Shown: positions 1 through 64,000 of the stretch, piece by piece
Numbering within the stretch: the first letter of the stretch is position 1
Layout of the letters: each line of letters begins with the position of its first letter
NCBI GenBank assembly: GCA_964036665.1
Contig: OZ038526.1
Location: forward strand, 14,074,001 to 14,138,000
Reading direction: 5' to 3'
Length of the DNA: 64,000 nucleotides
Source: Gordius sp. MW1
Taxonomy: Eukaryota; Nematomorpha; Gordioida; Gordea; Gordiidae
Translations under genes and position numbers: made by a program
Notes under the pieces: model-generated
What the model was told of the DNA's origin: nothing
What the model saw: the letters and a program-made list of their open reading frames with translations, nothing else
Database searches by the model: none

Positions 1-612
1 CGCATAAAGCTTGTTTCACAAAAACTAGAGACACGCTTAGAAAGCGATATTGAAACAATCTAAACGCAACTCGAAAATCTTTTAGCCCCTCAATCTAAAA
101 CTTCCCCTCGTGCAAAAATTCTTATCGAGATTCTAACAAGGACATAATGCTAAGAATATTTACTGACTTTTAAAGATTTTTTCAGATTCCTTTCGAAAGA
201 ATATGAAAAATAATATTTTTTTCGACCTCAAAATTTTTTCAATTTATTCGTTCAACCATATCGCCCCCATGAAAGTTTTCGATATTAGAGGTGAATTCCG
301 TAAAAAAAATTTTTTTGATCAGTCATCAAAAATTATTAACTTTAAATCACGATAGCATAGAGCTTGTTTCACAAAAATTAGAGACACGCTTAGAAAGCGA
401 TATTGAAACAATCTAAACGCAACTCTAAAATTTTAATTTCTCTCAATCTAAAACTTCCCCTCGTGCAAAAATTCTTATCGAGATTCTAACAAGGACTTAA
501 TGCTAAGAATATTTACTGACTTTTAAAGATTTTTTCAGATTCCTTTCGAAAGAATATGAAAAATAATATTTTTTTCGACCTCAAAATTTTTTCAATTTAT
601 TCGTTCAACCAT

Positions 613-735
613 ATCGCCCCCATGAAAGTTTTCGATATCAGAGGTGAATTCCGTAAAAAAAAAATTTTGATCAGTCATCAATAATTATTAACTTTAAATC
701 ACGATCGCATAGAGCTTATTTCACAAAAGCAATAG
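613..735 (+). repeat. 123-bp short unit
   Basis: From the ATCGCCCCC box of an A unit to the next box. CACAAAAGCAATAG is joined to ATCGCCCCC, so about 229 bp of monomer are missing. This copy has AGCAATAG where nearly all others have AACAATAG. Confidence 0.9.
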
Positions 736-2488
736 ATCGCCCCCATGAAAGGTTTCGATATAAGAGGTGAATTTTGTAAAAAAAAAAATTTGATCAGTCA
801 TCAAAAATTATTAACTTAAAATCACGATCGCATAGAGCTTGTTTCACAAAAATTAGAGACACGCTTAGAAAGCGATATTGAAACAATCTAAACGCAACTC
901 TAAAATTTTAATTTCTCTCAATCTAAAACTTCCCCTCGTGCAAAAATTCTTATCGAGATTCTAACAAGGACATAATGCTAAGAATATTTACTGACTTTTA
1001 AATATTTTTTCAGATTCCTTTCAAAAGAATATGAAAAATAATATTTTTTTCGACCTCAAAATTTTTTCAATTTATTCGTTCAACCATATCGCCCCCATGA
1101 AAGGTTTCGATATAAGAGGTGAATTTTGTAAAAAAAAAAATTTTGATCAGCCATCAAAAATTATTAACTTTAAATCACGATCGCATAGAGCTTGTTTCAC
1201 AAAAAATAGAGACACGCTTAGAAAGCGATATTGAAACAATCTAAACGCAACTCGAAAATCGTAATTTCCCTCAATCTAAAACTTCCCCTCGTGCAAAAAT
1301 TCTTATCGAGATTCTAACAAGGACATAATGCTAAGAATATTTACTGACTTTTAAAGATTTTTCAGATTCCTTTCGAAAGAATATGAAAAATAATATTTTT
1401 TTCGACCTCAAAATTTTTTCAATTTATTCGTTCAACCATATCGCCCCCGTGAAAGGTTTCGATATAAGAGGTGAATTTTGTAAAAAAAAAAAATTTTGAT
1501 CAGTCATCAAAAATTATTAACTTTAAATCACGATCGCATAGAGCTTGTTTCACAAAAATTAGAGACACGCTTAGAAAGCGATATTGAAACAATCTAAACG
1601 CAACTCGAAAATCGTAATTTCCCTCAATGTAAAACTTCCCCTCGTGCAAAAATTCTTATCGAGATTCTAACAAGGACATAATGCTTAGAACATTTACTGA
1701 CTTTTAAAGATTTTTTCAGATTCCTTTCGAAAGAATATGAAAAATAATATTTTTTTCGACCTCAAAATTTTTTCAATTCATTCCTTCAACCATATCGCCC
1801 CCATGAAAGTTTTCGATATAAGAGGTGAATTTTGTAAAAAAAAAAAAATTTGATCTGTCGTCAAAAATTATTAACTTTAAATCACGATCGCATAGAGCTT
1901 GTTTCACAAAAACTAGAGACACGCTTATAAAGCGATATTAAAACTATCTAAACGCAACACGAAAATCGTAATTTCCCTCAATCTAAAACTTCCCCTCGTG
2001 TAAAAATTCTTATCGAGATTCTAACAAGGACATATTTACTGACTTTTAAAGATTTTTTAAGATTCCTTTCGAAAGAATATGAAAAATAATATTTTTTTCG
2101 ACCTCAAAATTTTTTCAATTCATTCGTTCAACCATATCGCCCCCATGAAAGTTTTCGATATCAGAGGTGAATTCCGTAAAAAAAAATTTTTTGATCAGTC
2201 ATCAAAAATTATTAACTTTAAATCACGATAGCATAGAGCTTGTTTCACAAAAATTAGAGACACGCTTAGAAAGCGATATTCAAACAATCTAAATGCAACT
2301 CTAAAATTTTAATTTCTCTCAATCTAAAACTTCCCCTCGTGCAAAAATTCTTATCGAGATTCTAACAAGGACTTAATGCTAAGAATATTTACTGACTTTT
2401 AAAGATTTTTTCAGATTCCTTTCGAAAGAATATGAAAAATAATATTTTTTTCGACCTCAAAATTTTTTCAATTTATTCGTTTAACCAT

Positions 2489-2611
2489 ATCGCCCCCATG
2501 AAAGTTTTCGATATCAGAGGTGAATTCCGTAAAAAAAAAATTTTGATCAGTCATCAAAAATTATTAACTTTAAATCACGATCGCATAGAGCTTGTTTCAC
2601 AAAAACAATAG
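2489..2611 (+). repeat. 123-bp short unit
   Basis: A-type host with CGTTTAACC; join CAATAG|ATCGCCCCC. Partner at 57461. Confidence 0.9.
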
Positions 2612-2906
2612 ATCGCCCCCATGAAAGGTTTCGATATAAGAGGTGAATTTTGTAAAAAAAAAAATTTGATCAGTCATCAAAAATTATTAAATTAAAATCA
2701 CGATCGCATAGAGCTTGTTTCACTAAAATTAGAGACACGCTTAGAAAGCGATATTGAAACAATCTAAACGCAACTCGAAAATCGTAATTTCCCTCAATCT
2801 AAAACTTCCCCTCGTGCAAAAATTCTTATCGAGATTCTAACAAGGACATAATGCTAAGAATATTTACTGACTTTTAAAGATTTTTTTAAATTTCTTTCGA
2901 AAGAAT

Positions 2907-3259
2907 ATGAAAAATAATATTTTTTTCGACCTCAAAATTTTTTCAATTTATTCGTTCAACCATATCGCCCCCATGAAAGTTTTCGATATCAGAGGTGAAT
3001 TCCGTAAAAAAAATTTTTTTGATCAGTCATCAAAAATTATTAACTTAAAATCACGATCGCATAGAGCTTGTTTCACAAAAATTAGAGACACGCTTAGAAA
3101 GCGATATTGAAACAATCTAAACGCAACTCTAAAATTTTAATTTCTCTCAATCTAAAACTTCACCTCGTGCAAAAATTCTTATCGAGATTCTAACAAGGAC
3201 ATAATGCTAAGAATATTTACTGACTTTTAAATATTTTTTCAGATTCCTTTCGAAAGAAT
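2907..3259 (+). repeat. Reference monomer, subfamily A
   Basis: A complete 353-bp unit that differs from B by linked changes just after the ATCGCCCCCATG box: GTTTTCGATATCAG instead of GGTTTCGATATAAG, and GAATTCCG instead of GAATTTTG. The changes create a GATATC and a GAATTC site 12 bases apart. The A/T tract that follows is usually a shorter A-run with a longer T-run than in B. A units occur in all three blocks. Confidence 0.88.
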
Positions 3260-3612
3260 ATGAAAAATAATATTTTTTTCGACCTCAAAATTTTTTCAAT
3301 TTATTCGTTCAACCATATCGCCCCCATGAAAGGTTTCGATATAAGAGGTGAATTTTGTAAAAAAAAAAATTTTGATCAGTCATCAAAAATTATTAACTTT
3401 AAATCACGATCGCATAAAGCTTGTTTCACAAAAACTAGCAACACGCTTAGAAAGCGATATTGAAACAATCTAAACGCAACTCGAAAATTTTAATTTCTCT
3501 CAATCTAAAACTTCCCCTCGTGCAAAAATTCTTATCGAGATTCTAACAAGGACTTAATGCTAAGAATATTTACTGACTTTTAAAGATTTTTTCAGATTCC
3601 TTTCGAAAGAAT
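3260..3612 (+). repeat. Reference monomer, subfamily B
   Basis: A complete 353-bp unit. Order of landmarks: ATGAAAAATAATATT; a T/A-tract stretch; TTCGTTCAACCAT; the GC-rich box ATCGCCCCCATG; the B signature GGTTTCGATATAAG and GAATTTTG; an A-run followed by T-run; TGATCAGTCATCAAAA; CACGATCGCATA; GCTTGTTTCAC; ACACGCTTAGAAAGCG; CAATCTAAACGCAACTCG; CAATCTAAAACTTCC; TCTTATCGAGATTC; GGACATAATGCTAAG; TTTACTGAC; CTTTCGAAAGAATATG. B lacks both the GATATC and GAATTC sites of subfamily A. Confidence 0.9.
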
Positions 3613-5781
3613 ATGAAAAATAATATTTTTTTCGACCTCAAAATTTTTTCAATTTATTCGTTCAACCATATCGCCCCCATGAAAGTTTTCAATATCAGAG
3701 GTGAATTCCATAAAAAAAAAATTTTGATCAGTCATCAAAAACTATTAACTTTAAATCACGATCGCATAGAGCTTATTTCACAAAAACTAGAGACACGCTT
3801 AGAAAGCGATATTGAAACAATCTAAACGCAACTCTAAAATTTTATCTCTCAATCTAAAACTTCCCCTTGTGTAAAAATTCTTATCGAGATTCTAACAAGG
3901 ACATAATGCTAAGAATATTTACTGACTTTTAAAGATTTTTTTAGATTGCTTTCGAAAGAATATGAAAAATAATATTTTTTTCGACATCAAAGTTTTTTCA
4001 ATTTATTCGTTCAACCATATCGCCCCAATGAAAGGTTTCGATATAAGAGGTGAATTTTGTAAAAAAAAAAATTTTGATCAGTCATCAAAAATTATTAACT
4101 TTAAATCACGATCGCATAAAGCTTGTTTCACAAAAACTAGAGACACGCTTAGAAAGCGATATTGAAACAATCTAAACGCAACTCGAAAATCTTAATTTCC
4201 CTCAATCTAAAACTTCCCCTCGTGCAAAAATTCTTACCGAGATTCTAACAAGGACATAATGCTAAGAATATTTACTGACTTTTAAATATTTTTTCAGATT
4301 CCTTTCAAAAGAATATGAAAAATAATATTTTTTTCGACCTCAAAATTTTTTAAATTTATTCGTTCAACCATATTACCCCCATGAAAGGTTTCGATATAAG
4401 AGGTGAATTTTGTAAAAAAAAAAATTTTGATCAGCCATCAAAAATTATTAACTTTAAATCACGATCGCATAGAGCTTGTTTCACAAAAATTAGAGACACG
4501 CTTAGAAAGCGATATTGAAACAATCTAAACGCAACTCTAAAATTTTAATTTCTCCCAATCTAAAACTTCCCCTCGTGCAAAAATTCTTATCGAGATTCTA
4601 ACAAGGACATATTGCTAAGAATATTTACTGACTTTTAAAGATTTTTTCAGATTCCTTTCGAAAGAATATGAAAAATAATATTTTTTTCGACCTCAAAATT
4701 TTTTCAATTTATTCGTTCAACCATATCGCCCCCATGAAAGTTTTCGATATCAGAGGTGAATTCCGTAAAAAAAAAATTTTGATCAGTCATCAAAAAATAT
4801 TAACTTTAAATCACGATCGCATAGAGCTTGTTTCACAAAAACTAGAGACACGCTTAGAAAGCGATATTGAAACAATCTAAACGCAACACGAAAATCTTAA
4901 TTTCTCTCAATCTAAAACTTCGCCTCGTGCAAAAATTCTTATCGAGATTCTAACAAGGACATAATGCTAAGAATATTTATTGACTTTTAAAGATTTTTTT
5001 AAATTCCTTTCGAAAGAATTTGAAAAATAATATTTTTTTCGACCTCAAAATTTTTTCAATTTATTCGTTCAACCATATCGCCCCCATGAAAGGTTTCAAA
5101 ATAAGAGGTGAATTTTGTAAAAAAAAAAAATTTGATCAGTCATCAAAAATTATTAACTTTAAATCACGATCGCATAAAGCTTGTTTCACAAAAACTAGAG
5201 ACACGCTTAGAAAGCGATATTGAAACAATCTAAACGCAACTCGAAAATCTTAATTTCCCTCAATCTAAAACTTCCCCTCGTGCAAAAATTCTTATCGAGA
5301 TTCTAACAAGGACATAATGCTAAGAATATTTACTCACTTTTAAAGATTTTTTCAGATTGCTTTCGAAAGAATATGAAAAATAATATTTTTTTCGACATCA
5401 AAGTTTTTTCAATTTATTCGTTCAACCATATCGCCCCCATGAAAGGTTTCGATATAAGAGGTGAATTTTTTAAAAAAAAATTTTTGATCAGTGATCAAAA
5501 ATTATTAACTTTAAATCACGATCGCATAAAGCTTGTTTCACAAAAACTAGAGACACGCTTAGAAAGCGATATTGAAACAATCTAAACGCAACTCGAAAAT
5601 CTTAATTTCCCTCAATCTAAAACTTCCCCTCGTGCAAAAATTCTTATCGAGATTCTAACAAGGACATAATGCTAAGAATATTTACTGACTTTTAAATATT
5701 TTTTCAGATTCCTTTCGAAAGAATATGAAAAATAATATTTTTTTCGACCTCAAAATTTTTTCAATTTATTCGTTTAACCAT

Positions 5782-5904
5782 ATCGCCCCCATGAAAGTTT
5801 TCGATATCAGAGGTGAATTCCGTAAAAAAAAAATTTTGATCAGTGATCAAAAATTATTAACTTTAAATCACGATCGCATAGAGCTTGTTTCACAAAAACA
5901 ATAG
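5782..5904 (+). repeat. 123-bp short unit
   Basis: A-type host; has GATCAGTGATC, the only short unit with this base. Confidence 0.9.
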
Positions 5905-6185
5905 ATCGCCCCCATGAAAGGTTTCGATATAAGAGGTGAATTTTGTAAAAAAAAAAATTTGATCAGTCATCAAAAATTATTAAATTAAAATCACGATCGC
6001 ATAGAGCTTGTTTCACTAAAATTAGAGACACGCTTAGAAAGCGATATTGAAACAATCTAAACGCAACTCGAAAATCGTAATTTCCCTCAATCTAAAACTT
6101 CCCCTCGTGCAAAAATTCTTATCGAGATTCTAACAAGGACATAATGCTAAGAATATTTACTGACTTTTAAATATTTTTTCAGATT

Positions 6186-6205
6186 CCTTTCGAAATTTTT
6201 TCAAT
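6186..6205 (+). other. Deletion scar inside a monomer
   Basis: CCTTTCGAAA is joined to TTTTTTCAATTTATTCG; about 36 bp including the ATGAAAAATAATATT start are lost. The shared AAA or AAATTTTT at both ends may have guided the loss. Confidence 0.85.
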
Positions 6206-6561
6206 TTATTCGTTCAACCATATCGCCCCCATGAAAGTTTTCGATATCAGAGGTGAATTCCGTAAAAAAAATTTTTTTGATCAGTCATCAAAAATTATTA
6301 ACTTAAAATCACGATCGCATAGAGCTTGTTTCACAAAAATTAGAGACACGCTTAGAAAGCGATATTGAAACAATCTAAACGCAACTCTAAAATTTTAATT
6401 TCTCTCAATCTAAAACTTCCCCTCGTGCAAAAATTCTTATCGAGATTCTAACAAGGACATAATGCTAAGAATATTTACTGACTTTTAAATATTTTTCAGA
6501 TTCCTTTCGAAAGAATATGAAAAATAATATTTTTTTCGACCTCAAAATTTTTTCAATTTAT

Positions 6562-6590
6562 TCGTTCAACCATTTATTAACTTAAATCAC
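6562..6590 (+). other. Deletion scar removing the GC-rich box
   Basis: CGTTCAACCAT is joined to TTATTAACTTAAATC; roughly 110 bp are missing, including ATCGCCCCCATG, the A/B signature and the A/T tract. Seen only here. Confidence 0.87.
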
Positions 6591-6852
6591 GATCGCATAA
6601 AGCTTGTTTCACAAAAACTAGAGACACGCTTAGAAAGCGATATTGAAACAATCTAAACGCAACTCTAAAATTTTAATTTCTCTCAATCTAAAACTTCCCC
6701 TCGTTCAAAAATTCTTATCGAGATTCTAACAAGGACTTAATGCTAAGAATATTTACTGACTTTTAAAGATTTTTTCAGATTCCTTTCGAAAGAATATGAA
6801 AAATAATATTTTTTTCGACCTCAAAATTTTTTCAATTTATTCGTTCAACCAT

Positions 6853-6975
6853 ATCGCCCCCATGAAAGTTTTCGATATCAGAGGTGAATTCCGTAAAAAA
6901 AAAATTTTGATCAGTCATCAAAAATTATTAACTTTAAATCACGATCGCATAGAGCTTATTTCACAAAAACAATAC
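6853..6975 (+). repeat. 123-bp short unit
   Basis: Join reads CAATAC|ATCGCCCCC. The change removes the in-frame TAG stop, which produces the longer 108-codon frame at 6796-7122. Confidence 0.9.
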
Positions 6976-7328
6976 ATCGCCCCCATGAAAGGTTTCGATA
7001 TAAGAGGTGAATTTTGTAAAAAAAAAAAATTTGATCAGTCATCAAAAATTATTAACTTAAAATCACGATCGCATAGAGCTTGTTTCACAAAAATTAGAGA
7101 CACGCTTAGAAAGCGATATTGAAATAATCTAAATGCAACTCTAAAATTTTAATTTCTCTCAGTCTAAAACTTCCCCTCGTGCAAAAATTCTCATCGAGAT
7201 TCTAACAAGGACTTAATGCTAAGAATATTTACTGACTTTTAAAGATTTTTTCAGATTCCTTTCGAAAGAATATGAAAAATAATATTTTTTTCGACCTCAA
7301 AATTTTTTCAATTTATTCGTTCAACCAT

Positions 7329-7451
7329 ATCGCCCCCATGAAAGGTTTCGATATAAGAGGTGAATTTTGTAAAAAAAAAATTTTTGATCAGTCATCAAAA
7401 ATTATTAACTTTAAATACGATCGCATAAAGCTTGTTTCACAAAAACAATAG
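7329..7451 (+). repeat. 123-bp short unit, B-type host
   Basis: Unusual because the host is B (GGTTTCGATATAAG) rather than A; it also has AAATACGATCG with one base lost. Confidence 0.88.
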
Positions 7452-8850
7452 ATCGCCCCCATGAAAGGTTTCGATATAAGAGGTGAATTTTGTAAAAAAA
7501 AAAATTTGATCAGTCATCAAAAATTATTAACTTAAAATCACGATCGCATAGAGCTTGTTTCACTAAAATTAGAGACACGCTTAGAAAGCGATATTGAAAC
7601 AATCTAAACGCAACACGAAAATCGTAATTTCCCTCAATCTAAAACTTCCCCTCGTGTAAAAATTCTTATCGAGATTCTAACAAGGACATATTTACTGACT
7701 TTTAAAGATTTTTTAAGATTCCTTTCGAAAGATTATGAAAAATAATATTTTTTTCGACCTCAAAATTTTTTCAATTCATTCGTTCAACCATATCGCCCCC
7801 ATGAAAGTTTTCGATATCAGAGGTGAATTCCGTAAAAAAAATTTTTTTGATCAGTCATCAAAAATTATTAACTTTAAATCACGATAGCATAGAGCTTGTT
7901 TCACAAAAATTAGAGACACGCTTAGAAAGCGATATTGAAACAATCTAAACGCAACTCTAAAATTTTAATTTCTCTCAATCTAAAACTTCCCCTCGTGCAA
8001 AAATTCTTATCGAGATTCTAACAAGGACTTAATGCTAAGAATATTTACTGACTTTTAAAGATTTTTTCAGATTCCTTTCGAAAGAATATGAAAAATAATA
8101 TTTTTTTCGACCTCAAAATTTTTTCAATTTATTCGTTCAACCATATCGCCCCCATGAAAGGTTTCGATATAAGAGGTGAATTTTGTAAAAAAAAAAATTT
8201 TGATCAGCCATCAAAAATTATTAACTTTAAATCACGATCGCATAGAGCTTGTTTCACAAAAATTAGAGACACGCTTAGAAAGCGATATTGAAACAATCTA
8301 AACGCAACTCGAAAATCGTAATTTCCCTCAATCTAAAACTTCCCCTCGTGCAAAAATTCTTATCGAGATTCTAACAAGGACATAATGCTAAGAATATTTA
8401 CTGACTTTTAAAGATTTTTTTAGATTCCTTTCGAAAGAATATGAAAAATAATATTTTTTTCGACCTCAAAATTTTTTCAATTTATTCGTTCAACCATATC
8501 GCCCCCATGAAAGTTTTCGATATCAGAGGTGAATTCCGTAAAAAAATTTTTTTTGATCAGTCATCAAAAATTATTAACTTTAAATCACGATAGCATAGAG
8601 CTTGTTTCACAAAAATTAGAGACACGCTTAGAAAGCGATATTGAAACAATCTAAACGCAACTCTAAAATTTTAATTTCTCCCAATCTAAAACTTCCCCTT
8701 GTGCAAAAATTCTTATCGAGATTCTAACAAGGACATATTGCTAAGAATATTTACTGACTTTTAAAGATTTTTTCAGATTCCTTTCGAAAGAATATGAAAA
8801 ATAATATTTTTTTCGACCTCAATATTTTTTCAATTTATTCGTTCAACCAT

Positions 8851-8976
8851 ATCGCCCCCATGAAAGTTTTCGATATCAGAGGTGAATTCCGTAAAAAAAA
8901 AATTTTGATCAGTCATCAAAAAATATTAACTTTAAATCACGATCGCATAGAGCTTGTTTCACAAAAACAATAGATC
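8851..8976 (+). repeat. 123-bp short unit cut by strand switch 1
   Basis: Shows the normal join CAATAG|ATC, then stops: the inverted block starts right after ATC at 8977. Confidence 0.9.
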
Positions 8977-8991
8977 TTTTGATGACTGATC
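8907..8991. other. Strand switch 1, tail-to-tail (+ to -)
   Basis: The + array runs into the short-unit junction CAATAGATC (ending at 8976), then at 8977 the sequence continues as TTTTGATGACTGATC, the reverse complement of GATCAGTCATCAAAA at 8907-8921. The two arms flank a 55-base spacer (8922-8976), so a long inverted repeat with a short loop is formed. Outside this core the arms stay complementary as satellite. The + side is cut inside a 123-bp unit just after AGATC. No filler or long microhomology is obvious beyond GATC/AGATCT. Confidence 0.92.
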
Positions 8992-9689
8992 AAAAAAATT
9001 TTTTTTACGGAATTCACCTCTGATATCGAAAACTTTCATGGGGGCGATATGGTTGAAGGAATAAATTGAAAAAATTTTGAGGTCGAAAAAAATATTATTT
9101 TTCATATTCTTTCGAAAGGAATCTTAAAAAACCTTTGAAAGTCAGTAAATATTCTTAGCATTATGTCCTTGTTAGAATCTCGATAAGAATTTTTGCACGA
9201 GGGTAAGTTTTAGATTGAGGGAAATTAAGATTTTCGAGTTGCGTTTAGATTGTTTCAATATCGCTTTCTAAGCGTGTCTCTAGTTTTTGTGATTTAAGCT
9301 CTATGCGATCGTGATTTAAAGTTAATAATTTTTGATGACTGATCAAAAAAATTTTTTTTACGGAATTCACCTCTGATATCGAAAACTTTCATGGGGGCGA
9401 TATGGTTGAACGAATAAATTGAAAAAATTTAGAGGTCGAAAAAAATATTATTTTTCATATTCTTTTGAAAGGAATCTGAAAAAATCTTTAAAAGTCAGTA
9501 AATATTCTTAGCATTATGTCCTTGTTAGAATCTCGATAAGAATTTTTGCACGAGGGGAAGTTTTAGATTGAGAGAAATTAAAATTTTAGAGTTGCGTTTA
9601 GATTGTTTCAATATCGCTTTCTAAGCGTGTCTCTAATTTTTGTAAAACAAGCTCTATGCGATCGTGATTTAAAGTTAATAATTTTTGAT

Positions 9690-9880
9690 AACTGATCAAA
9701 ATTTTTTTTTTATACAAAATTCACCTCTTATATCGAAACCTTTCATGGGGGCGATCTATTGTTTTTGTGAAACAAGCTCTATGCGATCGTGATTTAAAGT
9801 TAATAATTTTTGATGACTGATCAAAATTTTTTTTTACGGAATTCACCTCTGATATCGAAAACTTTCATGGGGTCGATATG
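9690..9880 (-). repeat. Local 828-bp repeat, first unit core
   Basis: Contains TTTTTATACAAAATTC, a 123-bp short unit and the variant CATGGGGTCGAT. The same combination returns at an offset of 828 bp (10518-10708). 828 bp is close to two monomers plus one short unit. Confidence 0.75.
9756..9877 (-). repeat. Short unit in minus block
   Basis: GCGATCTATTGTTTTTGTG on the + strand is the reverse of the plus-block join. The next box is mutated (GGGGTCGAT). Confidence 0.9.
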
Positions 9881-10517
9881 GTTGAACGAATAAATTGAAA
9901 AAATTTTGAGGTCGAAAAAAATATTATTTTTCATATTCTTTCGAAAGGAATCTGAAAAAATCTTTAAAAGTCAGTAAATATTCTTAGCATTATGTCCTTG
10001 TTAGAATCTCGATAAGAATTTTTGCACGAGGGGAAGTTTTAGATTGAGGGAAATTACGATTTTCGAGTTGCGTTTAGATTGTTTCAATATCGCTTTCTAA
10101 GCGTGTCCCTAATTTTTGTGAAACAAGCTCTATGCGATCGTGATTTAAAGTTAATAATTTTTGATGACTAATCAAAAAAAAATTTTTACGGAATTCACCT
10201 CTGATATCGAAAACTTTCATGGGGGCGATATGGTTGAACGAATAAATTGAAAAAATTTTGAGGTCGAAAAAAATATTATTTTTCATATTCTTTCGAAAGA
10301 AATCTGAAAAAATCTTTAAAAGTCAGTAAATATTCTTAGCATTATGTCCTTGTTAGAATCTCGATAAGAATTTTTGCACGAGGGGAAGTTTTAGATTGAG
10401 GGAAATTACGATTTTCGAGTTGCGTTTAGATTGTTTCAATATCGCTTTCTAAGCGTGTCTCTAATTTTTGTGAAACAAGCTCTATGCGATCGTGATTTAA
10501 AGTTAATAATTTTTGAT

Positions 10518-10708
10518 GACTGATCAAAATTTTTTTTTTATACAAAATTCACCTCTTATATCGAAACCTTTCATGGGGGCGATCTATTGTTTTTGTGAAA
10601 CAAGCTCTATGCGATCGTGATTTAAAGTTAATAATTTTTGATGACTGATCAAAATTTTTTTTTACGGAATTCACCTCTGATATCGAAAACTTTCATGGGG
10701 TCGATATG
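10518..10708 (-). repeat. Local 828-bp repeat, second unit core
   Basis: Shares TATACAAAAT and CATGGGGTCGAT with 9690-9880. The monomers between the two cores differ in small ways (GACTAATCAAAA at 10.17 kb only), so only the core is clearly duplicated. Confidence 0.73.
10584..10705 (-). repeat. Short unit in minus block
   Basis: Same join and the same mutated box as at 9756, 828 bp away. Confidence 0.9.
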
Positions 10709-13207
10709 GTTGAACGAATAAATTGAAAAAATTTTGAGGTCGAAAAAAATATTATTTTTCATATTCTTTTGAAAGGAATCTGAAAAAATCTTTAAAAGTC
10801 AGTAAATATTCTTAGCATTATGTCCTTGTTAGAATCTCGATAAGAATTTTTGCACGAGGGGAAGTTTTAGATTGAGGGAAATTACGATTTTCGAGTTGCG
10901 TTTAGATTGGTTCAATATCGCTTTCTAAGCGTTGTGAAACAAGCTCTATGCGATCGTGATTTAAAGTTAATAATTTTTGATGACTGATCAAAATTTTTTT
11001 TTTTACAAAATTCACCTCTTATATCGAAACCTTTCATGGGGGCGATATGGTTGAACGAATAAATTGAAAAAATTTTGAGGTCGAAAAAAATATTATTTTT
11101 CATATTCTTTCGAAAGGAATCTGAAAAAATCTTTAAAAGTCAGTAAATATTCTTAGCATTATGTCCTTGTTAGAATCTCGATAAGAATTTTTGCACGAGG
11201 GGAAGTTTTAGATTGAGGGAAATTACGATTTTCGAGTTGCGTTTAGATTGTTTCAATATCGCTTTCTAAGCGTGTCTCTAATTTTTGTGAAACAAGCTCT
11301 ATGCGATCGTGATTTAAAGTTAATAATTTTTGATGACTAATCAAAATAAATTTTTTTACGGAATTCACCTCTGATATCGAAAACTTTCATGGGGTCGATA
11401 TGGTTGAACGAATAAATTGAAAAAATTTTGAGGTCGAAAAAAATATTATTTTTCATATTCTTTTGAAAGGAATCTGAAAAAATCTTTAAAAGTCAGTAAA
11501 TATTATTAGCATTATGTCCTTGTTAGAATCTCGATAAGAATTTTTGCACGAGGGGAAGTTTTAGATTGAGGGAAATTACGATTTTCGAGTTGCGTTTAGA
11601 TTGGTTCAATATCGCTTTCTAAGCGTTGTGAAACAAGCTCTATGCGATCGTGATTTAAAGTTAATAATTTTTGATGACTGATCAAAATTTTTTTTTTTAC
11701 AAAATTCACCTCTTATATCGAAACCTTTCATGGGGGCGATATGGTTGAACGAATAAATTGAAAAAATTTTGAGGTCGAAAAGAATATTATTTTTCATATT
11801 CTTTCGAAAGGAATCTGAAAAAATCTTTAAAAGTCAGTAAATATTCTTAGCATTATGTCCTTGTTAGAATCTCGATAAGAATTTTTGCACGAGGGGAAGT
11901 TTTAGATTGAGGGAAATTACGATTTTCGAGTTGCGTTTAGATTGTTTCAATATCGCTTTCTAAGCGTGTCTCTAATTTTTGTGAAACAAGCTCTATGCGA
12001 TCGTGATTTAAAGTTAATAATTTTTGATGACTAATCAAAATAAATTTTTTTACGGAATTCACCTCTGATATCGAAAACTTTCATGGGGGCGATATGGTTG
12101 AACAAATAAATTGAAAAAATTTTGAGGTCGAAAAAAATATTATTTTTCACATTCTTTCGAAAGGAATCTGAAAAAATCTTTAAAAGTCAGTAAATATTCT
12201 TAGCATTATGTCCTTGTTTGAATCTCGATAAGAATTTTTGCACGAGGGGAAGTTTCAGATTGAGGGAAATTACGATTTTCGAGTTGCGTTTAGATTGTTT
12301 CAATATCGCTTTCTAAGCGTGTCTCTAGTTTTTGTGAAACAAGCTCTATGCGATCGTGATTTAAAGTTAATAATTTTTGATGACTGATCAAAATTTTTTT
12401 TTTTACAAAATTCACCTCTGATATCGAAAACTTTCATGGGGGCGATATGGTTGAACAAATAAATTGAAAAATTTTGAGGTCGAAAAAAATATTATTTTTC
12501 ATATTCTTTCGAAAGGAATGTGAAAAAATCTTTAAAAGTCAGTAAATATTCTTAGCATTATGTCCTTGTTAGAATCTCGATAAGAATTTTTGCACGAGGG
12601 GAAGTTTTATATTGAGAGAAATTAAAATTTTAGAGTTGCGTTTAGATTGTTTCAATATCGCTTTCTAAGCGTGTCTCTAGTAGTTGTGAAACAAGCTCTA
12701 TTCGATATTGATTCAAAGTTAATAATTTTTGACGACTGATCAAAATTTTTTTTTTACAAAATTCACCTCTTATATCGAAAACTTTCATGTGGGCGATATG
12801 GTTGAACGAATGAATTGAAAAAATTTTGAGGTCGAAAAAAATATTATTTTTCATATTCTTTCGAAAGGAATCTGAAAAAATCTTTAAAAGTCAGTAAATA
12901 TTCTTAGCATTATGTCCTTGTTAGAATCTCGATAAGAATTTTATCACGAGGCGAAGTTTTAGATTGAGAGAAATTACGATTTTCGAGAAGCGTTTAGATT
13001 GTTTCAATATCGCTTTCTAAGCGTGTCTCTAGTTTTTGTGAAACAAGCTCTATGCGATCGTGATTTAAAGTTAATAATTTTTGATGACTGATCAAAAATT
13101 TTTTTTTTACGGAATTCACCTCTGATATCGAAAACTTTCACGGGGGCGATATGGTTGAACCAATAAATTGAAAAAATTTTGAGGTCGAAAAAAATATTAT
13201 TTTTAAT

Positions 13208-13559
13208 ATTCTTTCGAAAGGAATCTGAAAAAATCTTTAAAAGTCAGTAAATATTCTTAGCATTATGTCCTTGTTAGAATGTCGATAAGAATTTTTGCAC
13301 GAGGGGAAGTTTTAGATTGAGAGAAATCAAAATTTTAGAGTTGCGCTTAGATTGTTTCAATATCGCTTTCTAAGCGTGTCTCTAGTTTTTGTGAAACAAG
13401 CTCTATTCGATATTGATTCAAAGTTAATAATTTTTGACGACTGATCAAAATTTTTTTTTTACAAAATTCACCTATTATATCGAAAACTTTCATGGGGGCG
13501 ATATGGTTGAACGAATGAATTGAAAAAATTTTGAGGTCGAAAAAAATATTATTTTTCAT
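13208..13559 (-). repeat. Reference monomer, subfamily C, minus-block form
   Basis: A mosaic unit. Read on the minus strand it has the GTTTTCGATATA start of A but the GAATTTTG end of B, TCATTCG instead of TTATTCG, GATCAGTCGTCA instead of GATCAGTCATCA, and GAATCAATATCGAATAGAGC in place of AATCACGATCGCATAGAGC. This unit also carries a private change (CACCTATTATATC on the + strand) that is found again at about 23.93 kb. The C form could have arisen by exchange between A and B followed by its own mutations. Confidence 0.8.
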
Positions 13560-16016
13560 ATTCTTTCGAAAGGAATCTGAAAAAATCTTTAAAAGTCAGT
13601 AAATATTCTTAGCATTATGTCCTTGTTAGAATCTCGATAAGAATTTTATCACGAGGCGAAGTTTTAGATTGAGAGAAATTAAGACTTTAGTGTTGCGTTT
13701 AGATTGTTTCAATATCGCTTTCTAAGCGTGTCTCTAGTTTTTGTGAAACAAGCTCTATGCGATCGTGATTTAAAGTTAATAATTTTTGACAGCTGATCAA
13801 AAAAAATTTTTTTACGGAATTCACCTCTGATATCGAAAACTTTCATGAGTGCGATATGGTTGAACGAATAAATTGAAAATTTTTGAGGTCGAAAAAAATA
13901 TTATTTTTCATATTCTTTCGAAAGGAATCTGAAAAAATCGTTAAAAGTCAGTAAATATTCTTAGCATTATGTCCTTGTTAGAATCTCGATAAGAATTTTA
14001 TCACGAGGCGAAATTTTAGATTGAGAGAAATTAAGATTTTCGTGTTGCGTTTAGATTGTTTCAATATCGCTTTCTAAGCGTTGTGAAACAAGCTCTATGC
14101 GATCGTGATTTAAAGTTAATAATTTTTGATGACTGATCAAAAAAATTTTTTTTTACGGAATTCACCTCTGATATCGAAAACTTTCATGGGGGCGTTATGG
14201 TTGAACAATCAAACTGAAAAAATTTTGAGGTCGAAAAAAATATTATTTTTCATATTCTTTCGAAAGGAATCTGAAAAAATCTTCAAAAGTCAGTAAATAT
14301 TCTTAGCATTATGTCCTTGTTAGAATCTCGATAAGAATTTTATCACGAGGCGAAGTTTTAGATTGAGGGAAATTACGATTTTCGAGTTGCGTTTAGATTG
14401 TTTTAATATCGCTTTCTAAGCGTGTCTCTAGTTTTTGTGAAACAAGCTCTATGCGATCGTGATTTAAAGTTAATAATTTTTGATGACTGATCAAAATTTT
14501 TGTTTTACAAAATTCACCTCTTATATCGAAACCTTTCATGGGGGCGATATGGTTGAACGAATAAATTGAAAAAATTTTGAGGTCGAAAAAAATATTATTT
14601 TTCATATTCTTTCGAAAGGAATCTGAAAAAATCTTTAAAAGTCAGTAAATATTCTTAGCATAATGTCCTTGTTAGAATCTCGATAAGAATTTTTGCACGA
14701 GGGGATGTTTTATATTGAGAGAAATTAAAATTTTAGAGTTGCGTTTAGATTGTTTCAATATCGCTTTCTAAGCGTGTCTCTAGTTTTTGTGAAACAAGCT
14801 CTATTCGATATTGATTCAAAGTTAATAATTTTTGACGACTGATCAAATTTTTTTTTTTACAAAATTCACCTCTTATATCGAAAACTTTCATGGGGGCGAT
14901 ATGGTTGAACGAATGAATTGAAAAAATTTTGAGGTCGAAAAAAATATTATTTTTCATATTCTTTCGAAAGGAATCTGAAAAAATCTTTAAAAGTCAGTAA
15001 ATATTCTTAGCATTATGTCCTTGTTAGAATCTCGATAAGAATTTTATCACGAGGCGAAGTTTTAGATTGAGAGAAATTACGATTTTCGAGTTGCGTTTAG
15101 ATTGTTTCAATATCGCTTTCTAAGCGTGTCTCTAGTTTTTGTGAAACAAGCTCTATGCGATCGAGATTTAAAGTTAATAATTTTTGATGACTGATCAAAA
15201 AAATTTTTTTTACGGAATTCACCTCTGATATCGAAAACTTTCATGGGGGCGATATGGTTGAAGGAATAAATTGAAAAAATTTTGAGGTCGAAAAAAATAT
15301 TATTTTTCATATTCTTTCGAAAGGAATCTGAAAAAATCTTTAAAAGTCAGTAAATATTCTTAGCATTATGTCCTTGTTAGAATCTCGATAAGAATTTTTG
15401 CACGAGGGGAAGTTTTATATTGAGAGAAATTAAAATTTTAGAGTTGCGTTTAGATTGTTTCAATACCGCTTTCTAAGCGTGTCTCTAGTTTTTGTGAAAC
15501 AAGCTCTATTCGATATTGATTCAAAGTTAATAATTTTTGACGACTGATCAAATTTTTTTTTTTTACAAAATTCACCTCTTATATCGAAAACTTTCATGGG
15601 GGCGATATGGTTGAACGAATGAATTGAAAAAATTTTGAGGTCGAAAAAAATATTATTTTTCATATTCTTTCGAAAGGAATCTGAAAAAATCTTTAAAAGT
15701 CAGTAAATATTCTTAGCATTATGTCCTTGTTAGAATCTCGATAAGAATTTTATCACGAGGCGAAGTTTTAGATTGAGAGAAATTACGATTTCCGAGTTGC
15801 GTTTAGATTGTTTCAATATCGCTTTCTAAGCGTGTCTCTAATTTTTGTGAAACAAGCTCTATGCGATCGTGATTTAAAGTTAATAATTTTTGATGACTGA
15901 TCAAATTTTTTTTTTTTACAAAATTCATCTCTTATATCGAAACCTTTCATGGGGGCGAAATGGTTGAACGAATAAATGGAAAAAATTTTGAGATCGAAAA
16001 AAATATTATTTTTCAT

Positions 16017-16207
16017 ATTCTTTCTAAAGGAAGTTTTTGTGAAACAAGCTCTATGCGATCGTGATTTAAAGTTAATAATTTTTGACGACTGATCAAAATT
16101 TTTTTTTTACAAAATTCACCTCTGATATCGAAAACTTTCATGGGGGCGTTATGGTTGAACGAATAAATTGAAAAAATTTTGAGGTCGAAAAAAATATTAT
16201 TTTTCAT
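16017..16207 (-). repeat. 191-bp truncated monomer
   Basis: On the minus strand TTTCACAAAAAC is joined directly to TTCCTTTAGAAAG, skipping about 160 bp that normally hold ACACGCTTAG through TTTACTGAC. The join lies at about 16027-16040. A private base (TTTAGAAAG for TTTCGAAAG) sits at the scar. Confidence 0.85.
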
Positions 16208-17941
16208 ATTCTTTCGAAAGGAATCTGAAAAAATCTTTAAAAGTCAGTAAATATTCTTAGCATTATGTCCTTGTTAGAATCTCGATAAGAATTTTTGCAC
16301 GAGGGGAAGTTTTATATTGAGAGAAATTAAAATTTTAGAGTTGCGTTTAGATTGTTTCAATATCGCTTTCTAAGCGTGTCTCTAGTTTTTGTGAAACAAG
16401 CTCTATTCGATATTGATTCAAAGTTAATAATTTTTGACGACTGATCAAATTTTTTTTTTTACAAAATTCACCTCTTATATCGAAAACTTTCATGGGGGCG
16501 ATATGGTTGAACGAATGAATTGAAAAAATTTTGAGGTCGAAAAAAATATTATTTTTCATATTCTTTCGAAAGGAATCTGAAAAAATCTTTAAAAGTCAGT
16601 AAATATTCTTAGCATTATGTCCTTGTTAGAATCTCGATAAGAATTTTATCACGAGGCGAAGTTTTAGATTGAGAGAAATTACGATTTTCGAGTTGCGTTT
16701 AGATTGTTTCAATATCGCTTTCTAAGCGTGTCTCTAGTTTTTGTGAAACAAGCGCTATGCGATCGTGATTTAAAGTTAATAATTTTTGATGACTGATCAA
16801 AATTTTTGGTTTACAAAATTCACCTCTTATATCGAAACCTTTCATGGGGGCGATATGGTTGAACGAATAAATTGAAAAAATTTTGAGGTCGAAAAAAATA
16901 TTATTTTTCATATTCTTTCGAAAGGAATCTGAAAAAATCTTTAAAAGTCAGTAAATATTCTTAGCATTATGTCTTTGTTAGAATCTCGATAAGAATTTTA
17001 TCACGAGGCGAAGTTTTAGATTGAGAGAAATTAAGATTTTCGTGTTGCGTTTAGATTGTTTCAATATCGCTTTCTAAGCGTGTCTCTAGTTTTTGTGAAA
17101 CAAGCTCTATGCGATCGTGATTTAAAGTTAATAATTTTTGATGACTGATCCAAAAAATTTTTTTTTACGGAATTCACCTCTTATATCGAAACCTTTCATG
17201 GGGGTGATATGGTTGAACGAATAAATTGAAAAAATTTTGAGGTCGAAAAAAATATTATTTTTCATATTCTTTCGAAAGGAATCTGAAAAAATATTTAAAA
17301 GTCAGTAATATTCTTAGCATTATGTCCTTGTTAGAATCTCGATAAGAATTTTTGCACGAGGCAAAGTTTTAGATTGAGAGAAATTAAAATTTTAGAGTTG
17401 CGTTTAGATTGTTTCGATATCGCTTTCTAAGCGTGTCTCTAGTTTTCGTGATTTAAAATTAATAATTTTTGATGACTGATCAAAAAAATTTTTTTTACGG
17501 AATTCACTTCTTATATCGAAAACTTTCATGGGTCCGATAAACGAAAAAATTGAAAAAATTTTGAGGTCGTAAAAATATTATTTTTCATATTCTTTAGAAA
17601 GGGGACTGAAAAAATCTTTTAAAGTGAGTAAATATTCTTAGCATTATGTCCTTGTTAGAATCTCGATAACAATTTTTACACGAGGTGAAGTTTTAGATTG
17701 AGGGAAATTACGATTTTCGTGTTGCGTTTAGATAGTTTCAATATCGGTTTATAAGCGTGTCTCTAGTTTTTGTGAAACAAGCTCTATGCGATCGTGATTT
17801 AAAGTTAATAATTTTTGATGATTGATCAAAATTTTTTTTTTTACAAAATTCACCTCTTATATCGAAACCTTTCATGGGGGCGATATGGTTGAACGAATAA
17901 ATTGAAAAAATTTTGAGGTCGAAAAAAATATTATTTTTCAT
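16208..17941 (-). repeat. Five-monomer duplication in copy 1, first unit
   Basis: Five monomers (C, B, B-like with GATCCAAAA, D, B) repeated at an offset of 1,734-1,735 bp in 17942-19676. Shared marks include TGTCTTTGTTAG (16.97 and 18.71 kb), CAGTAATATTCTTAG (17.31 and 19.04), CGAGGCAAAG (17.36 and 19.09) and the D segment. A private change, TTTTTGGTTTAC at 16.80 kb, differs from TTTTTGTTTTAC in the second unit. Confidence 0.87.
17497..17636 (-). repeat. Subfamily D segment
   Basis: Carries the GGTCCGATAAACG and TCTTTAGAAAGGGG landmarks. Just to its left is a loss of about 20-24 bp (TCTAGTTTTCGTGATTT), also seen at about 19.18 and 30.20 kb, which ties these three D copies together. Confidence 0.8.
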
Positions 17942-19676
17942 ATTCTTTCGAAAGGAATCTGAAAAAATCTTTAAAAGTCAGTAAATATTCTTAGCATTAT
18001 GTCCTTGTTAGAATCTCGATAAGAATTTTTGCACGAGGGGAAGTTTTATATTGAGAGAAATTAAAATTTTAGAGTTGCGTTTAGATTGTTTCAATATCGC
18101 TTTCTAAGCGTGTCTCTAGTTTTTGTGAAACAAGCTCTATTCGATATTGATTCAAAGTTAATAATTTTTGACGACTGATCAAATTTTTTTTTTTACAAAA
18201 TTCACCTCTTATATCGAAAACTTTCATGGGGGCGATATGGTTGAACGAATGAATTGAAAAAATTTTGAGGTCGAAAAAAATATTATTTTTCATATTCTTT
18301 CGAAAGGAATCTGAAAAAATCTTTAAAAGTCAGTAAATATTCTTAGCATTATGTCCTTGTTAGAATCTCGATAAGAATTTTATCACGAGGCGAAGTTTTA
18401 GATTGAGAGAAATTACGATTTTCGAGTTGCGTTTAGATTGTTTCAATATCGCTTTCTAAGCGTGTCTCTAGTTTTTGTGAAACAAGCTCTATGCGATCGT
18501 GATTTAAAGTTAATAATTTTTGATGACTGATCAAAATTTTTGTTTTACAAAATTCACCTCTTATATCGAAACCTTTCATGGGGGCGATATGGTTGAACGA
18601 ATAAATTGAAAAAATTTTGAGGTCGAAAAAAATATTATTTTTCATATTCTTTCGAAAGGAATCTGAAAAAATCTTTAAAAGTCAGTAAATATTCTTAGCA
18701 TTATGTCTTTGTTAGAATCTCGATAAGAATTTTATCACGAGGCGAAGTTTTAGATTGAGAGAAATTAAGATTTTCGTGTTGCGTTTAGATTGTTTCAATA
18801 TCGCTTTCTAAGCGTGTCTCTAGTTTTTGTGAAACAAGCTCTATGCGATCGTGATTTAAAGTTAATAATTTTTGATGACTGATCCAAAAAAATTTTTTTT
18901 TACGGAATTCACCTCTTATATCGAAACCTTTCATGGGGGTGATATGGTTGAACGAATAAATTGAAAAAATTTTGAGGTCGAAAAAAATAATATTTTTCAT
19001 ATTCTTTCGAAAGGAATCTGAAAAAATATTTAAAAGTCAGTAATATTCTTAGCATTATGTCCTTGTTAGAATCTCGATAAGAATTTTTGCACGAGGCAAA
19101 GTTTTAGATTGAGAGAAATTAAAATTTTAGAGTTGCGTTTAGATTGTTTCGATATCGCTTTCTAAGCGTGTCTCTAGTTTTCGTGATTTAAAATTAATAA
19201 TTTTTGATGACTGATCAAAAAATTTTTTTTTACGGAATTCACTTCTTATATCGAAAACTTTCATGGGTCCGATAAACGAAAAAATTGAAAAAATTTTGAG
19301 GTCGTAAAAATATTATTTTTCATATTCTTTAGAAAGGGGACTGAAAAAATCTTTTAAAGTGAGTAAATATTCTTAGCATTATGTCCTTGTTAGAATCTCG
19401 ATAACAATTTTTACACGAGGTGAAGTTTTAGATTGAGGGAAATTACGATTTTCGTGTTGCGTTTAGATAGTTTCAATATCGGTTTATAAGCGTGTCTCTA
19501 GTTTTTGTGAAACAAGCTCTATGCGATCGTGATTTAAAGTTAATAATTTTTGATGATTGATCAAAATTTTTTTTTTTACAAAATTCACCTCTTATATCGA
19601 AACCTTTCATGGGGGCGATATGGTTGAACGAATAAATTGAAAAAATTTTGAGGTCGAAAAAAATATTATTTTTCAT
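17942..19676 (-). repeat. Five-monomer duplication in copy 1, second unit
   Basis: Repeat of 16208-17941. This unit keeps the 11,021-bp correspondence with copy 2 (28.96-30.70 kb), while the first unit has no intact counterpart there. Confidence 0.87.
19232..19371 (-). repeat. Reference segment, divergent subfamily D
   Basis: A segment with several linked differences from all other units. On the minus strand: TTTACTCACTTTAAAAG instead of TTTACTGACTTTTAAAG, CAGTCCCCTTTCTAAAG instead of CAGATTCCTTTCGAAAG, ATTTTTACGACC with a shorter T-run, and CGTTTATCGGACCCATG where other units have CGTTCAACC then the ATCGCCCCCATG box. The monomer is about 328-331 bp. Other copies lie at about 17497-17636, 28519-28658, 30253-30392, 32835-32974 on the minus strand, and 33679-33816 and 34372-34511 on the plus strand. 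Confidence 0.85.
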
Positions 19677-20323
19677 ATTCTTTCGAAAGGAATCTGAAAA
19701 ATCTTTAAAAGTCAGTAAATATTCTTAGCATTATGTCCTTGTTAGAATCTCGATAAGAATTTTTGCACGAGGGGAAGTTTTATATTGAGAGAAATTAAAA
19801 TTTTAGAGTTGCGTTTAGATTGTTTCAATATCGCTTTCTAAGCGTGTCTCTAATTTTTGTGAAACAAGCTCTATGCGATCGTGATTTAAAGTTAATAATT
19901 TTTGATGACTGATCAAAATTTTTTTTTTTACAAAATTCACCTCTTATATCGAAACCTTTCACGGGGGCGATATGGTTGAACGAATAAATTGAAAAAATTT
20001 TGAGGTCGAAAAAAATATTATTTTTCATATTCTTTCGAAAGGAATCTGAAAAAATCTTTAAAAGTCAGTAAATATTCTTAGCATTATGTCCTTGTTAGAA
20101 TCTCGATAAGAATTTTTGCACGAGCGGAAGTTTTAGATTGAGAGAAATTAAAATTTTAGAGTTGCGTTTAGATTGTTTCAATATCGCTTTCTAAGCGTGT
20201 CTCTAATTTTTGTGAAACAAGCTCTATGCGATCGTGATTTTAAGTTAATAATTTTTGATGACTGATCAAATTTTTTTTTTTACAAAATTCACCTCTTATA
20301 TCGAAACCTTTCATGGGGGCGAT

Positions 20324-20446
20324 CTATTGTTTTTGTGAAACAAGCTCTATGCGATCGTGATTTAAAGTTAATAATTTTTGATGACTGATCAAAATTTTTT
20401 TTTTACGGAATTCACCTCTGATATCGAAAACTTTCATGGGGGCGAT
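20324..20446 (-). repeat. Short unit in large duplication, copy 1
   Basis: Join as above; neighbour has GATTTTAAGTTAAT. Counterpart of 31345. Confidence 0.9.
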
Positions 20447-23400
20447 ATGGTTGAACGAATAAATTGAAAAAATTTTGAGGTCGAAAAAAATATTATTTTT
20501 CATATTCTTTCGAAAGGAATCTGAAAAAATCTTTAAAAGTCAGTAAATATTCTTAGCATTAAGTCCTTGTTAGAATCTCGATAAGAATTTTTGCACGAGG
20601 GGAAGTTTTAGATTGAGAGAAATTAAAATTTTAGAGTTGCGTTTAAATTGTTTCAATATCGCTTTCTAAGCGTGTCTCTAATTTTTGTGAAACAAGCTCT
20701 ATGCTATCGTGATTTAAAGTTAATAATTTTTGATGACTGATCAAAAAAATTTTTTTTACGGAATTCACCTCTGATATCGAAAACTTTCATGGGGGCGATA
20801 TGGTTGAACGAATAAATTGAAAAAATTTTGAGGTCGAAAAAAATATTATTTTTCATATTCTTTTGAAAGGAATCTGAAAAAATCTTTAAAAGTCAGTAAA
20901 TATTCTTAGCATTATGTCCTTGTTAGAATCTCGATAAGAATTTTTGCACGAGGGGAAGTTTTAGATTGAGGGAAATTAAGATTTTCGAGTTGCGTTTAGA
21001 TTGTTTCAATATCGCTTTCTAAGCGTGTCACTAGTTTTTGTGAAACAAGCTTTATGCGATCGTGATTAAAAGTTAATAATTTTTGATGACTGATCAAAAT
21101 TTTTTTTTTTTACAAAATTCACCTCTTATATCGAAACCTTTCATGGGGGCGATATGGTTGAACGAATAAATTGAAAAAACTTTGATGTCGAAAAAAATAT
21201 TATTTTTCATATTCTTTCGAAAGCAATCTGAAAAAATCTTTAAAAGTTAGTAAATATTCTTAGCATTATGTCCTTGTTAGAATCTCGATAAGAATTTTTA
21301 CACAAGAGGAAGTTTTAGATTGAGAGATAAAATTTTAGAGTTGCGTTTAGATTGTTTCAATATCGCTTTCTAAGCGTGTCTCTAGTTTTTGTGAAACAAG
21401 CTCTATGCGATCGTGATTTAAAGTTAATAATTTTTGATGACTGATCAAAATTTTTTTTTTTACAAAATTCACCTCTTATATCGAAACCTTTCATGGGGGC
21501 GATATGGTTGAACGAATAAATTGAAAAAATTTTGAGGTCGAAAAAAATATTATTTTTCATATTCTTTCGAAAGGAATCTGAAAAAATCTTTAAAAGTCAG
21601 TAAATATTCTTAGCATTATGTCCTTGTTAGAATCTCGATAAGAATTTTTGCACGAGGGGAAGTTTTAGATTGAGGGAAATTACGATTTTCGAGTTGCGTT
21701 TAGATTGTTTCAATATCGCTTTCTAAGCGTGTCTCTAATTTTTGTGAAACAAGCTCTATGCGATCGTGATTTAAAGTTAATAATTTTTGATGACTAATCA
21801 AAATAAATTTTTTTACGGAATTCACCTCTGATATCGAAAACTTTCATGGGGTCGATATGGTTGAACGAATGAATTGAAAAACTTTTGAGGTCGAAAAAAA
21901 TATTATTTTTCATATTCTTTCGAAAGGAATCTGAAAAAATCTTTAAAAGTCAGTAAATATTCTTAGCATTATGTCCTTGTTAGAATCTCGATAAGAATTT
22001 TTGCACGAGGCGAAGTTTTAGATTGAGGGAAATTACGATTTTCGAGTTGCGTTTAGATTGGTTCAATATCGCTTTCTAAGCGTTGTGAAACAAGCTCTAT
22101 GCGATCGTGATTTAAAGTTAATAATTTTTGATGACTGATCAAAATTTTTTTTTTTACAAAATTCACCTCTTATATCGAAACCTTTCATGGGGGCGATATG
22201 GTTGAACGAATAAATTGAAAAAATTTTGAGGTCGAAAAGAATATTATTTTTCATATTCTTTCGAAAGGAATCTGAAAAAATCTTTAAAAGTCAGTAAATA
22301 TTCTTAGCATTATGTCCTTGTTAGAATCTCGATAAGAATTTTTGCACGAGGGGAAGTTTTAGATTGAGGGAAATTACGATTTTCGAGTTGCGTTTAGATT
22401 GTTTCAATATCGCTTTCTAAGCGTGTCTCTAATTTTTGTGAAACAAGCTCTATGCGATCGTGATTTAAAGTTAATAATTTTTGATGACTAATCAAAATAA
22501 ATTTTTTTACGGAATTCACCTCTGATATCGAAAACTTTCATGGGGGCGATATGGTTGAACAAATAAATTGAAAAAATTTTGAGGTCGAAAAAAATATTAT
22601 TTTTCACATTCTTTCGAAAGGAATCTGAAAAAATCTTTAAAAGTCAGTAAATATTCTTAGCATTATGTCCTTGTTAGAATCTCGATAAGAATTTTTGCGC
22701 GAGGGGAAGTTTCAGATTGAGGGAAATTACGATTTTCGAGTTGCGTTTAGATTGTTTCAATATCGCTTTCTAAGCGTGTCTCTAGTTTTTGTGAAACAAG
22801 CTCTATGCGATCGTGATTTAAAGTTAATAATTTTTGATGACTGATCAAAATTTTTTTTTTTACAAAATTCACCTCTGATATCGAAAACTTTCATGGGGGC
22901 GATATGGTTGAACAAATAAATTGAAAAAATTTTGAGGTCGAAAAAAATATTATTTTTCATATTCTTTCGAAAGGAATGTGAAAAAATCTTTAAAAGTCAG
23001 TAAATATTCTTAGCATTATGTCCTTGTTAGAATCTCGATAAGAATTTTTGCACGAGGGGAAGTTTTATATTGAGAGAAATTAAAATTTTAGAGTTGCGTT
23101 TAGATTGTTTCAATATCGCTTTCTAAGCGTGTCTCTAGTAGTTGTGAAACAAGCTCTATTCGATATTGATTCAAAGTTAATAATTTTTGACGACTGATCA
23201 AAATTTTTTTTTTACAAAATTCACCTCTTATATCGAAAACTTTCATGTGGGCGATATGGTTGAACGAATGAATTGAAAAAATTTTGAGGTCGAAAAAAAT
23301 ATTATTTTTCATATTCTTTCGAAAGGAATCTGAAAAAATCTTTAAAAGTCAGTAAATATTCTTAGCATTATGTCCTTGTTAGAATCTCGATAAGAATTTT

Positions 23401-24711
23401 ATCACGAGGCGAAGTTTTAGATTGAGAGAAATTACGATTTTCGAGAAGCGTTTAGATTGTTTCAATATCGCTTTCTAAGCGTGTCTCTAGTTTTTGTGAA
23501 ACAAGCTCTATGCGATCGTGATTTAAAGTTAATAATTTTTGATGACTGATCAAAAATTTTTTTTTTACGGAATTCACCTCTGATATCGAAAACTTTCACG
23601 GGGGCGATATGGTTGAACCAATAAATTGAAAAAATTTTGAGGTCGAAAAAAATATTATTTTTAATATTCTTTCGAAAGGAATCTGAAAAAATCTTTAAAA
23701 GTCAGTAAATATTCTTAGCATTATGTCCTTGTTAGAATGTCGATAAGAATTTTTGCACGAGGGGAAGTTTTAGATTGAGAGAAATCAAAATTTTAGAGTT
23801 GCGCTTAGATTGTTTCAATATCGCTTTCTAAGCGTGTCTCTAGTTTTTGTGAAACAAGCTCTATTCGATATTGATTCAAAGTTAATAATTTTTGACGACT
23901 GATCAAAATTTTTTTTTTACAAAATTCACCTATTATATCGAAAACTTTCATGGGGGCGATATGGTTGAACGAATGAATTGAAAAAATTTTGAGGTCGAAA
24001 AAAATATTATTTTTCATATTCTTTCGAAAGGAATCTGAAAAAATCTTTAAAAGTCAGTAAATATTCTTAGCATTATGTCCTTGTTAGAATCTCGATAAGA
24101 ATTTTATCACGAGGCGAAGTTTTAGATTGAGAGAAATTAAGACTTTAGTGTTGCGTTTAGATTGTTTCAATATCGCTTTCTAAGCGTGTCTCTAGTTTTT
24201 GTGAAACAAGCTCTATGCGATCGTGATTTAAAGTTAATAATTTTTGATAGCTGATCAAAAAAAATTTTTTTACGGAATTCACCTCTGATATCGAAAACTT
24301 TCATGAGTGCGATATGGTTGAACGAATAAATTGAAAATTTTTGAGGTCGAAAAAAATATTATTTTTCATATTCTTTCGAAAGGAATCTGAAAAAATCGTT
24401 AAAAGTCAGTAAATATTCTTAGCATTATGTCCTTGTTAGAATCTCGATAAGAATTTTATCACGAGGCGAAATTTTAGATTGAGAGAAATTAAGATTTTCG
24501 TGTTGCGTTTAGATTGTTTCAATATCGCTTTCTAAGCGTTGTGAAACAAGCTCTATGCGATCGTGATTTAAAGTTAATAATTTTTGATGACTGATCAAAA
24601 AAAATTTTTTTTACGGAATTCACCTCTGATATCGAAAACTTTCATGGGGGCGTTATGGTTGAACAATCAAACTGAAAAAATTTTGAAGTCGAAAAAAATA
24701 TTATTTTTCAT

Positions 24712-26472
24712 ATTCTTTCGAAAGGAATCTGAAAAAATCTTCAAAAGTCAGTAAATATTCTAGCATTATGTCCTTGTTAGAATCTCGATAAGAATTTTAT
24801 CACGAGGCGAAGTTTTAGATTGAGGGAAATTACGATTTTCGAGTTGCGTTTAGATTGTTTTAATATCGCTTTCTAAGCGTGTCTCTAGTTTTTGTGAAAC
24901 AAGCTCTATGCGATCGTGATTTAAAGTTAATAATTTTTGATGACTGATCAAAATTTTTGTTTTACAAAATTCACCTCTTATATCGAAACCTTTCATGGGG
25001 GCGATATGGTTGAACGAATAAATTGAAAAAATTTTGAGGTCGAAAAAAATATTATTTTTCATATTCTTTCGAAAGGAATCTGAAAAAATCTTTAAAAGTC
25101 AGTAAATATTCTTAGCATAATGTCCTTGTTAGAATCTCGATAAGAATTTTTGCACGAGGGGATGTTTTATATTGAGAGAAATTAAAATTTTAGAGTTGCG
25201 TTTAGATTGTTTCAATATCGCTTTCTAAGCGTGTCTCTAGTTTTTGTGAAACAAGCTCTATTCGATATTGATTCAAAGTTAATAATTTTTGACGACTGAT
25301 CAAAATTTTTTTTTTACAAAATTCACCTCTTATATCGAAAACTTTCATGGGGGCGATATGGTTGAACGAATGAATTGAAAAAATTTTGAGGTCGAAAAAA
25401 ATATTATTTTTCATATTCTTTCGAAAGGAATCTGAAAAAATCTTTAAAAGTCAGTAAATATTCTTAGCATTATGTCCTTGTTAGAATCTCGATAAGAATT
25501 TTATCACGAGGCGAAGTTTTAGATTGAGAGAAATTACGATTTTCGAGTTGCGTTTAGATTGTTTCAATATCGCTTTCTAAGCGTGTCTCTAGTTTTTGTG
25601 AAACAAGCTCTATGCGATCGTGATTTAAAGTTAATAATTTTTGATGACTGATCAAAAAAATTTTTTTACGGAATTCACCTCTGATATCGAAAACTTTCAT
25701 GGGGGCGATATGGTTGAAGGAATAAATTGAAAAAATTTTGAGGTCGAAAAAAATATTATTTTTCATATTCTTTCGAAAGGAATCTGAAAAAATCTTTAAA
25801 AGTCAGTAAATATTCTTAGCATTATGTCCTTGTTAGAATCTCGATAAGTATTTTTGCACGAGGGGAAGTTTTATATTGAGAGAAATTAAAATTTTAGAGT
25901 TGCGTTTAGATTGTTTCAATACCGCTTTCTAAGCGTGTCTCTAGTTTTTGTGAAACAAGCTCTATGCGATCGTGATTTAAAGTTAATAATTTTTGATGAC
26001 TGATCAAAAAAATTTTTTTTACGGAATTCACCTCTGATATCGAAAACTTTCATGGGGGCGATATGGTTGAAGGAATAAATTGAAAAAATTTTGAGGTCGA
26101 AAAAAATATTATTTTTCATATTCTTTCGAAAGGAATCTGAAAAAATCTTTAAAAGTCAGTAAATATTCTTAGCATTATGTCCTTGTTAGAATCTCGATAA
26201 GAATTTTATCACGAGGCGAAGTTTTAGATTGAGAGAAATTACGATTTCCGAGTTGCGTTTAGATTCTTTCAATATCGCTTTCTAAGCGTGTCTCTAATTT
26301 TTGTGAAACAAGCTCTATGCGATCGTGATTTAAAGTTAATAATTTTTGATGACTGATCAAATTTTTTTTTTTTACAAAATTCATCTCTTATATCGAAAAC
26401 TTTCATGGGGGCGATATGGTTGAACGAATGAATTGAAAAAATTTTGAGGTCGAAAAAAATATTATTTTTCAT
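24712..26472 (-). repeat. Five-monomer duplication in copy 2, first unit
   Basis: Offset 1,761-1,762 bp to 26473-28234. Shared rare marks: TCTTCAAAAGTC with TATTCTAGC (24.74 and 26.50 kb), AGCATAATGTCC (25.11 and 26.87), GATAAGTATTTTTGC (25.84 and 27.60), CAATACCGC (25.92 and 27.68), GATTTCCGAG with TAGATTCTTTC (26.25 and 28.01). One stretch near 25.95-26.12 kb is A-type here but C-type in the other unit. Confidence 0.87.
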
Positions 26473-28234
26473 ATTCTTTCGAAAGGAATCTGAAAAAATC
26501 TTCAAAAGTCAGTAAATATTCTAGCATTATGTCCTTGTTAGAATCTCGATAAGAATTTTATCACGAGGCGAAGTTTTAGATTGAGGGAAATTACGATTTT
26601 CGAGTTGCGTTTAGATTGTTTTAATATCGCTTTCTAAGCGTGTCTCTAGTTTTTGTGAAACAAGCTCTATGCGATCGTGATTTAAAGTTAATAATTTTTG
26701 ATGACTGATCAAAATTTTTGTTTTACAAAATTCACCTCTTATATCGAAACCTTTCATGGGGGCGATATGGTTGAACGAATAAATTGAAAAAATTTTGAGG
26801 TCGAAAAAAATATTATTTTTCATATTCTTTCGAAAGGAATCTGAAAAAATCTTTAAAAGTCAGTAAATATTCTTAGCATAATGTCCTTGTTAGAATCTCG
26901 ATAAGAATTTTTGCACGAGGGGATGTTTTATATTGAGAGAAATTAAAATTTTAGAGTTGCGTTTAGATTGTTTCAATATCGCTTTCTAAGCGTGTCTCTA
27001 GTTTTTGTGAAACAAGCTCTATTCGATATTGATTCAAAGTTAATAATTTTTGACGACTGATCAAAATTTTTTTTTTACAAAATTCACCTCTTATATCGAA
27101 AACTTTCATGGGGGCGATATGGTTGAACGAATGAATTGAAAAAATTTTGAGGTCGAAAAAAATATTATTTTTCATATTCTTTCGAAAGGAATCTGAAAAA
27201 ATCTTTAAAAGTCAGTAAATATTCTTAGCATTATGTCCTTGTTAGAATCTCGATAAGAATTTTATCACGAGGCGAAGTTTTAGATTGAGAGAAATTACGA
27301 TTTTCGAGTTGCGTTTAGATTGTTTCAATATCGCTTTCTAAGCGTGTCTCTAGTTTTTGTGAAACAAGCTCTATGCGATCGTGATTTAAAGTTAATAATT
27401 TTTGATGACTGATCAAAAAAATTTTTTTTACGGAATTCACCTCTGATATCGAAAACTTTCATGGGGGCGATATGGTTGAAGGAATAAATTGAAAAAATTT
27501 TGAGGTCGAAAAAAATATTATTTTTCATATTCTTTCGAAAGGAATCTGAAAAAATCTTTAAAAGTCAGTAAATATTCTTAGCATTATGTCCTTGTTAGAA
27601 TCTCGATAAGTATTTTTGCACGAGGGGAAGTTTTATATTGAGAGAAATTAAAATTTTAGAGTTGCGTTTAGATTGTTTCAATACCGCTTTCTAAGCGTGT
27701 CTCTAGTTTTTGTGAAACAAGCTCTATTCGATATTGATTCAAAGTTAATAATTTTTGACGACTGATCAAAATTTTTTTTTTTACAAAATTCACCTCTTAT
27801 ATCGAAAACTTTCATGGGGGCGATATGGTTGAACGAATGAATTGAAAAAATTTTGAGGTCGAAAAAAATATTATTTTTCATATTCTTTCGAAAGGAATCT
27901 GAAAAAATCTTTAAAAGTCAGTAAATATTCTTAGCATTATGTCCTTGTTAGAATCTCGATAAGAATTTTATCACGAGGCGAAGTTTTAGATTGAGAGAAA
28001 TTACGATTTCCGAGTTGCGTTTAGATTCTTTCAATATCGCTTTCTAAGCGTGTCTCTAATTTTTGTGAAACAAGCTCTATGCGATCGTGATTTAAAGTTA
28101 ATAATTTTTGATGACTGATCAAATTTTTTTTTTTTACAAAATTCATCTCTTATATCGAAACCTTTCATGGGGGCGATATGGTTGAACGAATAAATGGAAA
28201 AAATTTTGAGATCGAAAAAAATATTATTTTTCAT
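26473..28234 (-). repeat. Five-monomer duplication in copy 2, second unit
   Basis: Repeat of 24712-26472. At 27.72-27.88 kb it has the C-type sequence (TCTATTCGATATTG) that copy 1 also has at 15.51 kb, so this unit keeps the ancestral state and the first unit is the altered one. Confidence 0.86.
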
Positions 28235-28425
28235 ATTCTTTCTAAAGGAAGTTTTTGTGAAACAAGCTCTATGCGATCGTGATTTAAAGTTAATAATTTT
28301 TGACGACTGATCAAAATTTTTTTTTTACAAAATTCACCTCTGATATCGAAAACTTTCATGGGGGCGTTATGGTTGAACGAATAAATTGAAAAAATTTTGA
28401 GGTCGAAAAAAATATTATTTTTCAT
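28235..28425 (-). repeat. 191-bp truncated monomer, copy 2, first of two
   Basis: Same scar as 16017-16207 (TTCTTTCTAAAGGAAGTTTTT on the + strand, split as TTCTTTCTAAAGG and AAGTTTTTGTG) at the position expected from the 12,218-bp offset. It is followed at once by a second scarred unit. Confidence 0.85.
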
Positions 28426-28610
28426 ATTCTTTCTAAAGGAAGTTTTTGTGAAACAAGCTCTATGCGATCGTGATTTAAAGTTAATAATTTTTGACGACTG
28501 ATCAAAAAATTTTTTTTTACGGAATTCACTTCTTATATCGAAAACTTTCATGGGTCCGATAAACGAAAAAATTGAAAAAATTTTGAGGTCGTAAAAATAT
28601 TATTTTTCAT
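28426..28610 (-). repeat. Second truncated monomer, fused to D segment
   Basis: A second copy of the same scar at about 28433-28450, 192 bp from the first, joined to a D segment. This looks like a hybrid formed when roughly 1.2 kb was lost from copy 2. The fusion creates a 106-codon open frame at 28231-28551 on the minus strand, which is a by-product. Confidence 0.82.
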
Positions 28611-28658
28611 ATTCTTTAGAAAGGGGACTGAAAAAATCTTTTAAAGTGAGTAAATATT
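28519..28658 (-). repeat. Subfamily D segment joined to a truncated unit
   Basis: D landmarks as at 19.2 kb, but here the segment sits next to a 191-bp type truncation instead of the loss seen beside its relatives at 17.5, 19.2 and 30.2 kb. This marks the deletion end point in the second copy of the large duplication. Confidence 0.8.
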
Positions 28659-30252
28659 CTTAGCATTATGTCCTTGTTAGAATCTCGATAACAATTTTTA
28701 CACGAGGTGAAGTTTTAGATTGAGGGAAATTACGATTTTCGTGTTGCGTTTAGATAGTTTCAATATCGGTTTATAAGCGTGTCTCTAGTTTTTGTGAAAC
28801 AAGCTCTATGCGATCGTGATTTAAAGTTAATAATTTTTGATGATTGATCAAAATTTTTTTTTTTACAAAATTCACCTCTTATATCGAAACCTTTCATGGG
28901 GGCGATATGGTTGAACGAATAAATTGAAAAAATTTTGAGGTCGAAAAAAATATTATTTTTCATATTCTTTCGAAAGGAATCTGAAAAAATCTTTAAAAGT
29001 CAGTAAATATTCTTAGCATTATGTCCTTGTTAGAATCTCGATAAGAATTTTTGCACGAGGGGAAGTTTTATATTGAGAGAAATTAAAATTTTAGAGTTGC
29101 GTTTAGATTGTTTCAATATCGCTTTCTAAGCGTGTCTCTAGTTTTTGTGAAACAAGCTCTATTCGATATTGATTCAAAGTTAATAATTTTTGACGACTGA
29201 TCAAATTTTTTTTTTACAAAATTCACCTCTTATATCGAAAACTTTCATGGGGGCGATATGGTTGAACGAATGAATTGAAAAAATTTTGAGGTCGAAAAAA
29301 ATATTATTTTTCATATTCTTTCGAAAGGAATCTGAAAAAATCTTTAAAAGTCAGTAAATATTCTTAGCATTATGTCCTTGTTAGAATCTCGATAAGACTT
29401 TTATCACGAGGCGAAGTTTTAGATTGAGAGAAATTACGATTTTCGAGTTGCGTTTAGATTTTTTCAATATCGCTTTCTAAGCGTGTCTCTAGTTTTTGTG
29501 AAACAAGCTCTATGCGATCGTGATTTAAAGTTAATAATTTTTGATGACTGATCAAAATTTTTGTTTTACAAAATTCACCTCTTATATCGAAACCTTTCAT
29601 GGGGGCGATATGGTTGAACGAATAAATTGAAAAAATTTTGAGGTCGAAAAAAATATTATTTTTCATATTCTTTCGAAAGGAATCTGAAAAAATCTTTAAA
29701 AGTCAGTAAATATTCTTAGCATTATGTCTTTGTTAGAATCTCGATAAGAATTTTATCACGAGGCGAAGTTTTAGATTGAGAGAAATTAAGATTTTCGTGT
29801 TGCGTTTAGATTGTTTCAATATCGCTTTCTAAGCGTGTCTCTAGTTTTTGTGAAACAAGCTCTATGCGATCGTGATTTAAAGTTAATAATTTTTGATGAC
29901 TGATCCAAAAAAAATTTTTTTTACGGAATTCACCTCTTATATCGAAACCTTTCATGGGGGTGATATGGTTGAACGAATAAATTGAAAAAATTTTGAGGTC
30001 GAAAAAAATAATATTTTTCATATTCTTTCGAAAGGAATCTGAAAAAATATTTAAAAGTCAGTAATATTCTTAGCATTATGTCCTTGTTAGAATCTCGATA
30101 AGAATTTTTGCACGAGGCAAAGTTTTAGATTGAGAGAAATTAAAATTTTAGAGTTGCGTTTAGATTGTTTCGATATCGCTTTCTAAGCGTGTCTCTAGTT
30201 TTCGTGATTTAAAATTAATAATTTTTGATGACTGATCAAAAATTTTTTTTTT

Positions 30253-30392
30253 ACGGAATTCACTTCTTATATCGAAAACTTTCATGGGTCCGATAAACGA
30301 AAAAATTGAAAAAATTTTGAGGTCGTAAAAATATTATTTTTCATATTCTTTAGAAAGGGGACTGAAAAAATCTTTTAAAGTGAGTAAATATT
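30253..30392 (-). repeat. Subfamily D segment
   Basis: Counterpart of 19232-19371 at an offset of 11,021 bp within the large tandem duplication. Confidence 0.8.
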
Positions 30393-31344
30393 CTTAGCAT
30401 TATGTCCTTGTTAGAATCTCGATAACAATTTTTACACGAGGTGAAGTTTTAGATTGAGGGAAATTACGATTTTCGTGTTGCGTTTAGATAGTTTCAATAT
30501 CGGTTTATAAGCGTGTCTCTAGTTTTTGTGAAACAAGCTCTATGCGATCGTGATTTAAAGTTAATAATTTTTGATGATTGATCAAAATTTTTTTTTTTAC
30601 AAAATTCACCTCTTATATCGAAACCTTTCATGGGGGCGATATGGTTGAACGAATAAATTGAAAAAATTTTGAGGTCGAAAAAAATATTATTTTTCATATT
30701 CTTTCGAAAGGAATCTGAAAAATCTTTAAAAGTCAGTAAATATTCTTAGCATTATGTCCTTGTTAGAATCTCGATAAGAATTTTTGCACGAGGGGAAGTT
30801 TTATATTGAGAGAAATTAAAATTTTAGAGTTGCGTTTAGATTGTTTCAATATCGCTTTCTAAGCGTGTCTCTAATTTTTGTGAAACAAGCTCTATGCGAT
30901 CGTGATTTAAAGTTAATAATTTTTGATGACTGATCAAAATTTTTTTTTTTACAAAATTCACCTCTTATATCGAAACCTTTCACGGGGGCGATATGGTTGA
31001 ACGAATAAATTGAAAAAATTTTGAGGTCGAAAAAAATATTATTTTTCATATTCTTTCGAAAGGAATCTGAAAAAATCTTTAAAAGTCAGTAAATATTCTT
31101 AGCATTATGTCCTTGTTAGAATCTCGATAAGAATTTTTGCACGAGCGGAAGTTTTAGATTGAGAGAAATTAAAATTTTAGAGTTGCGTTTAGATTGTTTC
31201 AATATCGCTTTCTAAGCGTGTCTCTAATTTTTGTGAAACAAGCTCTATGCGATCGTGATTTTAAGTTAATAATTTTTGATGACTGATCAAATTTTTTTTT
31301 TTACAAAATTCACCTCTTATATCGAAACCTTTCATGGGGGCGAT

Positions 31345-31466
31345 CTATTGTTTTTGTGAAACAAGCTCTATGCGATCGTGATTTAAAGTTAATAATTTTT
31401 GATGACTGATCAAAATTTTTTTTTACGGAATTCACCTCTGATATCGAAAACTTTCATGGGGGCGAT
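31345..31466 (-). repeat. Short unit in copy 2 and left palindrome arm
   Basis: Counterpart of both 20324 (tandem) and 35879 (mirror). Confidence 0.9.
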
Positions 31467-32834
31467 ATGGTTGAACGAATAAATTGAAAAAATTTTGAGG
31501 TCGAAAAAAATATTATTTTTCATATTCTTTCGAAAGGAATCTGAAAAAATCTTTAAAAGTCAGTAAATATTCTTAGCATTAAGTCCTTGTTAGAATCTCG
31601 ATAAGAATTTTTGCACGAGGGGAAGTTTTAGATTGAGAGAAATTAAAATTTTAGAGTTGCGTTTAAATTGTTTCAATATCGCTTTCTAAGCGTGTCTCTA
31701 ATTTTTGTGAAACAAGCTCTATGCTATCGTGATTTAAAGTTAATAATTTTTGATGACTGATGAAAAAAATTTTTTTTACGGAATTCACCTCTGATATCGA
31801 AAACTTTCATGGGGGCGATATGGTTGAACGAATAAATTGAAAAAATTTTGAGGTCGAAAAAAATATTATTTTTCATATTCTTTTGAAAGGAATCTGAAAA
31901 AATCTTTAAAAGTCAGTAAATATTCTTAGCATTATGTCCTTGTTAGAATCTCGATAAGAATTTTTGCACGAGGGGAAGTTTTAGATTGAGGGAAATTAAG
32001 ATTTTCGAGTTGCGTTTAGATTGTTTCAATATCGCTTTCTAAGCGTGTCACTAGTTTTTGTGAAACAAGCTTTATGCGATCGTGATTAAAAGTTAATAAT
32101 TTTTGATGACTGATCAAAATTTTTTTTTTTTACAAAATTCACCTCTTATATCGAAACCTTTCATGGGGGCGATATGGTTGAACGAATAAATTGAAAAAAC
32201 TTTGATGTCGAAAAAAATATTATTTTTCATATTCTTTCGAAAGCAATCTGATAAAATCTTTAAAAGTTAGTAAATATTCTTAGCATTATGTCCTTGTTAG
32301 AATCTCGATAAGAATTTTTACACAAGAGGAAGTTTTAGATTGAGAGATAAAATTTTAGAGTTGCGTTTAGATTGTTTCAATATCGCTTTCTAAGCGTGTC
32401 TCTAGTTTTTGTGAAACAAGCTCTATGCGATCGTGATTTAAAGTTAATAATTTTTGATGACTGATCAAAATTTTTTTTTTTACAAAAATCACCTCTTATA
32501 TCGAAACCTTTCATGGGGGCGATATGGTTGAACGAATAAATTGAAAAAATTTTGAGGTCGAAAAAAATATTATTTTTCATATTCTTTCGAAAGGAATCTG
32601 AAAAAATCTTTAAAAGTCAGTAAATATTCTTAGCATTATGTCCTTGTTAGAATCTCGATAAGAATTTTTGCACGAGGGGAAGTTTTACATTGAGAGAAAT
32701 TAAAATTTTAGAGTTGCGTTTAGATTGTTTCAATATCGCTTTCTAAGCGTGTCTCTAGTTTTTGTTAAACAAGCTCTATGCGATCGTGATTCAAAATTAA
32801 TAATTTTTGATGACTGATCAAAAAATTTTTTTTT

Positions 32835-32974
32835 ACGGAATTCACCTCTTATATCGAAAACTTTCATGGGTCCGATAAACGAAAAAATTGAAAAAATTTT
32901 GAGGTCGTAAAAATATTATTTTTCATATTCTTTAGAAAGGGGACTGAAAAAATCTTTTAAAGTGAGTAAATATT
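32835..32974 (-). repeat. Subfamily D segment in left palindrome arm
   Basis: Has CACCTCTT rather than CACTTCTT at its left edge and the unusual TTGTTAAACAAGC (about 32.76 kb) beside it. Its mirror partner is 34372-34511, where GCTTGTTTAACAAAAAC appears in the same relative place. Confidence 0.82.
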
Positions 32975-33651
32975 CTTAGCATTATGTCCTTGTTAGAATG
33001 TCGATAAGAATTTTTGCACGAGGCGAAGTTTTAGATTGAGAGAAATTAAGATTTTCGTGTTGCGTTTAGATTGTTTCAATATCGCTTTCTAAGCGTGTCT
33101 CTAGTTTTTGTGAAACAAGCTCTATGCGATCGTGATTTAAAGTTAATAATTTTTGATGACTGATCAAAAATTTTTTTTTACGGAATTCACCTCTGATATC
33201 GAAAACTTTCATGGGGGCCATATGGTTGAACGAATAAATTGAAAAAATTTTGATTTCGAACAAAATATTATTTTTCATTATCTTTCGAAAGTCATCTGAA
33301 AAAATCTTTAAATGTCAGTAAATATTCTTAGCATTATGTCCTTGTTAGAATCTCGATAAGAATTTTTACACGAGGTGAAGTTTTAGATTGAGGGAAATTA
33401 CGATTTTCGTGTTGCGTTTAGATAGTTTCAATATCGCTTTATAAGCGTGTCTCTAGTTTTTGTGAAACAAGCTCTATGCGATCGTGATTTAAAGTTAATA
33501 ATTTTTGACGACTGATCAAAAAAATTTTTTTTACGGAATTCACCTCTGATATCGAAAACTTTCATGGGGGCGATATGGTTGAACGAATAAATTGAAAAAA
33601 TTTTGAGGTCGAAAAAAATATTATTTTTCATATTCTTTCGAAAGGAATCTG

Positions 33652-33703
33652 AAAAAATATTTAAAAGTCAGTAATATTTATTTACTCACTTTAAAAGATT
33701 TTT
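33652..33703. other. Strand switch 2, head-to-head (- to +)
   Basis: The minus array ends in GTCAGTAATATT (to 33678), and from 33679 the sequence reads TATTTACTCACTTTAAAAG on the plus strand. The left side read backwards, TTACTGACTTTTAAATATTT, pairs with TTACTCACTTTAAAAGATTT on the right with few mismatches and only a few bases of spacer, so a near-perfect palindrome is centred at about 33,676. The join lies in or next to the self-complementary AATATT that is normal in every monomer. Confidence 0.92.
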
Positions 33704-33816
33704 TCATTCCCCTTTCTAAAGAATATGAAAAATAATATTTTTACGACCTCAAAATTTTTTCAATTTTTTCGTTTATCGGACCCATGAAAGTTTTCAATAT
33801 CAGAGGTGAATTCCGT
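33679..33816 (+). repeat. Subfamily D segment at the strand switch
   Basis: The plus block begins exactly in this D segment, with TATTTACTCACTTTAAAAG. It has CATTCCCCTTTCTAAAG where the other D copies have CAGTCCCC, and GTTTTCAATATC rather than GTTTTCGATAT. Confidence 0.82.
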
Positions 33817-34371
33817 AAAAAAAATTTTTTTGATCAGTCATCAAAAATTATAAACTTGAAATCACGATCGCATAGAGCTTGTTTCACAAAAACTAGAGAC
33901 ACGCTTATAAAGCGATATTGAAACTATCTAAACGCAACTCTAAAATTTTATCTCTCAATCTAAAACTTCCCCTCGTGCAAAAATTCTTATCGAGATTCTA
34001 ACAAGGACATAATGCTAAGAATATTACTGACTTTTAAATATTTTTTCAGATTCCTTTCGAAAGAATATGAAAAATAATATTTTTTTCGACCTCAAAATTT
34101 TTTCAATTTATTCGTTCAACCATATCGCCCCCATGAAAGTTTTCAATATCAGAGGTGAATTCCGTAAAAAAAAATTTTTTGATCAGTCATCAAAAATTAT
34201 TAACTTTAAATCACGATCGCATAGAGCTTGTTTCACAAAAACTAGAGACACGCTTAGAAAGCGATATTGAAACAATCTAAACGCAACACGAAAATCTTAA
34301 TTTCTCTCAATCTAAAACTTCGCCTCGTGCAAAAACTCTTATCGACATTCTAACAAGGACATAATGCTAAG

Positions 34372-34511
34372 AATATTTACTCACTTTAAAAGATTTTTTC
34401 AGTCCCCTTTCTAAAGAATATGAAAAATAATATTTTTACGACCTCAAAATTTTTTCAATTTTTTCGTTTATCGGACCCATGAAAGTTTTCGATATAAGAG
34501 GTGAATTCCGT
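34372..34511 (+). repeat. Subfamily D segment in right palindrome arm
   Basis: Mirror partner of 32835-32974. It shares the D landmarks, the flanking GTTTAACAAAAAC and an adjacent TCAATGTAAAAC (mirror: GTTTTACATTG at about 32.68 kb). Confidence 0.82.
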
Positions 34512-35878
34512 AAAAAAAAATTTTTTGATCAGTCATCAAAAATTATTAATTTTGAATCACGATCGCATAGAGCTTGTTTAACAAAAACTAGAGACACGCT
34601 TAGAAAACGATATTGAAACAATCTAAACGCAACTCTAAAATTTTAATTTCTCTCAATGTAAAACTTCCCCTCGTGCAAAAATTCTTATCGAGATTCTAAC
34701 AAGGACATAATGCTAAGAATATTTACTGACTTTTAAAGATTTTTTCAGATTCCTTTCGAAAGAATATGAAAAATAATATTTTTTTCGACCTCAAAATTTT
34801 TTCAATTTATTCGTTCAACCATATCGCCCCCATGAAAGGTTTCGAAATAAGAGGTGAATTTTGTAAAAAAAAAAAATTTGATCAGTCATCAAAAATTATT
34901 AACTTTAAATCACGATCGCATAGAGCTTGTTTCACAATAACTAGAGACACGCTTAGAAAGCGATATTGAAACAATCTAAACGCAACTCTAAAATTTTATC
35001 TCTCAATCTAAAACTTCCCCTTGTGTAAAAATTCTTATCGAGATTCTAACAAGGACATAATGCTAAGAATATTTACTGACTTTTAAAGATTTTTTCAGAT
35101 TGCTTTCGAAAGAATATGAAAAATAATATTTTTTTCGACATCAAAGTTTTTTCAATTTATTCGTTCAACCATATCGCCCCCATGAAAGGTTTCGATATAA
35201 GAGGTGAATTTTGTAAAAAAAAAAATTTTGATCAGTCATCAAAAATTATTAACTTTTAATCACGATCGCATAAAGCTTGTTTCACAAAAACTAGTGACAC
35301 GCTTAGAAAGCGATATTGAAACAATCTAAACGCAACTCGAAAATCTTAATTTCCCTCAATCTAAAACTTCCCCTCGTGCAAAAATTCTTATCGAGATTCT
35401 AACAAGGACATAATGCTAAGAATATTTACTGACTTTTAAAGATTTTTTCAGATTCCTTTCAAAAGAATATGAAAAATAATATTTTTTTCGACCTCAAAAT
35501 TTTTTCAATTTATTCGTTCAACCATATCGCCCCCATGAAAGTTTTCGATATCAGAGGTGAATTCCGTAAAAAAAAATTTTTTCATCAGTCATCAAAAATT
35601 ATTAACTTTAAATCACGATAGCATAGAGCTTGTTTCACAAAAATTAGAGACACGTTTAGAAAGCGATATTGAAACAATTTAAACGCAACTCTAAAATTTT
35701 AATTTCTCTCAATCTAAAACTTCCCCTCGTGCAAAAATTCTTATCGAGATTCTAACAAGGACTTAATGCTAAGAATATTTACTGACTTTTAAAGATTTTT
35801 TCAGATTCCTTTCGAAAGAATATGAAAAATAATATTTTTTTCGACCTCAAAATTTTTTCAATTTATTCGTTCAACCAT

Positions 35879-36000
35879 ATCGCCCCCATGAAAGTTTTCG
35901 ATATCAGAGGTGAATTCCGTAAAAAAAAATTTTGATCAGTCATCAAAAATTATTAACTTTAAATCACGATCGCATAGAGCTTGTTTCACAAAAACAATAG
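35879..36000 (+). repeat. Short unit in right palindrome arm
   Basis: Mirror of 31345; the following B part has GATATGAGAG, a private change. Confidence 0.9.
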
Positions 36001-36705
36001 ATCGCCCCCATGAAAGGTTTCGATATGAGAGGTGAATTTTGTAAAAAAAAAAATTTGATCAGTCATCAAAAATTATTAACTTAAAATCACGATCGCATAG
36101 AGCTTGTTTCACAAAAATTAGAGACACGCTTAGAAAGCGATATTGAAACAATCTAAACGCAACTCTAAAATTTTAATTTCTCTCAATCTAAAACTTCCGC
36201 TCGTGCAAAAATTCTTATCGAGATTCTAACAAGGACATAATGCTAAGAATATTTACTGACTTTTAAAGATTTTTTCAGATTCCTTTCGAAAGAATATGAA
36301 AAATAATATTTTTTTCGACCTCAAAATTTTTTCAATTTATTCGTTCAACCATATCGCCCCCGTGAAAGGTTTCGATATAAGAGGTGAATTTTGTAAAAAA
36401 AAAAAATTTGATCAGTCATCAAAAATTATTAACTTTAAATCACGATCGCATAAAGCTTGTTTCACAAAAATTAGAGACACGCTTAGAAAGCGATATTGAA
36501 ACAATCTAAACGCAACTCTAAAATTTTAATTTCTCTCAATATAAAACTTCCCCTCGTGCAAAAATTCTTATCGAGATTCTAACAAGGACATAATGCTAAG
36601 AATATTACTAACTTTTAAAGATTTTTTTAGCCTCCTTTCGAAAGAATATGAAAAATAATATTTTTTTTCGACCTCAAAATTTTTTCAATTTATTCGTTCA
36701 ACCAT

Positions 36706-36825
36706 ATCGCCCCCATGAAAGTTTTCGATATCAGAGGTGAATTCCGTAAAAAAAAATTTTTCAGTCATCAAAAATTATTAACTTTAAATCACGATCGCAT
36801 AGAGCTTGTTTTACAAAAACAATAG
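36706..36825 (+). repeat. Short unit, 120 bp
   Basis: Lacks GATCAG in the AAATTTTTCAGTCATC region and has GTTTTACAAAAAC before the join. Confidence 0.88.
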
Positions 36826-37119
36826 ATCGCCCCCATGAAAGGTTTCGATATAAGAGGTGAATTTTGTAAAAAAAAAGTTTTGATCATCAAAAATTATAAA
36901 CTTTAAATCACGATCGCATAGAGCTTGTTTCACAAAAATTAGAGACACGCTTAGAAAGCGATATTGAAACAATCTAAACGCAACTCGAAAATCGTAATTT
37001 CCCTCAATCTAAAACTTCCCCTCGTGCAAAAATTCTTATCGAGATTCTAACAAGGACATAATGCTAAGAATATTTACTGACTTTTAAAGATTTTTTCAGA
37101 TTCCTTTCGAAAGAATATG

Positions 37120-39150
37120 AAAAATAATATTTTTTTCGACATCAAAATTTTTTCAATTTATTCGTTCAACCATATCGCCCCCATGAAAGGTTTCGATATA
37201 AGAGGTGAATTTTGTAAAAAAAAAAATTTTGATCAGTCATCAAAAATTATTAACTTTAAATCACGATCGCATAGAGCTTGTTTCACAAAAATAGAGACAC
37301 GCTTAGAAAGCGATATTGAAACAATCTAAACGCAACTCGAAAATCGTAATTTTCCTCAATGTAAAACTTCCCCTCGTGCAAAAATTTTTATCGAGATTCT
37401 AACAAGGACATAATGCTGAGAATATTTACTGACTTTTAAAGATTTTTTCAGATTCCTTTCGAAAGAATATGAAAAATAATATTTTTTTCGACCTCAAAAT
37501 TTTTTCAATTTATTCGTTCAACCATATCGCCCCCATGAAAGGTTTCGATATAAGAGGTAAATTTTGTAAAAAAAAAAATTTTGATCAGTCATCAATAATT
37601 ATTAACTTTAAATAACGATCGCATAGAGCTTGTTCAAAAACTATACACACGCTTATAAAGCGATATTGAAACTATCTAAACGCAACACGAAAATCGTAAT
37701 TTCCCTCAATCTAAAACTTCCCCTCGTGCAAAAATTCTTATCGAGATTCTAACAAGGACATAATGCTAAGAATATTTACTGAATTTTAAAGATTTTTTCA
37801 GATTCCTTTCGAAACAATATGAAAAATAATATTTTTTTCGACCTCAAAATTTTTTCAATTTATTCGTTCAACCATATCGCCCCCATGAAAGGTTTCGATA
37901 TAAGAGGTGAATTTTGTAAAAAAAAAGTTTTGATCAGCAAAAATTATTAACTTTAAATCACGATCGCATAGAGCTTGTTTCACAAAAATTAGAGACACGC
38001 TTAGAAAGCGATATTGAAACAATCTAAACGCAACTCGAAAATCGTAATTTCCCTCAATCTAAAACTTCCCCTCGTGCAAAAATTCTTATCGAGATTCTAA
38101 CAAGGACATAATGCTAAGAATATTTACTGACTTTTAAAGATTTTTTCAGATTCCTTTCGAAAGAATATAAAAAATAATATTTTTTTCGACCTCAAAATTT
38201 TTTCAATTCATTCGTTCAACCATATCGCCCCCAGGAAAGTTTTCGATATAAGAGGTGAATTTTGTAAAAAAAAAAAATTTGATCTCTCGTCAAAAATTAT
38301 TAACTTTAAATCACGATCGCATAGAACTTGTTTCACAAAAATTAGAGACACGCTTAGAAAGCGATATTGAAACAATCTAAACGCAAATCGAAAATCGTAA
38401 TTTCCCTCAATCTAAAACTTCCCCTCGTGCAAAAATTCTTATCGAGATTCTAACAAGGACATAATGCTAAGAATATTTATTGACTTTTAAAGATTTTTTT
38501 AGATTCCTTTCGAAAGAATTTGAAAAATAATATTTTTTTCGACCTCAAAATTTTTCAATTTATTCGTTCAACCATATCGCCCCCATGAAAGTTTTCGATA
38601 TCAGAGGTGAATTCCGTAAAAAAAAATTTTTGATCAGTCATCAAAAATTATTAACTTTAAATCACGATCGCATAGAGCTTGTTTCACAAAAACAATAGAT
38701 CGCCCCCATGAAAGGTTTCGATATAAGAGGTGAATTTTGTAAAAAAAAAATTTTGATCAGTCATCAAAAATTATTAACTTTAAATCACGATCGCATAGAG
38801 CTTGTTTCACAAAAATTAGAGACACGCTTAGAAAGCGATATTGAAACAATCTAAACGCAACTCGAAAATCGTAATTTACCTCAATCTAAAACTTCCCCTC
38901 GTGCAAAAATTCTTATCGAGATTCTAACAAGGACATAATGCTAAGAATATTTACTGACTTTTAAAGATTTTTTCAGATTCCTTTCGAAAGAATATGAAAA
39001 ATAATATTTTTTTCGACCTCAAAAGTTTTTCAATTCATTCGTTCAACCATATCGCCCCCATGAAAGTTTTCGATATAAGAGGTGAATTTTGTAAAAAAAA
39101 AAATTTGATCTGTCGTCAAAAATTATTAACTTTAAATCACGATCGCATAG
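37120..39150 (+). repeat. 2.0-kb segment, first of three copies
   Basis: Recurs at 39694-41735 (offset about 2,575-2,578 bp) and 44282-46320. Marks: CGTAATTTTCCTCAATG, TTTTTATCGAG, TACTGAATTTTAAAG with TCGAAACAATATG, AAAAGTTTTGATCAGCAAAAA, AATATAAAAAATAATA, CCCCCAGGAAAG and GATCTCTCGTC, in that order. This copy alone has ATGCTGAG at 37.41 kb and a damaged GCTTGTTCAAAAAC at 37.63 kb. Confidence 0.85.
38576..38698 (+). repeat. 123-bp short unit
   Basis: A-type host; part of the repeated 2.0-kb segment (partners 41154 and 45742). Confidence 0.9.
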
Positions 39151-39345
39151 AGTTTGTTTCACAAAAACTATACACACGCTTATAAAGCGATATTGAAACT
39201 ATCTAAACGCAACACGAAAATCGTAATTTCCCTCAATCTAAAACTTCCCCTCGTGCAAAAATTCTTATCGAGATTCTAACAAGGACATAATGCTAAGAAT
39301 ATTTACTGACTTTTAAAGATTTTTTCAGATTCCTTTCGAAAGAAT
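38994..39345 (+). repeat. Reference monomer, subfamily C, plus-block form
   Basis: The plus-block relative of C: CAAAAGTTTTTCAATTCATTCG, split here by its landmarks as AAAAGTTTTTC and TTCATTCG, then GTTTTCGATATAAG, GAATTTTG and GATCTGTCGTC. The second half carries linked changes AAAACTATACACACG, CGCTTATAAAGCG, GAAACTATC and CGCAACACG. The same set recurs near 40.2, 43.6-43.8, 44.8 and 46.3 kb, which makes it a good tracer for local duplications. Confidence 0.78.
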
Positions 39346-39364
39346 ATGAAAAATAATATTTTTT

Positions 39365-39385
39365 TCGACCTCAATCAATTTATTC
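39365..39385 (+). other. Small deletion scar (GACCTCAATCAATTT)
   Basis: AAATTTTTT is lost between GACCTCAA and TCAATTTATTCG. The same scar at about 43959 supports the 4,588-bp duplication. Confidence 0.85.
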
Positions 39386-39693
39386 GTTCAACCATATCGC
39401 CCCCATGAAAGGTTTCGATATAAGAGGTGAATTTTGTAAAAAAAAAATTTTGATCAGTCATCAAAAATTATTAACTTTAAATAACGATCGCATAGAGCTT
39501 GTTTCACAAAAATTAGAGACACGCTTAGAAAGCGATATTGAAACAATCTAAACGCAACTCGAAAATCGTAATTTCCCTCAATCTAAAACTTCCCCTCGTG
39601 CAAAAATTCTTATCGAGATTCTAACAAGGACATAATGCTAAGAATATTTACTGACTTTTAAAGATTTTTTCAGATTCCTTTCGAAAGAATATG

Positions 39694-41735
39694 AAAAATA
39701 ATATTTTTTTCGACCTCAAAATTTTTTCAATTTATTCGTTCAACCATATCGCCCCCATGAAAGGTTTCGATATAAGAGGTGAATTTTGTAAAAAAAAAAA
39801 TTTTGATCAGTCATCAAAAATTATTAACTTTAAATCACGATCGCATAGAGCTTGTTTCACAAAAATTAGAGACACGCTTAGAAAGCGATATTGAAACAAT
39901 CTAAACGCAACTCGAAAATCGTAATTTTCCTCAATGTAAAACTTCCCCTCGTGCAAAAATTTTTATCGAGATTCTAACAAGGACATAATGCTAAGAATAT
40001 TTACTGACTTTTAAAGATTTTTTCAGATTCCTTTCGAAAGAATATGAAAAATAATATTTTTTTCGACCTCAAAATTTTTTCAATTTATTCGTTTAACCAT
40101 ATCGCCCCCATGAAAGGTTTCGATATAAGAGGTGAATTTTGTAAAAAAAAAAATTTTGATCAGTCATCAAAAATTATTAACTTTAAATAACGATCGCATA
40201 GAGCTTGTTTCACAAAAACTATACACACGCTTATAAAGCGATATTGAAACTATCTAAACGCAACACGAAAATCGTAATTTCCCTCAATCTAAAACTTCCC
40301 CTCGTGCAAAAATTCTTATCGAGATTCTAACAAGGACATAATGCTAAGAATATTTACTGAATTTTAAAGATTTTTTCAGATTCCTTTCGAAACAATATGA
40401 AAAATAATATTTTTTTCGACCTCAAAATTTTTTCAATTTATTCGTTCAACCATATCGCCCCCATGAAAGGTTTCGATATAAGAGGTGAATTTTGTAAAAA
40501 AAAAGTTTTGATCAGCAAAAATTATTAACTTTAAATCACGATCGCATAGAGCTTGTTTCACAAAAATTAGAGACACGCTTAGAAAGCGATATTGAAACAA
40601 TCTAAACGCAACTCGAAAATCGTAATTTCCCTCAATCTAAAACTTCCCCTCGTGCAAAAATTCTTATCGAGATTCTAACAAGGACATAATGCTAAGAATA
40701 TTTACTGACTTTTAAAGATTTTTTCAGATTCCTTTCGAAAGAATATAAAAAATAATATTTTTTTCGACCTCAAATTTTTTTTAATTCATTCGTTCAACCA
40801 TATCGCCCCCAGGAAAGTTTTCGATATAAGAGGTGAATTTTGTAAAAAAAAAAAATTTGATCTCTCGTCAAAAATTATTAACTTTAAATCACGATCGCAT
40901 AGAGCTTGTTTCACAAAAATTAGAGACACGCTTAGAAAGCGATATTGAAACAATCTAAACGCAAATCGAAAATCGTAATTTCCCTCAATCTAAAACTTCC
41001 CCTCGTGCAAAAATTCTTATCGAGATTCTAACAAGGACATAATGCTAAGAATATTTATTGACTTTTAAAGATTTTTTTAGATTCCTTTCGAAAGAATTTG
41101 AAAAATAATATTTTTTTCGACCTCAAAATTTTTCAATTTATTCGTTCAACCATATCGCCCCCATGAAAATTTTCGATATCAGAGGTGAATTCCGTAAAAA
41201 AAAATTTTTGATCAGTCATCAAAAATTATTAACTTTAAATCACGATCGCATAGAGCTTGTTTCACAAAAACAATAGATCGCCCCCATGAAAGGTTTCGAT
41301 ATAAGAGGTGAATTTTGTAAAAAAAAAATTTTGATCAGTCATCAAAAATTATTAACTTTAAATCACGATCGCATAGAGCTTGTTTCACAAAAATTAGAGA
41401 CACGCTTAGAAAGCGATATTGAAACAATCTAAACGCAACTCGAAAATCGTAATTTCCCTCAATCTAAAACTTCCCCTCGTGCAAAAATTCTTATCGAGAT
41501 TCTAACAAGGACATAATGCTAAGAATATTTACTGACTTTTAAAGATTTTTTCAGATTCCTTTCGAAAGAATATGAAAAATAATATTTTTTTCGACCTCAA
41601 AAGTTTTTCAATTCATTCGTTCAACCATATCGCCCCCATGAAAGTTTTCGATATAAGAGGTGAATTTTGTAAAAAAAAAATTTGATCTGTCGTCAAAAAT
41701 TATTAACTTTAAATCACGATCGCATAGAGCTTGTT
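39694..41735 (+). repeat. 2.0-kb segment, second copy
   Basis: Same order of marks as 37120-39150. It shares CAAATTTTTTTTAATTC and CATGAAAATTTTCG with the third copy but not with the first, so the second and third copies are closest relatives. Confidence 0.86.
41154..41276 (+). repeat. 123-bp short unit
   Basis: Host has CATGAAAATTTTCG, shared only with 45742. Confidence 0.9.
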
Positions 41736-41750
41736 TCACAAAAACAATAG
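41629..41750 (+). repeat. Short unit, C-type host
   Basis: Host is C (GATCTGTCGTC). The standard join follows, so a C unit has been recombined onto the old junction. The next part has GATATTAGAG. Confidence 0.88.
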
Positions 41751-42009
41751 ATCGCCCCCATGAAAGGTTTCGATATTAGAGGTGAATTTTGTAAAAAAAA
41801 AAAATTTGATCAGTCATCAAAAATTATTAATTTAAAATCACGATCGCATAGAGCTTGTTTCACTAAAATTAGAGACACGCTTAGAAAGCGATATTGAAAC
41901 AATCTAAACGCAACTCGAAAATCGTAATTTCCCTCAATCTAAAACTTCCCCTCGTGCAAAAATTCTTATCGAGATTCTAACAAGGACATAATGCTAAGAA
42001 TATTTACTG

Positions 42010-43420
42010 ACTTTTAAAGATTTTTTCATATTTCTTTCGAAAGAATATGAAAAATAATATTTTTTTCGACCTCAAAATTTTTTCAATTTATTCGTTCAAC
42101 CATATCGCCCCCATGAAAGTTTTCGATATCAGAGGTGAATTCCGTAAAAAAAATTTTTTTGATCAGTCATCAAAAATTATTAACTTAAAATCACGATCGC
42201 ATAGAGCTTGTTTCACAAAAATTAGAGACACGCTTAGAAAGCGATATTGAAACAATCTAAACGCAACTCTAAAATTTTAATTTCTCTCAATCTAAAACTT
42301 CCCCTCGTGCAAAAATTCTTATCGAGATTCTAACAAGGACATAATGCTAAGAATATTTACTGACTTTTAAATACTTTTTCAGATTCCTTTCGAAAGAATA
42401 TGAAAAATAATATTTTTTTCGACCTCAAAATTTTTTCAATTTATTCGTTCAACCATATCGCCCCCATGAAAGGTTTCGATCTAAGAGGTGAATTTTGTAA
42501 AAAAAAAAATTTTGATCAGTCATCAAAAATTATTAACTTTAAATCACGATCGCATAAAGCTTGTTTCACAAAAACTAGAGACACGCTTAGAAAGCGATAT
42601 TGAAACAATCTAAACGCAACTCGAAAATCTTAATTTCCCTCAATCTAAAACTTCCCCTCGTGCAAAAATTCTTATCGAGATTTTAACAAGGACATAATGC
42701 TAAGAATATTTACTGACTTTTAAAGATTTTTTCAGATTCCTTTCGAAAGAATATGAAAAATAATATTTTTTTCGACCTCAAAATTTTTTCAATTTATTCG
42801 TTCAACCATATCGCCCCCATGAAAGTTTTCGATATTAGAGGTGAATTCCGTAAAAAAAATTTTTTTGATCAGTCATCAAAAATTATTAACTTTAAATCAC
42901 GATAGCATAGAGCTTGTTTCACAAAAATTAGAGACACGCTTAGAAAGCGATATTGAAACAATCTAAACGCAACTCGAAAATCTTAATTTCCCTCAATCTA
43001 AAACTTCCCCTCGTGCAAAAATTCTTATCGAGATTCTAACAAGGACATAATGCTAAGAATATTTACTGACTTTTAAAGATTTTTTCAGATTCCTTTCGAA
43101 AGAATATGAAAAATAATATTTTTTTCGACCTCAAAATTTTTTCAATTTATTCGTTCAACCATATCGCCCCCATGAAAGTTTTCGATATCAGAGGTGAATT
43201 CCGTAAAAAAAAAATTTTGATCAGTCATCAAAAATTATTAACTTTAAATCACGATCGCATAGAGCTTGTTTCACAAAAACAATAGATCGCCCCCATGAAA
43301 GGTTTCGATATTAGAGGTGAATTTTGTAAAAAAAAAAAATTTGATCAGTCATCAAAAATTATTAATTTAAAATCACGATCGCATAGAGCTTGTTTCACTA
43401 AAATTAGAGACACGCTTAGA
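42010..43420 (+). repeat. A-B segment, first copy
   Basis: Matches 52560-54660: TTTTTTCATATTTCTTTCG, then an A unit, a B unit with GATCTAAGAG, an A unit with GATATTAGAG and GATAGCATAG, an A unit, then a 123-bp short unit followed by TTAATTTAAAATC. The offset is 10,549 bp at the start and about 11,255 bp at the end. Confidence 0.82.
43163..43285 (+). repeat. 123-bp short unit
   Basis: A-type host; following unit has GATATTAGAG and TTAATTTAAAATC, as after 41750. Confidence 0.9.
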
Positions 43421-43577
43421 AAGCGATATTGAAACAATCTAAACGCAACTCGAAAATCGTAATTTCCCTCAATCTAAAACTTCCCCTCGTGCAAAAATTC
43501 TTATCGAGATTCTAACAAGGACATAATGCTAAGAATATTTACTGACTTTTAAAGATTTTTTCAGATTCCTTTCGAAA

Positions 43578-46328
43578 GAATATGAAAAATAATATTTTTT
43601 TCGACCTCAAAAGTTTTTCAATTCATTCGTTCAACCATATCGCCCCCATGAAAGTTTTCGATATAAGAGGTGAATTTTGTAAAAAAAAAAATTTGATCTG
43701 TCGTCAAAAATTATTAACTTTAAATCACGATCGCATAGAGCTTGTTTCACAAAAACTATACACACGCTTATAAAGCGATATTGAAACTATCTAAACGCAA
43801 CACGAAAATCGTAATTTCCCTCAATCTAAAACTTCCCCTCGTGCAAAAATTCTTATCGAGATTCTAACAAGGACATAATGCTAAGAATATTTACTGACTT
43901 TTAAAGATTTTTTCAGATTCCTTTCGAAAGAATATGAAAAATAATATTTTTTTCGACCTCAATCAATTTATTCGTTCAACCATATCGCCCCCATGAAAGG
44001 TTTCGATATAAGAGGTGAATTTTGTAAAAAAAAAATTTTGATCAGTCATCAAAAATTATTAACTTTAAATAACGATCGCATAGAGCTTGTTTCACAAAAA
44101 TTAGAGACACGCTTAGAAAGCGATATTGAAACAATCTAAACGCAACTCGAAAATCGTAATTTCCCTCAATCTAAAACTTCCCCTCGTGCAAAAATTCTTA
44201 TCGAGATTCTAACAAGGACATAATGCTAAGAATATTTACTGACTTTTAAAGATTTTTTCAGATTCCTTTCGAAAGAATATGAAAAATAATATTTTTTTCG
44301 ACCTCAAAATTTTTTCAATTTATTCGTTCAACCATATCGCCCCCATGAAAGGTTTCGATATAAGAGGTGAATTTTGTAAAAAAAAAAATTTTGATCAGTC
44401 ATCAAAAATTATTAACTTTAAATCACGATCGCATAGAGCTTGTTTCACAAAAATTAGAGACACGCTTAGAAAGCGATATTGAAACAATCTAAACGCAACT
44501 CGAAAATCGTAATTTTCCTCAATGTAAAACTTCCCCTCGTGCAAAAATTTTTATCGAGATTCTAACAAGGACATAATGCTAAGAATATTTACTGACTTTT
44601 AAAGATTTTTTCAGATTCCTTTCGAAAGAATATGAAAAATAATATTTTTTTCGACCTCAAAATTTTTTCAATTTATTCGTTTAACCATATCGCCCCCATG
44701 AAAGGTTTCGATATAAGAGGTGAATTTTGTAAAAAAAAAAATTTTGATCAGTCATCAAAAATTATTAACTTTAAATAACGATCGCATAGAGCTTGTTTCA
44801 CAAAAACTATACACACGCTTATAAAGCGATATTGAAACTATCTAAACGCAACACGAAAATCGTAATTTCCCTCAATCTAAAACTTCCCCTCGTGCAAAAA
44901 TTCTTATCGAGATTCTAACAAGGACATAATGCTAAGAATATTTACTGAATTTTAAAGATTTTTTCAGATTCCTTTCGAAACAATATGAAAAATAATATTT
45001 TTTTCGACCTCAAAATTTTTTCAATTTATTCGTTCAACCATATCGCCCCCATGAAAGGTTTCGATATAAGAGGTGAATTTTGTAAAAAAAAAGTTTTGAT
45101 CAGCAAAAATTATTAACTTTAAATCACGATCGCATAGAGCTTGTTTCACAAAAATTAGAGACACGCTTAGAAAGCGATATTGAAACAATCTAAACGCAAC
45201 TCGAAAATCGTAATTTCCCTCAATCTAAAACTTCCCCTCGTGCAAAAATTCTTATCGAGATTCTAACAAGGACATAATGCTAAGAATATTTACTGACTTT
45301 TAAAGATTTTTTCAGATTCCTTTCGAAAGAATATAAAAAATAATATTTTTTTCGACCTCAAATTTTTTTTAATTCATTCGTTCAACCATATCGCCCCCAG
45401 GAAAGTTTTCGATATAAGAGGTGAATTTTGTAAAAAAAAAAAATTTGATCTCTCGTCAAAAATTATTAACTTTAAATCACGATCGCATAGAGCTTGTTTC
45501 ACAAAAATTAGAGACACGCTTAGAAAGCGATATTGAAACAATCTAAACGCAAATCGAAAATCGTAATTTCCCTCAATCTAAAACTTCCCCTCGTGCAAAA
45601 ATTCTTATCGAGATTCTAACAAGGACATAATGCTAAGAATATTTATTGACTTTTAAAGATTTTTTTAGATTCCTTTCGAAAGAATTTGAAAAATAATATT
45701 TTTTTCGACCTCAAAATTTTTCAATTTATTCGTTCAACCATATCGCCCCCATGAAAATTTTCGATATCAGAGGTGAATTCCGTAAAAAAAAATTTTTGAT
45801 CAGTCATCAAAAATTATTAACTTTAAATCACGATCGCATAGAGCTTGTTTCACAAAAACAATAGATCGCCCCCATGAAAGGTTTCGATATAAGAGGTGAA
45901 TTTTGTAAAAAAAAAAATTTGATCAGTCATCAAAAATTATTAACTTTAAATCACGATCGCATAGAGCTTGTTTCACAAAAATTAGAGACACGCTTAGAAA
46001 GCGATATTGAAACAATCTAAACGCAACTCGAAAATCGTAATTTCCCTCAATCTAAAACTTCCCCTCGTGCAAAAATTCTTATCGAGATTCTAACAAGGAC
46101 ATAATGCTAAGAATATTTACTGACTTTTAAAGATTTTTTCAGATTCCTTTCGAAAGAATATGAAAAATAATATTTTTTTCGACCTCAAAAGTTTTTCAAT
46201 TCATTCGTTCAACCATATCGCCCCCATGAAAGTTTTCGATATAAGAGGTGAATTTTGTAAAAAAAAAATTTGATCTGTCGTCAAAAATTATTAACTTTAA
46301 ATCACGATCGCATAGAGCTTGTTTCACA
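43578..46328 (+). repeat. 4,588-bp offset repeat, right copy
   Basis: Copy of 38990-41740. Differences seen by eye are very few, for example A-run length near 45.91 kb. The copies separate after the GATCTGTCGTC unit, where the left goes into a 123-bp short unit (41.75 kb) and the right continues as AAAACTATACAC. Confidence 0.88.
45742..45864 (+). repeat. 123-bp short unit
   Basis: Partner of 41154 at an offset of 4,588 bp. Confidence 0.9.
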
Positions 46329-46862
46329 AAAACTATACACACGCTTATAAAGCGATATTGAAACTATCTAAACGCAACACGAAAATCGTAATTTCCCTCA
46401 ATCTAAAACTTCCCCTCGTGCAAAAATTCTTATCGAGATTCTAACAAGGACATAATGCTAAGAATATTTACTGACTTTTAAAGATTTTTTCAGATTCCTT
46501 TCGAAAGAATATGAAAAATAATATTTTTTTCGACCTCAAAATTTTTTCAATTTATTCGTTCAACCATATCGCCCCCATGAAAGGTTTCGATATAAGAGGT
46601 GAATTTTGTAAAAAAAAAATTTTGATCAGTCATCAAAAATTATTAACTTTAAATAACGATCGCATAGAGCTTGTTTCACAAAAATTAGAGACACGCTTAG
46701 AAAGCGATACTGAAACAATCTAAACGCAACTCGAAAATCGTAATTTCCCTCAATCTAAAACTTCCCCTCGTGCAAAAATTCTTATCGAGATTCTAACAAG
46801 GACATAATGCTAAGAATATTTACTGACTTTTAAAGATTTTTTCAGATTCCTTTCGAAAGAAT

Positions 46863-47568
46863 ATGAAAAATAATATTTTTTTCGACCTCAAAATTTTTTC
46901 AATTTATTCGTTCAACCATATCGCCCCCATGAAAGGTTTCGATATAAGAGGTGAATTTTGTAAAAAAATATTTTTTGATCAGTCATCAAAAATTATTAAC
47001 TTTAAATCACGATCGCATAAAGCTTGTTTCACAAAAACTAGAGACACGCTTAGAAAGCGATATTGAAACAATCTAAACGCAACTCGAAAATCTTAATTTC
47101 CCTCAATCTAAAACTTCCCCTCGTGCAAAAATTCTTATCGAGATTCTAACAAGGACATAATGCTAAGAATATTTACTGACTTTTAAAGATTTTTTCAAAT
47201 TTCTTTCGAAAGAATATGAAAAATAATATTTTTTTCGACCTCAAAATTTTTTCAATTTATTCGTTCAACCATATCGCCCCCATGAAAGTTTTCGATATCA
47301 GAGGTGAATTCCGTAAAAATTTTTTTTTTGATCAGTCATCAAAAGTTATTAACTTAAAATCACGATCGCATAGAGCTTGTTTCACAAAAATTAGAGACAC
47401 GCTTAGAAAGCGATATTGAAACAATCTAAACGCAACTCTAAAATTTTAATTTCTCTCAATCTAAAACTTCCCCTCGTGCAAAAATTCTTATCGAGATTCT
47501 AACAAGGACCTAATGCTAAGAATATTTACTGACTTTTAAATATTTTTTCAGATTCCTTTCGAAAGAAT
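46863..47568 (+). repeat. 706-bp dimer near 47 kb, first unit
   Basis: B unit with an altered A/T tract (TAAAAAAATATTTTTTGATC) followed by an A unit with GTAAAAATTTTTTTTTGATC. The B unit recurs at an offset of 706 bp. Confidence 0.82.
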
Positions 47569-48270
47569 ATGAAAAATAATATTTTTTTCGACCTCAAAAT
47601 TTTTTCAATTTATTCGTTCAACCATATCGCCCCCATGAAAGGTTTCGATATAAGAGGTGAATTTTGTAAAAAAATATTTTTTGATCAGTCATCAAAAATT
47701 ATTAACTTTAAATCACGATCGCATAAAGCTTGTTTCACAAAAACTAGAGACACGCTTAGAAAGCGATATTGAAACAATCTAAACGCAACTCGAAAATCTT
47801 AATTTCCCTCAATCTAAAACTTCCCCTCGTGCAAAAATTCTTATCGAGATTCTAACAAGGACATAATGCTAAGAATATTTACTGACTTTTAAAGATTTTT
47901 TCAGATTCCTTTCGAAAGAATATGAAAAATAATATTTTTTTCGACCTCAAAATTTTTTCAATTTATTCGTTCAACCATATCGCCCCCATGAAAGTTTTCG
48001 ATATTAGAGGTGAATTCCGTAAAAAAAAATTTTTTGATCAGTCATCAAAAATTATTAACTTTAAATCACGATAGCATAGAGCTTGTTTCACAAAAATTAG
48101 AGACACGCTTAGAAAGCGATATTGAAACAATCTAAACGCAACTCTAAAATTTTAATTTCTCTCAATCTAAAACTTCCCCTCGTGCAAAAATTCTTATCGA
48201 GATTCTAACAAGGAATGCTAAGAATATTTACTGACTTTTAAAGATTTTTTCAGATTCCTTTCGAAAGAAT
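47569..48270 (+). repeat. 706-bp dimer near 47 kb, second unit
   Basis: Repeat of the dimer at 46863; 4 bp shorter because CATA is lost in AACAAGGAATGCTAAG at about 48.21 kb. Its A unit is of the GATATTAGAG kind, so the second halves are not identical. Confidence 0.78.
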
Positions 48271-48327
48271 ATGAAAAATAATATTTTTTTCGACCTCAAA
48301 ATTTTTTCAATTTATTCGTTCAACCAT

Positions 48328-48450
48328 ATCGCCCCCATGAAAGTTTTCGATATCAGAGGTGAATTCCGTAAAAAAAAAATTTTGATCAGTCATCAAAAAT
48401 TATTAACTTTAAATCACGATCGCATAGAGCTTATTTCACAAAAACAATAG
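48328..48450 (+). repeat. 123-bp short unit
   Basis: Host has GCTTATTTCAC; corresponds to 613 and 55588. Confidence 0.9.
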
Positions 48451-49846
48451 ATCGCCCCCATGAAAGGTTTCGATATAAGAGGTGAATTTTGTAAAAAAAA
48501 AAATTTGATCAGTCATCAAAAATTATTAACTTAAAATCACGATCGCATAGAGCTTGTTTCACAAAAATTAGAGACACGCTTAGAAAGCGATATTGAAACA
48601 ATCTAAACGCAACTCTAAAATTTTAATTTCTCTCAATCTAAAACTTCCCCTCGTGCAAAAATTCTTATCGAGATTCTAACAAGGACATAATGCTAAGAAT
48701 ATTTACTGACTTTTAAATATTTTTTCAGATTCCTTTCAAAAGAATATGAAAAATAATATTTTTTTCGACCTCAAAATTTTTTCAATTTATTCGTTCAACC
48801 ATATCGCCCCCATGAAAGGTTTCGATATAAGAGGTGAATTTTGTAAAAAAAAAAATTTTGATCAGCCATCAAAAATTATTAACTTTAAATCACGATCGCA
48901 TAGAGCTTGTTTCACAAAAATTAGAGACACGCTTAGAAAGCGATATTGAAACAATCTAAACGCAACTCGAAAATCGTAATTTCCCTCAATCTAAAACTTC
49001 CCCTCGTGCAAAAATTCTTATCGAGATTCTAACAAAGACATAATGCTAAGAATATTTACTGACTTTTAAAGATTTTTCAGATTCCTTTTGAAAGAATATG
49101 AAAAATAATATTTTTTTCGACCTCAAAATTTTTTCATATTCGTTCAACCATATCGCCCCCGTGAAAGGTTTCGATATAAGAGGTGAATTTTGTAAAAAAA
49201 AAAAATTTTGATCAGTCATCAAAAATTATTAACTTTAAATCACGATCGCATAGAGCTTGTTTCACAAAAATTAGAGACACGCTTAGAAAGCGATATTGAA
49301 ACTATCTAAACGCAACTCGAAAATCGTAATTTCCCTCAATCTAAAACTTCCCCTCGTGTAAAAATTCTTATCGAGATTCTAACAAGGACATATTTACTGA
49401 CTTTTAAAGATTTTTTCAGATTCCTTTCGAAAGAATATGAAAAATAATATTTTTTTCGACCTCAAAATTTTTTCAATTCATTCCTTCAACCATATCGCCC
49501 CCATGAAAGTTTTCGATATCAGAGGTGAATTCCGTAAAAAAAAATTTTTTGATCAGTCATCAAAAATTATTAACTTTGAATCACGATCGCATAAAGCTTG
49601 TTTCACAAAAACTAGAGACACGCTTAGAAAGCGATATTGAAACAATCTAAACGCAACTCGAAAATCTTAATTTCCCTCAATCTAAAACTTCCCCTCGTGC
49701 AAAAATTCTTATCGAGATTCTAACAAGGACATAATGCTAAGAATATTTACTGACTTTTAAAGATTTTTTCAGATTCCTTTCGAAAGAATATGAAAAATAA
49801 TATTTTTTTCGACCTCAAAATTTTTTCAATTTATTCGTTCAACCAT

Positions 49847-49969
49847 ATCGCCCCCATGAAAGTTTTCGATATCAGAGGTGAATTCCGTAAAAAAAATTTT
49901 TTGATCAGTCATCAAAAATTATTAACTTTAAATCACGATCGCATAGAGCTTGTTTCACAAAAACAATAG
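49847..49969 (+). repeat. Short unit with damaged following box
   Basis: After CAATAGATCGC the sequence jumps to AAAGGTTTCG; CCCCATG is lost. It is one of very few places where the GC-rich box is broken. Confidence 0.9.
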
Positions 49970-51009
49970 ATCGCAAAGGTTTCGATATAAGAGGTGAATT
50001 TTGTAAAAAAAAAAAATTTGATCAGTCATCAAAAATTATTAACTTAAAATCACGATCGCATAGAGCTTGTTTCACAAAAATTAGAGACACGCTTAGAAAG
50101 CGATATTGAAACAATCTAAACACAACTCTAAAATTTTAATTTCTCTCAATCTAAAACTTCCCCTCGTGCAAAAATTCTTATCGAGATTCTAACAAGGACA
50201 TAATGCTAAGAATATTTACTGACTTTTAAAGATTTTTTCAGATTCCTTTCGAAAGAATATGAAAAATAATATTTTTTTCGACCTCAAAATTTTTCAATTT
50301 ATTCGTTCAACCATATCGCCCCCGTGAAAGGTTTCGATATAAGAGGTGAATTTTGTAAAAAAAAAAAATTTTGATCAGTCATCAAAAATTATTAACTTTA
50401 AATCACGATCGCATAGAGCTTGCTTCACAAAAATTAGAGACACGCTTAGAAAGCGATATTGAAACAATCTAAACGCAACTCGAAAATCGTAATTTCCCTC
50501 AATGTAAAACTTCCCCTCGTGCAAAAATTCTTATCGAGATTCTAACAAGGACATATTTACTGACTTTTAAAGATTTTTTAAGATTCCTTTCGAAAGAATA
50601 TGAAAAATAATATTTTTTTCGACCTCAAAATTTTTTCAATTCATTCGTTCAACCATATCGCCCCCATGAAAGTTTTCGATATCAGAGGTGAATTCCGTAA
50701 AAAAAAATTTTTTGATCAGTCATCAAAAATTATTAACTTTAAATCACGATAGCATAGAGCTTGTTTCACAAAAATTAGAGACACGCTTAGAAAGCGATAT
50801 TGAAACAATCTAAATGCAACTCTAAAATTTTAATTTCTCTCAATCTAAAACTTCCCCTCGTGTAAAAATTCTTATCGAGATTCTAACAAGGACTTAATGC
50901 TAAGAATATTTACTGACTTTTAAAGATTTTTTTAGATTCCTTTCGAAAGAATATGAAAAATAATATTTTTTTCGACCTCAAAATTTTTTCAATTTATTCG
51001 TTTAACCAT

Positions 51010-51132
51010 ATCGCCCCCATGAAAGTTTTCGATATCAGAGGTGAATTCCGTAAAAAAAAAATTTTGATCAGTCATCAAAAATTATTAACTTTAAATCACG
51101 ATCGCATAGAGCTTGTTTCACAAAAACAATAG
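51010..51132 (+). repeat. 123-bp short unit
   Basis: A-type host with CGTTTAACC; followed by GAGCTGGTTTCAC at 51.23 kb. Confidence 0.9.
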
Positions 51133-51484
51133 ATCGCCCCCATGAAAGGTTTCGATATAAGAGGTGAATTTTGTAAAAAAAAAAATTTGATCAGTCATCA
51201 AAAATTATTAACTTAAAATCACGATCGCATAGAGCTGGTTTCACAAAAATTAGAGACACGCTTAGAAAGCGATATTGAAACAATCTAAACGCAACTCGAA
51301 AATCTTAATTTCCCTCAATCTAAAACTTCCCCTCGTGCAAAAATTCTTATCGAGATTCTAACAAGGACATAATGCTAAGAATATTTACTGACTTTTAAAG
51401 ATTTTTTCAGATTCCTTTCGAAAGAATATGAAAAATAATATTTTTTTCGACCTCAAAATTTTTTCAATTTATTCGTTCAACCAT

Positions 51485-51607
51485 ATCGCCCCCATGAAAG
51501 TTTTCGATATCAGAGGTGAATTCCGTAAAAAAAAAATTTTGATCAGTCATCAAAAATTATTAACTTTAAATCACGATCGCATAGAGCTTGTTTCACAAAA
51601 ACAATAG
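51485..51607 (+). repeat. 123-bp short unit
   Basis: Only 475 bp after the previous short unit, so monomer and short unit alternate here. Confidence 0.9.
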
Positions 51608-52948
51608 ATCGCCCCCATGAAAGGTTTCGATATAAGAGGTGAATTTTGTAAAAAAAAAAATTTGATCAGTCATCAAAAATTATTAACTTAAAATCACGAT
51701 CGCATAGAGCTTGTTTCACAAAAATTAGAGACACGCTTAGAAAGCGATATTGAAACAATCTAAACGCAACTCTAAAACTTTAATTTCTCTCAATCTAAAA
51801 CTTCCCCTCGTGCAAAAATTCTTATCGAGATTCTAACAAGGACATAATGCTAAGAATATTTACTGACTTTTAAAGATTTTTTCAGATTCCTTTCGAAAGA
51901 ATATGAAAAATAATTTTTTTTTTGACCTCAAAATTTTTCAATTTATTCGTTTAACCATATCGCCTCCGTGAAAGGTTTCGATATAAGAGGTGAATTTTGT
52001 AAAAAAAAAAAATTTTGATCAGTCATCAAAAATTATTAACTTTAAATCACGATCGCATAGAGCTTGTTTCACAAAAATTAGAGACACGCTTAGAAAGCGA
52101 TATTGAAACAATCTAAACGCAACTCGAAAATCGTAATTTCCCTCAATGTAAAACTTCCCCTCGTGCAAAAATTCTTAACGAAATTCTAACAAGGACATAT
52201 TTACTGACTTTTAAAGATTTTTTAAGATTCCTTTCGAAAGAATATGAAAAATAATATTTTTTTCGACCTCAAAATTTTTTCAATTCATTCGTTCAACCAT
52301 ATCGCCCCCATGAAAGGTTTCGATATAAGAGGTGAATTTTGTAAAAAAAAAAATTTGATCAGTCATCAAAAATTATTAACTTAAAATCACGATCGCATAG
52401 AGCTTGTTTCACTAAAATTAGAGACACGCTTAGAAAGCGATATTGAAACAATCTAAACGCAACTCGAAAATCGTAATTTCCCTCAATCTAAAACTTCCCC
52501 TCGTGCAAAAATTCTTATCGAGATTCTAACAAGGACATAATGCTAAGAATATTTACTGACTTTTAAAGATTTTTTCATATTTCTTTCGAAAGAATATGAA
52601 AAATAATATTTTTTTCGACCTCAAAATTTTTTCAATTTATTCGTTCAACCATATCGCCCCCATGAAAGTTTTCGATATCAGAGGTGAATTCCGTAAAAAA
52701 AATTTTTTTGATCAGTCATCAAAAATTATTAACTTAAAATCACGATCGCATAGAGCTTGTTTCACAAAAATTAGAGACACGCTTAGAAAGCGATATTGAA
52801 ACAATCTAAACGCAACTCTAAAATTTTAATTTCTCTCAATCTAAAACTTCCCCTCGTGCAAAAATTCTTATCGAGATTCTAACAAGGACATAATGCTAAG
52901 AATATTTACTGACTTTTAAATATTTTTTCAGATTCCTTTCGAAAGAAT

Positions 52949-53654
52949 ATGAAAAATAATATTTTTTTCGACCTCAAAATTTTTTCAATTTATTCGTTCA
53001 ACCATATCGCCCCCATGAAAGGTTTCGATCTAAGAGGTGAATTTTGTAAAAAAAAAATTTTTGATCAGTCATCAAAAATTATTAACATTAAATCACGATC
53101 GCATAAAGCTTGTTTCACAAAAACTAGAGACACGCTTAGAAAGCGATATTGAAACAATCTAAACGCAACTCGAAAATCTTAATTTCCCTCAATCTAAAAC
53201 TTCCCCTCGTGCAAAAATTCTTATCGAGATTCTAACAAGGACATAATGCTAAGAATATTTACTGACTTTTAAAGATTTTTTCAGATTCCTTTCGAAAGAA
53301 TATGAAAAATAATATTTTTTTCGACCTCAAAATTTTTTCAATTTATTCGTTCAACCATATCGCCCCCATGAAAGTTTTCGATATTAGAGGTGAATTCCGT
53401 AAAAAAAATTTTTTTGATCAGTCATCAAAAATTATTAACTTTTAATCACGATAGCATAGAGCTTGTTTCACAAAAATTAGAGACACGCTTACAAAGCGAT
53501 ATTGAAACAATCTAAACGCAACTCTAAAATTTTAATTTCTCTCAATCTAAAACTTCCCCTCGTGCAAAAATTCTTATCGAGATTCTAACAAGGACATAAT
53601 GCTAAGAATATTTACTGACTTTTAAATATTTTTTCAGATTCCTTTCGAAAGAAT
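52949..53654 (+). repeat. 706-bp dimer, first unit
   Basis: One B unit with GATCTAAGAG and TTAACATTAAATC followed by one A unit with GATATTAGAG; repeated at exactly 706 bp in 53655-54360. This A unit has TTACAAAGCG at 53.49 kb; its partner does not. Confidence 0.87.
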
Positions 53655-54360
53655 ATGAAAAATAATATTTTTTTCGACCTCAAAATTTTTTCAATTTATT
53701 CGTTCAACCATATCGCCCCCATGAAAGGTTTCGATCTAAGAGGTGAATTTTGTAAAAAAAAAATTTTTGATCAGTCATCAAAAATTATTAACATTAAATC
53801 ACGATCGCATAAAGCTTGTTTCACAAAAACTAGAGACACGCTTAGAAAGCGATATTGAAACAATCTAAACGCAACTCGAAAATCTTAATTTCCCTCAATC
53901 TAAAACTTCCCCTCGTGCAAAAATTCCTATCGAGATTCTAACAAGGACATAATGCTAAGAATATTTACTGACTTTTAAAGATTTTTTCAGATTCCTTTCG
54001 AAAGAATATGAAAAATAATATTTTTTTCGACCTCAAAATTTTTTCAATTTATTCGTTCAACCATATCGCCCCCATGAAAGTTTTCGATATTAGAGGTGAA
54101 TTCCGTAAAAAAAATTTTTTTGATCAGTCATCAAAAATTATTAACTTTAAATCACGATAGCATAGAGCTTGTTTCACAAAAATTAGAGACACGCTTAGAA
54201 AGCGATATTGAAACAATCTAAACGCAACTCGAAAATCTTAATTTCCCTCAATCTAAAACTTCCCCTCGTGCAAAAATTCTTATCGAGATTCTAACAAGGA
54301 CATAATGCTAAGAATATTTACTGACTTTTAAAGATTTTTTCAGATTCCTTTCGAAAGAAT
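53655..54360 (+). repeat. 706-bp dimer, second unit
   Basis: Repeat of 52949-53654. Both B units have the otherwise rare TTAACATTAAATC. This one has ATTCCTATCGAG at 53.92 kb. Confidence 0.87.
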
Positions 54361-54417
54361 ATGAAAAATAATATTTTTTTCGACCTCAAAATTTTTTCAA
54401 TTTATTCGTTCAACCAT

Positions 54418-54540
54418 ATCGCCCCCATGAAAGTTTTCGATATCAGAGGTGAATTCCGTAAAAAAAAAATTTTGATCAGTCATCAAAAATTATTAACTTT
54501 AAATCACGATCGCATAGAGCTTGTTTCACAAAAACAATAG
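54418..54540 (+). repeat. 123-bp short unit
   Basis: Corresponds to 43163 at an offset of 11,255 bp; followed by TTAATTTAAAATC. Confidence 0.9.
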
Positions 54541-55587
54541 ATCGCCCCCATGAAAGGTTTCGATATAAGAGGTGAATTTTGTAAAAAAAAAAAATTTGAT
54601 CAGTCATCAAAAATTATTAATTTAAAATCACGATCGCATAGAGCTTGTTTCACAAAAATTAGAGACACGCTTAGAAAGCGATATTGAAACAATCTAAACG
54701 CAACTCTAAAACTTTAATTTCTCTCAATCTAAAACTTCCCCTCGTGCAAAAATTCTTATCGAGATTCTAACAAGGACATAATGCTAAGAATATTTACTGA
54801 CTTTTAAAGATTTTTTTAGATTCCTTTCGAAAGAATATGAAAAATAATATTTTTTTCGACCTCAAAATTTTTCAATTTATTCGTTTAACCATATCGCCCC
54901 CGTGAAAGGTTTCGATATAAGAGGTGAATTTTGTAAAAAAAAAAAATTTTGATCAGTCATCAAAAATTATTAACTTTAAATCACGATCGCATAGAGCTTG
55001 TTTCACAAAAATTAGAGACACGCTTAGAAAGCGATATTGAAACAATCTAAACGCAACTCGAAAATCGTAATTTCCCTCAATGTAAAACTTCCCCTCGTGC
55101 AAAAATTCTTATCGAGATTCTAACAAGGACATATTTACTGACTTTTAAAGATTTTTTAAGATTCCTTTCGAAAGAATATGAAAAATAATATTTTTTTCGA
55201 CCTCAAAATTTTTTCAATTCATTCGTTCAACCATATCGCCCCCATGAAAGTTTTCGATGTCAGAGGTGAATTCCGTAAAAAAAATTTTTTTGATCAGTCA
55301 TCAAAAATTATTAACTTTAAATCACGATAGCATAGAGCTTGTTTCACAAAAATTAGAGACACGCTTAGAAAGCGATATTGAAACAATCTAAACGCAACTC
55401 TAAAATTTTAATTTCTCTCTATCTAAAACTTCCCCTCTTGCAAAAATTCTTATCGAGATTCTAACAAGGACTTAATGCTAAGAATATTTACTGACTTTTA
55501 AAGTTTTTTTGAGATTCCTTTCGAAAGAATATGAAAAATAATATTTTTTTCGACCTCAAAATTTTTTCAATTTATTCGTTCAAACAT

Positions 55588-55710
55588 ATCGCCCCCATGA
55601 AAGTTTTCGATATCAGAGGTGAATTCCGTAAAAAAAAAATTTTGATCAGTCATCAAAAATTATTAACTTTAAATCACGATCGCATAGAGCTTATTTCACA
55701 AAAACAATAG
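55588..55710 (+). repeat. 123-bp short unit
   Basis: Host has CAAACATATC and GCTTATTTCAC; long-range partner of 613. Confidence 0.9.
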
Positions 55711-57460
55711 ATCGCCCCCATGAAAGGTTTCCATATAAGAGGTGAATTTTGTAAAAAAAAAAATTTGATCAGTCATCAAAAATTATTAACTTAAAATCAC
55801 GATCGCATAGAGCTTGTTTAACAAAAATTAGAGACACGCTTAGAAAGCGATATTGAAACAATCTAAACGCAACTCTAAAATTTTAATTTCTCTCAATCTA
55901 AAACTTCCCCTCGTGCAAAAATTCTTATCGAGATTCTAACAAGGACATAATGCTAAGAATATTTACTGACTTTTAAATATTTTTTCAGATTCCTTTCAAA
56001 AGAATATGAAAAATAATATTTTTTTCGACCTCAAAATTTTTTCAATTTTTTCGTTCAACCATATCGCCCCCATGAAAGGTTTCGATATAAGATGTGAGGT
56101 TTGTAAAAAAAAAATTTTGATCAGCCATCAAAAATTATTAACTTTAAATCACGATCGCATAGAGCTTGTTTCACAAAAATTAGAGACACGCTTAGAAAGC
56201 GATATTGAAACAATCTAAACGCAACTCGAAAATCGTAATTTCCCTCAATCTAAAACTTCCCCTCGTGCAAAAATTCTTATCGAGATTCTAACAAGGACAT
56301 AATGCTAAGAATATTTACTGACTTTTAAAGATTTTTCAGATTCCTTTCGAAAGAATATGAAAAATAATATTTTTTTCGACCTCAAAATTTTTTCAATTTA
56401 TTCGTTCAACCATATCGCCCCCGTGAAAGGTTTCGATATAAGAGGTGAATTTTGTAAAAAAAAAAAATTTTGATCAGTCATCAAAAATTATTAACTTTAA
56501 ATCACGATCGCATAGAGCTTGTTTCACAAAAATTAGAGACACGCTTAGAAAGCGATATTGAAACAATCTAAACGCAACTCGAAAATCGTAATTTCCCTCA
56601 ATGTAAAACTTCCCCTCGTGCAAAAATTCTTATCGAGATTCTAACAAGGACATAATGCTTAGAATATTTACTGACTTTTAAAGATTTTTTCAGATTCCTT
56701 TCGAAAGAATATGAAAAATAATATTTTTTTCGACCTCAAAATTTTTTCAATTCATTCCTTCAACCATATCGCCCCCATGAAAGTTTTCGATATAAGAGGT
56801 GAATTTTGTAAAAAAAAAAATTTGATCTGTCGTCAAAAATTATTAACTTTAAATCACGATCGCATAGAGCTTGTTTCACAAAAACTAGAGACACGCTTAC
56901 AAAGCGATATTGAAACTATCTAAACGCAACACGAAAATCGTAATTTCCCTCAATCTAAAACTTCCCCTCGTGTAAAAATTCTTATCGAGATTCTAACAAG
57001 GACATATTTACTGACTTTTAAAGATTTTTTAAGATTCCTTTCGAAAGAATATGAAAAATAATATTTTTTTCGACCTCAATATTTTTTCAATTCATTCGTT
57101 CAACCATATCGCCCCCATGAAAGTTTTCGATATCAGAGGTGAATTCCGTAAAAAAAAATTTTTTGATCTGTCATCAAAAATTATTAACTTTAAATCACGA
57201 TAGCATAGAGCTTGTTTCACAAAAATTAGAGACACGCTTAGAAAGCGATATTGAAACAATCTAAATGCAACTCTAAAATTTTAATTTCTCTCAATCTAAA
57301 ACTTCCCCTCGTGCAAAAATTCTTATCGAGATTCTAACAAGGACTTAATGCTAAGAATATTTACTGACTTTTAAAGATTTTTTCAGATTCCTTTCGAAAG
57401 AATATGAAAAATAATATTTTTTTCGACCTCAAAATTTTTTCAATTTATTCGTTTAACCAT

Positions 57461-57583
57461 ATCGCCCCCATGAAAGTTTTCGATATCAGAGGTGAATTCC
57501 GTAAAAAAAAAATTTTGATCAGTCATCAAAAATTATTAACTTTAAATCACGATCTCATAGAGCTTGTTTCACAAAAACAATAG
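57461..57583 (+). repeat. 123-bp short unit
   Basis: Has GATCTCATAG for GATCGCATAG; long-range partner of 2489. Confidence 0.9.
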
Positions 57584-59578
57584 ATCGCCCCCATGAAAGG
57601 TTTCGATATAAGAGGTGAATTTTGTAAAAAAAAAAAATTTGATCAGTCATCAAAAATTATTAAATTAAAATCACGATCGCATAGAGCTTGTTTCACTAAA
57701 ATTAGAGACACGCTTAGAAAGCGATATTGAAACAATCTAAACGCAACTCGAATATCGTAATTTCCCTCAATCTAAAACTTCCCCTCGTGCAAAAATTCTT
57801 ATCGAGATTCTAACAAGGACATAATGCTAAGAATATTTACTGACTTTTAAAGATTTTTTTAAATTTCTTTCGAAAGAATATGAAAAATAATATTTTTTTC
57901 GACCTCAAAATTTTTTCAATTTATTCGTTCAACCATATCGCCCCCATGAAAGTTTTCGATATCAGAGGTGAATTCCGTAAAAAAAATTTTTTTGATCAGT
58001 CATCAAAAATTATTAACTTAAAATCACGATCGCATAGAGCTTGTTTCACAAAAATTAGAGACACGCTTAGAAAGCGATATTGAAACAATCTAAACGCAAC
58101 TCTAAAATTTTAATTTCTCTCAATCTAAAACTTCCCTCGTGCAAAAATTCTTATCGAGATTCTAACAAGGACATAATGCTAAGAATATTTACTGACTTTT
58201 AAATATTTTTTCAGATTCCTTTCGAAAGAATATGAAAAATAATATTTTTTTCGACCTCAAAATTTTTTCAATTTATTCGTTCAACCATATCGCCCCCATG
58301 AAAGGTTTCGATATAAGAGGTGAATTTTGTAAAAAAAAAAATTTTGATCAGTCATCAAAAATTATTAACTTTAAATCACGATCGCATAAAGCTTGTTTCA
58401 CAAAAACTAGCAACACGCTTAGAAAGCGATATTGAAACAATCTAAACGTAACTCGAAAATCTTAATTTCCCTCAATCTAAAACTTCCCCTCGTGCAAAAA
58501 TTCTTATCGAGATTCTAACAAGGACATAATGCTAAGAATATTTACTGACTTTTAAAGATTTTTTCAGATTCCTTTCGAAAGAATATGAAAAATAATATTT
58601 TTTTCGACCTCAAAATTTTTTCAATTTATTCGTTCAACCATATCGCCCCCATGAAATTTTCGATATTAGAGGTGAATTCCGTAAAAAAAATTTTTTTGAT
58701 CAGTCATCAAAAATTACTAACTTTAAATCACGATAGCATAGAGCTTGTTTCACAAAAATTAGAGACACGCTTAGAAAGCGATATTGAAACAATCTAAACG
58801 CAACTCTAAAATTTTAATTTCTCTCAATCCAAAACTTCCCCTCGTGCAAAAATTCTTATCGAGATTCTAACAAGGACTTAATGCTAAGAATATTTACTGA
58901 CTTTTAAAGATTTTTTCAGATTCCTTTCGAAAGAATATGAAAAATAATATTTTTTTCGACCTCAAAATTTTTCAATTTATTCGTTTAACCATATCGCCCC
59001 CGTGAAATGTTTCGATATAAGAGGTGAATTCCGTAAAAAAAAATTTTGATCAGTCATCAAAAATTATTAACTTAAAATCACGATCGCATAGAGCTTGTTT
59101 CACAAAAATTAGAGACACGCTTAGAAAGCGATATTGAAACAATCTAAACGCAACTCTAAAACTTTAATTTCTCTCAATCTAAAACTTCCCCTCGTGCAAA
59201 AATTCTTATCGAGATTCTAACAAGGACATAATGCTAAGAATATTTACTGACTTTTAAAGATTTTTTCAGATTCCTTTCGAAAGAATATGAAAAATAATAT
59301 TTTTTTCGACCTCAAAATTTTTCAATTTATTCGTTTAACCATATCGCCCCCGTGAAAGGTTTCGATATAAGAGGTGAATTTTGTAAAAAAAAAAATTTTG
59401 ATCAGTCATCAAAAATTATTAACTTTAAATCACGATCGCATAGAGCTTGTTTCACAAAAATTAGAGACACGCTTAGAAAGCGATATTGAAACAATCTAAA
59501 CGCAACTCGAAAATCGTAATTTCCCTCAATGTAAAACTTCCCCTCGTGCAAAAATTCTTATCGAGATTCTAACAAGGA

Positions 59579-61101
59579 CATATTTACTGACTTTTAAAGA
59601 TTTTTTAAGATTCCTTTCGAAAGGATATGAAAAATAATATTTTTTTCGACCTCAAAATTTTTTCAATTCATTCGTTCAACCATATCGCCCCCATGAAAGT
59701 TTTCGATATCAGAGGTGAATTCCGTAAAAAAATTTTTTTTGATCAGTCATCAAAAATTATTAACTTTAAATCACGATAGCATAGAGCTTGTTTCACAAAA
59801 ATTAGAGACACGCTTAGAAAGCGATATTGAAACAATCTAAATGCAACTCTAAAATTTTAATTTCTCTCAATCTAAAACTTCCCCTCGTGTAAAAATTCTT
59901 ATCGAGATTCTAACAAGGACTTAATGCTAAGAATATTTACTGACTTTTAAAGATTTTTTCAGATTCCTTTCGAAAGAATATGAAAAATAATATTTTTTTC
60001 GACCTCAAAATTTTTTCAATTTATTCGTTCAACCATATCGCCCCCATGAAAGTTTTCGATATCAGAGGTGAATTCCGTAAAAAAAAAATTTTGATCAGTC
60101 ATCAAAAATTATTAACTTTAAATCACGATCGCATAGAGCTTGTTTCACAAAAACAATAGATCGCCCCCATGAAAGGTTTCGATATAAGAGGTGAATTTTG
60201 TAAAAAAAAAAATTTGATCAGTCATCAAAAATTATTAACTTTAAATCACGATCGCATAAAGCTTGTTTCACAAAAACTAGCAACACGCTTAGAAAGCGAT
60301 ATTGAAACAATCTAAACGTAACTCGAAAATCTTAATTTCCCTCAATCTAAAACTTCCACTCGTGCAAAAATTCTTATCGAGATTCTAACAAGGACATAAT
60401 GCTAAGAATATTTACTGACTTTTAAAGATTTTTTCAGATTCCTTTCAAAAGAATATGAAAAATAATATTTTTTTCGACCTCAAAATTTTTTCAATTCATT
60501 CGTTCAACCATATCGCCCCCATGAAAGTTTTCGATATCAGAGGTGAATTCCGTAAAAAAAATTTTTTTGATCAGTCATCAAAAATTATTAACTTTAAATC
60601 ACGATCGCATAAAGCTTGTTTCACAAAAACTAGAGACACGCTTAGAAAGCGATATTGAAACAATCTAAACGCAACTCTAAAACTTTAATTTCTCTCAATC
60701 TAAAACTTCCCCTCGTGCAAAAATTCTTATCGAGATTCTAACAAGGACATAATGCTAAGAATATTTACTGACTTTTAAAGATTTTTTCAGATTCCTTTCG
60801 AAAGAATATGAAAAATAATATTTTTTTCGACCTCAAAATTTTTCAATTTATTCGTTTAACCATATCGCCCCCGTGAAAGGTTTCGATATAAGAGGTGAAT
60901 TTTGTAAAAAAAAAAAAATTTTGATCAGTCATCAAAAATTATTAACTTTAAATCACGATCGCATAGAGCTTGTTTCACAAAAATTAGAGACACGCTTAGA
61001 AAGCGATATTGAAACAATCTAAACGCAACTCGAAAATCGTAATTTCCCTCAATGTAAAACTTCCCCTCGTGCAAAAATTCTTATCGAGATTCTAACAAGG
61101 A
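59579..61101 (+). repeat. Terminal higher-order repeat, unit 1 (1,523 bp)
   Basis: Starts at the 12-bp loss (GGACATATTTACTGAC) and runs C/A-like, A, short unit, B, A, B to the next such loss. This unit contains ACTAGCAACACG at 60.29 kb, shared with 3.44 and 58.41 kb. Confidence 0.8.
60037..60159 (+). repeat. 123-bp short unit
   Basis: In terminal repeat unit 1; next unit is B with CGCATAAAGC. Confidence 0.9.
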
Positions 61102-62270
61102 CATATTTACTGACTTTTAAAGATTTTTTAAGATTCCTTTCGAAAGAATATGAAAAATAATATTTTTTTCGACCTCAAAATTTTTTCAATTCATTCGTTC
61201 AACCATATCGCCCCCATGAAAGTTTTCGATATCAGAGGTGAATTCCGTAAAAAAAATTTTTTTGATCAGTCATCAAAAATTATTAACTTTAAATCACGAT
61301 AGCATAGAGCTTGTTTCACAAAAATTAGAGACACGCTTAGAAAGCGATATTGAAACAATCTAAATGCAACTCTAAAATTTTAATTTCTCTCAATCTAAAA
61401 CTTCCCCTCGTGTAAAAATTCTTATCGAGATTCTAACAAGGACTTAATGCTAAGAATATTTACTGACTTTTAAAGATTTTTTCAGATTCCTTTCGAAAGA
61501 ATATGAAAAATAATATTTTTTTCGACCTCAAAATTTTTTCAATTTATTCGTTCAACCATATCGCCCCCATGAAAGTTTTCGATATCAGAGGTGAATTCCG
61601 TAAAAAAAAAATTTTGATCAGTCATCAAAAATTATTAACTTTAAATCACGATAGCATAGAGCTTATTTCACAAAAACAATAGATCGCCCCCATGAAAGGT
61701 TTCGATATAAGAGGTGAATTTTGTAAAAAAAAAAATTTGATCAGTCATCAAAAATTATTAACTTAAAATCACGATCGCATAGAGCTTGTTTCACAAAAAT
61801 TAGAGACACGCTTAGAAAGCGATATTGAAACAATCTAAACGCAACTCTAAAATTTTAATTTCTCTCAATCTAAAACTTCCCCTCGTGCAAAAATTCTTAT
61901 CGAGATTCTAACAAGGACATAATGCTAAGAATATTTACTGACTTTTAAATATTTTTTCAGATTCCTTTCAAAAGAATATGAAAAATAATATTTTTTTCGA
62001 CCTCAAAATTTTTTCAATTTATTCGTTCAACCATATCGCCCCCGTGAAAGGTTTCGATATAAGAGGTGAATTTTGTAAAAAAAAAAATTTTGATCAGCCA
62101 TCAAAAATTATTAACTTTAAATCACGATCGCATAGAGCTTGTTTCACAAAAATTAGAGACACGCTTAGAAAGCGATATTGAAACAATCTAAACGCAACTC
62201 GAAAATCGTAATTTCCCTCAATGTAAAACTTCCCCTCGTGCAAAAATTCTTATCGAGATTCTAACAAGGA
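61102..62270 (+). repeat. Terminal higher-order repeat, unit 2 (1,169 bp)
   Basis: Runs from one 12-bp loss to the next: A with TTTTTTAAG, A with GGACTTAATG, short unit with GCTTATTTCAC, B with CCCCCGTG and CAGCCATC. 1,169 bp equals three near-full monomers plus one 123-bp unit. Confidence 0.86.
61560..61682 (+). repeat. 123-bp short unit
   Basis: In terminal repeat unit 2; has both GATAGCATAG and GCTTATTTCAC. Confidence 0.9.
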
Positions 62271-63792
62271 CATATTTACTGACTTTTAAAGATTTTTTAA
62301 GATTCCTTTCGAAAGAATATGAAAAATAATATTTTTTTCGACCTCAAAATTTTTTCAATTCATTCGTTCAACCATATCGCCCCCATGAAAGTTTTCGATA
62401 TCAGAGGTGAATTCCGTAAAAAAAATTTTTTTGATCAGTCATCAAAAATTATTAACTTTAAATCACGATAGCATAGAGCTTGTTTCACAAAAATTAGAGA
62501 CACGCTTAGAAAGCGATATTGAAACAATCTAAATGCAACTCTAAAATTTTAATTTCTCTCAATCTAAAACTTCCCCTCGTGTAAAAATTCTTATCGAGAT
62601 TCTAACAAGGACTTAATGCTAAGAATATTTACTGACTTTTAAAGATTTTTTCAGATTCCTTTCGAAAGAATATGAAAAATAATATTTTTTTCGACCTCAA
62701 AATTTTTTCAATTTATTCGTTCAACCATATCGCCCCCATGAAAGTTTTCGATATCAGAGGTGAATTCCGTAAAAAAAAAATTTTGATCAGTCATCAAAAA
62801 TTATTAACTTTAAATCACGATAGCATAGAGCTTATTTCACAAAAACAATAGATCGCCCCCATGAAAGGTTTCGATATAAGAGGTGAATTTTGTAAAAAAA
62901 AAAATTTGATCAGTCATCAAAAATTATTAACTTAAAATCACGATCGCATAGAGCTTGTTTCACAAAAATTAGAGACACGCTTAGAAAGCGATATTGAAAC
63001 AATCTAAACGCAACTCTAAAATTTTAATTTCTCTCAATCTAAAACTTCCCCTCGTGCAAAAATTCTTATCGAGATTCTAACAAGGACATAATGCTAAGAA
63101 TATTTACTGACTTTTAAATATTTTTTCAGATTCCTTTCAAAAGAATATGAAAAATAATATTTTTTTCGACCTCAAAATTTTTTCAATTTATTCGTTCAAC
63201 CATATCGCCCCCGTGAAAGGTTTCGATATAAGAGGTGAATTTTGTAAAAAAAAAAATTTTGATCAGCCATCAAAAATTATTAACTTTAAATCACGATCGC
63301 ATAGAGCTTGTTTCACAAAAATTAGAGACACGCTTAGAAAGCGATATTGAAACAATCTAAACGCAACTCGAAAATCGTAATTTCCCTCAATCTAAAACTT
63401 CCCCTCGTGCAAAAATTCTTATCGAGATTCTAACAAGGACATAATGCTAAGAATATTTACTGACTTTTAAAGATTTTTCAGATTCCTTTCGAAAGAATAT
63501 GAAAAATAATATTTTTTTCGACCTCAAAATTTTTTCAATTTATTCGTTCAACCATATCGCCCCCGTGAAAGGTTTCGATATAAGAGGTGAATTTTGTAAA
63601 AAAAAAAAATTTTGATCAGTCATCAAAAATTATTAACTTTAAATCACGATAGCATAGAGCTTGTTTCACAAAAATTAGAGACACGCTTAGAAAGCGATAT
63701 TGAAACTATCTAAACGCAACTCTAAAATTTTAATTTCTCTCAATCTAAAACTTCCCCTCGTGCAAAAATTCTTATCGAGATTCTAACAAGGA
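62271..63792 (+). repeat. Terminal higher-order repeat, unit 3 (1,522 bp)
   Basis: Same order as unit 2 at an offset of 1,169 bp, with one more B monomer before the next 12-bp loss at 63793. The next unit starts at 63793 and is cut by the window end. Confidence 0.86.
62729..62851 (+). repeat. 123-bp short unit
   Basis: Partner of 61560 at 1,169 bp with the same two marks. Confidence 0.9.
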
Positions 63793-64000
63793 CATATTTA
63801 CTGACTTTAAAGATTTTTTAAGATTCCTTTCGAAAGAATATGAAAAATAACATTTTTTTCGACCTCAAAATTTTTTCAATTCATTCGTTCAACCATATCG
63901 CCCCCATGAAAGTTTTCGATATCAGAGGTGAATTCCGTAAAAAAAAATTTTTTGATCAGTCATCAAAAATTATTAACTTTAAATCACGATAGCATAGAGC

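Follow-up and report, generated by a model that had tools for sequence, protein, structure and literature searches.

A mirror-image pair of satellite segments at an orientation switch in a 353-bp satellite array

Introduction

Fold-back and template-switch inverted duplications are products of replication-based rearrangement. Long palindromes, for example those on sex chromosomes, have arms that are kept alike by gene conversion. The (peri)centromeric satellites of Tribolium have macro-dyad symmetries that are described as documented in that one genus and have inversion sites that are conserved sequences found thousands of times (PMC13081366).

The DNA analysed here (the window, 64,000 nucleotides on contig C8 of a 211.8 Mb assembly) is a 353-bp AT-rich satellite array whose orientation flips from + to − at a junction called strand switch 2 (SW2, Table 1). 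There are three orientation switches within the 264 kb around the locus and a fourth in a sampled stretch, and the region holds several orientation blocks, including a + block at 8,966-33,678. SW2 shares with fold-back and template-switch duplications a short spacer (341 bp) and arms that are in phase, and it may share microhomology at the junction. Unlike in those duplications, the copied segment is about 2.6 kb long and then passes back into an array that faces the same way, so that neither terminal loss nor a dicentric product is implied. As in the palindromes of sex chromosomes, the arms are far more alike than the core; unlike those palindromes, they are a few kilobases long and made of satellite, and the likeness is missing at two other switches examined.

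In Tribolium the macro-dyads likewise have arrays that change direction, kilobase inverted subarrays, diverged units at the inversion site and one domain that holds a major and a minor satellite (PMC13081366). The DNA described here differs in that its junctions occur once or twice and are not conserved among many arrays, its 345-bp (major) and 353-bp satellites are related (about 66%) and the two SW2 arms are recent copies of one another.

Table 1. Coordinates of features at and around SW2, in window positions.
Feature	Position	Strand	Remarks
L', a direct left-arm copy that belongs to an ~11-kb tandem duplication	19,718-21,670	+	
Left arm, outer part	30,739-33,204	+	Five monomers (one a 474-bp composite), D-type monomer 32,626-32,971 and 5' part of monomer A
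Extra left-arm monomer (3' part of A and 5' part of B)	33,205-33,557	+	No counterpart in right arm
Left-arm tip (3' part of B), carrying a rare variant	33,558-33,678	+	
SW2 junction	33,678/33,679	+ to −	Falls at the monomer's self-complementary AATATT phase
Extra D-type unit Y' (spacer between the arms, 341 bp)	33,679-34,019	−	D signatures at 33,765 and 33,679
Right arm	34,020-36,607	−	Read here as the left arm copied in inverted orientation, less one monomer
Diverged unit adjoining the right arm on the outside	36,608-37,071	−	Monomer 36,604-37,071 (468 bp), whose nearest relative of like size in 264 kb is 14 differences away

Identity and mirror order of the arms

The outer left arm and the reverse complement of 34,141-36,607 differ by 15 substitutions and three gap events in 2,468 columns (0.73%). 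When 33,205-33,557 is omitted from the left, the arms align over 2,589 columns with 18 events (0.70%). As a control, 3,000 random pairs of + and − monomers of 345-358 bp were drawn from the surrounding 264 kb; these diverge by 4.74 ± 1.40%, the fraction that is at most 0.6% divergent is 0.0003 and none of the 3,000 is at or below 0.3%. The common ancestor of the arms is far younger than that of ordinary opposite-strand monomer pairs, and the control rules out two unrelated monomer runs that face in opposite directions. An earlier note on this DNA had proposed a true inverted duplication around SW2 and a comparison of arm identity with random monomer pairs, and the arms are indeed far closer than such pairs. 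Its statement that they share a recent ancestor holds as long as recent is taken in a relative sense, the copy being older than the ~11-kb tandem duplication. The locus is a real and well-preserved case of a known kind of rearrangement, in which about 2.6 kb of satellite was copied in reverse beside itself.

For the six outer monomers of the left arm the mirror partner is the nearest of the like-sized − monomers (n=93-237) in five cases and the third in one; seen from the right arm, the left mirror partner is nearest in four of the six outer pairs and second in two. These statistics are drawn from the 264 kb around the locus, in which 573 of 603 monomers have enough like-sized partners. In the seventh and innermost pair (32,972-33,323 and 34,023-34,374) the ranks of the mirror partner drop to 7th and 29th. 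The cause lies in the right monomer, a fusion that is A-like in its 5' part and B-like in its 3' part.

Seven 25-mer runs are private to the arms in the 264 kb searched and lie in mirror order, as had been claimed for rare variants; four occur in the two arms only and three in the two arms and the direct copy of the left arm at 19.5-22.0 kb. An inner variant common to 33,420 and 33,902 was discarded as an arm-specific marker, since it is found at 55 places in the 264 kb with at most one mismatch. Of the inverted matches within the window the arm pair scores best, at 98.80% over 2,676 columns. Three longer inverted matches in the 264 kb outscore it at 95.8-96.1%, and among the 40 best inverted matches listed for that region identity above 97.3% is found only for the arm pair and for the direct copy against the right arm (98.6%).

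Core and junction

The unsymmetrical core extends over 33,205-34,140 and contains one extra monomer per side. The earlier note had put the centre of symmetry at about 33,673, which is now refined to the junction, and had described an inner 700 bp that differs and includes an extra D-type unit on the right. The inner part does differ, over the greater extent given above and with an extra monomer on the left too, and the right-hand unit carries D signatures. The event had also been called complex or later edited. Under an alignment shifted by one monomer the core becomes simple, which supersedes the idea of an unrelated, edited sequence.

The left-arm tip is identical to 34,020-34,140 over 121 bp and the match reaches the last base of the left arm. 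This match is not exclusive, 33,540-33,678 being also identical to window -58,853 to -58,715; the rare variant of the tip has six exact sites in 264 kb, and rare variants near the tip also occur at other places, which counts against reading the right arm as an inverted copy. The + array at window -58.85 to -58.63 kb has the same tip (139/139) followed by a stretch that is 98.5% like the start of Y', which makes B then Y plausible as an older + order. The closest stretch to Y' in 264 kb is about 96% identical. Searched in the genome with up to three mismatches, a 51-bp word from 33,205-33,557 and the 38-bp SW2 junction word each have a single occurrence, and a recurrent SW2 junction was therefore rejected.

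Outer limits and direct copy

The outer limits of the arms were set at the last difference before the match, and the true limit may lie anywhere in 30,739 to 30,891, the next inner difference being at 30,892. These limits correct the ends of symmetry given previously (near 30.72 and 36.62 kb). The junction falls at the AATATT phase and the outer limit at or close to it, which supports an inverted copy. The left arm runs outward into sequence common to its direct copy, and the outer flanks of the two arms differ.

Satellite arrays are prone to mis-assembly and the locus is known from the assembly, so that an artefact of assembly, or a chimera formed by fold-back in repetitive DNA, has to be considered. 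A fold-back would give near-identical arms, whereas 18 events are found here with apparently derived changes on both sides, together with one extra unit per side and unlike outer flanks. In addition, the junction of the neighbouring switch SW1 is found twice in the assembly, with one side common at 2 differences in 610 bp, which indicates that at least SW1 behaves as inherited DNA. We regard an artefact as very improbable.

The similarity of the direct copy to the left arm falls off from about 21,668. The left arm has 4 events in 1,863 columns against the direct copy (19,718-21,580) and 14 against the right arm over the same 1.86 kb, and the mirror copy is accordingly older than the ~11-kb tandem duplication. 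One alignment was gap-shifted near 30,723-30,738, which inflated the right-specific count; the three-way comparison uses another alignment. The diverged monomers at the switch probably predate the mirror copy.

The existence of direct copies of the left arm, such as that at 19.7-21.7 kb, and of several orientation blocks would suit a plain inversion of an array stretch that held such a copy and so moved it into the mirror position. Such an inversion would have had to break the two copies at equivalent bases. Moreover, judging from the junction sequences and allowing for no loss at the breaks, flipping the + block back would restore the monomer phase at neither end, and a plain inversion appears improbable.

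Origin of the right arm

We favour the reading, at a probability of about 0.5, that the right arm arose when the left arm was copied in inverted orientation at a boundary between orientations, which was probably there beforehand. The mirror order, the divergence of 0.70-0.73%, the reproduction of the left tip to its last base and the genome-unique junction argue for it. The right side is the likelier recipient, because Y' and the outer flank are poorly matched elsewhere in the 264 kb, whereas on its outer side the left arm passes into sequence that its direct copy also has. Derived changes are found on both arms (six on the right, four on the left and three unclear among 13 sites in the five monomer pairs examined) and so give no direction of copying.

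The likely mechanism is template switching in replication. As DNA was replicated or a break repaired, a growing strand that had arrived at 33,678 would have used the self-complementary AATATT to pair with the opposite strand, displaced by one monomer. From there it would have copied back via Y, B, A and D and then another five monomers, as far as about 30,739, before it rejoined the − array in register; the right arm would later have lost one monomer through A/B recombination. Several observations count against an inverted copy. Y' is absent from the left arm, so that either the strand switched a monomer ahead or the unit was lost later, and the junction carries an extra TATT between TAATATT and TACTCAC, which pure microhomology does not explain. 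The arm differences cluster, with 7 of the 18 falling in 250 bp at 32,252-32,500 (P about 0.05), and the right monomer 34,721-35,070 has 4 differences to three other monomers and 5 to its mirror partner, both of which hint at later conversion.

The clustering also favours gene conversion between the arms, a serious rival that we consider possible though rather unlikely. Here the − array of an older + to − switch at SW2 would have begun with Y', and the left arm would later have overwritten about 2.6 kb on the right, in the manner of sex-chromosome palindromes. In its favour, the core is 7.9% divergent in zero register and divergence is general among monomers close to switches, which makes the switch look older than the arms; the right arm is also flanked on both sides by poorly matched sequence. 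Against it, the shared segment starts exactly at the last base of the left arm once a one-monomer shift is allowed, which conversion does not require, and two other switches within the 264 kb are without recent mirror arms, so that regular arm-to-arm conversion is not seen there. The mirror copy need have no function; its two arms could in principle form a long hairpin.

Other switches and chromosome-scale layout

No recent mirror arms were found at SW0 and SW1, where, of the inverted matches listed, the eight best-scoring ones that have their midpoint no more than 1.5 kb away reach at most 97.1% and 96.9% and lie kilobases distant from the switch. At SW3, for which 3 kb were covered, the inverted match centred on the switch is 95.8%. 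The junction words of SW0 and SW3, like that of SW2, occur once each in the genome with up to three mismatches and that of SW1 twice. Nearest-relative divergence climbs toward the switches in an edge test of three switches whose monomers lack independence; positions for the permutation were drawn at random, and any set that had too few monomers was dropped. Monomers near switches are poorly homogenised.

On the three of three chromosomes sampled, 345-bp arrays face opposite ways around a 353-bp block. This layout was read from samples of 0.5-3 kb, which show one such block between 345-bp arrays per chromosome at a resolution short of fine intermingling. A literature search for satellites of 345 or 353 bp found none that fits. 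The telomere repeat of Tribolium is TCAGG; the genome studied here has telomeres of the TTAGGG type, which fits a host outside that genus. If the host is indeed outside it, the 345-bp arrays with their opposed orientation suggest that mirror layouts on a large scale are not limited to Tribolium, the one genus for which they are described as documented (PMC13081366).

We tentatively suggest that orientation switches are barriers to homogenisation, which keep old monomers and a readable history, and that the SW2 mirror copy might be a local step in a chromosome-scale macro-dyad layout outside Tribolium with unique inversion sites, in which the major 345-bp arrays are opposed across a switch-rich 353-bp block. 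The locus bears on how satellite arrays change direction and on the relevance of this to centromeres: the steps of one orientation switch can be ordered by sequence divergence, and a testable rule is suggested, that homogenisation fails near switches.

Searches for the families PF01341 and PF02949 gave no hit in this genome or in any of 14 control genomes, so that their absence carries no weight. The non-satellite inserts were also searched for open reading frames. The insert in L015 (4,800-8,800) has none of at least 120 amino acids; frames of at least 80 amino acids are present in the inserts of L008 (three) and L001 (one).

Satellite setting

The genome that harbours the window comprises 211.8 Mb in 12 contigs, and the start of C8 (contig OZ038526.1) carries a TTAGGG-type telomere. 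The window, C8:14,074,001-14,138,000, is AT-rich satellite DNA made up of 353-bp units and shorter 123-bp partial units. According to GC skew and word orientation, the satellite is in minus orientation to about 8.97 kb, plus to 33.68 kb and minus thereafter. With a further 100 kb on each side (264 kb), the region is mostly 353-bp satellite; it contains some non-satellite inserts and includes three orientation switches, SW0 to SW2. The two inserts listed in the table contain no long open frames. The border of the 123-bp partial unit is seen 141 times in the 264 kb (25 plus, 116 minus, for example at window 31,345 and 36,000), a recurrence that looks as though a single founding event had spread.

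Orientation switches and other features of the satellite array (negative window positions lie upstream of the window)
Feature	Position	Type	Basis
SW0	window -49,162	orientation switch	orientation scan
SW1	window 8,966	- to +	orientation scan
SW2	scan position 33,668; junction 33,678/33,679	+ to -	orientation scan, sequence
SW3	~C8:14,301,080	orientation switch	3-kb sample
Inserts	C8:14,051,000-14,053,000 and 14,183,000-14,186,500	non-satellite, inside array	
Tandem duplication	window 10,932-32,690	~11 kb, most of the + block	
Tandem duplication	C8:13,974,001-13,997,756	11.88 kb, 99.6%	
G+C-richer stretches	near C8:13,983-13,985 kb and 13,995-13,997 kb		
D-type monomers	window -59,173 to -48,465 and 17,530 to 34,460	confined to two + blocks and adjoining - sides	

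The mirror arms at SW2

The mirror duplication around SW2 is real. The outer matched parts of its arms (30,739-33,204 and 34,141-36,607) are separated by 18 events over 2,468 aligned columns, or 0.73%, against 4.74 +/- 1.40% in random plus/minus monomer pairs (n=3,000; 603 monomers were cut from the 264 kb). This bears out the recent common ancestor that the earlier note had proposed for the arms. Rare variants do occur in mirror order, as it had also claimed. Of seven 25-mer runs that mark the arms, four occur in the 264 kb in the two arms alone and three in the arms and the direct copy of the left arm (19.7-21.7 kb). The mirror partner is the closest minus monomer of like size for five of the six outer monomers of the left arm and the third closest for the other; for those of the right arm it is closest in four and second in two. 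The partners in the innermost monomer pair of the arms rank only 7th and 29th.

Within the window the arm pair is the top-scoring inverted match, and in the 264 kb it is outscored by three longer ones at 95.8-96.1%. Only the arm pair and the match between the direct copy and the right arm exceed 97.3% among the 40 best inverted matches listed for the 264 kb. These matches reveal no recent mirror arms at SW0 or SW1.

The core between the arms

Aligned in zero register (33,205-33,678 against 33,679-34,140), the core shows 37 events and 7.9% divergence, above the 95% point for random pairs (7.08%). The inner part is thus unlike in this register, as the earlier note described, and the right side does hold an extra unit of the D-type, a variant monomer class, which forms a spacer. 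However, the left arm also holds one extra monomer, and a shift of one monomer restores the match. Once 33,205-33,557 is taken out of the left arm, the two arms can be aligned across 2,589 columns with 18 events (0.70%), and 34,020-34,140 reproduces the final 121 bp of the left arm exactly; the end of the left arm is therefore copied in the right arm to the last base. This tip includes a rare variant with six exact sites in the 264 kb, and it is not exclusive to the arms, since 33,540-33,678 has a perfect match at window -58,853 to -58,715. In the right monomer at 34,023-34,374, the 5' part follows left-arm monomer A and the 3' part left-arm monomer B. The extra monomer of the left arm contains a 51-bp word that occurs once in the genome.

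There are 13 D-type units in the 264 kb (up to 2 substitutions). Ten are in the plus blocks on the left side of SW0 and SW2, no more than about 16 kb from these switches; one of the ten units, at 17,530, is closer to SW1. The other three are on the minus side, at most 0.8 kb from SW0 or SW2.

Origin and order of events

The SW2 junction reads GTCAGTAATATT to its left and TATTTACTCAC to its right, and it lies at a monomer phase marked by the self-complementary sequence AATATT. The outer limit of the duplication, bracketed only to 30,739-30,891, is at or near the same phase. The favoured origin of the arms is a template switch: the growing strand would have annealed one monomer ahead on the opposite strand, copied back as far as about 30,739 and then rejoined the minus array in register, and one monomer would afterwards have been lost from the right arm. 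This model leaves an extra TATT at the junction unaccounted for. A serious rival, to which we give rather less than even odds, is gene conversion from arm to arm over an older switch. It is favoured by the clustering of 7 of the 18 arm differences inside 250 bp (P about 0.05), and by the right monomer at 34,721-35,070, to which three other monomers are closer than the mirror partner by one difference. A plain inversion of the array is less likely, as is an artefact of assembly. The earlier note's interpretation, a true inverted duplication, is largely right.

The left arm is part of the tandem duplication of about 11 kb (approximately 10.93-21.67 and 21.39-32.69 kb), the pieces of which are 99.4-99.6% identical. 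Over 1.86 kb the left arm differs from its direct copy by 4 events, and 14 events separate the right arm from each of the two; the mirror copy is therefore older than this tandem duplication. The unit adjoining the outer end of the right arm is diverged (14 differences in 468 bp). An older switch was probably already present at the SW2 site, the left arm then being copied into the minus side. Apparently derived changes in five monomer pairs of the arms number six on the right and four on the left, with three unclear; being found on both arms, they give no direction of copying.

Switches as possible boundaries

The junction words of SW0, SW2 and SW3 each occur once in the genome (up to 3 mismatches). 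The SW1 word occurs twice, at C8:14,082,952 and C8:14,265,886, and these copies, about 183 kb apart, agree on the minus side (2 differences in 610 bp) and diverge on the plus side (28 in 590 bp). A junction can therefore be passed on with one of its flanks replaced.

Divergence of monomers from their nearest relative increases toward SW0, SW1 and SW2 (window -50 to +34 kb). Its median is 1.84% within 600 bp of a switch (n=6) and 0.00% beyond 10 kb (n=424). A rank test comparing the 15 monomers within 1.2 kb of a switch with the remaining 558 yields P = 1.7e-8, uncorrected for non-independence; permuting the positions yields 0.00085 when all three switches are considered and 0.0028 when only SW0 and SW1 are.

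Orientation changes, conserved inversion sites and diverged units at those sites are described for Tribolium satellites in PMC13081366, according to which such symmetries are documented in Tribolium alone. The term macro-dyad is confined to the reference list in the passages of PMC13427858 that were examined, and a literature search of few terms and partial coverage found no second genus with macro-dyad symmetries. The SW2 mirror copy is a new and unusually readable case of an already known kind of rearrangement. The more interesting lead is that of switches as boundaries of homogenisation, together with the opposed orientation of the major arrays.

Those arrays surround the 353-bp block and consist of a related 345-bp satellite that shares about 66% identity with the 353-bp one. 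The 353-bp satellite was counted by a 42-bp word (6,040 matches, up to 2 mismatches), and contigs C2 and C6 were chosen as they head the matches listed. On C8 the 345-bp satellite is minus in 12 samples from 12.5-13.95 Mb, plus in nine from 14.5-15.5 Mb and minus in six from 15.6-16.6 Mb, with one diverged minus sample at 14.45 Mb. Flanking the 353-bp block on C2, it is plus in four samples (9.4-10.0 Mb) and minus in five (10.8-12.2 Mb), and at 9.0 Mb it is minus. The C6 samples show it in minus orientation in six cases (13.0-14.55 Mb) and in plus orientation in four (15.1-16.3 Mb). The 345-bp arrays are thus oppositely oriented around the 353-bp block on all three chromosomes sampled. Flips also occur where no 353-bp block is seen between the samples (C8 15.5/15.6 Mb, C2 9.0/9.4 Mb), an observation at odds with a strict layout rule.
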